Source of the DNA: Ectocarpus siliculosus
Lineage: Eukaryota > Sar > Phaeophyceae > Ectocarpales > Ectocarpaceae
Assembly (NCBI GenBank): GCA_000310025.1
Contig: FN649740.1
Span: 5,271,634 to 5,335,633, forward strand
Reading direction: 5' to 3'
DNA length: 64,000 bases
This document shows positions 1 to 64,000 of the stretch, piece after piece (position 1 is the first letter of the stretch; the number at the start of each line of letters is the position of its first letter). The position numbers were made by a program, and so were the translations under genes. The notes under the pieces are model-generated. The model did not search any database. It saw only the letters and a program-made list of their open reading frames with translations, and was not told where the DNA came from.

Positions 1-92
1 GTAAAGACTGGCGACTGTAGTGTACACAATAGGAGATGCAGACTCTAGACGACACCGCACCAGAGCACCAATTTCAAGACAGCAAGGAGCAC

Positions 93-3000
93 CTGGAAGC
101 TAACGCTGCCGTTGTTGCGCCAATCGTACAGCTTGAAAAGCCGGTCTATTCCTGGCTTGTCGTCGAACAGGCCAAACGATGACAGTGCGTCTCGGAAGTC
201 GGCTGCAGTGATGGTCGAACCTTTTTTCCTGGCATTCAACGTCGAGATGAGGTGATACGAGAAGGGGGAATATGCTCGCTATTAGCCGTGGCAACGCGTC
301 TTCATAAACAAGCGAGAAACGGAAAGTCTTCGTGCTGCCAGACTAGGCACGTGTTCCACCAATCACGGGTCGCCGTCAGGTGGTGGGCGAGCAGAACGTT
401 GGGCGAGCTGCACCGGAGCTGGTTGTAGGGTAGACGTACTTGTAGGCGAGGTGTCTTCGTTTGGGTCAGAGAAAGGGGGACGATTATCGGGAGCAAGTCG
501 GAAGCACGCGGGATGCGGCATTATTATAAATATTCGCCAGAACTCGTCGGCGAGGATGTGGCCGCCGGGCGCCCAGGGGGTGCCGAGTTTTATTCAAACC
601 TTCCAAACCACGTCTACCAAACCCCGGTCAACAACGCATCGGCATGTCTTCGAGCAAAATGCGAATGTCCAGCTTCGGGTACGAAGTGCGTACAGCCGTA
701 CCTGGTGACATTCCTGAAGGCGCGTAGGAGGTGGCGGCGGTCCGATTCGAACGAGCTGACTACCGTAGCCCTCAGCTGATGTCGAGGCAAATAGCGTTAG
801 CGCAGACATCACAAGTTAGACAGGGAAGACGAAAACAGCGTCAACCTGGTGACAAACCTACACACGTGTAGAAGAACATTCCATCCACGGGGAGATCGAA
901 CATCACATTAGGCAGTTGACAGCTCATTGCTTGCAGTGATCACGAACGGGTTTTAGATCTTGCCATCCAACACAGCAACAAAATCCGGGCGATCTTTCAT
1001 TTTCACTCGAGCAACACCATGCATTATCCGCAGGTGCGTACCGCTTTGTGCATGCTTAGCAGGCTGGACTGTTCCGCTGCTTGTTCTTCCGACAGCGCGG
1101 CATCGCCCACCGGGGCTTTGTTGTTCATCTGGAAGTCGGAAAAATCAAACATGCAAAACCTGTTTCTCGTAGAGGAACGAAAGGCATATATGAATTGGTG
1201 GCATGTACATCACTTGTGAAATGCATGAGACACGAAAACGGTACCACTGCACTATTAAAAAAAAAAAAAAACACTCGCCGAAGGGGAGCGTCAACGATAG
1301 GTTAAACGTATCATAGGCCAAACGTAAGGAAACAACGCCCATCTGGAAGTGCAGGAAACGCTTCCGTCGGGCTAGTGTTCGGACGGACGGGCTTCTCCCA
1401 GAGATATGCAGCGGGCGTTGCGACAGAAAGAACGATCGTCCTCGACAGACGTAGGGGAGACGTGATGCTTATTCAAGAGTACCTCCACGCCACCCTTCAC
1501 TGTGTAAGAGTCATTTTCACATCTTCTAGGCAGGAAGGCTTCTGTGGGTAACCCAAACCCGACCGGATGGCGTCGAGGGCTGATGATGATCTCGTGAAGA
1601 TGTTCTATTTGGTGCTCTTTGTCCGCTACATCAACGTTTTGTTCCCAAGGTTCAGAAATCTGTTTTGTGTTATCCCTGGCCATATCTCGGTCGGTTGAGA
1701 CATTCACAAGCCGGTACTCTGCAACCAGAAGAAACTATTTACAGTAGTTGTTCGCGTCAAAGTCAACGTAGAAAGAAGAAATCCCCCTTGAGAGACGTCG
1801 GGGAGACCAGTTCCCTTCCAAACATGATCTCTACTCTTGTTCCAAGCAGCAACATTAACTGTTCTGCGGTGGCACCCCGCGTGATTGATCTACATGTACC
1901 TCGCCAACGTCGAGACCGGTGGAGGTGTGGCTCTCGAGAAGCCACTCGCGGAAGGCTTGCGCGCTCATTGTGCCCGTTGGAACGCCGTTTTTCTCTTCCC
2001 CTATGAGCAAGAAGAACCGTGGGTGGGTGACAAGTAGGTTCGAAGGTGTAGACGATGCGAACGTTCACTATACCGGTGGCCCACAGCAAAAGCAGAACGT
2101 TGCGGGCTTGAATCAGGCACGTTCGCTTAACATTATTAGTGCGCACCCGCGGGTGTGCGCTCATTTCAACGATCGAGACACTCCCGGCAGCGTCATGGTC
2201 CATGAGCAAAGTGGAGCTCTATTCAGGCGCGTTTTGGATGTTCGGGTCCAAACCAGTCCGTGCGGCGGAGGGAGTTGAACTGGACACAACAGCTACTACT
2301 ACTGCCGCTTAGAGATACGCAAGCCAGTCTATCACGAACAATCAACAACAACCTTGAACTTTGTTATGCATACAATGTTTACAAACCAAGGTCCACAGGG
2401 TGTGCTGTCGGTGTTTCGAACTGTCCCGAAAAAGACGGTCTGCAGGGGAGATACTGCTGGCAGGTTGGCGAAAGCAGAACAGCAGCACGCTAAGACCGCC
2501 AGTGTACATTCTTGCTTGTTCTATGTGTACGATGTACGAAGTGCTGTTAGGCGAGCACCGTTCCGAGGCTGGACGATGACAGTTCATGCCATGGAAAGTT
2601 GACGATTTAAGGAATAGGGTTAGCGGTAGGATCTACCCATCCCTAACCGCAACCAATGGGCCATTGCGTGCGTACGCCTGGCCAGAGAACTCGCTCAAGT
2701 ACACATCATATGTCCGGCAATACATGCACCCAAACTTGTGCATAGTATGCAAAATGGCGGGATATACCCAACACACACACCGCTCGGGCCCGCTAAGCGA
2801 AACTCGTTGAAGATCTGCTTGGTCTCTGGCTCGGACAGGTTGAAACCGGACTTGTTTATCGCGTTGGAAAAAGCGGGGTAGTCCATCTCCGAGCTCGACT
2901 TCCCCCCATCGGTTCCGAAACCCCTGAGGCGTACATGACATAGCCTTGTTGTTATAGAACACGTCTTTTGAAGGGTTCATGGTTGGCATGAGCTTTCAGC

Positions 3001-6000
3001 GAAACATTCGCGTAGAAGGCATCAATAGAACGCCACGGTGGCTCGCACGCACAAGGTTTGCTCGTCCTGCCTCGAGACAATGGGCAGCGTCGCAGGCTCG
3101 TCATTACCGGCGCCGCAACCCCCTTGGTGTCGGATTATGCGGAACGGCGTCGCGTCGACGTTGAGGCTAGACAATTTGGCACCTGGCCAGCAATAAACCA
3201 ACGATCCAATCCAAGACCACAGCGGCTTTACGGACATGACGACCGGTCCGAGTCAGTGGCCTCGGCCATTGCAATACTTGCGTGCGATGTGCGAAAGGAA
3301 ACTGGCTAGGCAGCAAACAACACGGCCGAAACACCAGGGGGGCATCTAAGATGTTCTGGTGAGCCGTTTCCTTCAATGTTCCTGCTCCTGGTGGATACGA
3401 TGGTGGGGGTATCTTCACTTGGGACGACGCTCTGTTATTTCCCACGTCCTTGATACTTCGAAGGCAAAGACCTACCAGTGAGCTACAAGATCGGTGTCAC
3501 AGCAATATGTTTGACCCCACATCAAGTTTGGACAAGAAAAGCCGACACAGAGCATCCCAGACCCAAGACCCGCAATTTCGGGACGAAATATGGGTGAAGT
3601 ACAACGACACCGCAAAGTGAGACAAATGGGCGCAGACTAGTGCCAACAGCGGACAAACCCAGAGAACAAAGCAGTAGCAGGGTCTCATGGGTCACAACAA
3701 GGGGCCTCATGAACCCCAACCTGTGTTAGAACCAAGCATACGGCCGAACGTTCCAGCTAGCTTCCTAGAGTGCGTCGTCTACAAGATCCTCATTCTTGAT
3801 AGGCCTCTCGCTATGTGCCTGTGAGACTTGCACCTGCGTCACGTCCGTCTACAACACTTTGCTACCGATCTCAACGACCATAGTGTATCAGATGCTTCCA
3901 AGGTTCCCCTGTAGACTGCCGTGCTGCAATCGGGGGCGTGGAAGACTTTGGGGAATCGAACATGCTTCCGTTGTACCGGAGCAAAAAACAAATACACTCC
4001 AGGCTAGCCCCGGGACGTAACTGAACTACAACAGTACTTCCCGGAAGGAGGATACCAACGCCGAAGCATACCTCAGGGCCCGTAGCACTTCGGTCTGGCC
4101 TCCTGTGATTCGCAGGAGTACCTTCGCCTTAAGTAGCTGGTCCGACCTCGCATCCCCAGCCTGATATGAAGTACGCAACACCGTTTAGTTCACATGAAGC
4201 ACAGCGCACAACCAATGAGCGGTAAGAATCAGAATGAAGAGCCCAGCATGTTCTTAACACGAAGCCCCTACGGGCACCATACTCGTTGCGTGGACGAAGA
4301 CTCTGTTGTCTGCTTTCCCTCTCGTTTTCAACATTTTTGCTCTCCCTCCGGCGCCCGACTATCCTACGGTCTTGCCTCTACCAAGCTGCAGAGCTCCGAC
4401 CTAGGGGTACACAGACAAATTCCTCCGCGGCGCTTGCCGAAGGTTCATATCGCGAGAAAGGATCCGCCACCATTTCCCTCAACGTTCAAGTGCACCAACA
4501 AAACAAGCGTTTTCAACAACATATTCGAATGCTACTCTAACAATATCTCCTCGAGGAGAACCGAACCCCCAATCCGAGCCACATGGTGGTCGAGGGTTAT
4601 CACACAGACCGCGGGCGATGCAGGCCACGTAAAACGCTAAGCCGTAGCTTTTCTCCTCCCCCTTTTCCAAATAACACAGGGCGGAGATATGAGGCGTTCC
4701 AAATCCCGTTCAAAGGATGCCATGACACCGTTGATACACATCAGTTCTACATATGCTGCATGAGATCAGGAAGTATCGAGCAACATGTTTGGTAAGACAC
4801 TGCACTCCCCCATTCATGAAAAAAGAGAGCAAGGGTTCATCCCCTAAGGTGCGCAAGGGGACTGGGGTGGATGTTGATGACAGCCATATCAACATATGTC
4901 AACGAGAGAACAGCATCATCGTTATCAACAAAACCATACCATATTTGTTATCGGCGAGACGTCCACTCACCAGAGAGGGGTTCAACGCGGTAGCTTTCTC
5001 GAGCGCGGCCACTCTGCTCCTAGCTGCCACAGTCTTTTCTTCGTGGCGGTTCACGCCCATCTGGTATCGTTATGGTATACCATATGTAGACATTTGGTGT
5101 ATTCAGTGTGGGTGTACGTATACTGTGAACGAATACCCACGGCATTTAACCGTGTTTGGGCACTCATACTTGATAACATACACCTCTAACTACACCGACA
5201 TGTAACAATATATCATGCTCAAGTTCCGCACGAAAGCAGCCGCACATTCCAGCGGCATCATGCCGCCGAAACGTAGCACTCTGCACTCTTCACTACTCTG
5301 TTCCCTTGCCACCGCAAGACTCGGATTGCTATCGTAATCCTTTGATGATGCTATCGTTATCCTTTGGTGACGGTAGCAGTGGAATCGCAATGGCAACAAC
5401 GCGGGAACGGCATTTTCTATCGATACATTGTTTCTATGGTGCGAGGAAACAAATACATGTGGTTTCCAATCTGCGATGAAACGAACACGAAAACTTACGT
5501 CGAGACCGGTTTTCTGGATGCCGCCTTGCAGGAAGCGGCGGAATTCCGAGAAGTCGATCTCGCCTGACCCGTCCACGTCGAAATATCCGAAGAGAGTTTT
5601 GATGTCCTCCTCACCCAGGCCGAGACCCTATCGGCAGAGTATCAATCGCATTCGTGATAGTGCATGTTGAAAAGTGGCTTCATTATAGAATGCTACAAGC
5701 CGTCTTTGAAGAAAGGTCCAGACTTACAGGCGCAAACGCGCAAACAGACTATTTACAGGATCTCCGTACCTTTTGCTTGATGCTTTCGCGGAATTCCGTG
5801 TAGTCCATAAAGAGCCGCCTACCAGCCGCGGCGGGACGGAAATGCCGGAAAGCTCGTAACATCTCCAGCGAGCCCCCTTTCACCTGTTCTTTTTTGTCGC
5901 CATGAACACCGCACAAATGACAAGGGTGAACAAAACCCATGACCGTCTTTCTGTGTCTCCTCCCTCCCTGAATTCCTACCCTCTACAAGAATCACTAGTC

Positions 6001-9000
6001 CCAGAGAAAATGAGTTCCATCCAACAGTCCAAAGCACAACTTTACATCACACCATTTTCCATCGACTTTCACCATGCGACACTATTGATTCCATGGTAGA
6101 TAATTAGTAACATCCCTTACCTGAACACTTACATTGCAAACTGTGACTTAGGAAGAATACATGGTATATTCGTGTACAGAGAGAGACTTGGGCCAACCAA
6201 CCGAGAGATTGCAGCCCGTCCCGCCCGGGGATGCACCTGTGAGAGGATTTTGTCCCGGAGAACTTGAGCTAGTTCATCCCTCGAGTCCCCAACCTTGGCG
6301 TTGTCAGCATGCCGACCGGACGTCAGCCTTTCGGCGTCCTTTGCGGCACGCTTTTTCTGCATTCCAAAGATACGCGAGCCAATATGGAGAAATCCAATCG
6401 CATTAATCAATGATAAAACCAAGCATAGGCCTCATTATATACCCCAGGAAACAGGACAGGGCACGGCCGTACTCAAACCGGGTGCGTGCGACTCACACTT
6501 GCTAATGGGCCATCGACTCTCCTAGACTGTGCCTCAACCCGCAGGGATCGATCGCGCTGTTCCATTTGCCCGCGTTGCGAACGGCGTCAAAGAAAATTGG
6601 TGATTGCATCACCTCGAAGCCTGTAAGCTCGACAGTAGCTTGGATTCTCGGACAATAGCGTGCTACCTACTACGCTTTGCGCCCTCCTTTTCGCGGCAGT
6701 ACTAACCTGGGCAATTTCTCTGGAGAGCTTCGCGTGGTAGGTGGAGCCGTCGTAGTCGTCGGGCACTAGGAGATTGGACGCTTTGCTTCTGGCAAGCTTT
6801 ATCTGCTCCAAGTGGTCCTCCTGTGTGGTGAACATTAATTATTGCACGGCGATCGTTTACGAGTCGCTTCGTGGTCATGAATTTCGTGACATTCCGAGAA
6901 CTTTGGCCTTGTGTGGTGGTCTGTTGAACGTTCATCACTATTCTGAATCCTGCTTGCGAGGCAGTAGCTTGGAAATCCGCAGAGAGTCTGCCTTTAAAGG
7001 AGGTGGGGGAACGAGAGCACCAACCTCAGTACCAGTACACTTGCAATGGGGAGGCGAAGAGGTAGCGTGCATGTGGGGGACTTGGTGAAAAATGCACGAC
7101 ACGCAACCTTGCAGAAGCGAATCAAAATCACACGATGCCTCTCGGCATGTTGGGCTTGTGGACAGAGGAGGCACTTGGTTGACTGCCAGAGGAAGCAACC
7201 GATCAATAGATGGAAATCTTGGACAAGGTACTACCACCCTACCTCTTGTAGGGCGAAAAAGTCCGTGTTCCCCCTCCCCTCCTGCATGCGCTCCTCCCAC
7301 ATCAAGAAGTCCGTCAGGTCCACTACCCCGTCTCCGTTATGGTCCATGCGGGAGAACGCATCCCTGATCTCGGACTCCTCGTGGAGGTGCGGGAGCATGC
7401 CGGTCACCTTTGGGGGGTGTTGAACACGAAAACGTGTTGGTAGAAGTTCGTGCGTGTGTTGGGGAGTCTATCCCCGCGTACTTGATTGTCTCTTGTCAGG
7501 GTGAGAACATCTTCTCTATCTGGATCTGGTGGTCTTACAAACGTGCATAGAAGTGATAATCGAATAGACAAAAATTATGTTGTTTTGTTTACAACTGGAA
7601 TGAAACTGGGATGCTTTTCATGGAATCGTCAAGGTTCACACGCTGTTATTGTTGTGGTCCCAGACTCCCAAATCTTGCTGAAGGAAAACGTTCCACATGA
7701 AAAGCAGTATCTAGACAGGCAGTCAATGCGTTTGAAAGCAGACGAGGAATAGCCCAACCAGTTGACGACCCTCAATAAGGGAATTCCAAGTTTAGCCATC
7801 TGGTCTCTAGAACTACTGATCTCCTCAAATTGTTTTGACGTGAGGGCCTGATCCACATACTGCAGCGAGGTTTGTCTGTCGCATCTGCCTTTTGGGCTCT
7901 GGCGGGGCAACGCAATTCGGAACACAATTTACAGTTGGCACATGTAGCCGCGTGGGAGGAAGAAGCTGCTAACAAGTTGTTGGGAACAAAAGAACATGTT
8001 CCGCACACTAGGGACTACATGTGCCACACCGCCAACTATACGCCATGTAACTCAGAAAAAAGTGTGATATTTTGTACAGCAGGCTACATACCACCCTACG
8101 TACGGTGTGTTCGGGTTGAACGTAGCAAACCCGGGGGAAGGACATCCGCAGGCAACAATCAACGGTTCAAATGTATCGCGAAAATGCCCGAATATGTACC
8201 CGGACATGTTAAGCTTGTCTGAATGGTCTTACTCAGTACCATTTCGTCAACAACTTCGCACCTCCTTTTTGAACGCTGGCCACACCATACTGTCGTTACC
8301 CCTGCAAGAGCGAACAGACCACCACCACCCCCGCAGAGGTACCCCGCAAAACGCCAGCATTGCGAGACACAGTGAAGGAAAGATTAAGGCATGGGAGTGC
8401 GACCAAGGTCGTGCAAGCGATAGCTGTAGGCGGACACGGACGTGCAATGGCAGCGATCACCACCACTCCTGCGAAAGGGACATGGTTATGCTAGATTGCT
8501 CCGTGTAGCAGTGCCATGCGAAATCCACGATAGGATGAGGGTAGAGTAAACGGTGCTTGCAGTAAGCACGCGCGTTCGAACAAGCTAACGGCTTTGATTC
8601 TAAGCTTCACGCAACAGGATGCTCACTACCTTGCAAAGGCCTTGAATTGGTCAAGCGCATCGAACGAGCCCGGTGAAGACGCATTCAGCTGTTCGTTCAA
8701 GAGGTAGAACAGCAGCGCCACCACGATGCGATGCCATATAAGCGTGACGTTGTGGGAAAGGAAAGGGGGGGGGGCGTTAAACAACAACACAGGTCTCGAA
8801 TTCCGGCATGAATCTGTCTGACCAGGAGAACGCGAAGGCGACAGGGGCGCAATGACCATAGAAGGGTTCGCGAAGTTGCACTTCAGTCGAAGGATATGTG
8901 TAAGGTGGAGCCGAAATAGGGTCTTCACTATGGCGCGTCAGTATGGGTTAGAAGAAAAGCCATACAGGGCAAGAAGAACAAAAATATGTAGAAGAGCTTG

Positions 9001-11781
9001 GGTAGCACAGGTTCGTGGGCAAGGCCTGCTCTGCAGTAAGAGACATCAAATGTACTCCTCAATCGAGTTATTCATGCTGAGAGGTTTTCGTTTCGTGAGC
9101 GAGAGTATGTTCCATCGGAAGGTGGCGTCCGATATCGCTCAATCGGAGAATCTTCAACTACTGCTGTAGTTCTTGTAACCTTGGTCAAGTGTTCTGGGTT
9201 GTCCATTGGCTCAGTGAAAGCGGTGTTCCGATCTGAATGCTCGACATCTGTGGCTTTCAGCACATGTACACCCTAAGCCAATGGCTTGATTTAATGGCAT
9301 CCCACTATCGGGCACAAGGTCGTATTCACGGATCAACTCGAACCCGCACGAGTTCTGAAGCATGCACCACGTTGCACTCGGCGGACACAGAACGCTCGTG
9401 AAAATAGTAGTTCATATAGCGGCGATACATTCGGCGGTTTCGGCGTGGGGCTGCTCTTGTGCTTGAGCGTTGGCGTGTGACCAGATGTGTGGGATTGAAA
9501 CGTTTTGAGAAAAAACAATCTAACTGATTATCGATGAAGAGATTTCGCATGTGGTTTACCATCTACATGTAGGTGACCTAGCAAAGGAGTGCCACTTGTT
9601 TTCGTGCAAGCCCCCTCCAGAAAAAAGAAACATGCGAAACTCCGGAATGGACAGAAATCGAAAAGCACCCTCGTAAAACGATGGCGATCGCTCAGTCATG
9701 GTCGCAAACATAACAAGTCAATACCAACAAGCACGCGGCCTTCCAATGGCTAAAAGGGAATCGGCCACGGTTCGCTACCAAGGAACGATGTGAGTTGAAC
9801 ACCATCCTACAGTAGTTCAAAGAGAGAGCATGGACCTTGTCTGCGTGGCGTCGTACTCGGGGTACCTTTTTTCTGGCCTTGATCTTGTCCATGAGAATGT
9901 GGTCAACGATGGACTTCTGCGCCTCCGTGAGCCCTCCAGGCTTGTGAATCTTTTTCCTGTGTTTCATAAGATGTGCCTGGGAGAAAGGCAGAACGAAAAC
10001 AGCGGAGGGCGTGGAGTTCCGAGGACCAACAACTCGAAAGACACCCGAGCGGAGTGTCGCGGTACTTGTCATCAAATGCCGCGAAGAACGACACGTCCAG
10101 AAAATACTCCGGGCACGTGCACCACGGGGGGATGACTGACTTCCGAAGCGCGTTCACCGTAACGAAGAGGCGTCCAGAACGGATGTTACGCTAGTTATTT
10201 TGCCCAAAACGATGTGCTGGCGACGGCTTTGCATGGACGTATCGACAAAAATTCAGTGTGTTTGTTGCCCTACCAGGTACATCGAGCTTCTACGGAACCT
10301 GCTGCATTTCTTCCGCACGGGGGAAGAGGCGAGAATCGTTCGAGTGCACAACAAAAGAAGCGGAGCTTTCAAAACCACACCGATCGCATGCGCCTTGGTT
10401 GATCATATCCTTATGCCAGGTGTACCCAACACAGTCAACAACCCAGGCCAGGTCTTGCCCCCACGGCCACGGATAGTTCATAGTACCCGAACGGGTGCAA
10501 TCCCCGACGCACGAAGATGTTAACTTTCACCCAAACACAGTCCCACATGTTCGAAGACCTAGATTCCGGGCAGAAACCTACGCCTGGGAATACGTCTGCG
10601 TTTGAGGCAGCAGACGTAAGCCGCGTCGGGTCATGGTGACGGTAAACGGTTCCGCAGGAGTCGGTACCTAGATATCGCAGCAGATGTCTGCACGCGGAAG
10701 TAGCAATTTGCAGACACCAGTCGTCGTTCTAGTGCCACAGCCATTATCGCTACTGCACGATCGACAGGCAAATGCACACCTCCGCATTGGACAAAATAAT
10801 GGTGCGGAGGAACAAAATGAATTTTTTCGTTTCGAATGTACGGGTTTGGATGCCCCCCGCTCTCCCCGAGAGAGAGACCCCAAAGCAGAGGGCCGAAGCT
10901 ACGAGACACCAGAAAGATAGTGACCCAAACAACCAGAACGATATGGTGTGTGAAACGCAGCTTGTTGATCGCAGTTACGTATGCGCTCGGCCATACAAAT
11001 ATACCTATGTACTCCAGGGTAGTCTACACTCACACAGCGCATGACCTCGAGGACATGTGCACCTCACACAAAACCCTAATCTAACCCGGGAGTAGGTTGG
11101 CCTCCTCGACCCTCGGTTGATTGTGCTTCATTGACATTGACTTTGTACGTACCACGTGTACGGTACAACGACGATCGGCCTGGACGGTGGGGTAGAGCAA
11201 ACACAACAAGCAACATGCTCGGACGATGATGCATTTCCTTCTCATACCACACCTTGAGCTGCGCGCGGTCGGCCTGTTCCATGCTCATGCTCACGCCGTT
11301 GCAGTCTTTGATGCTGGAGTTAAACTCGCCTGAAGTGTCGTTCGAACGTGGCTTGCGCGCTGCCGTAGGTTCGGGGGTGGTCGAGAGGATTGCTACGGTT
11401 GATGAGTTGTGGCAAGGATATCGTGCGGTTCTACTAGTACATAATTACCAACAGCCCGTTAGATTGGTTTTAACCTTTCGGCGGCGCTCCCTCTGCAGGA
11501 GGAGCGGAGTTCGTCTTGACCGGCTTTTTCATGACCCCGTGGCTGTTGAGGACCCGCTCCCCGGTGTCGAGCCAGTGGCAGAACTCGTCGAAGTCTAGCT
11601 GCCACGTCCGCGGCTCCGTGTCGAAGATGTCGAACGTCGCCTGGATTAGCTGTTGGTACAGTTGTGAAACAGTTGGCAAGAGTATTGGTCGATCGGTGCA
11701 CTTGTTGGTGTCGATGCCGGTACCGACCTTGTTGTCGTAATTGCAGGTCTGCGATATTTGTGCCGGCATTGGTTGTTGTTG

Positions 11782-11825
<44 letters not shown>

Positions 11826-14413
11826 TTGTTGTTGTTGTTATTGTTGTCCACAAGCCAATCATGGGGAGTACGATGGCTCACTGCTGTAGTGACATCCGTG
11901 TTCCGTCGTTCGACTTTCCACTATTAATATCAGCCACTCACCTGCAGCGGGATGAGCGCTCCGAAGGTGTTGGAAAGCCCCTCTTTGAATTCATCGAAGG
12001 TGAGCACGTGACCTTGACCGCGGTGGAGGTGCCTGACAGTAGTAAGATTACAACGAAATGAAGAGGTGTAGATCGGTGTAGTTGTAGTTGGTACCGGAGG
12101 ATAATCTTAGTTCGAACAACGCAAGACCTGTCCTTTCGAGTTGCAGGAAACGAGTCCGGCCGTGATTCCGGCAACCTCGATGTTGGACTTTCCCCCTAGA
12201 AGCTCCGGAAAGGAAACAATCGGTACACGCAGCTCGCTTCTTTAGAGCCTCCCAACAATGAACCCAAGCATCGCTGGGTGCGACAAGGCATGACGACAAA
12301 GTTACGAGAAGAAGGTCCAGCGCAGCACAACCAGTGGACATGGTTATCACAGTTGTCCCATCGGGGCCGGAAGGAAAGTCTTCGAGTTCGACGGTTGCAA
12401 CAGTGATTCCAAACAAGACCATGGTGAAACAGGTGGGCTCGAGTGTGTGTCGAACAGACAGACGACCTTGGGAGCGAAGAAGCTTCCTTGAGCTTGCCAA
12501 CAGACGCCTACTCTGCTGCTACAAATTTGCATCCGTACATTCTGCTTGAGCGTTACGTCGAGGACTGACAAACAGTTGGGGCGCACTCGAAAATTGCGAA
12601 ACTTTCGGAAACCCTGGCCGACAGACACTCGAACCCGGTCCTTTCTCGCATGCCTTAGTCCCTCTGGTTCCTTCTAGCATGTGGGTAATCTCGTGACCAC
12701 TTGTAGCTGGAGGCTTCTTACGATAGACAGGAAAAAAGCCTGTTAATACCGTTGGCATGGCTGATATCCACTCGTTTGCTTGGAGACCGGAGGCCTGGCG
12801 GCTCATTGAGTTGCTCCAAAGATTTTCTCTGCATTTTGAAGGCGACTGTCGACATGAAGAACCTCTCCAATAATGTATCTTCTGGTTCACAGTTGCTAAG
12901 AAGTCGTACGCCATTGCAGCCAAGCAAATACTTTCTTGAAAACAACACGAAAGGAAACAGCCGACGTTCCCAACACCGCCATCACCCGTTGCAGCAGCAA
13001 CAATGACCACAACAGAGCAGCCAGCCACAAATCATAGCACTACCTGAATGAGCGCTTGACAAGCTCCTTGGCCGGTTCGTTGCAGGTGATGTTGGCGAGA
13101 AGGTGGTCTCTAAGATACCCCCCGAGCAGCTTGGACTTTGTTTCGTTGGTGTCTTGATTTTCCTGTTGGAGCGCGTGGCGGAGCAGCATTTCGACAACCA
13201 GCGCTGGTGAGGCGACAAGACAAGACAGAGAGAACAAGTGATACAACTCTCGACTGCCGTGGTCGTTCACCGCTCGATATGTGCTTTTTTTTTTAAAGCC
13301 GTAGCAGTGACATCATCGTGATATGGATCTTTTGGAATTCGCTCCGGGAACGTGGTAAATCCCCCAAGGTGTTTTCTATCTGTGCTTCTCCAAAGAAATG
13401 CCCCGCGGGGCGAGGAGAACACGCGCAAATAGGTGTACGCATTGGAGCGCAGCTGGCGGAGCAGACTGGCTCCCTATCTCAATGTTGTATTGCTCTCTCC
13501 CGTGGGGCACAAACCCAAGTATTTTCGGTACGTTCTACATTTACAAGTACCCGCTGAAGAACTGTTGGCAGTCTGCAAGAAACAAGACCCGTTGATTTGG
13601 CCTGAAACATGGTAGTCTTTATGGTCGCCCGTCGATGTATCCAAACACTCTTTCCCTGGACGGAGTATTGTAGCAAGCGGCCTTGTGGCCATTAAAATTA
13701 TGCCCATAGCATGTGAACATTTTGCAGCGTGCTCTGTTGGAAACGAGGGGTGCATACAACTTGGCTTGAATCTCGCTCGCCCCGGAGAAATGGACGCGAC
13801 CACTGACCATCCACAACCGCCAAAGATCGTCCAGTCTACTGCAGAAGGTCGACAACCAGCAGTTAGTTATAGTTGAATCCGGTAGTCTGTGGAACGAGAT
13901 ACAAAGGGCTCTGGTGCCGACTCCCAACTTAGCGCCTATACAGTACGAGTCTTCTTTCGACAATTTGCAAGTAATGTTGCTTGTCATGACACATCACGAC
14001 ACGGCGAGACACCGAACGAAGCTCACCGCAGAAGCGCACCCCTGTTCCTGTGCGCCACCATTGCGACGATCATCGCCGTCTTCTCCCCGAGACCCGGGCC
14101 TTACTATCCGTGGCCTTTCCACCACGTTCGCGTTGTCATTTGTAATGTCGGGGGGGGGGCCGGCTACCCCTCCCCCGGACTGCGAGATCATCAGCCCGCC
14201 GCTGATGCCCCGGTCGGTACCGGATGTTGAAGGCCTCCTGCCTGAGACCCTTGTCGAGAAGGCAACCGTAGCCGCTGGACCTGCGTGACTACCGCCGGGG
14301 CTCCCGCGACTCCCTCCGCCGCGACTAGAGTTGATCGGCAACGGCGGTACACGGGTGAAGAGCTCCATGGCCTCACCCTGAATACTCGGCATAGGCGCCG
14401 CCTGAGGACTCAT
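93..14413 (-). CDS. Large multi-EF-hand calcium-binding protein, 3' end beyond window
   Basis: Multi-exon gene; probable start ATG at 14413. Exons (minus): 14027-14413 (Gly/Ser/Pro-rich, disordered N-terminus, 129 codons), 13044-13203 (5' end uncertain), 12722-12895, 11942-12032, 11475-11649, 11253-11329, 10066-10139, 9866-9956, 8630-8688, 7770-7875, 7243-7407, 6707-6820, 6237-6356, 5770-5883, 5499-5627. From 13203 to 5499 every junction keeps phase. Tentative further exons lie near 3335-3431, 3040-3166 and 2785-2890; 93-228 is clear and ends in a GT donor, so the gene continues leftwards. Two EF-hand loops are canonical: DHNGDGVVDLTDF (7243-7407) and DVDGSGEIDFSEF (5499-5627). Others keep the helix-loop-helix pattern but lack calcium ligands: GQGHVLTFDEF, TEPRTWQLDFDEF, RRLFMDYTEF, DWRNNGSVSF. 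This suggests a calcium sensor or scaffold with many structural EF-hands, in the style of EFCAB-type proteins; the specific family was not recognised. How exon 1 joins the second exon is unresolved. Confidence 0.72.
11788..11838. repeat. GCT then GTT trinucleotide repeats in an intron
   Basis: About 11 GCT units followed by GTT units, within the EF-hand gene intron between exons 11942-12032 and 11475-11649. Confidence 0.95.
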
Positions 14414-14783
14414 GATTATTCTCGTACACTTGTTGTACGCCGTACCAATGTGTCGTGGTAGCCTGACTGCTTTGTAGCTAGATGTTGCAGCCGGCCGCAG
14501 CGAGCCACACGTACGTGGTGTTGTTGTTCCTGCAGCTGTCGGCACACTGTCGGCACTCTAACCTTACACCTGTATAGTATAGATTCGCGGGAGACACACG
14601 CGTCGCGACACGCACACATGGACAACAGCCAACCGTCACCCGCCAAGCAACGAACGACAAATAAATTCGGAAGCCGAGGGAGAAGAAAAGAAGCGGCGTA
14701 ACTAAGAAGAGTAACCGCCATGATCCCCCCCCAACTCAACACCATATATTATCTTGCGGCGCCCCTCGCTGCCCTCGTCGCCT
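14414..14783. promoter_or_regulatory. Short region between divergent gene starts
   Basis: This 370-base stretch lies between the minus-strand EF-hand gene start (14413) and a possible plus-strand first exon at 14784. It has a TATA-like stretch at about 14743-14750 on the plus strand and an AT-rich TATAGTATAGA-like stretch near 14573-14583. If the plus exon is real this would be a bidirectional promoter. The location is inferred; no motif here is diagnostic. Confidence 0.25.
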
Positions 14784-14879
14784 ATGCGATGGCACGGCAG
14801 CATCGCTGTGTTGTGTGTGCTACGTCTGTCGCTGCTCGCTACAGCTTCTCAGCTCACCTCCCGTCTTATCTCCAAGAAC
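14784..14879 (+). CDS. Possible first exon encoding a hydrophobic leader
   Basis: An ATG at 14784 opens 32 codons that read like a signal peptide or anchor (MRWHGSIAVLCVLRLSLLAT, then ASQLTSRL) and end at a strong GTGAGT donor at 14880 in phase 1. The acceptor at 16275 (CCCCCTCGCAG) accepts phase 1 and runs in frame into the exon at 16312-16524. It could therefore be the true first exon of the unknown gene at 16-21 kb, or a leader exon of transcribed 5' UTR. Against this, the downstream protein is very basic and looks nuclear or cytoplasmic. A second ATG at 14789 in another frame would not join in frame. Evidence is splice logic only. Confidence 0.3.
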
Positions 14880-16311
14880 GGTGAGTGTCCTCGTCTGTTC
14901 GCTGCTGCCGCTCTTTTGGTCATACTTATGCGAGGAGATTCGAAGCTCAAAGTGTTGATTTTTAATTGCCAACTGCCGTTTGTGTGACATCATGTGTGAG
15001 TTTGGCCCCGTCTTGGTACACCTCTGGCATCAAACAACACTTGGAAGTATTTGAGACAAAGAGAGGACCGCGGTATCCACCTGTGTTCGCTGCTCATCGG
15101 TGCGTATGCTGCTTTCGTATGGGCTCTCTCTTCGCTGCTATAGTCTATTGCGCGATCTCGCCTGATTGCGGCAGAGCGCAGAGGGCCCGCAGTGTACTGC
15201 TGTCTCAGTCTCAGCTTTTTACATGTAGACCTCCACGCATATGTGTACCGGCGGCCTTGGCGGTAGTGCATGCCCGACGAGTGCACTCCACGTTGCCGGA
15301 GCATGATCGCTGTAAAGCAACTGTCCTGTAATTTGAGCTGTTGGCAGCAGCGGGCAACACGCACACATCTTGCACCTAGATTCACGAAGCACCCCACCGT
15401 GGAGACTGGCAACTTGGGCTTCTTCTAGAGACCTAGAGACCAAAAGCTCTCAGCAAGGCCCTTCGGAGTCCCTCGAACTACAGTGTAGGGTACGATGCAA
15501 AATCGCAGCTTCCATGTAGTCGCGTGTCATCAAAACCCTGTCCGGTGCAGCAGCCCGTCCATGTTCTCCACGTTGTAGTGGACATGACTTAAGATACCAC
15601 ACCCCCCTGGTCTGATTTTCAAGACCTGATTGCTTCACAACAAAGAAGAAGCCACCAAATCAAACGCACCTTCTCCGAAGGCTCTCGACGATGCGATTCT
15701 ACATACGGCCGCTATTCTCGACACCGTCACTGTTTTTGCTGCAGGTAGGCGAGTTTTACTAATGCGGTCAGGGTGTGGTTCGTATGCAACCTACAGGCTC
15801 GACTACGTGACACGTGCCTGATCGCCGTGTGGCACTGAAAAGGTGCATGGCATCCCGCTTCTACAACTTTGCAAGCTTACGCATGTTTAGTCGTGATCGA
15901 CTGGTCCCCTCTCTGAACGCCTACCCGGTCGACGTGTTCGCCTACACGTATAATACTTTCGAAAACTGCTGTAAAGCAGTCTACAAATATGTTCGTCCGT
16001 GTGCAGCGTTGCTAAAGACTGCCGTAGGCGTTTGTACCGAGGACTGTTGCCGCCTAGCACTTAGTGGCTTCATGGCGGCTGGCGAGGGCATATTATTGGC
16101 ACATGCTCACCCGCATACCGTTGGTTTTGGCGGTGCAAACTGTGCTTGCAAGGATACAGTAACGGGACGCGAGCAGCCGCCGTCAGAGCGTACGTTCCTT
16201 TGGTGCTGGTGGTGCAATGTGCGCTTTGCGCGTGGCAACGTTGAGATGACGCGCTATTGCTAGACCCCCCTCGCAGCAGTGCCACAGACTGACAGTTTTG
16301 TTACCATTGCC
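14880..16311. other. Intron or intergenic DNA with a dispersed repeat copy
   Basis: No exon is supported here. Bases about 15587-15650 resemble one arm of the inverted repeat at 43.1-43.3 kb. The 149-codon open frame ending at 16263 is Cys-rich, has no recognisable domain and was not called. Confidence 0.4.
15587..15650. repeat. Diverged copy of the 43.1 kb repeat arm
   Basis: AAGATACCACACCCCCCTGG followed by GATTTTCAAGACCTGATTGC parallels the left arm and inner sequence at about 43137-43200, including the following CACAACAAAGAA stretch. This indicates a dispersed repeat family. Confidence 0.55.
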
Positions 16312-19300
16312 ATGTTTCGCTTCTTCGTGTCTCCGCCCTGCTTGCTCAAGTCTATCCAAGCGATAGCTGTCGGCACACTAGGCAGGCAAGGTCGAGAGGA
16401 AGAGCGAACAGAGCGAAAGCCCGGCCGCTCAGGAGAGACCACGACACCCATGCATCGCAAGGAAGACGAGAAACCCTCGGAGGAATTTTGGGAGCACTTC
16501 TTCCGTGAAGAGAATTTCCAAGGCGTGAGTGGAGTTGATGCAGATGCGTGTTGTGCCGATGGTACATGTGACGCAAGAAACCCTCCGACCCATGTACCCG
16601 AGCGGGACTGAGTCAGAATCGAACCCTCGTAACAATTGCATCTATTTATTGCACCGTGTGTAAATTGGTGTCTTGCCCCTCCCCCCCCCACCCCCTCTAC
16701 TCTGGACGTGCTGAAAGACCCGGAATCAATCACGTGACAAGCTGTAGTCCTTTCGCAGAAGCGAACACCTCAACGAGGATTCTGAAGTTTGCCTCGGAAC
16801 CTCCTCCCGACGGGAAATATATCTGCTCCGGTGATCGTCCTCCCAGCCCCTATCCCACGCGCACAGCACCCGTTGATTTCTCTTCAGCGGCCTATTCCCC
16901 TTGCTCTTTCCCTGAGCACCTACCCCCGCTCCCCACCACACCCTCCTGATTGCTTATACTCTACCCGCGCACAACACTCCCGGCTGAGATGACCGACGAG
17001 GCAACGTCTTTCCATCTACCCTCCGCGTTCCCCGTTTTCCATTCGCTCCTTCTTCCTGTGCGGTCACTCAGAAAACTCTCGGAGATTTCCTGAACGATGC
17101 GTCTCCCACTCCGACCGCAGTGAAAAAGAGAGAGGCATGGTTCGACGTTCCCCATCGGGAGCTTTTCTACAAAGAAGAGGACCTCCGCTGCTTCCGCACG
17201 AACGGCACCTACATCGGAGACGACTGGGACCCGGATGATTTGGAGGAAGAAGCCGTTGGATCCGAACAGGAACCGGACCAAGAATCAGAACCACCGACAG
17301 TTTCTGTTTCCTCCTCCGCGGATGATGCCATTCGCGTTCCACGTAGGAAAGAGGCGGAACACACTGGGTGCCAGGAAGAGGGAGAGTGGGAGGAGGAGGG
17401 AGAGGGGCGGTTGCCGGGTACGGGCTCCACGGTGAATAGACCCGCGCAGACGCCTGAAGAGTTGTGCCTCGGAGCCGCGGCTTTCGCTGCCGCTTCCGCT
17501 GCTTACGGTAGGCCTTCTTCTTCGTCATCTACGCCTTTGGCCCCCGGTGGTCTTGCGTTGCCGTCCCAGGGCGGTGGCGGTACCAACGGTTCTTCCGAAG
17601 GATCCGGGAACCTTCCTGTGGAAGGAAATCGTGTCGGGAAAACTCGTTCTTCTGGACGATATCGGAGTTCCACCGCTGCCGCTAGCTGCGGCAGAAGTGT
17701 CAACGGCAGCAGCAGCGGCAGCGGCAGCAAGGAAGGCCACCCGACGGGTAGCAGCAGGAATGTCAAGAAGAGCGGGGGGCATGGCGGACCGAAGCAGCAA
17801 CAGAAGCAACGTCACGAACGAGTGGGAGGGAAGAGGCAACGGAGCGCGGCGTCGGGCGATGGTGGGTTAACGGGGGCTTCGGTCGGTGATTCCAGTGGCG
17901 ACGATCCGCGGAAGAAAAGGAGGGCGGCAGGCGGCGTCTTGGTGAGTCCTATTGTACCTGGTGAATGCTGTATCGCTCTATGGTTGACAATCTCGGCATG
18001 CTTGCGTTTTTTGGCCACGTGTGCCTTTCGCTCCGCACAACCTTGATACACGTCCACTTCTCATCTTCCTGCAGCGTCTTCTTTTTGTGTTTGGTGGTGC
18101 ATGTGCGGTCGACGACCGTGCTACGTTCATGACGGTTTTGACAACCTACGCAAATATCATGTCGCGAAAATCTACGCACGGAGGTTGCCGCAGCATTCTA
18201 CCCCTCCCACTAGAAACACGGCACCCCCTCACCTCAAGGTTTTTTCTTCTGTTTACCCTGGGTGTTGTGTACTGATGCTTCGCTCAGGGTCATACGGAGT
18301 TGTTCCTATCCCCGAAGCCTTCCTGGCTTTGCTGAACTGGGTAGGAAAGCATGTTTTGATATTCACTTCAACGTTTGTGGTGGTGGTCGTGACTCTCCGA
18401 AGGCAGGATGCCGAAATACCTCCTTGGTGTGTGCGGGTAGTGGAATTCTCCGATTATTCGGGCGGCGTCAGTCGGAATGGTAACGGCTGCGCTATCCCGT
18501 AGTATTTTAATGTTTAACCCCAGGTAAAAAATGCGACGTGCTAGGCCTGTAAGCACCAAAATTTTGTTTCGTGGCGATGGGTATCATATGTTTGCGGTGG
18601 CTATCAGTTGTGAGTAGCAAACGACCTGTTAAACGTTTGGTTGGTGGGGCTTTTGAATTGCAGAAATGACTATCCTGGATGGAGACAATGCCGACGACGA
18701 CGTTTCCCAATGTGATGATGACAACGACGTGAACTGCTGTACTATATTCTTCGTGTGCAGGCACCGACGAGCAGCTCTCTCGGCAGAGCTGCGGCAACAA
18801 AGTCTGTCCTGGATGAAATCGGTGTCGCCAACAACAAAGACCCGATGCAGAAGAAGCTTCGTGAGTTCCGCCAGAAGAAGTCCAGCACGGCGACCGCCGT
18901 CGCAGGGGCAGGCACCAGCAAGGCATCAACCAAGGGTAAGAGAGCGGTATCCAAGACGACGTCCGTCCAGAGCGTAGCGGCCATGCAGGCAAAGCCGGCA
19001 CGTGGACGGCCTGCCTCAACTCGAGGCCGGACTAGTGTCGCCTCGGCCCATGCGGATGCCGCGCCAAGAGCTGCGGTCCGGGGGTCACGATCAGCGTCTT
19101 TGAAGGGTTCGGTGGCCTCGGCGGTGGGGTCACCGGCGAGGGGGAGGGCAGGGACGGTCAGTTCCACCCCAGGTGGTGTAAGCTTAGGCGTGAGCACCGC
19201 TTCCATCGCCGGAGGGGCAGAGGCGGAGGCCAAGAAAAACGTCTCCTCGTCCACGAACGTTCCCAGGAGCAATCCCAAGACGGTGTCGAAGCCGGTGACT

Positions 19301-20979
19301 ACGGTGAAGCGCAGCGTCAGCGGCAATGGCAGTGGTGTTGGAGGGCCAAAGAGTGCGAGAGAGCAATCAACCGGTGTGAAGCGGAAGGGGCCGACAGTGC
19401 TGTCAAGCAACGTGACAGACCGAACGAAAAGGTGTGCAGCAGGGCGTGTTCTTGGACTACCGGTGTCCCCGGTGGTCCTTTCTGAGCACGAACACACCTG
19501 GCGGTCAGTCCATCTAGAGGAACTGCCACGTAGCATCAAAGGTTTTTCGCCGTCAACACGCATGTGATTTTATCTCTCGCGTTCCTATGTCGCGATCTGT
19601 TTTCCGTTGGTGTTTGCGCTTTCGCAACGAGATTTGCATTTTTTTGTCAGGTATTTTGTCACCTAGCGTGTGATATTACCTTTCGACCCGTATTTGTTGG
19701 ATGGCGAGCGATTATCAACAAGAGTTGCCGATTTGTTCAGTTCGTGCGTGATACACGCCAGCCTTGGATACCGAGTAGAAATACCTTTTTTGGTGACCAT
19801 TAGGGTAAGTGCTCGCAGTTGCTCGGGGCACTATTTGAGACAAGTGTACCTACGTGATGCGTATTTAGCAGGCCCCCTTTTTCGATATGTATGGGTAATT
19901 TTATTTGCGTCTTCCGTGACCCTGGGGTACATGATTCCCCCGACCTATACGTCTCGCCTTGGGACAAACCCAGGGTACGTTAATAGGTTCCCCACGGGGC
20001 AGAGACTTGTTTTGTGTTCGATATGAAAGTCCGCCTTGAAAAATTCAACGCAATCGCGAACGTACGGTTTCATGTGGTACCACTACGTGCCGTTGTGTTT
20101 GGTGTCACTACCATATTGTTCGTATAAGCAATGTCCCCGAGTGAAGATCTTGCTCAATGGCTAGCACCCTACCAAACTCATGTTCTTGATGGTCTTCCGC
20201 GCTTAAATCCTTTCCGGTGCGTGCTCGTTTTCTCTCTTTTCCTTTTTCTCAGGCGGCCCAGCGGTAAAAATAAAACCGACAAAGACGACTCGGCGGCATT
20301 GAGCTTTGACGAGGATCTTAAGGCCAAGCTGGCGGCACACAACAGGGGGGTGACGAAGGGCAGACACACGTACGAGCCCTCCAAGGGACGAGTGAAGGAC
20401 TGGAAGAAGGTGGGGTGCCTGAGCGGTTGAGGATGGGTTGGGGAATGCGGTTCCCGTGAAGAGTACACATGCACCTCCGGCTCAAAGGCAAGCACGTATG
20501 AGGTGTGCCATGTAGGAAATCCTGGCGAACCCTCTTCATGTAACGCGTTAGACGTGCAGGGGGCTAGGATTGCGGACTAATTTTCTTGAAGCGTTTTCTG
20601 TCTTTTTGGTTTTCCCAATACGTGTTTTCCCTTTGCTAGTTTGGCCCACATTGTTCACCCTGCTCCCGCGTCGTCGGCCTGGGTTGGTAACTCTATTCCG
20701 TTATCTATATTGGGAGAGAGGCAAGCCGCAGAGGGTGACGGACGTCTTGTCAACGTCATGAAAAGTGGTGTTAATTATTTTGTCCTCGTCCTTGTCTCCT
20801 CTTCCTCGATCCTTTCCTGACTCCACCGGCGCGCTGCTCCATGCTGCCTGGCTGACGGTTACTCTGTTGTTCAGTGGGAGAGCAAGACCGGCAAGAAGTA
20901 CTACTCCCTCAATCCCGACGAAAAGGCCGACGCCAACAGAGAGATACTCGCCATGCTCGCGGCGGAGAAAGACGGATAG
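16312..20979 (+). CDS. Unrecognised Lys/Ser/Gly-rich protein, five exons, about 671 residues
   Basis: Exons 16312-16524, 17072-17941, 18761-19431, 20253-20409 and 20875-20979 (TAG stop) join in consistent phase with good GT donors and pyrimidine-rich AG acceptors. The conserved-looking parts are the ends. The N-terminal part has EKPSEEFWEHFFREENFQ and KKREAWFDVPHRELFYKEED, followed by an acidic stretch. The C-terminal part has HTYEPSKGRVKDW, then WESKTGKKYYSLNPDEK and a short helix ending in AAEKDG. The middle 400 residues are low complexity (Ser, Gly, Ala, Lys, Arg), with basic clusters such as KKRRAAGG that could be nuclear localisation signals. No signal peptide or membrane span lies in the called exons. 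The start is uncertain: ATG 16312 is the first in frame, ATG 16450 is closer to the conserved segment, and an upstream exon at 14784 is also phase-compatible. I do not recognise the family; a chromatin- or cytoskeleton-associated role is only a guess from composition. Confidence 0.65.
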
Positions 20980-21045
20980 TTTTCCCTGGCAGGGAGAAAA
21001 AATAGTCGCCATGCTCGCAGCCGAGAGGGATAGCGGTTATTCATA
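20941..21045 (+). repeat. Short imperfect duplication of the last codons at the 3' end
   Basis: The final coding segment (reading REILAMLAAEKDG before the stop at 20977) is followed about 50 bases on by a diverged copy that reads KIVAMLAAERDSGYS in another frame. The copy begins near 20996. It lies in the presumed 3' UTR of the preceding gene. Confidence 0.6.
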
Positions 21046-23193
21046 GAGTTAAGGCCTTCCCCAGCAGGCAGATAGAGAGACATCGTTGCAGCTTGTGGTA
21101 CTTGTAGTCCATCCCTCGTACCCGTGTTACCCTGGTCCTGGCCACATGCTCGCCGAACTTTGAGGATGAATTGTTTTAAGGCCGGGTAGTAGTGGCCTTT
21201 CCAAAGCTGCTACCATTAGGAGCTGAACACGGGCCGAGGGCTTGGTTTCAGATGTTCGGCAAATAGTACGAGGGTTGCCTCGGGGCAAAAGAGTACGTCG
21301 GCATGTAGAGCAACGCAACAGGTCAAGGAGTTGATTCGATACGAATACTAGCTATGGAATGAGCAGGTTTCCATCGGCAGAGTAAAAAGGGCCGGGATCT
21401 ACAGCACCCATCGAAGCCAGTGTACACTCGGTGGCGCCTAGTCTTGAGCGCTATCGAATGGTGTCTTTGTGACGAGATGTGATGTTTGGGCTTGACTTCG
21501 ACTTTTGTTGTGAAAATGAAATGATAAGTTGATATTCCCGAGCAACCACACGTGAATGGAGCGTCGTCGCCGAGTGCTGTTGGTGTGGTGGCCGTCCGAA
21601 GTGGGAAGACAACGGGCACAGTAATGGATGCCTAGGTCTAGGCAACATACTGCGTAGTAGCACCAACAAAGCGGGGTTGTTGTTGTTGTTGTTTCGGGTT
21701 GCGGTTCCCACCGGTAGCTTGAATGTTTTGTTCCCCGACATTCACAATACCAACAGCACACGCGGCAACAATGTATCGATACAAGGTGCCGACAAGCACG
21801 TCCTGCCTACATAGACCACCTACCACCTAGTTCCGGAGGGTCTCTTTTTTTTGTTTCCGTTATGAGGGGCACTCGCCGATACAATGTTTGTCGTGGAGTT
21901 GGCGACTACAACTACTGTGAGGCAGAGGCTTTTTGGATTAGCTGGCAACCAAACTGGACCACTCCGGGGCGAGCAGGGGAAGGCCGCGTGTAGTACAAAC
22001 GATAAATCGCCTCCTGCGATACAGAACGCGCCAATTTTCTTACTCCCGAGGACCACTGATTGTACGCTCCGTGGGGAAATCCAAACAGGAATTGTATGGA
22101 TTTGGTTTGTAGTATTGGGTCAAGTAGTCTTCGTAGTATTCGAAATGTTGAACCCTCAAGATACGGCGGTGCGTCCTAAACCAGGTTGCCAAATGACGGA
22201 ACCCCACGGAAAACCAAGTAGTCTAGAGTACAGTATCGGGATAGATTTACCTCTTGTCACGTCTTCGTTTGGCCAACGAGCCCTGAAGATGTTTCAACCT
22301 TCCTTGTGGTGAGGAGGAAGGTTCTAAGTGACACGTGTGAAAAATGAGAGCACGCCACCGGACTTACACTCACCCCAGCCCTAGGAGTCCTGCGTCACGC
22401 CCCTGACCCCCTTCCCCTCTGCACCTGTCCCGGCGGAGTACAGGCGACACCAACGAACACGCAAGCGGATGGCGTGCTAACAGAAACCCAACACGAGGCT
22501 CGTTTTCCACCAAACGATTGCCTCAATCAAGCTTTCAAATATAGCCTGGGTATGCACAGAACGAACTGGAAACCAAAGGAACCAAGCAATGTCTGCGGCC
22601 ATCGCAGGGCATGGTTTCCTTTCTCCACCCAGTCAGGCGGCACCCTCCTCCAGGCGCGATTGGCATCAAATCGCCGTGAAGAGAACGGCGCTCATCCAAC
22701 ACTGGTACATGCTCACGGGGTGTGGGTCTCCTGCTAAACACAGCCCGAACAGTGAACGTCATGCTGCGTGACTTGATTTCTCGATACTGTCATAGCCCCC
22801 AGCCCCCGCCCTACCTCCCTTGGGAGGTGCTAGTGTATGAAGACTGCGAAACCTTGGAAGCACACCCTCAGCTTGCGAGGAACACACGGTGTCCAACTTC
22901 GCGGATTTTCGGTCGTCGGCCCACTTTGGCTTCCTGGTAACAGGTAGACCGACGACCGGCCATTGCCAGGGAAGGGGTACTCCCGAAACAAGCACCGACC
23001 ACTGCACTATTTGTCTGAGTATCTTGACGAGTGCCCTTCGGGAGAAAGCAGCACGGCCTTCCATTCGACGCCAATACCTAACTCAAACGAGGTAGAACCT
23101 TTTACAGACCACCGTTGTTTATGAAGGGGTCGGTGACAACCCCGTGGGTGTGAAGTGTGAACTGTACTGTTGAGCGTACGGTAGGGGGAGGAC
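20980..23193. other. Intergenic region between convergent genes
   Basis: About 2.2 kb between the stop of the plus-strand gene at 20979 and the stop of the minus-strand CFAP77-like gene at 23194. It should hold both 3' UTRs. A GTT/AAC-type simple repeat sits near 21676-21693. Longer open frames here have no domain logic or splice support. Confidence 0.4.
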
Positions 23194-26100
23194 CTAGGCT
23201 CTGGCGGCGAGAGTTGCTGAAGCCCGAAGGCCGGGGTTAGGAGGGTTGACCTTTCCAGGAATGTTCTGGAACTTTTTCATCACGAACTTTCCACCGTCAA
23301 TATGTACAACAACGGAACAAGCATGGGGAGGGGGGGGGGGGGAGGCTGTTGCGCTAGGAGAAGCAAATCCAAAGAACGTCGCATGAAAGCTCACAGGCGC
23401 AATGTAAAAAAGCAAACAGAGGATTTGGGAGGATACGCGTGGCGACATGCTGGGATAGCCCTGCTCGTGTCAATCTGGAATGATTTGGAGAAGATTGTAT
23501 TGACGGACAAAGAGCCAAATCTGTCGGTATGTATCCGGTCCATGAGATACATGCTGATTCCGAAAAACCGTTCTTCCACGGGTAACAACGACCAACACTG
23601 CCACGATTTTCCAACGGGGCAAGGCGAAGTCATGATGCTAACCCTCACACAGCCACACGGATTGTAAAGCACGCAGTTCCAAACACATTTTCGGCATTCC
23701 TTGACTACAGTAGCCAAACTGCGAGGGACGACAATCGCACGCTTTGGGTGCGCAGGTGTTAATACTAGCATTTTGCATATTTCGTGCATGTGTTGAAGCT
23801 TGGATCATCACATTATTCTCTCTGAACTTTCATAGTATCCACGATACCCTTTCGGGGAGTCGTTTGCAAAGGCGCCCGCCTAAGATGTAATAGGAAGAAT
23901 TTTTGAAGGTACGGTACCGAACAGACACTCTTCCCTGAGGAGGAAACAAAGGCAGCAACAACGACAATACCAGCACACCAACAAGGCCGTACCGGTGTGC
24001 CTTGCTTGGGCGTGGGCTTGAGGGTGATGTTGTGGCCTTGGGACGCCTTGGTTTCCCTCGGCGGAGGCATTCGCTGCGATACGGTTACACAAAGGGGGGG
24101 ATGTCTCATGCGGGCTGCTACTAAACATGTGGAGCTTGGGGTAGAGTGATTCAAGAGGGTGAGACATGTTGTGGCAATTTAGCCCCGACCTCGTCGGAGG
24201 AGTTGGTGCCGGCTGCGACAGACACGAGTCGATAAACTTGGACACCGGCGAGCACGCAACACGCTGCATAGTATGCTATGACTGAGGAGAATGGAGAAAG
24301 TACCGAGATCACATGCACTGTACACTAGTTTTGCGCTTGAAGCCCTCTGCATGCGCACTTACTCATGATGAAACACCTTTGGACGAGGACAAGGACAACC
24401 ATGTCTCAACATTATACTATGGCGGATGCCCTACGTGACGACAACCGCATACATAGCCACACCTAACAACGACGACGATGACGGCAAAAATAGCAGTCCA
24501 CCCAACACCATCAACGTATAGGCAATAACGAGGACTTGGGCTCACGAATTTCTTCTCGAGCACGCTGACGTTGGGGTAGTCCTTGCCCTCCTGGCTGAAG
24601 TCGGTGAACCTTGCTTCGATGAGGGCCGACAGCGGGCACGCCATCTTTTCTGACTTTGTTCCGTACGGCCCATCGAAAGGGATCTGCACATGTTTTCAGC
24701 CGGCGTGGTTGTGAATCATACGCTCTCCTTGGATCCGCGAAGCCAACACAATCTAGTGCCACGATCAACCGCTTCAACTCCTGACCCGATCTAGCTATCG
24801 TTATCCTGGCCAAACGAAACACCCATGCACCTTGTCTTTCTTGCGCACGCCTCCCTCCATGGTTGTAGATCCCGGCGGTGCGAACCGGATCTCAGGGTGA
24901 GCCTGTGACGGTGGTGAATATAACCGGTTGCATATCAACTTGCTGGGGTTTGCAGTGGACGTGCACTGGGTTCTCGATGGTTTCATTGACATGAGGATAG
25001 TAGATGGGTCCATATCTACACGGATAACATACATATTATGCGGATTTCGACAGTGTGTTCCAGTGCGGTTGGTTGCGAGAACTATTCCAGTTAGCCCCGC
25101 CCTTGGTCGTGAAATACACCGGCAAAGACGCTACTGTAGGAGTTTCGAAGAACCGGTGCTTGTCGTTGGTCTCCTAAGGCGCAAGAGCTCATGGATCGCG
25201 TTAGGCGAAATCGTTTCAGAGTTTCCAGAACGTGCGGCATTGCAGACGAGGGTAAAACATAGATACTGAAGAAGGACGTGTGTTTCGGATGCAGGGATAA
25301 CCGGAAGTCATTACTGGAGCAGGTCTCAAACTTGGAGGCACCCGTGTGCCAAGGAGGTTTGCAATAAGATGTGTGCGATGGGTTGTAGCTGTCGAGTTTC
25401 ATGCAGTACCTGCGCAAAGAGCCTGTTGTCCTTGGCGGTGATGTTTCCGTAGTGGATGGCCATTACGTTCGTCTTGATCAAGTTTCGGTCCGACGACTTT
25501 GCCACCGACGGCTTGGAGACGTCCCACGTTGATATTACTGCAATGTACAGGCATGACATCCGTGTATTTGGGAGAAGGGGAGGAATAACCGGCAACATTT
25601 TTCAAGAAGAATACACAGAACAGCCGCCAGGTACTAGTGGTGAGGTTTCACCGACGCGAATAGTAGTCCCCCTCAGCTTCTGGTGTTGGGATGCAGGTGC
25701 AGTTGGAAGGAGGTTCAAGAATGAGTGCCGGACAGGGCGACGACCACCGTCGCCCTCGAGCACCTCGAGATCTATCAAAGCAGAGGTGTACCGTGTACCT
25801 ACTACAAGATACCGGGCTGCAGATCATTTTGGTTGTTGCTCAGGTACCTTGCACAACACGCCGTGGTGTATACCACGTGCTAAATTTTGAACCGACCGGT
25901 ACAGCGATACCGGTACTCGTAATGTGCTTCACAACAGCAGTATTTGGTGTGATACTCGGTGGGTTCTCACTTACCCGCTCCCGCCCCCTCGACGTCCTTT
26001 GTGACGAGGGCGCCGTATGTGTGACAAGACGGTGGAAGCTCTCGCGTACTCGTCCGGACCTTAGTGAGTGTGAGCGATATTGCGGCAATCCGAGATCGGT

Positions 26101-26838
26101 CCGACGAGAATGGAGCAGAGAATGGCGACTACGGCACGCAACAGCCTTCCAACACAAAAGTTGGGTTAGACAAAGATCGTCCATGTTTCTATGGCTTCTC
26201 AGGGTAGTCACGGGATCCGAATCTGTTACGAGTGAGGGTCATGACGGGAACACATCAAGCTGCCTTCCCAAGGTGACATTTTGCAGACTTGTGGCCTATA
26301 TACAAGAGGCATTCCATGTTTCTTCCAGAGCTAAGGGACCAACACCATGAGAATGACGAGGGGGCTACCGGAATACCACCTTGGGGCTTTCCACTATGGC
26401 ATAGAGCTGTTACGGTGGGCCTTGTAGGTCAAACCTCTGGACTGGTAACTCGATTCGTCACTCGTTTCTCACTATCCCAAGATGAACCACCTCCAACTAC
26501 AAGAAACATAAGCACAGAAAGAGGTCACACTGCTGCGATATCTAGGCTCTAGGTAGGCGATCGTGTAGCTCTCGGGTGACGCACCCTCTTCAACACACCC
26601 CCACGATCACTTCGATTAGGTTGTGACTTGGGTAGGTGAGTACGATTGTGTAACTAAAATTGGTAGGTGAGTACGATTGTGACTTGGGTAGGTGAGGCAG
26701 GCTTGTTGACGAGGCAAGGAGGGTTCGTGAGGCTCACCTGAGGCAGGCTTGTTGACGAAGACAACGAGGGTTCGTGAGGCTCACCTTCCCAACGACATCC
26801 TTGACCATTGTCGCCTTCTTTGCCTTAGCTTTCACCAT
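23194..26838 (-). CDS. CFAP77: CFAP77-like axonemal doublet outer-junction protein, 216 residues
   Basis: Seven exons (minus): 26785-26838, 25975-26059, 25410-25537, 24831-24902, 24546-24683, 23993-24073, 23194-23286. All junctions keep phase and the stop is TAG at 23194. The protein starts MVKAKAKKATMVKDVVGK. The order of features fits the CFAP77 family as I remember it: a Tyr-Gly turn (SCHTYG), an acidic-Gly step (KDVEGAGAV), a Trp followed by KP (STWDVSKPSV), a helix NLIKTNVMAIHYGNITAKD, the segment HPEIRFAPPG, then a second YG element (FDGPYGTKSEK) followed by LSALIEARF. CFAP77 is known as a microtubule inner protein at the outer junction of ciliary doublets, where the B-tubule attaches to the A-tubule. 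A role in zoid flagella is inferred. The last exon's acceptor (GGTGGAAAG) is weak, so the final 30 residues are less sure. The family call rests on remembered pattern, not a search. Confidence 0.6.
26622..26696. repeat. Small tandem/interspersed repeat, GGTAGGTGAGTACGATTGTG units
   Basis: The 20-base unit occurs at about 26631-26650 and again at 26662-26681. An overlapping GTGACTTGGGTAGGTGAG unit occurs at about 26623-26640 and 26679-26696. It lies in intron 1 of the CFAP77-like gene. Confidence 0.8.
26693..26786. repeat. Direct duplication of about 46 bases spanning a splice donor
   Basis: Units 26693-26739 and 26739-26786 share GAGGCAGGCTTGTTGACGA at the start and GGGTTCGTGAGGCTCACCT at the end, with a few differences and a one-base length change. 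On the minus strand each copy supplies the same GTGAGCCT donor, so the CFAP77-like exon 1 has two candidate 5' splice sites. Using the distal one would change the N-terminal region. Confidence 0.85.
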
Positions 26839-28004
26839 GGTTGATACCACTCACTGCTGGAAAGGCTCGCTCGATCCTCTACGGGAAGGCTTCAGCAGAT
26901 GGTTTCCTGCCTGCGCGGCAATCGTAGCAGGTATGTAGTTGTTTTCGAATTTTGCCCAGCCACCTATAATAGTGCTGAATCTGAACTCTCGAGGGAAACT
27001 TGGAGGCAAGCACCGCAGGGGGGAATACTGAGAAACATTTATTTCGTGCCGTCTTCCTGCGTGACCCCAGCTGGCGCATGAAGCACACATTAAAGGGGTA
27101 CAACTTTTTACTGTGTAGTAGTATTGTAGAGTGGTACGCAGAACAACGGGGCGGGAAAACCACGCACGCAGGTGGTGACCGTCACGCCCCGCACGATATA
27201 TGCCCGTGTACATTGTTTTCTCGAAACTACGCCTCCCATGTATCAAGTTGCAATATGATATTGTAGTTTCTTTTTTTTATGGGCACATTAACCGACACCG
27301 GTGGCTTCGTGAGCGTAGGCGTGGAGTACAAGTCTCATACATCCAAGAGATAGACTAAGATCAAGTTGAGTGTACTCTAAATAGGAGAGATCGCCCTCCG
27401 GCCGAAGCAGTGGATGGCCGGCACTCATATACCAGTTTGTTCGAAAAGCAGCATCTGCTGAGGCATTCAGTCGTGCAAATCTGCGTGGTGCAAGCGAAGC
27501 ATGTGAGAGCACGCGCGTACGTGACCATCAGGATTGAACCAAGAACTCGCGAACTCGCCTACGTAGTTCACGGCGGCGTGACCTTGATCTTGGTCAGCGT
27601 TTGATTCAGTCCCTTGGACCGAAGTGAAGGTATCCCGTGGCCCCTGTTTCAAGATCGTCCGCCGAGCTCAACCTTCCGTACGATCGATACCAAGAGCTTC
27701 AGTCTCCTAGAGGTTGTACACCAGGGCCGCTTGGCTTAGAGAGGGAAAGTGGCGATTGCGGGATCCCGTTGTTCCGAAAATGAGAAATCCCGCCGCACCG
27801 CTGAAACCGCCGAACCGGAACTTCGCGGGTTCCTTTTTCGCCGCATTCCTCATTACCCAGTACCTGCCGCACTCAATAGACGTTACGATTCCAACACTTC
27901 CCTTCGATAGAGGAATTGCCCCCAACACGCAGTCCTCTGTTGTATGTTTATTTCCGAAGCACTGCAGCACGCACACCAGGCGCCTCTTAGCCCTGCAGCA
28001 CCCC
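26839..28004. promoter_or_regulatory. Intergenic region between divergently transcribed genes
   Basis: About 1.17 kb separates the CFAP77-like start (26838, minus) from the membrane-WW protein start (28005, plus). It must contain both promoters. The frame of the plus gene stays open upstream to 27714, so part may be 5' UTR or extra N-terminal coding sequence. No diagnostic motif was found. Confidence 0.4.
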
Positions 28005-31000
28005 ATGTTTGGTACATCGAAAGTTTCACCCGATTTGCCGCCGGGATCGCCTCTGACAATTCGCAGCAAGGACGCTGCGAACCCCGGCCAATGGAGCGCT
28101 GCCAATGGAGACGTCGACGTGAGTGTCGATGAGAAGTCCTAACCCATGCAAAGAGGGCCTGGAAAAAGACACGCCGCCGACGCTCAAACTCTTGTTTTGG
28201 GCCAAAACACATACCATCCAACAGCCGTAGCTCGCTGCAACCTACCAACCTACCGTTCAGCTGTACACGAAGTTTGCACAGCAGTGCGCAAGTACGAGTT
28301 TCGGTGCTGTGCGCTGTCGGGTCGCTAGTTATTGCCGGCCCACTCGTAAGCAACACAACGCCCAGGCTTTGGCTGCAGTATACTTACTGAATGAGACATT
28401 GAGCTTATCCGCCGGCACCAAACGTTAACTCCGACTTTTCAGCTTTAGCTGTCTACATAGACCACGGTACACAGACTAGACAACATATTGGTACGTATTA
28501 CTTGCACCAGAAAATTGTTCCATCAGGCTAGCATGAAACGTGGAGTTTCTTACCATTTGGAAGCATATTGTAGCACAACTAGCCAAATTTCCTGTGGTGC
28601 CGACACGCACGGGCATCTTGAGTTGTAAGAAAACATTTCTTGCCTCCTGTTCCCGAGAGCGTTTTCGCCATCCAACTTTCCCCACAACCGGCTGACAGAA
28701 AACAATGAAGCAGTGTCGATCTACCTTGAAAAAACAAGCGCACCCCTTGCAGCCAAAGACATGAACGCGTTTGAGGCAGGGTGTGGGGTTGTCCCAATCT
28801 TCATTCGGGTGTGTGCTTCTTATTCGAACTACCCACCAGCTAGCTTTGCTTGCTTTGTCTACGTAGAGGGCTGCTACGGATCTGACGGCTGCCGAGGCTC
28901 GCTGTGTCTGTTCTCCCAATTATCACATGGCGCGAAACTGAGTCTGCTATCCTCAACCAAAGCTTTCTTGCCTGCGGGCCCCATCTGAAAGCACAACAGT
29001 CACGAAGTCTCTTGTAGACGCATTCGTGACCGAACGGGATAGTCAATAACGTGACTCTCTGGGCGTATGGGGATAACTCTCTCGAAAGCCAAATGCTGAA
29101 CATAATGGGACTACATACAGTTGAAACCTGCACCGGGTAGAGCACAGAAACGTGCTTCCCGGACCGTGGGAGGTGCTCTTGACGTACGACTTGTTAGAAA
29201 CTTACCCGTCCTCGCTGTTCTGCTGAACCCCCCACACAGAAAGCCTGCACCACATAGAGCAGTACCTCTTTAGGCATTCTCTCCATGATAGGAATTGCTT
29301 GATGTCCCGAACGTCGATGCCGGTACCACCTCGTCGAACACGAAGGTTGGCGACGTTGTGGAGGCGCAGAGACGGCACATCGTGTTTATGCTGCTTAAGG
29401 GGAAGATCTATGGCTTGCCGGGGTCCCGAGGAACGGTGAGTTGTGTGTACTGTAGCTCGCTGCGCATCCTTTCAAATCCTTCTCGATGAAGATGCAGATG
29501 TGCACATCGATCGTGAACGTAGGACCGAGACATTAGAATCCGGGCTTGACAACGATGGTGTCCGCATGCTGTCTTGCACTGATGGGGGAGAGCGCAAGAG
29601 ATCGTCTGGTTGAGAGGAGGGGCTGATGAATTCACCTTCGGGTGCGCTCCGGGTCGATCGTAACACAGGATGATTCAACCGCGAAGCCTGTCATCTGTCC
29701 ATTCCATATTCACCGAGGTTCAACCGCGTGTTCAGTTCCCATTCAACTGGGTGTATCTTTGCCGTGCAACAGGTATTCTGTTGATACTTCAATCTCGTAA
29801 CTCGACGAGGCTGTTGTAGTCGACATCCAGTGGCTGCTTGTAGGCGCGCGGCATGTGTACTTCGTCCTGTGTGTTCCCATCACACCCTCGCGAACGCCAT
29901 GTTCCTTTGATGAGATATATTTCTGGATGCGGTATACTGCTCCTGCCGACAACCCCGTAGCTCTCGTCTCGTTCGACCGCATATCTGACCCCGGGGGAAG
30001 ACTGCGGATAGTATTACAAAAACTACAACGCTAATATAGCATCCAGAACTACGGCGGCACGTACGCGGCACTGCTCACTACGTCATGTTTGGACCAGCCG
30101 ATTGTCGATAACCGGGCGATAGTGAAACATGGTTGAAAACTGCAGAACACTATCTTGGGGCATGGGATGAAAAAGAGTTCAATGGAAGCCCCGCGGTACT
30201 CGCCTATGTCTGTGGTTTAACCCCTTGCCGGCAGCGATGGAGTAACTTTCGCGTGTGGGCGAAGAACCAACATCCCGTCCTGAGCATGTTCTTCGCGCAC
30301 GAGCTCCACCCCTTCAGTCGAACGGAGCGACTGAGTGTGATGATGTGCTACTTGTGCTGGGCCTTCTTCATCACGGTTGTCTTCGAATACGTGAGCGCCT
30401 GCTTGTAGCTGTTGGACATAATCATTTCGTTGAGCATGCAGGAGAACAGTAAGTAAGTTCAAGTTAGTCATCAACGTTGTTTTCCTTTCTTACTGAGGGC
30501 ATCACATTGTTGCTCCGAGCTAGCTTACGTAGTTCGCCGGTAATGCCCAAAAGCGTGATACTTGTTTTTCCTTCTCGTGAACAACATGGATGCCACAGGA
30601 GCACACCCCGATTCCGGTGACATTCGGGATATCGTCACCGACTGAGCAAACGACTGGATTGTGTCCATCTCGCCTGTACCTACAAGTCACACATTGATTG
30701 ACCCAACTTGGAGAACAGTTCGGTAATAGGTTTCGATTTTTCTGCGGTGTTGGCAATCTGGGGGCCGAAGGCAGGGAGGGCAGATACACGGGGGAAGTAT
30801 AGGTTAACCTGTTCATCAATATCTTGATCGATAGTTGCTCTTTTGAAGGAACCTGTGGCAGAGGGGGATATTTTGTTTCTCAGACTGTTGCTTGCGCCAG
30901 ACGCCCAAGGGAATATTGCCCGCGAGCACATCAGATTCGAACCTCAGCGTATGGCAAGCCGCACCCGTGCTACAAACAGAACGGTTGTTTGCACAGCCCA

Positions 31001-34000
31001 ATTGAGCTCTGAGGTCCATGATTTACAACATCCATTCGCGGAACGCAGTACCGGTATCGTCACTTGTCGACGTTGATTACGACTTTGAAACCGATGGTGG
31101 ATGAAGCAATTATTCATTGATAACCTCTTCATCGGAGCTGTTCTACACGACAGCAGGCAACGTACCACGCGCACAAGATAACCTTCAAAGCCATCCATTG
31201 AACCACCGAGTCAATCATTTTGTCCTTTTGCAAACAGACACGCTCGCCTTGATCGCAATGCTGCCACTAACACCCTCGTAGGCCCTCCTGAGCTGTGCTT
31301 ACGCATTTGTTTTCCACCATCCACCCATCCAGGGCAACAAGGACAAAGCCGCTATCTGCAACGCCGGGTGCAATAATACATACCGTGGTCGGTTATCGGG
31401 AGAATATTATTCCCAGCAGATCTGCGGTCCCGGGAGCGGGAGCAACGAAGATACGGTAAAAATCGGCCTGGCTGCTTTGTTTTCTGGCGGTGCTCTACGC
31501 CTTCATATGTCGTACATATGTAGTGCTTGCTTCCTGGTACTCTCGTCGGCTGTGTTGCTATGGATGTATGTTTGGGTTGGTAACCTGCCGTAACATAACG
31601 GTCGGTGACAAGATCCATTCTGCGGTTGGTCTATGCTACAGTAGACGTCGACAACAATTCGACGGGCGTCAATTGGGGTCTCGACTCCTAAATTCTCACG
31701 GAGTTGGCAATACGTCAGTATGTGGGCTTGAGCATGCAGGAAAACGGATCAGACGGGTGGGGTGCGAACGCCCCAAGCAACGTTAGGGTTGCCTGTTGTT
31801 CTATTTTCTTTGTCCCATATGCTTTTGGCGCCAGTCTGCAGCTTTGGTGTTCGTTTGTGGCACCAGCCGGGTGACACAAGAAGAAAATATTCGATCCCGA
31901 TCTCGCGGTGCTCGCCTCCAGTTGATAACGCGAGAGGGGCTCGGCAACCCCATTCTTCTTTCATGTGTTCACTTACGACAATGCGCTATTCAATTCAAAG
32001 AGTAATGTTGTGAATTCGGAGAGATTCGACTCCTCATAATAGAGCCTGATTGGTTTACGTGGCGACCATCTGAACCGTGTACCCGGCCAAACTCTGCGGG
32101 TGGTAGAATGTCTCTTGTTGATACATCACCATCTCTATATTGTACATCTTTGTGGCGTTGGTGTTATTATAGTTACCCTACTATATACCTTGCTCTGGCG
32201 TTTTTCGAAGGCGTCAGAGGACCTTTATTGATAAGCACATATACTTACTTGTATGGCCGAGTCATTCGGGGCTGTAGTGGTGGATGCCCATTGCCGATTG
32301 GCGACTAGTTGTGTGACATATGGTGCCACCAACTTCGGAAACCATGTCTGCCATTGCGCCAAACCAATACTTGTGACTGCGCGTCGTTCGATATCTAGCG
32401 CCGTTTCGACAACCACTTTGCGTGCCCGGCCGTCAACTATTCATGAACATGTCGTGGCTTTGTGCCCTTCCAGTTTACACACATAACCTCGGCTGGTGAA
32501 CTTCGCTTGTTATTTCGAGAAACATGGGAATTTCACTAGAGACGCAACACCTCTAAAGTCGGAATGCAAGCCGCACATGCTTCCCGCCACAGATGTTTGT
32601 ACGACGTATTGTTCGTACTTGCCCGTGTCCTAATCCCACAAAACGAAATTGCTCTATGGTGAGAGTTCGGGTGTCGTCTGTATTCTCATGTACAGATATC
32701 CGCGGAGGAGTACGACAGCAACTGCGACGATGTAACTCCTTGGTGGGTGCTGTCCTTCCTCATCGCCGCAGTCACCGTTCCCTACAGGTGGGCCCCTCTT
32801 TCGTCATCGTTGTTGTTGTTGCACTTGCCCCTGTCAATCTTGGGGCCTGCCGCAGCTCAGGATACAGTGGTGAAAGTAACTTCTACGGACACATGATCAC
32901 GCATTTTTTCTTCACAGGGTTAGGAACTGACGTGATAACCACCTGTCGCTCACACGTGCGTGGCAACAATCGTTTCCTTTGATCGGTTTTCCGACCCATG
33001 TTATTTGGGTGTGTTCAGCTTTCTTGGCAGTGTTGTCGGCCTTCATTCTACTGGCATCGATACCACTGGGTTCCAAGGGGGTGAATGCAGGACAATGAGC
33101 TGCATAATGCTGACATGCAACGTTGCGGCGAGACAGAATGAGCCCTGCCACAAGGCTCCATCTGCACTGCGAACAACGGCTCACTCGCACTACTGTAGTT
33201 CGGCTGCAAACGTCTTACACGATTTAGACACCCTGAGTAGCGCGAGTTTCCGTCGCTCGAGGAGTGTTTGGGTGCACTTGGTAAACGTTTACCAAAAGGG
33301 CAACAAGGTGCCTCTGTTCCACCCTCCCCATCCCCTTCCCTGCAGCACCATTCTCAAGTTCTTGGCAACCTGTGCGTGCGCACAGTCCTTACCGAACTGC
33401 CTGAAGTCGTGCTTCGAGTGGTTGGGGGCCCTGATCCTGCGTCTCTTCGGAGTCCTTTCTGTGCTATGGCTGGCAATGGGCATTACCTTCTCGGTAAGAA
33501 GCACTTTTAGCCTGGAGCTGATGGGCACCTATACCTTTCTGAATGTCGACCAGGGAAGGTGTGTTGCACAACCTTGGGTGTTGGATCGAACGTTCCGATG
33601 GCGTCCTGTGTCGTTGTCGGTTAAACGCTACCCTGCCCGCTTGTATGTGTGCCGAGATGAGAGCGTGGTGCAGGTCTTACGGATATTGTGGTCGCTTCAT
33701 ACAGGCAGGCATGAAACGTCAAAATCGCAACACCGCCAGAAAGATGCCCTTAATAGACCGGATGCACCGGCACACACACACGGAAAGCCAGCGGTTGGAA
33801 GACTAACAAGCTGAAAGGCGGCGCACGATTTGTTACATGGAGGTACCCACGCATCCCTTTCGCCTTGTCATCGGAGATCGATGACTCACCAGCGGGAACC
33901 TTGTTGACGTGAACTTGACATGTTCTCGACTTGAACGGTTGCGGTGTACAGCAACTGCAACCCACTATTTTAAAGATCTGAGGCCCAACATCTCTGACTG

Positions 34001-37000
34001 TTTCACAACTTCCTCGTGGTTCGAAACGGAAGCTCGAGCTCGACGGGGGCATGTTTGTAGTGACGTACATAGCCGGGGTGATCAAGAGCTGGTTCTACTG
34101 GCCGATTCTCGCCGGGGCAGTTTTCATGTACAAGTACAAGAAACAGAGAGCTGCCTTTCAGGAGGCACACCCCGGGCAGGTGGCCATGGCCTGGCCAATA
34201 GATGAACAGGTATGTAGGTGACAGTTCTGTAGAACCCGGCCGGTACGGCAGTCGGAGACAGGCAAAGGCTGTTCTCAGGAAGTAGCAAGGCTACGGTGAT
34301 AATCCCAGCAGTGAAGGAGGCCGAGCGCCAAGTCAACGTTTTCCAGAGAGGCCGAGTTCGAAGCGCTTGTGGTCCGAGCGCACGAGATGCCGGAATTGCT
34401 CGACATTGGGGGCCTATCTTCAATTTTCGGAACTTTATTGTTGCTTGTAGCAGGGCGTTTCACCTCGTTGACCTTACCAACGTACAGTAAAGTGAAGCTG
34501 CAAGCATCGACTACGCACCATCGTCGATGTTTCAACAACAAAGGGGCAACTGACAAGATCCTCTCGGATCTGCCTTCAATGGTTGCCTTACAGGATCCGA
34601 ATCTAGATTTAAAGGTCGCCAACGATGGTACTATCGTCGCCTACAAGAGTCCGCCAGGATCTCCAAAGGCTGCTGCTGCGGCGGCACCCAACGGCCAGCC
34701 ACCTCCGGGCCAGAGCGGAGCAGCAACTCCGGTCGTATCACCCATTCCTCAGCAGGTATCGGCAGCTTGTCTTGATGTTGTTGCTGCTGTCGCCATTGCT
34801 GTTGGTGGTGGTGTTGGTGATGGTGATGGTAGCCCTTCTTCTTGCAGCTGCTATTTTGGCTGTTGTGGCCGTCGCTATAACCCAGTATCATGAAGATGTT
34901 CGATTCTCCACCTTGCATCTCCAGAGCTTCAGTGTTCTTGGTTATTTCCTGCCTCCGACGGCACCCAGAAAGCACCGTTCATATTCACGAGTCGCCACCA
35001 GTAGAAGTTTGGTCACTATCCTTGTGCCTAGATTCTGACGTACACGTTCCTTCAGTGGCGCTGACAAGCACCACAACATGTAGCTATACACGAGTGCGCA
35101 GTTTTCATGCAGGGTTCCCTCTCTAAGAGCACTCGAGCATGCAACCCCATCAGTTTCTATCAAGGTGACGAGTGTGCCTAACCCCTCTTGCACAACAATA
35201 ATCCCGTGGAATGCACCGAATAACCCCCTCCGTCAGACGCAATTCCTTACGTAACGTCGGGTACGAAAAAGCTTGTGTAGTATCGTAACCGCAACCCCCC
35301 CATTACACAGCTTAGCCTGCAGGGGTTGGATCGTCAAGTTTTGGGTGACCTATAGTAGGATTTGCTCCGAAAATTTGTTTTGGTAGGGTGACAGGTGTAG
35401 ACAGCAAAGATATTTCCCAACAATGTAATGTACATGTTCATGTTCCCACTACACGACTGTCGCACCAACTCCCTCCGTACACGCTAGGGCCAGTTCTTTG
35501 GTAGTGGTGGCGGCGGTGCAGGAGGACCGCAGGCCATGGTCGTCCAGCACATGTCGTCACCGATGTCGCCCACGTCAACCAACAATAGCAACGTCATGCC
35601 AAACAACGGATATGGTGGTGGTGCTCCTCCACTTCAGCAACCAGGTGCATGACCCTTGAGGTTCGAGCACACCACATTGACCTTGGCAACATGGCGTAAA
35701 CCACCTATGACAACACAATCTGACTACCGTGATAGTCCGGGTAATCGTACTTCACCCTCGGCAGAGGCTCACACCTTCGTTGTTCCACAGCCCAGAGGGA
35801 ACCGCTGCCGAAAGGGGCGGTGATGGAATTATCTAGAGTTTGATATGCGTTGGCCGGTGTTCACGCTCTCTTGGCTGTGGAACGCTAGAGCGATGAACCT
35901 CGGTCTAGGAGAGATGGGTTCGACAGACACGTGAAGGTAGGTGGAGAAGTTCGCGGTACGAGGTAAAGTTAACGGTACGAGGTATCTCAAAACAAAACTG
36001 GCAACACGGCAGAGCTAGACGATGAAAAAATAATCCACATGCCAGAAGAGAGGCGCGCCAGAGAACCGTGGGGAGTCTAGCCAAAGGGTTGACGGATCAT
36101 TGTTTGGGCTATGCCATTGAGGACATTTGTCAACGTGTTCCACAATGAGCGCGTCCTGTTACACGATGCTGTCCTAAATGGGCATTATTCGTCTGACCCG
36201 GATCTCGTCATGACGGATTGGTGCCGGCAACGTCGTGTTTTTGTTTGCTTATCCTTCGAGAAGTGTGCGTTTCTCGTACTGTTCTCCTTATCTCGTGATG
36301 GCGACATTGTTCACTGTCGTTGGTGGGTCTCTGCCCGTCTTACAGATGTCGTCGAAGATGTTCATGAGTAGGCGAGGTGTTGTGTGACGTTCGATGTTGT
36401 ACTCAACAACGCAATGAACCTATGAAGGCATTTTTTCTCTAGAGATGGCCTAAGAGAAACGAGGGCGTACAGTCAAACACGAATACCTAGGAGCTCCAGC
36501 GAGGTGTCTAAGCGAGCCTCGTAACCAATTCTAGGCTTAAGGAAGAGTTTGCAAGACGTTTGAGTGGGCTCCAAACATGTCGCAATCGGCTCCCGATTCG
36601 TGACTCGCGATCAACATTGCATGAGCGAACACAAGTCGCGAAATGTGCCAATCGAAAAAGCCTGATGTAGAGATGTGGAGGGGGTCACTTTGGATGAAAC
36701 TTTGGCATTTGGTGTTAGGCTGTATGAGATACAAGTGCGTGGATTCTTCAGCATCCCCAAGAACAGGGCAACAACAAGACCAAAGACTGTAACCAACGGG
36801 TTCACGGCTATCGCCTTGTCCTCCCTTTCGCAGGCTACGCCGCACCAACCTACGCCGCGCACATGGCCGGGGGGCCGACGTTGCCACCCGGGTGGGAGAT
36901 GAAGATGGAGCCGGATGGAAGAATGTTGTACATCGACCACAACACCAAGGCAAGAGCATCATCTGGGGCTTATAGGTCGTGTGAGAAGACTGAACATAAG

Positions 37001-39357
37001 CGAGTGGGAATTTCAGAGTGCTGTCAACCCGTCTTTTTCGCGATACACCACGTATTGGTTGGTCCACGGCCGCTGGTCTCATCTCTCAGGAGGCAGCGGT
37101 ATGGGTGTATTTTGTGAACGTCAAGGCTTCAGTCGGATGTGATGACGAGAGCAACAACAAGGCCGCCAATCGTTTCACCCAAGCGGTGCTTCCGCACCAG
37201 TTTGACGGTCAACTTCTCAAAGCTGCTACACAAAAACCGAAACCTAAGCTACTGTACTTCACACAGGGATACCAAACCCATCGTGACGACAACGGTAGCT
37301 TCGCAACCCACGCGTCAAGAGTCAAGAAGGCGACCTCAGGTCGGCAGTAATGTTCGCCCCGCCAGAAAGGCGTATGGTACAGCGTCTGTATCCATTTCGA
37401 GCTCCTTGAAGAAAATTGAAGCGTTTGTCGTGGCCGTCCCAAAATTATTCCCTCACGCTTCCATCGATTGCCCTTTCTCCTAATCATTGACTGCTACCCA
37501 GACTACTCATTGGGCCCACCCATCAATGCAGCAACAGCAGCAGCAGCAGATGGGTCCGCCAGCGGGTGGGGCTGGCTACCCCGGACCCCCCGCACAGGGC
37601 TTCGTTCCTCCAGCGTACGGGGGACAGCCGGCTCATCAGCAGCCGTACCAACAACAGCAGCAGCAACCTATGGGTGGATACCATGCCCTGCAGCAGCAAC
37701 CCATGGGCGGATATCACGATCAGCAGCAGCCGCAGCAACAGCTTGGATATCCCCCGGCGGGGGGATATCCCGGTCAAACGCAGCAGCAAGCGCCCCCGGG
37801 CTACCCTGTCCAGCAGCCGAACGGGGGATACCCTGGTCAGCAACAACAGCAACATCAGCAAATGATGTCGCCCCCAATGATGCAGGTACACGTCTACCAC
37901 GCACGTGCCTGCCCATCCCTGAAGCAGACGACAGCCAAAACGTCCAACATGGCCGAAGTTGCTCGTTGTGACAATTGTTACGGGCACGGCCAATGTACTG
38001 TACCTCAAACCCGCACATACCGGCAGTTGACGGAAATCTTTAAACTACTCCCAAATTAATTGAAACCCTCAACCCTGGGTTCTCCAACTGTGTACTGCTG
38101 GTAGAAGGGCATCCCCCTAGGTATCGTTGTGTTAGCCGTTGTTCACTTCGCATTACAAACCTTGGCTTCTTAAACTTACTTGTTGACGTGCTGAGGGTAT
38201 TTGCGTGAAAACGAACACGTTCAGGAAACCGTTTCGATCGATGTGCTCTCTCACCCTGGTTAAACCGCTATTAAAAGTACGTTTCGCTTAGAGCTCGATG
38301 CTCGGCGAGTAAGAGCGAAGACGTGTGGAACCCCGTTGTCACAGAATGCGTATAAGGTTCTCTGTCTTGGGTGTTGCATCCGTGGAGATGAGATCGATCG
38401 GCAGATTCAGTGCTGCTCCACTCCTTGGCGACTGCCTCAAACCTCCCCGTTTCCTTGATCGTTTCAAGTTTTTCTTTTCGTTTCGGTCTTATTGCTTGTT
38501 TTTTTGCACGCCTTATGTTTGTGTTCCCACTTGGTTCCTCTCGTCTTCCGAATTTGGCATGCTGGCGTTCAGCATCAGCAGGCACCGGTGGTGATGGAGT
38601 TCAAGGTTCCAGATGGTGTTATAGCTGGGGACACCGTCAAGGCGCGTGGTTTGTTCCTCCTTGCGGTTGGCCTCGAGCTGAAAGGCTTGCGTGTGTCCAC
38701 TTTGCGGTCTTTGGTACGCAAGCATGGTCAAGAGACAAGCGCCTCTCAAGAGACAAACCTATCCGTTAGAGGACAACGCTCCGCACGAGAGCCACTGAAA
38801 ATTCAACTGCAAGACTTCACCATGTTTCTGCTGACATCGTTTTATCCTCGCGTCGTAAGATTGTCTTGTCGCCTGTGTTTGCACTTAAACGGTATTCGAG
38901 AGCCAATTCGCCCTTGTTGCCCATGAGTAAACGTCTGCTCCCTTCCGGTGCACTTCTACGGCATCGTCGGAAACGAAAACTCAAGGAGTGTGTCCAGCAG
39001 GATTTCTCCAAACATTTTTTGTCGCTGTTGATGTGTCGTTCTTCGGATGGCTACTATTGCTGTGCTACCATCGGAGAACCCGTTGCCAACGAACCTGTAT
39101 CGTCCTCTATGAGATGTATGCCTCCGCTTACTGCTTCGTGTGACCGTGACTTAGGCGGCGGTCCCACCTCCTGTTACTCTGCTTACCACCGTGCTCACAC
39201 AGCCCGCACGTACCAAGCGAATATCTCCCTTCCCTCCCCACCTATCTTGAAAACGAATACGGCACGCCAGATCAATTCTCCAAAAGGAATCATCGAGGTC
39301 AAGATTCCCGACGGGTCATCATCAGGCGACACTCTTCAGATTCCCTTGCCTGCCTAA
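28005..39357 (+). CDS. Four-span membrane protein with WW domain and Gln-rich tail, about 718 residues
   Basis: Thirteen exons in consistent phase: 28005-28118, 29292-29435, 30235-30390, 31333-31455, 32696-32787, 33346-33493, 34033-34209, 34351-34755, 35494-35644, 36834-36949, 37502-37885, 38582-38635 (or 38641), 39271-39357. Predicted membrane spans lie at about residues 118-137, 194-210, 237-258 and 266-292. A Cys-containing loop (AICNAGCNNTYRGR) follows span 1. The motif HPFSRTERLSVMMCYLCW before span 1 faintly recalls polycystin-type sequences. After the membrane part come an Ala/Pro/Gly-rich linker and a WW domain at about 520-549 (LPPGWEM, DGRMLYIDHNTK, THWAHP), which would bind Pro-rich ligands. 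A Gln/Gly/Pro-rich stretch of 120 residues follows, then two short related segments (VVMEFKVPDGVIAGDT and IIEVKIPDGSSSGDTL). The start at 28005 is the simplest choice; the frame is open upstream. The acceptors at 34033 and 34351 are weak. No family name is offered. Confidence 0.7.
30573..30613 (-). repeat. Dispersed repeat, copy A (inverted relative to 40.37 kb)
   Basis: About 38 bases containing CTTCTCGTGAACAACATGG and ATGCCACAGGAGCACACC match 40371-40411 on the opposite strand. Both copies can be read GVCSCGIHVVHEK in the same sense, which suggests a relic of a coding mobile element. This copy is within an intron of the membrane-WW gene. Confidence 0.7.
34756..35493 (+). other. Intron of the membrane-WW gene
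   Basis: The donor CAG-GTATCGG at 34756 and the acceptor GGGCCAG ending at 35493 bracket 738 bases with no supported exon. A GTT/GGT-rich simple stretch (34776-34835) and CTT-type repeats follow the donor. Confidence 0.6.
35645..36833 (+). other. Intron whose donor overlaps an in-frame stop
   Basis: Exon 35494-35644 ends CAACCAG before GTGCAT. If unspliced, translation would stop at TGA 35650-35652. If spliced, the phase-1 end joins the acceptor TTTCGCAG at 36833 and restores a Gly, giving PPLQQPG-YAAPTYAAH, which matches the local composition. Both products are possible. The rest of the intron holds nothing recognisable. Confidence 0.55.
36950..37501 (+). other. GC-AG intron inside the WW domain
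   Basis: The WW domain is broken after DHNTK; the next base pair is GC in an AAG-GCAAGAGC context, the usual form of GC donors. The acceptor is TGCTACCCAG at 37501. Joining gives DHNTK-TTHWAHP, an intact WW domain. There is no GT nearby that would do so. Confidence 0.75.
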
Positions 39358-40370
39358 GACTCCCTTACCTAGCTTAATATTGTCTGTCTGGTCAGCTAAT
39401 ATTATTGTACTAGGGAAGGGTGCTGCTTTCGTCTACAGCACAGGATTACATAACACGTACGTCGGTGTATGTCATAGCCGGCAGGTTAGCTGGATGTTGT
39501 TGCAAAGTCATGAACAAAAGTTTGTTTTCAAGATCGTTTGTTAGGAATTGAGGGGATACTGTAGATCTACCGTACCTATATTCGTTACCGTTGGAGACAT
39601 TTATTTCTGTAGAGAGGATATAAAGATATAGTAGCAGCGCGTCACACTTGTGTACTTGTCCGTTTTCAGAGTTACACCTCAGCAGGCGTTTTCGGTCGGA
39701 ATTATTTGATATAAGTAGGCCCACAGCAGTCCATCCATGGGCGAGAGCTTCTTTCCCCAGGTGATAGTTGGCCTTCATGTTCAGCAGCACATCCATCTTT
39801 TTCCACACAAGGTGGACTGCTGTATACATAGTTCTACACTGACGACGGAGGACAACCATTGTTTCTGTAACCTCGTGGTCGGTACGGAGCCTCGCGCGTT
39901 CAAATTCATTATGCTACAGGGCAACCAGAACCCACACTCGAAAACATGGCCCCATTCAACTCGATCGATATATATGTACCCGTGCCACGTCCATCGAAGA
40001 ATGTTTGGATCATATGTAGACTGCTGCTGCTGTACTTCCGACATACCTCTCGCCTCCTTGCGCAGAGGTCCGCCTCCTCTCTCGGAGAGGGGAATTCCCG
40101 CTCGTGCTCGATCGAGGTGGCAGATGGATGGTCCTCCTCTCTCGGGGGCGAACAATTCTACATCAACGTATATATCGATGCATGACAAGCCAGCTCCGTC
40201 CTCAAGAAGAAAGAGATGGAGGATTCTTGTAGGTTAGGAGGGACGCGCTGGTTTCCCACATGAACTACAACTTTAGAGGGGAAGTCCCTTTCGGTGTAAC
40301 GCTAAACCCCGTCATCGACGAGGCACCAAACGTTTTACGCACGGATAGAGTAGTAGCTGCAGTGGAATAT

Positions 40371-40411
40371 GGTGTGCTCCTGTGGCATCCATGTTGTTCA
40401 CGAGAAGGATT
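40371..40411 (+). repeat. Dispersed repeat, copy B
   Basis: Reverse complement of the 30573-30613 copy, matching over about 38 bases (GGTGTGCTCCTGTGGCATCC, ATGTTGTTCACGAGAAGG). The flanks are not alignable by eye. Confidence 0.7.
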
Positions 40412-40647
40412 ACATTTATTTCTCGAGATTCTACTCGGCCGATTATTGGCTCAAGATCTTACTACTCAGAAGAAGCTTAGACTATAACATTTTCGTGAAT
40501 GTGTGTTCGGAAGCGCAGGCACGGGTATTGCGTCGAAATGGGGATGATTCTCCATCGCAGCTTTTATTTTCCTCCCTCGTACACCGTCTCTCAGTCTGTC
40601 TGTGTGGTTCTCGATCTGCCTGTCGGTCTGTGTGCCTCTCTCTACTC

Positions 40648-40765
<118 letters not shown>

Positions 40766-43129
40766 ACTATATCTACTACTGTACTACAGTACACATCTCT
40801 GTCTCTCTTTCTTGCTCTCTTTATCTCTGTCTCTCTTCCTTGCCCTCTTGCTTCTCGCTTGAGGTGAGCACACACACACACAGAGGGGCGCCGAGGGCCT
40901 GCTATGGTATGCATACGCCTCGGGTTATTTGTCACGAAGAAGACCAATCAGTGCGCCACAGAAGTATCAACCCGGACCACACCGAACGTCGTTACACCAG
41001 TTTCAGATGCAGACCGGTGGTCTCCCACACGCCAGTCTGTGTCTGTGTCTCTGTGTCGTCATTGCAAGCCCCCCCCCGTGGGACAGTTCCGTCTCTGTCT
41101 ACCTGTGCCGCGTATGTATGTGACCAAGCACTAAAGGAGAGGAACAACAAGGAAAACAGGAGTTGTTGACATCCCACCGAACTCGCAGTTAGACGATCGG
41201 GATTCAACTTTTTAGGGCGTGAACAATTTTTGGGCTGCCCGGTGCACGGCGGTGTCAATTCTGACAAAGGGGCCTGCCTCTCTGCTGTTGTTCAGTCACA
41301 CAGCGGTTTCACACGACACACAGCGAGGCGACGGCACAGCCAAGAGGCACCTGACTGAGGGGTGAGAAAGAATTGCTGGTGAAGAGTACTGCTTAGAGGT
41401 GGAGGAGCACAGCTACGGTGGAGTAACCGTCTTGTCCGCGGTGAGTGATGCTACATAGTCGGATACCAAGTGTTCGATCAGGCCCAACACTCATCATCAT
41501 GAGAGCTGGGGGAGGCACACATGTCTGTAGCTTGTTGGATGGAGACGAGGAACAATTTCGAAAGATGAGGCAGCACGGATGATGGTTGGTACCCCCCAGT
41601 TGAACTTTGCCCTTCGACGGGGATGTGGACTGCGCTACAATCCCGACCGGGCAGTTTCCTTAGCGACACATCATATGCAGACTCCTGTTGAGCAAAGCCG
41701 CACAGCGCTTCTGGCGCTGGCCTGAGTTCCTACTGCTGCCCATCACGCCCACGGTGCCTCTGCAAACAACAACGGAAACATTTTCGCCGACAGATAAGTT
41801 GTGCAGTTACGCACGATACGCCAAATGGGGCCAAAGCAATAGCTTGACGCCCGTGAGTTATGCACTCCTTTGCATCCCGTTGCATGACCACTGTCGCGAA
41901 GAGTGCCGACAGACTGCGCACATCCGTCAGACAATACAGCAACAACAAGCTTGCACAAGAAAGAGGACAAAGAAATGTAGATCCGCCCATGACTAGACTA
42001 TACACTTTCGGGGGGATTCGAAGGTTCAAAGAGAAGCAGAGCCCCCTCTATGAGCGGACGGCATGTAGTCACGGGGTGTAGAGGGTCGGAGAGGCTACAA
42101 CAGAGCGCGACGTCATTCATGCCATACCCTCTTCGGCACCTGTGCATCGGAGCCGAGACGGCGAGACCCTACCAGTTGAAGGGGGTGCAGAAAAAATTTT
42201 ATAGTTGGTTCTCGTGATACCCCGAAACAGTATCAGTGCCGCCGCATCTTGCCTTTCATCGCATGATGACGCAGGCAGCAAGTAGCTTATTGCCGCGGAA
42301 GAGAGGGGCGAGCGAGGAAACAGCAGTAGGCCTGTTGCTGCTTTTTCTCTCTCTTTCTCCACCTCATTTTATGTTTCTCTCAAACCTGAGGAGGGGACAG
42401 ATGGCGTTTTTTACTACGCAGCAGTGCATGGATCAATGTACGTACAGTACACTACATACGCAATACTCCGGAGTATTCAGCAGCAGGACATACTGCAGCT
42501 CGCTGTGCCCATTATTTTTTAAGTAGTGTACGAAATCTGCCCTCTTTTTTGTAGACGGACCTCTCCGAACTGTATATTTAGACTACATTTGTTTTGCTTC
42601 TTGCTTGGGCAACTTGTTTGAATCTCAGGTGTTGACTGGATCGATGGGGGGCACGGCCTGGTACGTTCCATGAAGGAAGACTTGACAATTTGACTGACCT
42701 CCAAATGACCGACCCAGCAATCACACACGCGACACGTAAGACCAGTCGGGGAAGTGTTGCGCAACGCATCATCCTAGAGAGAGCTGTTACGCAAAGCAAC
42801 GGTTGGGGCTTGTCTCCAATAGCCAGTTATCACGTATTATAGTCTACCACACAACAGATTCTCTCAAACCAAGCAAAAAATATCTCACCAATACTACTAG
42901 ATAGGGCGGGGCAATGAGCCGCGGGGTAGCCGACTTCATACGTTGCACATCTGCGATGCTTTTTAGAAAATATACTTAACCTCACAGAGAGACTGCCCAT
43001 TCTTTTGTGCGGGATGGCGGGTGCAGTCGATCATGTTGAGTTTTGAGTCCTAGTCATCAAAAGAAAAAAGGCTATTGGAACGAACGGCCGTTGTTGGCTT
43101 GTGCATACACGAATACACCAGTATCGTAG

Positions 43130-43336
43130 GTGACACAAGATACCACACCCCCTGGACCAATTTCAAAGCTCGGTTGCTCCACACCACAAAGAATGGCGGT
43201 GCCGATAATTGTGATGTTGGAACCGTCTCGTCGAGAGCTTTCCGACAACGTCTCGCTGGGTCTAGGCATCCTCTTCGACGTGGAGTCTCGAGCTTAAGAA
43301 TCGATGCAGGGGGTGTGGTATCTTGTGCCACCTGCG
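43130..43336. repeat. Short inverted-repeat element, MITE-like
   Basis: Arms of about 27 bases with one mismatch face each other: the left arm, about 43130-43156, contains CACAAGATACCACACCCCCT; the right arm, 43309-43335, is its reverse complement. Weaker matching continues inward (AATTTCAAAGCTCGGTTGCT against a related sequence). A diverged copy of the left arm and its inner flank occurs at about 15587-15650. No target duplication was verified. Confidence 0.6.
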
Positions 43337-45104
43337 GTAGGCGTCATACGTACGTTCCCCCACCGATTGGATTTTCGGTAGCTTCTCTGCACAGAGTGAC
43401 ACAACACCAATGAAAGGCCTTTTTTCCTGTGGACTGGTTTGTTTCCAGGTAACCCCTCCTCACACACCGAAGCAGCAGCAATGACAATGGCATCCGCCAC
43501 GAGCTGTGTGCATGGCGCCCTTCCTCCGCTAGTGCTGTCTTGCCCCTCCCAGCGGTGTTGTGTGTTTAGCTGAGTGCTTCCTCTGTTCCAACTGCGTGAC
43601 TACGTGTGGGTGGGTGGGAGGTCTCCAATGTTTTGGTCCTCCATTACCTTGACAACTCCCGGGGATGCGGGTGAGAATCTCCTATGGTTTTGGGGTATAA
43701 ATGCCGGTGAAGCACGACCATCTGCTGCCGGAGCACGACCAAACCATTGTGGTGAAGAGAGCGCCCTATTTTATTCTTCGTCACAAGCCAACAGATCGTC
43801 AATCGGTGCTCTATAGACCTCGTGCTGGTCGAAAAAGAGAGAAAATTCAGGCGGTAACTTTTAGAAACTTTGGCCCCTGGTAGATAGAGCCTGTTTCTTC
43901 CTCCTGGGACGGGGAGAAAAGAACGGTCGCGCTTCGCGCTCCGCGGTTCATTAATAGTTCAAGACAAAGCAGCGACAACAGCGGGAGTTCGCCAAAGAAA
44001 GCTCATTGGGTTGCGGAGTCCCGACCTGGGCATAAATGTATTCCAGTTGAAGACACCATCGAGCAACGGTATGCATTCGTGTTTTGGTACGCCCAGATTT
44101 GTTGCTGGGGCGATGCTGTCGAAGGCTGCAGCTAGCTGCGGCCCGAAATCCGCAAACAAGATATAGGTTCATACCATTTTTTATGCATTCCTGTACGCGC
44201 TGTCACAGATCCAATTCTTGAACTGTAGGGTGAGCCTTGGTACGTAATACTACAGTTGGGAAAATTGAGTGGATGACAGTGCGTGAGATCGTTTGATTGT
44301 GAATGGTATGGATGCAGGTCAGAGGACTTTTCGGACTACAGTTTGCTGCAGCCTTCGACAGCACGCCCCCCGGCAACAGATTTCGGCGTATCGATGTGCA
44401 TGCCGCTCCTACATAATGTCCTCCAAAATGTTTTTCCGCGTCGGGGCTCCACCAGCCAGAAAGTAGTTGTTGGTGGGTATCTTGGACGAAGACCAGAACA
44501 AGTAACTGGGGTTGGCAAAAAAACCCTATAAATTAACTTGCTGTGCTGACGGCAACGAACAACAAACCATTTATTGTTGTGCGAGGTTCCATGGCTGTCT
44601 TTACACCACTCTAGAGTCGACGAAGATACCCCCACAGAGCTAGGTTACACCGTGCGAATTTGGGTGTCTTGCTAAAGCACCAATGGGAGGTAGACTAAGG
44701 GAAGAGACAGCATGCGATGCTTCCCTTGGAGACCGTGGAAAATTGGCTCTCGGGGACATGGAAAACACGGCGCGTCCCAGGCGGCACGTGCAAGTAAACA
44801 TGTTGTGTACCCACGCGCCGTCTAGGTCGGAGCGGGTTACACCTGACTCGGTCCGGGTACGTGCTGTGGGTGACGAAAAACCAAGTGGACAATTCGATCG
44901 CAGAAAATAGTTTACTGTGCCATGATCGAAGCAAGCCTTAGGATTAGTGTTCGTCTCTGAACAAAAGCGCCTCTTCGTGCCTGCTAAATTGAGTCCTCGG
45001 TACCAGGGACGAAATACATAAATACGCGTTGCCATGGATGGGTACGACGGGAAAGAATAAGTAATTTTGACTATTTTGGCCCGTGGTGGCATAGAAACAC
45101 GAGA

Positions 45105-46963
45105 ATGTTCTCTTTGGGCAAATCTATGTGGGTCCCCGTGCTAGCGGAGGGATACGTGATATCGAAGGGAGAGAAGAACGCGAAAGGGTTTGTTTCGACA
45201 CTGGTTAAGGTCGCCATTTCCGCGTTCGAGTTGTCCGCGGGTTTTTCCCTCCTCCCTCCACCCTTTGGCCTTGGTACTGGATCTTACGCTCGCTGTCACT
45301 CACAGCTTGCGCCCCAACCAAACCAGGTGTACAAGAGATGAGCGCAGTAAGGAATTTCTTTTTGGGGCACACGTCCAACGTGATTGCAAAGAAGTCTTTC
45401 ACTGCACGGTGCATCCTGAGGCAAACGCAGCGAACCCGAAAGGCTCAACACTACATCAAACACCTAACCTGGAATATATAGAGCGATTTTTTTAGGTCGA
45501 GTTCACCCTGGTCAAGACGGCGTTTGGCTGGATCGAGGCATGGCGTGGATACATCTTGAACGGCCTACCTGGTACTGCACTAGGAGTACACATGGGAAAC
45601 ACTCCCACAAGTTTCATGGTAGATGACTGCATATGGGCAACGAACAACGACGAAACCATTCACCCACTCAACCCACGAATAGCTTGCCCGAAGGAGTTAC
45701 CGTTCTGAACAGTTTCTTCGTCGTTATGAAATGACTAGGTTTCAGGTTACCCATGTCGGAGTCGAAGGCGCCGTTGCGAAGGCGGCGATCGAAGTTGAAG
45801 CCAGGGATGTGTCTCAAGGCTTTTCGGTTGGAGTGCGAACGGGACGCAAGGGGAACCGTGAACGTCGAGGCGCACGAAGTCCACACAGTGATTGGTGAAG
45901 ACGACAAGTTTTCGGAGTCGTACATCAACCCGGACGACGGCTTCTTTCGCCGAGATCCGCTGTCGTACGAAAGGAGGAGGATATACGAACGGTCGTCGTT
46001 CAACATACAACCGCCACGTCAGCGCTTGAAGGCCCTCGAGACGGAAACTGACGCGCAAATCATCCACGTCAGCGACGAGCCACTCGAACCCAAGAGGTTT
46101 CCCCCATTGAGAAAGACTCCGGGTGAGGGGTTCCGTGAAACAAACGCCACCGAGGTGATATTCGGGGTTGATCCCAGCCACGGATGCCCTCGCCCATGGG
46201 TGACTCCGGTGGCCTTCCGCCTGATCAAGGTGGGTGCAGTGCATGGAGGAAGGTGTGCTGGGGAAAGCACGCACGTCCGACCTGACCCCCGGCCGCTGTT
46301 ACTTAGGCTCCACTTAGGAACGAAAGTGTACTACGGAATAAGGTCACGAAGTTCGATGGGGGCGCGTGTGTCGTAGCTATAGTGTGTGCTTGCATCCAGT
46401 GCCAGCAAGTGAAGTATTTGGATCAACGCGTGTAGGTGTCCCTGGTTGACGGGTGGCCTACACAAAAATCTGAAGAATTGAGTCGAGACAGAGTATGAGA
46501 GGTACACAGGAAGCCCCTCGTGGTGCAGCGATGACATACATCAGTCGCCCAGCACGACATATATCTGATTGCCGCTGACCCCCCCCGCCAACCCACTCTC
46601 TGACGTTGATCTTCCTAGCAGGAAGTTTGGGAGCAGGTGACCAATGCCGGGGGCGTGTTCACGGCGGACTACGACTTGAGCAAGTCTGGCTGGGCTATGT
46701 TCCACACAATTTACATCTGTCCGGCGCCGGGCACGGCGATGTACGTGCAGGCATTCAGAGTGGAGCCAAAGACGGTCCAGTGTTGCAGCTCCGGGTGGAA
46801 CCACGTGGACAGGCCGTTGTTTCGCTCTGGAGGGAGATTGTTCAATGCGGACTTTTCGCCCATCAACGTGGACGTCCTAGACCCGGTGGTTTTCAAACCC
46901 ATCCGGCGACTCCTAAACAATCCACCGGCTCTGACCGCTAATGCCGACGCGGCGTGGGTGTAG
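45105..46963 (+). CDS. Unrecognised protein, four exons, about 335 residues
   Basis: Exons 45105-45203, 45496-45571, 45739-46229 and 46622-46963 (TAG stop) join in phase. The acceptors TTTTTTTAG (45495) and CTTCCTAGCAG (46621) are good; the one at 45738 (ATGACTAG) is weaker but is the only one keeping phase. The N-terminus reads MFSLGKSMWVPVLAEGYVIS, followed by FTLVKTAFGWIEAWRGYILN. The centre is charged (LRRRRSKLKPGMCLKAF; DPLSYERRRIYERSSFN). The end is Trp/Pro-rich, with YDLSKSGWAMFHTIYICPAP and NVDVLDPVVFKPIRRLLN. There is no signal peptide and no clear membrane span. I do not know the family. The even charge and the aromatic, non-repetitive sequence are typical of a folded conserved protein, so the gene itself is likely real. 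Confidence 0.65.
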
Positions 46964-49352
46964 TGTTGCGGATGGCGTTCAGAACGAGGTGTTTTCGGAG
47001 GATTCCCCTCAACTCGTGTTTTTTGACAGATTGCTGGGAAGGATAAGGTGTCTCGAGGGTTGAAGATTGCCAACGATGTCGTCCGTCGAGAATTGTAGTG
47101 GTATGTTGTGCATTGCCCATTTTTTCAGTAGTCTTCACACGCCCGTTCCGCCCCAAACATACCAAACAAAGGCTGAAAATGTACTCGCCATGGTTTTTTC
47201 GTTCAGGTTTTTGTTTACAACGTTGTCCAGAACGTAGCGCTTGGATGTGTGGGTGTGGGTCAAGGTTAGGGTTAGAGTTGGGTTGTTTTGGGTGGGGTCC
47301 GGTCGACCTCTACCCAGACGTTCGATGCTTCGTCGAACTTGCAGGGCAAAGGGTGGTTTGGGTAGGGTTTTTTCGAGGGTTGAAGTCGTATGGGTTTCGC
47401 ATCCTGTCGACCTCTAGGAGTTTGGGTGTTTCAGGATCTAGGCTTGACAGTTTTTAGTTCACGCCACAGAGATGGTTACTGAGCTCAAAGTAGCCTCAAA
47501 AGCCCATGCACTACGCAGATTGTACGAGTGCACGGATAGTTTTATCACCTGCATGGGGTTGACGGTGAACCCCTCAGGCGCTCGATTAAGATTGAGAAGG
47601 GTTCCAATACAGCAACCAAACTTTTGATATCACAGTAGCAGATTCAGGTTCTCAAATACATTGTAGCATTTGTTCAGTGTTCGAAACGGCGTATATTATT
47701 TTTGCAGACCCTTCCTTGGACGCAGAGGCTTTATTGACCTCGGGCTGCATGTATTTTATTTCTCGCCGAATGTATTCTCAAGGATAGAGAGCTCTTAACT
47801 CGCGTGTTGGGCATGACTTACCGTATGGGGCGTGACTGGCGTGAACGGCCAGGTCGCAGTTCGAAGGCTTCGGATTAGCCGGGGGGCGAGTGGCGAGTGA
47901 CAGGGCAAAGGAGGGCGGACGACAGGGGCGGATGCCGATGCGGGAGGTATCTAGTAAGGATATAGACAGAGCGAGAGATCTAAATTGAGAGAGAAGCACC
48001 AGTAAAAAAATCCCCAAAAAGGACGGCGGACACGACTGAAAACGGCTACTCCGTATATATGTGGCTGTTGTATTACCGTTCGTCATGGTTGTGGCGGGTC
48101 AGAAGAATGTACTACCCGTGCGAAAACCGGACATCATGATGAGAGCTCTGACCAAAAATGCTCTCGAGTTCACGTTACGCGCCTCCAGTAGTTGCTTTAT
48201 AATAACGCCAGACCTGATTGTCGGCTTGCCCCATGAGTACGTTCCAGTGGTGTGAAAATAGGACTGGGGCCTCCCAACTGCGTGGCACAGCGTAGGCCAA
48301 ACACCGTGCTCAATTTGGTAGTGACCTTGTAACGGCCGGTCTCTACAGCTGTGGACCGTGAAAGAGGCTCGATAATCGTTGGGTTATGGATCATCAATAT
48401 TCCTCACTTTCGACTGACGTTCTTTGCTCCAATACGGGGCAGCAGACGGTGGCACAACCCAGAGAGCAAACGGCACGGAAATGGCCCAACAACGCCCAGT
48501 TTCACAGATGGACATCGACAATAACGCACGACCCTTCACACCACAAGGCGATGTGCCGCCGCTTGGTAGTCCATCGACACTTCCCATGTATCCTCCAAAC
48601 CGGCATCCTGTCTACCAAACGGAGCCCCCATGCTGGTTTCCTCGTCATTTTTCAAGAAGCCCAGACCAAACCAATAGTGTTCCATCACGCAATCCCGAAC
48701 AGCTACAACTTGGACTTGCGTATCTGAAGAAGACACCAAAATAATCGTAGCTGCGGCTTTAATCTGCCAGATACACTCCCCGTAGCTTTGTCTAGGAGGC
48801 ACGTCAAAACCACGAAGACGATCGATGCCTCAAACTCTTGTCTTGAGAGTCCCAAGCGGGGGGCATCTTGCAAGCGATTGTTCTATGCGCTTCGGTACTG
48901 ATCACTCGGTGCCTGTCCTCATCCTCGTTGTTGCGAACGGAAACAAGAAGCACATCAACGTATTCCTCAGCTTGTGGAACACCAACATGCGAAAACAACG
49001 GCGAGGGCTGCACTGTCATGTTGGCTAGAAAAGTCTACCATCTCGAGCCTGGTTTGTTCGTTCATCGCTTTTCCGTATGGTCGCCGTTACAGAGGAAACA
49101 GGAAACCTTTCCACGCTGAAAGTCGACTTCTGGAAGCATCGAGAACGAGCAACTATTAAATAACTGTGTTCCGAAAGAGACAGAGCCAGTGCGTACTATC
49201 CAGGCATGCATTTCACAAGGAGGAACGAGGCACGTTGTGTGCACCGGTCTTGGCTACAACCGGCGGCACATCCGATACGACGACCAAAAGACAAAGACAT
49301 CTACTTCGAAGTACAGCAGTAGCAACGCTGGCCTGTGCAGATGACTGATGAC
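46964..49352. other. Intergenic region between convergent genes
   Basis: Holds the 3' UTRs of the genes on both sides, a few degenerate TTAGGG-like units near 47262-47284, and one weak short open frame at 48481-48744. Confidence 0.4.
48481..48744 (+). CDS. Short open frame, weakly supported
   Basis: The 87-codon frame starts MAQQRPVSQMDIDNNARPFT and is Pro/Gln-rich before ending LAYLKKTPK. The composition is plausible for a small disordered protein, but there is no domain, no splice evidence and no clear promoter. It could equally be chance or an exon fragment. Confidence 0.15.
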   Translation: MAQQRPVSQMDIDNNARPFTPQGDVPPLGSPSTLPMYPPNRHPVYQTEPPCWFPRHFSRSPDQTNSVPSRNPEQLQLGLAYLKKTPK

Positions 49353-50068
49353 TCAAAGCAACACCCCCCCTTCGTCACGATCTCCGCCGCCTGTCTCTGG
49401 AGCTGCCGCAGAAACTTGATCTGAACCGCCAGTTTCAGGGGTCTTGTCCGATGCCTGGCTATTGCCCGCCACGATGCTGCTCCCGGCGGGAGGGATTGGT
49501 GGTGCTGCGTCGAGACTCATTGAAGCGGTCATGGTGCTGATGACGTCACCGGACCCGCCTCCAGTACTAACTTCCGTTGGGCTCACCGTACGACCAGTAA
49601 TTTCACTAGAGGTACCATTGTGTCTACCCATCGATTGGGCAACCAGAGGTCCGGAGGCACTGACAGCGATCCGTGCTGATGAGGAGGGCGCCGCTGCTGT
49701 GGCCATGTGCGGGCGTTGAGTCTTCAAGTCAGAGATGGCGAGTCGGAGGGTCTTCACGCGATGTCGTCTTCTTACCAGCACTGCCTTGTTCTCCTCGATG
49801 GCTTGCTCGAGGTCTTCGTCTCCCGGCGCTCCGTTCAAGAACTGTCGCCCACAAGAGGGGAGGCCAAGTCAGGGATGGGAGGGGAAATTTGCACATCGGC
49901 GAATAAGGGTAGGACAGGGATTTGCAAGGACCTTCCACCCAACGATCTATTTTGCTGTGAGACCTAGAAAACCATCTTCTGTGATATCGGGGAGGGCGTA
50001 AAGGAGTCCATGATCATTTGTTCGAAGGATCGCCAATCAGCAGCCGGCTCAATACGGTTGTAGCCCAT
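49353..50068 (-). CDS. Unrecognised protein with helical N-terminal half, two exons, 194 residues
   Basis: Exons (minus) 49973-50068 and 49353-49841 join in phase 0; the start is ATG 50068 and the stop TGA at 49353. Exon 1 encodes MGYNRIEPAADWRSFEQMIM and DSFTPSPISQKM. Exon 2 starts FLNGAPGDEDLEQAIEENKA and continues into a basic helix (VRRRHRVKTLRLAISDLKTQ) likely to form a coiled coil. The last 100 residues are Ser/Thr/Gly/Ala-rich and disordered. A good GTAAGA donor after NKAVL could mark another intron, but the frame stays open and helical through it, so I left it unspliced. The acceptor GGGCGACAG at 49842 is adequate. The family is not recognised. Confidence 0.5.
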
Positions 50069-50854
50069 AACGTAGGCATACGGGGTACAGGAGCGGACAG
50101 CCCGCACGCGGTGCTGGTTCCTGGGCGAAAAAAATGCGAGACATGGGAACATGGCACCAACTCTGCAGTTCTAGAGTGCTATGGCTGCATGCGTGTGATG
50201 CATATTGATAGCAGCACGGGATCATGCAGGCAGCTAGCCCCGTTTCGGCTGCGGTTTGGTTCGGTTACAACAAGCTGCGGAGCGGCGAACACGGCCCTGA
50301 AGATATGGTAGCTCCACTTACACCGAATGCATTTGAATAGAGGCAGAGCATCCGCACGTAGGCAAACGCTTATGTTGGAACGGAAGAACTAAGAATATAG
50401 CATCTATGTATTAAAGGGGTAGAACCGGGTAGATACCCGTCCTACCACCAATTACATGTCGACTATGTAGGACATTATGTAGGACAGAGACAGATGATTG
50501 GTTGATGGCCACGCCGACGAGCCGGAAGCCCCTAGAAAGACGTAGCACAGCAGCAGCAGCACATGACACACGTAGACAACACACGAGAAAACCAGCACAG
50601 CAGCACACGAAACTGCTGTGAACCAAGGGCAGCCGAAGGCGCACATAATAGGAGGTCGGGTTCGACTGCCAGAGCCGGTTGGCTGCTGTCGGCAGCACCA
50701 CACGCGAGGGAGGCGACACAGGTCGAATCTGCTGCTGCTGCATGCTGCTTTCATCAATCTGCAGGCCGATCTTTTGAGCTTGCTACACAGATGCATCCCT
50801 GAAACAGGGACAATGAGACTTACAAACTGCTTTAGGCCAAGGTGTCCAAAGGAA

Positions 50855-51160
50855 CACATCATACGAGGCATCGAGAGCGATTTTTGAAGCCCGTTGCCTG
50901 CTGCTAGCAGCGTATAAGCGAGTGAAGCAAGTGCACACAAGTCAATCAATCTGCGGCTATCTTCGCCGGTCTGTCTGCAGGCCGATCTTCTTTTGATCCA
51001 CAACAGACGCGCCCCAAAGTAGAGAGACAAGGAGATGTACACACGCTGCCGGCCAACGCGACCAAGTACACACGGACATAGGGGGCGTCGGGGGCGATTT
51101 TTAGAGCCCTTTGCCGCTGCTACGAGCGTATGCGAGGGAAGAAAGTGGTGCACAACCACA
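50855..51160. repeat. Diverged duplicated segments
   Basis: The stretch with GAGCGATTTTTGAAGCCCGT and AGCGTATAAGCGAGTGAAGC (about 50874-50934) parallels the stretch with GGGCGATTTTTAGAGCCCTT and GAGCGTATGCGAGGGAAGAA (about 51090-51145). A related CTGCAGGCCGATCTT motif occurs at 50759-50774 and 50976-50991. Confidence 0.6.
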
Positions 51161-51165
51161 CCGCG

Positions 51166-51193
51166 GCAGCAGCAGCAGCAGCAGCAGCAGCAG
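51166..51193. repeat. CAG/CTG trinucleotide microsatellite
   Basis: About nine AGC units in a row. There is another trinucleotide run at 11788-11822 (GCT) in an intron of the EF-hand gene. Neither lies in a called exon. Confidence 0.95.
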
Positions 51194-53005
51194 CTGATTC
51201 ATGAGAGCTTCATCCACACCGTACACAACACCTTCACTCGTCCCCGCGCTGCTAAACAGCAGCAGCCCTGCGTACACGGCTGACTGGTGATGTTGGGTGA
51301 GGTGTGAGCATGTGCAGTAGCAGTGGTGACCTCTCTGTGAGGCTCCATCCACATCTATCTACGCCTCGCGTCTGTCTCTCCGCCCGTTCTTTTTCGCGCT
51401 TCGCGCAAAATATTTTGATTATTTTTGTTGGGCCCCTGTATGTAGGGAGGATAGCCGTTGTATGAGTAGTTGTTGCGTACACGTGCACATCTGCGAAACG
51501 ACCTGTAGACGTAAACCGGTGATCCTCGTCCACACATGTTTGTATCCATGTGGATGCCAACAATCAGAATAACTCTGGCGAAATTTCTGCTTGTGCTTGG
51601 AAATCCTGACACCAAGGACCGGTGCGGCATATGCCCCCCGTAAATTTTTCGAAAAAAAGGTCTCAAACCGCCTGCTCCCTTGCTTGTTCCGCACCGCTAG
51701 GAAAGAAAAAGGGGAACATATTTATGCAGTGTACTACGGAAGCTTAGCTGGTTATTGCGATGGTGACAGGTCCATGAACGGGCTTCAAGTTTATTTTGGG
51801 GGGGGTGGATACCGAGTCCGTGACGCAGTACGCAACACAAACTCGCTCCCTCAGCAAGGTGTGTCTGCCTGTCGCTCCGCACGAAACGCCTTGTAGACTA
51901 CACCATAGCGTACTCCTACTAGTGGAACCAGCTGGTACCAGCGATAGCTCTAACAATAGTTGGCGTAGTCCGTCGCCGGGGATACATGCCTGCCAGTCAG
52001 AGGTTCAACCGAGCAATGTACAACTGTCAAGTACAGCAGTTTGTGTAGGGTACCTGGGCCAGTTCAACGTTGGAGCGCACGAGGTGATAAATGGAATTCT
52101 CGGTCTCAGCAAGGTCAGCTTCCATCACCTCCAAGCCCCCTTCCATCTCTTGCTGCTCCATCCTTCCGGTGTGTTTGTTGAAACACGATCTCACCAACGG
52201 CATTAATCAACGCAACGCAACACGCCCGAGGAACCCCATGCCCCAAGCCCCAAGTGCAGCGGGATGCGGGATGCGGGGGTCTGTTGGTTCAGATACCGGT
52301 TCGCAGGCGGCGTAATTACTCACCACCCAACCACCCCCATGCGACGGCGCCAGGCGCTGTCTTTTACAGTCTAGGGGACCCCCACCTCCCTCCCTATTGT
52401 AGATCTTGAGATCACCACACATCATGAGATAGGAGGAGCACGCGGGAGGGAAGAGTAGCACGCACCTCTATGCACGCCTGGATTCCGTGACACCTGTTAG
52501 TGGAGGATAGCTGATGCCTACTGAAGGTGAGATGGTTTGGATCAGCGGGCCGTGGCAGAGGGTTGCGTGGAGTGTACATAGCGACAACAGCAGTACCATG
52601 CAGTTCAAAACAGCACTGCTGTACATCAGTTAGCGCCCGCAATTAAGAAACGCTTATTTCAGGTCCAGCCTCGAATTCTTATTGTGGGCTATTAACTCAG
52701 CGTATGTCGTTCAGTTTTTTATATATCATGTTTCTTATTTTGTCGTGCAGCCAAATCCTGCTGAATTTCTTAAATCGGCAATTTCTTATTTCTCTGCTTT
52801 CCTCGCCTCCCGTACTCAACCCCGATTCTCACTACCGACGGCTGCACGTAAGGCCACTCCCTAGAAGCGAAATGTATTCAACGGCAACGTCTTGCTGTCG
52901 CTACAAGGTCTTCTACCCCCCTCATGAGTGAGGGCTGAAACTAAACAAATGCATGAACACCGCATGATGCCTCACCCGCACGCCGACAGACAACAACGAA
53001 AATCA

Positions 53006-53580
53006 GAGCTTTAGGCTGACTCTTATGGCTCCCCATAGTTGGCGCGACGGATTTTTTTGGACGGGCATACCCCCCCCCCCCCNNNNNNNNNNNNNNNNNN
53101 NNNNNNNNNNNNNNNNNNNNNNNNNNNNNNNNNNNNNNNNNNNNNNNNNNNNNNNNNNNNNNNNNNNNNNNNNNNNNNNNNNGTCGTGACTGCTGTTGTG
53201 TCTGTGAGTACTGAGAAATGTCAAACCATCTGAGCAAAAGTAAGAATCCCTTTGGAGAATCCGTCGAGGGTGCTCTACGTTTGTTTTGGATGCCTAAACG
53301 GATTCTCCAAACGGATTCTTACTTTTGCTCACATGGATTGACATTTCTCAGCACACACAGACCCCACAGCAGTCACCACTAGCTTCAAAGACGCCTACAG
53401 GTGTGGTGCGTACAGCCTTCAAGTTCTGGTGACGACCCGACAATCATGGAGGGAGAACTCTGTGGTGGTGTGGTGAGAGGTCTGTCTTTTGGTCGAAATC
53501 AGGGGGGGGGGGTATGCCCGTCCAAAAAAATCCGTCGCGCCAACTATGGGGAGCCATAAAAGTCAGCCTTAGCGCCAGCA
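53006..53580. repeat. Large imperfect palindrome (foldback) inside the mobile element
   Basis: Outer arms 53006-53082 and 53504-53580 share GGCGCGACGGATTTTTTTGG in opposite orientation. Inner arms 53183-53264 and 53298-53380 share TGAGCAAAAGTAAGAATCC. The loop is about 33 bases. Confidence 0.85.
53083..53182. other. Assembly gap (100 N)
   Basis: Exactly 100 N, a placeholder length. It sits in the left arm of the palindrome beside a C run (53071-53082) whose partner is the G run at 53504-53513. The right arm has about 125 bases in the equivalent place, so the true gap is probably of that order. Confidence 0.97.
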
Positions 53581-53925
53581 GAGCAGAGCGCAGAGCCCGC
53601 AGGGGGCCGGAGGGGGCGCCGCAAAAAAAAACACTCCCCCCTCGGCGTACAACTAATAATAATGCACTGTGGGAGGGGGGGGGGGTAGGGGGAGAGGGGG
53701 AAAGAGCGAGAGAGCTGTGGGGTTTGTTTCTTATTCGACACACTCCCCCGTAACACCTCGTTTCTTATGTAGTAGGGCAGCAGTCGCTGCTGTGTTTCTT
53801 GTTGAGACATTTCTTACTGTATGACCCAGATTGAGCTATGTTTCTTAAGCCTGTTTTCTTATTTTTCGTGAAAAAGTGAGCCTCAATTTCTTAACAAAAT
53901 ATTTCTTAATTGAGGGCGCTAACTG

Positions 53926-54593
53926 TAGTCTATTGCTGTAGTTTTTCTAATGTGCGATCCAAGCATGATTTCCACCCCTTTGCCGCGTCCGCACCCTTTC
54001 GAACACCAGCCTTAAAACTCATCACGCATCGTTTCTTTCCGACCGTGCTGACTGGTGCAGCCATGTTGTTGACACGAGGTCACGAATAGCTTTATACCTG
54101 TATGGTCAGGCATCCCCTCCCCCGATCCACACGTAGGTGCAAGCTCTCCATCCTTTTGTAGGCGGAATTTGTACGTTGATTGAGAACAAGTGGTCGATCG
54201 CCCCTTGTGTGATTCAATAGGTAGCTTCATATTACCCTCTCACGCTAGGTTGTGGGTTCCAGCCTCTAGCCTCTCCGGAATGTACGGTGATACAAGTGGG
54301 TGTAGCTGAGAACGCCCCGGGGGGACGCCATAGTGTATTATGGGCAACCGACAGCAAACGGCATACTGGGAGGGTCTAACCCCCAAAACGGCACACCACG
54401 AAAGAGCTTGACTCGGGAAATGACCCCGAGGCGGTACGCTGATTGGCTGCGACCGCCGACTACCATTTTCTGGTGGCTTACGCGGAGGGTAGTACCGCAA
54501 TCGGGCCTCTGGCGTCGACTTTAACCGTTTTCTGTCCTCGCCCCGGTCACAACAATCTGTCGCAAGAAATTTCAACCGCACAACCCTTGGCTG
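53926..54593. other. Spacer between two mobile elements
   Basis: About 670 bases with no gene or repeat that I can support. Confidence 0.4.
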
Positions 54594-55660
54594 TTAGACC
54601 CTTCTTTATGGAAACAGAATCTTGCAATTATATCTTGGCATTTTGACCCAAGATTTGCTCACAATATATCTCCACCAAGATTTGCAGTATCGCGATTTAT
54701 GGGGAGAATATGTTGAATGCTGAAAAAGCGGCGAGTTGTTCCTCTCTTCTGCTTCAAGTTGATAAAGGCACAACGGCCACTTGGTCCACAGAAAATGCCA
54801 AGGTGTGGCGAAAAGTGACCATGACGCTGTTGTAAAAGGAGCGTCCCTCCCCCAGCTGTATTACTTCAACACGATGGGTGGATACTAGCGATGGGCGCCT
54901 ACCTGGGGTGCAAAATAGAGGCCGTTGCTGACGAGCTCATATCAAGCGGAGAAACAAAATTGTTCCATTGCTATCCAACTGACAAGAAAGTGCATCAACC
55001 CGAAGCCGATTACACCTGTGCACGTATCTCACTATGTAGCAGGCGTACCGAGGTCAAACCTCCGGCGCTGTCATCTGCACTCATGGATCTGGCTCGGGTG
55101 CAAAGGGATTGGGTGTGGGGTGATTCGATGAAGAGATAGAAGCGTCGCACACGACAGAGCTGTGTTGGCAAAACGTGCCTCCTCCTCTATTTTTCTAATT
55201 CAAAATAAAGTACTCTTTGAACGGTCCCTCGACAGACTGGTGATGACGCACGCGGAACGAGCCAGGGTAAATACGCATTTTTTTCGCGCGCCTTGGTTGT
55301 TTTTGTTCGCTGTCGGCGCCCGTGGCGCTGACACAGCCAGTGACGCCAGGGTGCGTTTGAGACCCTTGCGAGTGTGCCACTTGCAGATTTCATGGCGTTA
55401 TGGACGATCAGGTTGACTGACCTTCGGTGATCGCGCCGCACCCAGGCAAGATTTGTTTCGCCGCCTCAAGATTTGTCGGAAGGCTCGTTTCGACAGATCT
55501 TGGGTCAAGATTTGTTCGAAAGGGCAGTGTTCGGGCCTCGAGAAATCTTGGCCAAGATATATCGGAAGATTTTGCTCCCAAAAATCGTGAAACTGGCAGA
55601 TCTTGGCCAAGATCATCAAGATTTATCGACAAGATTTTGTTCCCATAAATCGGGGTCTTA
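54594..55660. mobile_element. Second TIR element with CAAGATTT subterminal repeats
   Basis: The left end (TTAGACCCTTCTTTATGGAA from 54594) and the reverse complement of the right end (TAAGACCCCGATTTATGGGA, ending 55660) match imperfectly over about 45 bases. Both ends carry clusters of CAAGATTT/AAATCTTG words: at least four between 54618 and 54690, and about ten between 55445 and 55640, some paired as AGATCTTGGCCAAGAT. The sequence GGCT flanks both sides (54589-54592 and 55661-55664), a possible short target duplication with one extra base on the left. The interior has no convincing coding frame, so the element is non-autonomous. Confidence 0.65.
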
Positions 55661-56036
55661 GGCTTCAACGTCTTAACTCACCGATCGTGTGGAATGACAT
55701 CAACCATTGCCTCGGGTCCAATCAACGATCACCATTATTCCACCTCAAACATCTGCACAGCCAACGCACCGAGGCCTCTTGACCTCACCAATTGGTGGTC
55801 CGACCACTGCTGCAGCAGCCGCCGCCGCCTCAGCGCGGCTCGCACCACGTGTACCCACAAAGGTTCAATATCTCTGCTACTTCGGATCCTGTTGCCTCAT
55901 AATTCGAGAAACTTCGTATCTGGAAACGGCCGATTCTCGACCCCTCGTGCGTCATAATCCACTTGGGATAGGGTAGCTGTTCTCTTCCGATGTTTTCCCT
56001 TGGCCCCAAGTTGGTATCGCGCAATACCGTATCGAC

Positions 56037-58091
56037 ATGATAAACTGCCATGTACCCATAATAATTCTTGTTGATTCTCGCGATTTTGTTCTTCGCTTCT
56101 TGTTGCTAGGGTATACCCGTTCTTTCGATGCCTTCGCCATCGCCTTGAGCCAAGCATGTGAGGGAGGGGAGAAGCGTTGGTACACATCGACCACTGAGCT
56201 GCAGCTGGGGTCGTTGGACATCTGCAGGGCGTGCCGAAGTACCCCGACCTTGCACGTCCGTGTAACTGGTGGGACTCCTACAAGCTTATGGTCTCCTCCT
56301 ACTGTGCAGGCACTGCCGAACACGCAAAGCTCGAAGGTTCGTGTCGTGAGCCGTGTGCCAGTCGTGCGTGCTCTTCGTTTGACGTGGGCGTTTTCTATGG
56401 AAACCTTGGTGCAGAGAGCCGCCATCGAGCTGTGGTCGCGGTCCGAACGTCTTGAGATGGTGGGACCATTGTGTGCGGCTAGCCTAGGATCAGTGGTTTG
56501 GCCTCTGGGGCTGACACAGCTGGTGTTGGACACAGATTTCCATATTCCAATGGAAAGCCTGTCGTTTCCAGTGCTCCTGCAAAATCTTTCGTTCGGAGAT
56601 TATTTCAACCAGCCTATTGCGGGAGTCGTGTGGCCGGCGTCCATGAAACAGCTATCGTTCGGAGCAAGATTCAATCAGCGTATTGCGGGAGTCGTGTGGC
56701 CGGCGTCCATGAAACAGCTATCGTTCGGAGATGAGTTCGACCAACCCATTGCTCAAGTCGTGTGGCCGGCTTCCCTGCTACAGCTATCGTTCGGAGATGA
56801 TTTCGATCAACCCATTGCTCAAGTCGTGTGGCCGGCTTCCCTGCTACAGCTATCTTTCGGAGGTGACTTCAATCAACCCATCGCTCAAGTCGTGTGGCCG
56901 GCGCCCCTGCAACGGCTATCGTTCGGAGATGTATTCAATCAACCCATTGCTGAAGTCGTGTGGCCGGTTTCGCTGTTACAGCTGTCGTTCGGAGCAAGAT
57001 TCAACCAACCCATTGCTAACATCGCGTGGCCAGCGTCCTTGCAACAGCTATCGCTCGGGTCGGAATTCGATCAACCTATCGCGGGAGTCGTGTTTCCGGC
57101 GCGTCTGGATAAACTATATTTGGGGAATAAATTCAACCAGGATATTGCGGGAGTCGTGTGGCCGGCGTCCCTGAAACAGCTATCGTTCGGAGCAAGATTC
57201 AATCAGCGTATTGCGGGAGTCGTGTGGCCGACGTCCATGAAACAGCTATCGTTCGGATATGAGTTCGACCAACCCATCGCTCAAGTCGTGTGGCCGGCTT
57301 CCCTGCTACAGCTATCGTTCGGAGCAGGATTCGATCAACCCATTGCTCAAGTCGTGTGGCCGGCTTCCCTGCTACAGCTATCTTTCGGAGGTGACTTCAA
57401 TCAACCCATCGCTCAAGTCGTGTGGCCGGCGTCCCTGCAACGGCTATCGTTCGGATATGAGTTCAATCAACCCATTGCTGAAGTCGTGTGGCCGGCTTCC
57501 CTGCTACAGCTATCGTTCGGAGCAAGATTCAACCAACCCATTGCTCAAGTCGCGTGGCCGGCGTCCCTGCAACAGCTATCGTTCGGAAATGATTTCAATC
57601 AGCCCATGGGTGAAGTCGTGTGGCCGGCGTCCCTGCAACAGCTATCGTTCGGAGATGATTTCAATCAACCCATTGCTGAAGTCGTGTGGCCGGCGTCCCT
57701 GCAACAGCTGTGGTTCGGAGATGATTTCAATCAGCCCATTGGTGAAGTCGTGTGGCCGACGTCCCTGCAACAGCTATCGCTCGGGTCGGAATTCGATCAA
57801 CCTATCGCGGGAGTCGTGTTTCCGGCGCGTCTGGAAAAACTGTATTTCGGGAATAGATTCAACCAGGATATTGCCGGCGTGGTGTGGCCGGCGTCCGTGA
57901 TACAGCTATCGTTCGGAGATGATTTCAATCAGCCCCTTGCTGAAGTCGTGTGGCCGGCGTCCCTGAAACAGCTACTGCTCGGGCCGCGATTCAAGCAGGC
58001 TATTTCCGGGGTCGCGTGGCCACGTTCGATGCGGCGTGTGGCACGTGGCGGATTAACCCTGCCGTGGCATCACGGGCATACTTTCGGATGA
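56037..58091 (+). CDS. FNIP-type 22-residue tandem repeat protein, up to 684 residues
   Basis: A single open frame to TGA 58089-58091. Bases 56586-58037 encode 22 consecutive 22-residue units with consensus LSFGDDFNQPIAEVVWPASL plus two residues; each unit is 66 bases. This period and the FNQPI/WP signature match the FNIP repeat, a leucine-rich-repeat relative best known from Dictyostelium and expanded in brown algae. Such arrays fold as solenoids and usually serve protein binding. Invariant positions are Leu-x-(Phe/Leu)-Gly, Phe, Gln, Ile and Pro. Units 8 and 19 carry VVFPAR in place of VVWPAS. The N-terminal segment before 56397 (METLVQRAAIELWSRSERLE) is not repeat-like and may be untranslated or belong to an intron, so the start could be 56037 or 56397. 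There is no transmembrane segment after the repeats. The specific role is unknown. Confidence 0.8.
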   Translation: MINCHVPIIILVDSRDFVLRFLLLGYTRSFDAFAIALSQACEGGEKRWYTSTTELQLGSLDICRACRSTPTLHVRVTGGTPTSLWSPPTVQALPNTQSSKVRVVSRVPVVRALRLTWAFSMETLVQRAAIELWSRSERLEMVGPLCAASLGSVVWPLGLTQLVLDTDFHIPMESLSFPVLLQNLSFGDYFNQPIAGVVWPASMKQLSFGARFNQRIAGVVWPASMKQLSFGDEFDQPIAQVVWPASLLQLSFGDDFDQPIAQVVWPASLLQLSFGGDFNQPIAQVVWPAPLQRLSFGDVFNQPIAEVVWPVSLLQLSFGARFNQPIANIAWPASLQQLSLGSEFDQPIAGVVFPARLDKLYLGNKFNQDIAGVVWPASLKQLSFGARFNQRIAGVVWPTSMKQLSFGYEFDQPIAQVVWPASLLQLSFGAGFDQPIAQVVWPASLLQLSFGGDFNQPIAQVVWPASLQRLSFGYEFNQPIAEVVWPASLLQLSFGARFNQPIAQVAWPASLQQLSFGNDFNQPMGEVVWPASLQQLSFGDDFNQPIAEVVWPASLQQLWFGDDFNQPIGEVVWPTSLQQLSLGSEFDQPIAGVVFPARLEKLYFGNRFNQDIAGVVWPASVIQLSFGDDFNQPLAEVVWPASLKQLLLGPRFKQAISGVAWPRSMRRVARGGLTLPWHHGHTFG
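56586..58037 (+). repeat. Coding 66-base tandem repeat, 22 units
   Basis: In-frame array with high nucleotide identity between units (GTCGTGTGGCCGGC recurs in most). Units 2-9 (56652-57179) and units 10-15 plus 19-20 (57180-57575, 57774-57905) line up in the same order, with three extra units (57576-57773) between. Confidence 0.95.
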
Positions 58092-60669
58092 CTGCGCGCT
58101 TCCGCAAGCGTTGTTGGGACGATCGGCTTGATTGTACCGCTGCTAGGCCCCCATGCGTAGAGTATGTTCGAAATACTCAGTACCAGCATGTTCGCAGGTT
58201 GTGGGGAATTGCTTGTTTTTGCAAATTATGTATGGAAGATATCTCTCGATCGCTGTCTTTCGGGCGCATCAAATCGTCACGTACGGGTTGGATGCATGTA
58301 GCTCCCGCATTCTTTTTGAGTTGATCAAGGCTTGGGGGGGTTAGTACAAAGGAGGTCCAGCTGTTGGAAACAGCTGGGTGCTAGGGTAATGAAAGAGGTA
58401 CGGTCGCTTGATGTCTTGTCTCCACGATTGTGTAGAAATGAGATGTTGCTTGAATTGAGAGCGAGGAAGGTCTGGATGAGGAGGGGATCCTCCTAGCCAC
58501 CAGGGGGCAGGCAAATAGCGGAGTCCTGATGTGGTATGGTCCCCCGGGAGGTATACCTCCCGGCCATCCCACATCCTATTCTAGACAAAGATGTACCCTA
58601 TCTAGGCCCTACAGCAACACTCCTCCTTAACATTAGTCTGTGGGACGACTTTGAATGTACTCGTCAAGGCATCAAAATTTCAGGTGAGACTTGCTATGTT
58701 GTTTTGACCAGGAAGAGTTGCGCAAACCGTCACCGATGCTTCGCCTCAAACCGTAGAATACACGAGGTTTGGGCAAAGAGTCGTCGATGATTCGCCTCCA
58801 GCTCGTTGCAGACTAGACTACTGGCACTATTCAGAGATTGACTGTGGTGGAAAGCGGAACAACCTATGGTATCGAGAAATTCGTCGGCTGCGGACGAAAA
58901 AAACACACGCCTCCATCGATCACATTTCAAAGTTAAAAGTTGTGAATAGCGTTGTCATGCAGGCGGGACTGGGAGTCGGCGTCGTCGGACCCCCCTCTTT
59001 ACCATGTTACCGGCGGACCCTCTGCAGTACGTCGGGAACCTCACCCCAAAACTTGCAGGAGACCTCTTCGTACTTTTCGGTAACCTCGACCGCCACATTG
59101 TTAGCGGGAGGGGGGCCTCCGCATTTGGCAAAGCCCCAACCGAATGTCGGGGGGAACCTCAAACACGGGACATACTCTACTCAGAGGGTACCTTGTTGGA
59201 ATTTGAAAAAATATGGTAGAGATTCTCGAAGAGCAAAAGTTACTGGAGAGACCTGGGGTGAGGTTCCCTGATGCAGATAAGAGGGTCCGCTGGGATTGTT
59301 TTGGCAGAATGTCTTCCCTAACACAATGCTAGCATTTGTACCAAACGGGCACCTGCACATTTAGAGGACTTCGCCTGGAAAAGAATCGATCAGACTTACG
59401 CAATATGCGCCTCGCCAATATTGGTAAGGGGAACCACTGCAGGTATGGAACCTCTCAGTCACCTCAAAGATTGATTGTGGTGCACGATGTGGTGTTCTCA
59501 GATCGAGCGACCCCCTACCAATTTTGGCTTGAGGTTCATTCTGAGGCAGCGGTTTCCCATGGGAACCACACACTTAAAAAAAACAGGAGCGGCAACGCAC
59601 ACGATGCGCATCAGTCAGCACAGTCCGGTGCTCAGGGATACTCTCAGTACATACCGTGTCCCTTCGCCATTCAAGTGGGCAAGTGGGCGATGGGTTAGAT
59701 ATTTTGCATGCCCGAGTTGTGCTGCGTGTCATCACCTTGCCACGGCTCTGAGCAGTTCCATAATGTTGGGTTATTCTGTGGCCATTGCTGCATGATGCTG
59801 GACCACCTCTTACGTACAAGGAACGCGAGCCTTCGCCAAAAATGAATCAACAAGCGCGGTTTGTCATGCCCAAAGAGAGTTACTCAACACAACACAACAC
59901 AACACAGGCAACGCGTTCGTACGTCAGTCAGCGAGGGAGTGGCCCATCGATCGGTGATCTGCCCTTGGGGCGCACTCAACACAAATGCATCACGTAAATA
60001 GAAAAAGGATAGGGGAACTCGAATACTTATCTCCTCTGTGCGCTCGCAAGAAAACTTGGAACGGAACGACGCAAAACAATACAAAGGCAACCGTCGCAAC
60101 GCTTCCACGTGCACAAAAGACGTCAACCTACCGCACGCATCTTCGGATCGCAGGTGCGTCAGCCTCGCGCTATGTTTCTCCGGGCTACCAAACGACGCAC
60201 GCGTGGCATCGTTTGTGGGGGAGGGTTCGAACGTAAGGCCACAACCTAGTCTAAAGGTAAGGTTCACAAGGTGACACCTCTCCATATCCTACAATAGCGC
60301 AGATATACAAAGAATAACCAGCGTACGTTGAATAATTCCATGCTGCCCCTTGCCAACCATCACGTAGTAACGGCTTTATTGAGAGCGAAAAACCCTGGCG
60401 AGCAGATGTCTCACTTGCTACCAAGCAAGCGAGCTACGTAAAGAGTACTCCATACGCAACGTCCAACTTCGAAATGGGCGTCGCCCGGCGACGGCTGACC
60501 ATCGACAACGCCTCAAGATCAATGCACGGATCACGCGGGCATCACGACTGGCCGTGATCACCCGAACCAACACCGAAAGGCAACAGCTGCTGCAGCCCTG
60601 TTCATACCCAAGGAATACCGGAACACAGGTGAACAAAATAGGGCCAGCCACGACGGCTCGGCAACACGA
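58092..60669. other. Intergenic region
   Basis: About 2.6 kb. It contains a short ACAAC repeat at 59886-59908. A 71-codon frame at 59004-59219 was considered and not called. Nothing else is supported. Confidence 0.4.
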
Positions 60670-63600
60670 TCACGTCAAATCAAATTCTTCGTCGTCTTCG
60701 ACGTGAGCGGCCTCAATCACCCGCTTGATCCGGAGGCACATGTTCGTTTTCCAAGGGTCCAGCTTCGAGATCTGCAAACGGGCCACAGGACGGTCAACAT
60801 GGCAAGATAGGCAGTCGGGTATGTAGTATTAGTGGTTCGACATCTGCAAGCTATCCCGCTGCTGCCAATTCTACGTCCTGAAGGAGCTGCACGGGGTACA
60901 CCTTGAGAGACGGAAACCAGTGAAGCAGTACAGGTTTCAAACGTGTCGTACAAGTCGGATGCAGCGAAGCTCAACCCATGAAACGATTCCAGCAACTTTC
61001 AGGCGACGCCACTATCGCCAAGACTTGGAGCACCAAAACCATACCGTGGTTCCCCAGCGGTATTTCGTATCCTGTATAATAGTTTCAAGATATTGATACA
61101 TAGTTGTATCGAACAACGTGCGCCCGGGGTAGTCGAAAATATTGTTCTTAGAGCAAGGCATGTACGTGTTCTCAATCTTGATGTGCGTCTGTCGACATCT
61201 TTGTGTTTGATTTGACACGTCACCGGGGTTGATTGACTGCGGTCGTTTGAAACGGATCGGCGAGGATATTGGTCAACCCATCAGTCCGAAATTGATTTGA
61301 TTTGGGCTCGCCACGAGCCGTGGGCTCTCAACATATGAACCAATTCGCCCTTCTGTCGGACACGTACGGCATACAGACGTCCAGCGTTTCAAGAGGGTGT
61401 ACCCCACGAGCACCGATCCAACAAGCACCATCATCCTCAAAAAGCGTGTCATTCCTTCCATCTAGTGTGCATCCACCGTCAACACCTGAGAGGTACAAGT
61501 ATTATAGCACAAAGCCACTGTCATTCAAGCGGAACTCAGCGCTGGCCGTGCAACGGCGGCAAGACCGACGGCTGTCAGCACAGAATCTCCGACCAAAGAA
61601 AGAACACGGTATGCTTACCTGGTCGTAGTCGAAGCAGTGCTGCGAAAAGTTCTCCACGTTGAAGTCTTCTGAGGCCTGGATCAACTGGTCCAAGAATCTG
61701 CCATTGGGTCGGCGGGCAAGACTTGCAAGTTAAAGCTCACCAAGCGTTATCGCTGTGCAGGACTACAACAGAACTAGCCTTAACGGCAAAAACAGCTATT
61801 GTATACAAAAGCACGGAGTTTGCAGCTGGGCTTTCGCACTGGGAGGACAAACTAGGTAGAGTGGGCTGGTACAGGGATGCTGGCGAAGTGCATTAACTCC
61901 ATCCCATCTATTCTGGGTGGCAGTCTACACCAATTGGTGAAAGGTTTAGATGCAACTGCCGGGGTCACACGGGAGGCAGGAAAAAACTGGATCGTTCTTT
62001 ATTTTTCGCCAACCTTTCCCCAGGTGGTGAATTTTTTCATTTATTACGTGCGAACGACCCAGCAGTTCTTCCCCTTCGCCGTGTGTACTCGTAACCAACC
62101 GAAACATTGGGGTGACCGCGGATTACCGTGGAAGCAATGGGGTTAGCCAGGGTGGGTGTCATCGGCGATTGCACAGCTGACATCAAGCGAGGAACACATC
62201 TACCAAGTGCAGTCGTGCGGAACATCCCAGCGACTAACCTGTACTCTCTCGAGTCGTCGAAAGTGTAGTCCGCCGATGTGAAGTCGCTCTGCTTATTTCG
62301 GGCGGCCACAGTGTCGCCTTGGGCTGTGTCCGATGAGATGAAGCAAAGCAAACGGGCAACATGTGCATGGCCCAGAGGACAGGCGGGCAGCGACAAGAGA
62401 CTCGGATGAGCAAAGGTCGCATTGCAATCGGTCCGTGATCGAAATAAGTTAGCAACACAGCAGTAGCGGTCCGCTCACGAAAAACGACGCTGTAGCACAA
62501 CCAGGCTTACTGAGGTGCTGAAAACACATCACAAGAGTACATGTACCTATCGAGCCTCTGCGCCAAGTCCAACTCAAATTTGAATAAATGGGTTCGTGCT
62601 CGACCTTCGCCAAACATGAGAAAACCCAGCAGAGCCTGCTCTTGAGTATTGTTTGAGCGGGCCGGTACTACTGTGCACGTGTAGATGCCGCGGAACATGG
62701 GCACGAGAAACACGCGAACAAACCGGAGCACCGGAGCACATCCCACCACGAATACAACCAGGAAACGGCATTAACGACAACGGACACCGTAGCTGCGCAC
62801 CGATGTTAAACTCAAATACTCTGCTGTCAAGAGCAAAGCATGTGGGATCAACAACTACACTCTATTGGTGTGCTCACCGAGCAGGCACAGTCCCGCCTGC
62901 AGCCAGTAGCCCTTGGCGTTCATCGCAAGAAGCTTCTTTTCCATGCACGACCGCCCCAGTTTCTCGTAGATCTCCGCAGCGAGGGTTAGGTTCGGGTTTT
63001 CGGCGTCCTGGGGAGACGGGCGAAAAAGCCAACATGAAACAGGAATGCTGTGTTCAATGTATATCCTCCTTCCTGCATGACTGTATATCTTCCTGCCTGC
63101 ATGACTGTATAGGACCCGAAGGATGTCAGGTGACATGTAACCGTTTGTGCCGGTTACAACGGAAGGTGTCCGCGTCAGTTGGATCAGATGCGATGGTAGA
63201 CGGTACTGGGCAGAGATGGGGTTTTCTATGCACACAGCAGCAACAACAATATCAACGAAGCACCCGATCCTACTTGATAGTCCCGCCTGTCTTTCGTGCG
63301 TGATTTCCTTGCGGAAAGGAGGTATGCGTACGGGCTACAAGTCGGGGTAAGACACAGCTCTGTGGTCGAGGTGGGGAATGAAAAGTGATGTGAACATGTG
63401 ACTCGCGGATCAGCAAGATGACTATTCGACACAACACGCCAACGTCCCTAATAGCCTGAAGAAACGAAGGATACATGCCTTGGTTCTACCTGAATCAAAG
63501 ACGCCAAGAACGGCGCGTAGATGGCCGTGCCTAACGACGGTAAGTGGTGGAAATTATGTGAACTTTTACGCTGTGAATCTTGTCAGTAGCAAGTGGCAAC

Positions 63601-63889
63601 AGGGCAGCAGTAAGAAGCCCCAACACGAGGGAGGTATGCATAGGATATGGTCGATTCATCTAGTTTATGGCCAAAGACGAAACGGTTCTGTTGTTCCCCC
63701 CAGTCGAAAATATCTGGTATGTACCGCTGGTGGCGGGCGGTCATGACGATAGCCTCTCCACGGTTATAACGATGGGTATGATACCAACGAGCAAAAACAC
63801 GTCCAAGTACAAGTGATAGCAATTACCTTGGAAACTATCCCGGCCACCTTGACCAGGCACGCGTTGGATTGGGACACGCAGCCCTCGCC
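60670..63889 (-). CDS. NAPA: Alpha-SNAP (SNARE disassembly adaptor), C-terminal half; 5' part beyond window
   Basis: Exons (minus): 63827-63889, 62878-63007, 62528-62598 (least certain), 62239-62288, 61619-61697, 60670-60771 (TGA stop). Phases agree throughout. Alpha-SNAP binds SNARE complexes and recruits the ATPase NSF so that they are pulled apart after membrane fusion. Family landmarks in order: QSNACLVKVA, AAEIYEKLGRSCMEKKLL, AKGYWLQAGLCLL (helical-repeat solenoid), ADYTFDDSREYR-FLDQLIQA, CFDYDQ-ISKLDPWKTNMCLR and IKRVIEA with an acidic end EDDEEFDLT. Leu residues near the C-terminus are the NSF-stimulating part in known SNAPs. About 164 of the usual 290 residues are present; the N-terminal helices lie past 64000. 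The exon at 62528-62598 has a poor donor (GAT-GTGTTT). Gamma-SNAP is less likely because the ISxLDxW C-terminal block is the alpha/beta type. Confidence 0.85.
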
Positions 63890-64000
63890 CTGCCAGCACA
63901 GCAAACGGGATGAGCAGCACATAGGTGCAGTAGCCGGACGGCAAAAAAAATGGCTCTGCGTCACACTCAAGAATTCGTGGGGGGTGTAACAAGGTACACC

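Follow-up and report, generated by a model that had tools for sequence, protein, structure and literature searches.

Mariner-Tc1 transposons of Ectocarpus have been sorted into 17 families, and most copies of these are miniature elements, or MITEs, according to the Ectocarpus paper (PMC12477816). One of them, TcMar-N1_Ec32, is 217 bp long and is paired there with the 4.4-kb TcMar-2_Ec32, which is reported to have an N-terminal EsV-1-7 domain. That domain is described in the same paper as having proliferated in brown algae and as otherwise known mostly from giant viruses, and Harbinger elements of the TNA type are also reported from Ectocarpus (PMC12477816). For the pogo group, PMC7386202 sets out the features of the superfamily and of its family Mover, for which no detectable DNA-binding motif was reported, and pogo diversity is the subject of PMC7325037. 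The word "subterminal" is absent from these two pogo papers and from the Ectocarpus paper. No account of subterminal arrays in pogo elements of the kind described below was found among the best 10 to 20 of the 16 to 297 papers matched in each literature search, as judged by titles and the beginnings of abstracts. The letters of the terminal inverted repeat (TIR) occur in 5 papers, none of which, judged in the same way, describes an element with these ends; one of the 5 uses a piggyBac vector.

We analyzed a 64,000-nucleotide stretch of the Ectocarpus siliculosus genome, referred to here as the window, in which a first-pass annotation had described a single transposon with TIRs, two clusters of TTTCTTA motifs, and a built-in foldback. 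We are confident that two transposons are present instead: an outer element that is a non-autonomous, MITE-like member of the pogo type (IS630-Tc1-mariner), and an inner, PIF/Harbinger-like element that inserted later into this one copy. The features are listed in Table 1.

Table 1. Features of the nested elements, in window coordinates
Feature	Position	Strand	Description and basis
Outer element, left part	52627..53013	-	Boundaries from 36 genomic loci; end homologous to 3' end of transposase-bearing pogo-type elements
Outer element, right part	53572..53925	-	Follows the right copy of the duplicated TTA; end homologous to 5' end of transposase-bearing elements
Left TIR	52627..52650	+	CAGTTAGCGCCCGCAATTAAGAAA; inverted-repeat alignment; tip found with few changes in other copies
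Right TIR	53902..53925	-	Inverted-repeat alignment
Left target-site dinucleotide	52625..52626	.	AT in the window copy (TA in most other copies)
Right target-site dinucleotide	53926..53927	.	TA
Left TTTCTTA array	52731..52788	+	3 words in the window copy (consensus 4)
Right TTTCTTA array	53727..53908	+	7 words, the last inside the TIR; orientation as in the left words
Inner element	53014..53568	.	Nested foldback transposon with long TIRs starting GGCTGACTCTTATGG; edges read; copies elsewhere in the genome
Inner target duplication, left copy	53011..53013	.	TTA
Inner target duplication, right copy	53569..53571	.	TTA
Assembly gap	53083..53182	.	100 N, within the left arm of the inner element

The outer element and its target sites

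The TIRs that had been drawn around about 1.3 kb were recovered, with a length of 24 nt and 96% complementarity. When the 189-Mb genome was searched, the left 388 and right 361 bases of the window's element adjoined one another in many other copies from which the palindrome was absent, which leaves a non-coding, multi-copy outer element of approximately 740 bp. The expectation that a search with both ends would return many copies sharing them was borne out: allowing 2 mismatches at most, the TIR pattern had 609 matches in the genome compared to 13 for the reversed control. We read 36 other loci of the outer family and placed both ends in 31; the loci without paired ends (L029, L030, L036, L037, and L039) had an end missing, a gap, or one end too distant. 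A consensus of 740 bp was derived from the 15 copies that gave a single uninterrupted match, and these copies were 91.7-98.0% identical to it, with 97.3% identity for the window copy.

The dinucleotides flanking the 31 other copies with both ends were TA on both sides in 28, TG and TA in 2, and TA and TC in 1. For the empty-site test, 45 joined flanks were compared with the fetched loci and 4 matched across the joint. Uninterrupted empty sites were obtained in this way for 3 outer copies, and their edges coincided with the TIRs: copy L020 had empty sites at L013 (TA) and L066 (AA at that position), with L007 repeating the L013 site; copy L048 had them at L018 and within L048 itself; and copy L067 had them at L026, L048, and L054. 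TA was present at 6 of the 7 empty sites read, the AA of L066 being the exception, and L067 gave a further empty site for L048 that lies outside these 7. The fourth match, L042 against itself, was discounted as an empty site (76% match, no TA). The suggestion that empty sites would define the target duplication and the edges was therefore upheld by other copies of the family, and no empty copy of the window element's own site was found in this genome.

In loci L031-L034 and L036-L042, the right-hand match starts in each case at position 378 of the outer element (741 bp as query), a shared breakpoint near the point where the inner element inserted. The left-hand matches found in these loci vary in length, and the middles of the loci also differ.

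Transposase-bearing relatives

The genome contained 94 matches to the pogo-type DDE_1 domain and, in a search that ignores introns, none to the Tc1-type DDE_3 domain (PF13358) among 11 candidates. One group of DDE_1 genes carries ends related to those of the outer element. At locus L068, a 694-aa open reading frame (ORF) is followed by the TIR tip CAGATGGCGCCCGCA, which adjoins TA and differs from the tip in the window by two bases. Loci L071 and L072 have 676-aa ORFs that are 99.6% identical, and the two loci begin to diverge directly after CTG-TAGAC. With the adjoining DNA, two elements with the 676-aa DDE_1 ORF could be delimited in full, one of 4156 and one of 4221 bp; their TIRs are identical over 23 bp, TA stands on both sides, and TAAGAAC words occur at both ends. 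A related TIR was found 3' of the gene in 8 of the 9 copies of this transposase group in which the 3' flank was read (the exception is C16). Loci representing other DDE_1 groups (L069, L070, and L073) lacked ends of this kind over the 4 kb that were read.

The DDE_1 match was above the Pfam cut-off for both proteins, with E values of 1.1e-9 for the 676-aa protein and 4.6e-15 for the 694-aa protein. An HTH_Tnp_Tc5 match in the 676-aa protein scored 17.8 bits, under the Pfam cut-off of 22.2, and was not listed for the 694-aa protein; a C2H2 match in the transposase was also under the cut-off. The predicted catalytic triad of the 676-aa protein, chosen by motif and not by structure, is D359, D477, and D514, with 36 residues between the last two (DD36D). 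A Pfam scan found no EsV-1-7 domain in the 676-aa ORF or in seven ORFs beside it. A search of the PDB with the transposase returned only CTCF, at the zinc finger (E 0.051). In viral contigs, 3 stretches fitted a pattern, but none was confirmed as a relative.

Locus L068 also contains, at 748-951, a MITE of 204 bp that has C-type ends and GTTCTTA words. It lies immediately downstream from a gene of this transposase group and is a family member nested in a likely parent.

We compared the ends of the outer element with those of the 4156-bp element. The left end aligned to the 3' end with a score of 37 (best of 1000 shuffles, 25) and the right end to the 5' end with a score of 35 (best of 1000 shuffles, 28). 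The crossed pairs were weaker, at 25 for left against 5' (reached by 1 of 1000 shuffles) and 20 for right against 3' (reached by 9 of 1000). With the first 24 bases removed, the right-to-5' match still scored 28, compared to a shuffle maximum of 26; the left-to-3' match fell to 16, which was equaled by 90 of 1000 shuffles, so that the relation on that side is carried by the TIR and its immediately neighboring bases. The earlier expectation of a full-length, transposase-bearing copy was borne out: such elements exist and share the motif polarity of the outer element, with TIRs and ends that are related to its own and not identical.

The outer element had been left without a superfamily. It can be placed in the pogo group of IS630-Tc1-mariner because it has the related ends, the motif polarity, and the TA duplications of pogo-type elements. 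Its description as a non-autonomous DNA transposon was right, given its multiple copies, its TA duplications, the empty sites with edges at the TIRs, and the related elements that bear a transposase. It was probably mobilized in trans by a pogo-type transposase.

Subterminal arrays and the TIR box

The outer element contains 11 TTTCTTA or TAAGAAA words in 741 bp, those in the TIRs included, whereas 2000 dinucleotide shuffles never gave more than 2 (mean 0.20). The recurrence of the word near both ends and not in the middle, as first remarked in this one copy, is a property of the family: across the 31 other copies, the first 200 bases hold 113 words and the last 220 bases hold 200, with 5 more in the 11,007 intervening bases. 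The subterminal words repeat the inner box of the TIR itself. They number 4 and 7 at the two ends of the outer consensus and 2 to 5 at each end of the transposase-bearing elements. On the plus strand, the words of outer copies have the same orientation at both ends. Among the tabulated ends other than the 64 of the outer family, each word-bearing end has words of one orientation, and where both ends of an element are listed with words these are forward at one end and reverse at the other when read inwards.

With the box defined as TAAGAA with at most 1 mismatch, it was readable in 103 of 108 ends. The pairs of TIR base and array base in these 103 ends were A/A 325, A/T 36, C/C 25, T/A 21, A/G 6, and T/T 6, followed by T/C 4, A/C 3, G/A 3, G/T 1, and T/G 1, with no C/A. 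The arrays that accompany A-type boxes are accordingly A-type for the most part, C-type boxes are paired exclusively with C, and T boxes are mixed. Since the copies are related by descent, the agreement between box and array represents few events and not hundreds.

The array words are putative binding sites for the transposase. A transposase made elsewhere, of the DDE type, would bind the outer TIR and probably also the TAAGAAA words beside it; the outer element would then be cut out and inserted at a TA, which would be duplicated. A broader reading, which we hold only tentatively and consider somewhat doubtful, is that pogo-type transposition here relies on an array of boxes of fixed polarity at each end, and that box and array change together whenever specificity moves from C to A or back. 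If this reading is correct, the A-type elements are a possible subfamily with a changed address label that outlived, or still keeps, its matching transposase. The covariation of TIR box and array also offers a simple, testable account of how the pogo-type transposases here may recognize their ends.

Exact A-type ends (TAAGAAA) occur 92 times in the genome and 0 times in the control. The outer element in the window is of this type. A transposase with A-type ends was not found: each of the 94 DDE_1 matches is more than 31 kb away from the nearest of these 92 ends. The long outer copies L048, L066, and L067 had no match to the 676-aa transposase, nor did two stretches between A-type ends, one of 3.2 kb on C12 and one of 6.6 kb on C18. 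The right end on C18 has no TA after it and its box is off by one base, so that the two ends there may belong to different elements. These results bear on whether the A-type family was moved by a pogo-type transposase of its own, now lost or unseen, and not by the C-type one that was found. This is a question within the pogo assignment and not an exclusive rival to it, and we consider the two answers evenly balanced. The A-type family has mostly A in both box and array, the transposase-bearing elements read have C or T in the box, and no A-type gene was found, all of which would fit a separate transposase; however, a minority of the 92 A-type ends were read through, so that an A-type gene lacking a recognized DDE_1 domain may have been missed.

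Subterminal arrays are known in the hAT, CACTA, and KDZ superfamilies, and target duplications are 8 bp in hAT and KDZ and 3 bp in CACTA. The CAG tips and the subterminal word clusters of the outer element do resemble those of hAT and CACTA elements. Membership of one of these superfamilies rather than of the pogo group is nevertheless very improbable, as the duplication is TA in 28 of 31 copies and not 8 bp or 3 bp, and the ends match those of pogo-type elements.

The inner foldback element

The long central palindrome that had been noted was confirmed. It appears in the window as two pairs of arms, 53013-53080 with 53502-53569 (99%) and 53183-53269 with 53293-53379 (89%), and both are parts of one long palindrome because the 100 N hide part of the left arm. 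The window's right arm matched the left arm of the copy at L047 in one piece of 270 bases (97%) and its own left arm in two pieces only, with 122 bases missing at the 100 N.

The foldback is not a built-in and unusual part of the outer element, as the first-pass annotation had supposed. It is a separate transposon that inserted later and is ordinary of its kind, and it has TIRs, a target duplication, and copies of its own. That it is integral to the 1.3-kb transposon and moves with it has next to no probability: it does have a roughly central position, and inverted repeats are common to the two, but its arm was seen in none of the other 36 outer-family loci, 15 of which cross the insertion site in one uninterrupted match and were picked for that, and it has copies elsewhere and a TTA duplication of its own. 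The right arm had at least 65 matching stretches in the genome (40 of 76 candidates scored), and the TIR tip, with at most 1 mismatch, had 59 matches compared to 0 for the control.

We looked at 13 loci in addition to the window and saw both ends in 9 inner copies. Matching 3-bp TNA duplications were present in 6 of these 9, the window included (TTA in the window and L086, TCA in L046, and TAA in L084, L087, and L088). The other 3 were TGA/TGT at L083, TTA/TTG at L092, and L085, in which the right end is altered. The overlap of matches had suggested an 8-bp duplication, but some of those bases are TIR sequence, and the actual duplication is 3 bp.

The TNA duplications, together with the TIR, are the reason for assigning the inner element, which had also been without a superfamily, as PIF/Harbinger-like, a designation that goes by target duplication and TIR only. 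The TIR starts with GGC, which is a Harbinger-like trait. The genome has 75 matches to the Harbinger-type DDE_Tnp_4 domain, and no transposase-bearing element with the inner TIR was identified, the nearest match being 8.8 kb from any of the 59 inner-type ends. In the proposed sequence of events, a long-TIR foldback inserted later into this one outer copy, with duplication of TTA. What looked like a hybrid element is resolved as two nested transposons, and an element previously unassigned now has a place.

A GC-rich repeat, GCGGAGCCCCCACGCCAGCTGCTGTCA, is common to L047 (about 1972-2000) and L068 (about 3447-3492). At L047, an inner-type element starts directly after it.

Genome context

EsV-1-7 domains had at least 150 matches in the genome (150 scored of 880 candidates). 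None were found in 14 control genomes, of which those named are prokaryotes, so that this has little bearing on other eukaryotes. The abundance of the domain points to a brown alga as the probable host. Elsewhere in the window, FNIP repeats make up most of a 684-aa ORF at 56037-58091 (16 stretches matched, E 6e-116).

Comparison with known systems

Like the Mariner-Tc1 MITEs of Ectocarpus (PMC12477816), the elements described here are short and non-autonomous and stand beside a transposon of about 4 kb; the 204-bp MITE with C-type ends in L068 is a further likeness. Unlike TcMar-2 (PMC12477816), the transposase-bearing relative has no EsV-1-7 domain in the 676-aa ORF or the seven neighboring ORFs scanned. 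The 17 published Ectocarpus families (PMC12477816) were compared by description and not by sequence, and identity with one of them is possible.

The inner element resembles the TNA-group PIF/Harbinger elements of Ectocarpus (PMC12477816) in its 3-bp TNA duplication, its multiple copies, and the presence of DDE_Tnp_4 genes in the genome. Compared to PIF/Harbinger elements, its arms are long, at about 270 nt, and a transposase-bearing element with the same TIR was not identified.

The features shared with the pogo superfamily and Mover (PMC7386202) are the DDE_1 domain, DD36D, the TA duplication, a TIR of less than 40 bp, a length within 1.2-5.2 kb, and probably a stramenopile host. Agreement specific to Mover is limited to DD36D and the probable host group. 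Mover was described as having no detectable DNA-binding motif (PMC7386202), whereas HTH_Tnp_Tc5 and C2H2 matches, both below the Pfam cut-offs, occur here. Taken together, the closest systems in print are the Mariner-Tc1 MITEs of Ectocarpus (PMC12477816) and the pogo family Mover (PMC7386202).
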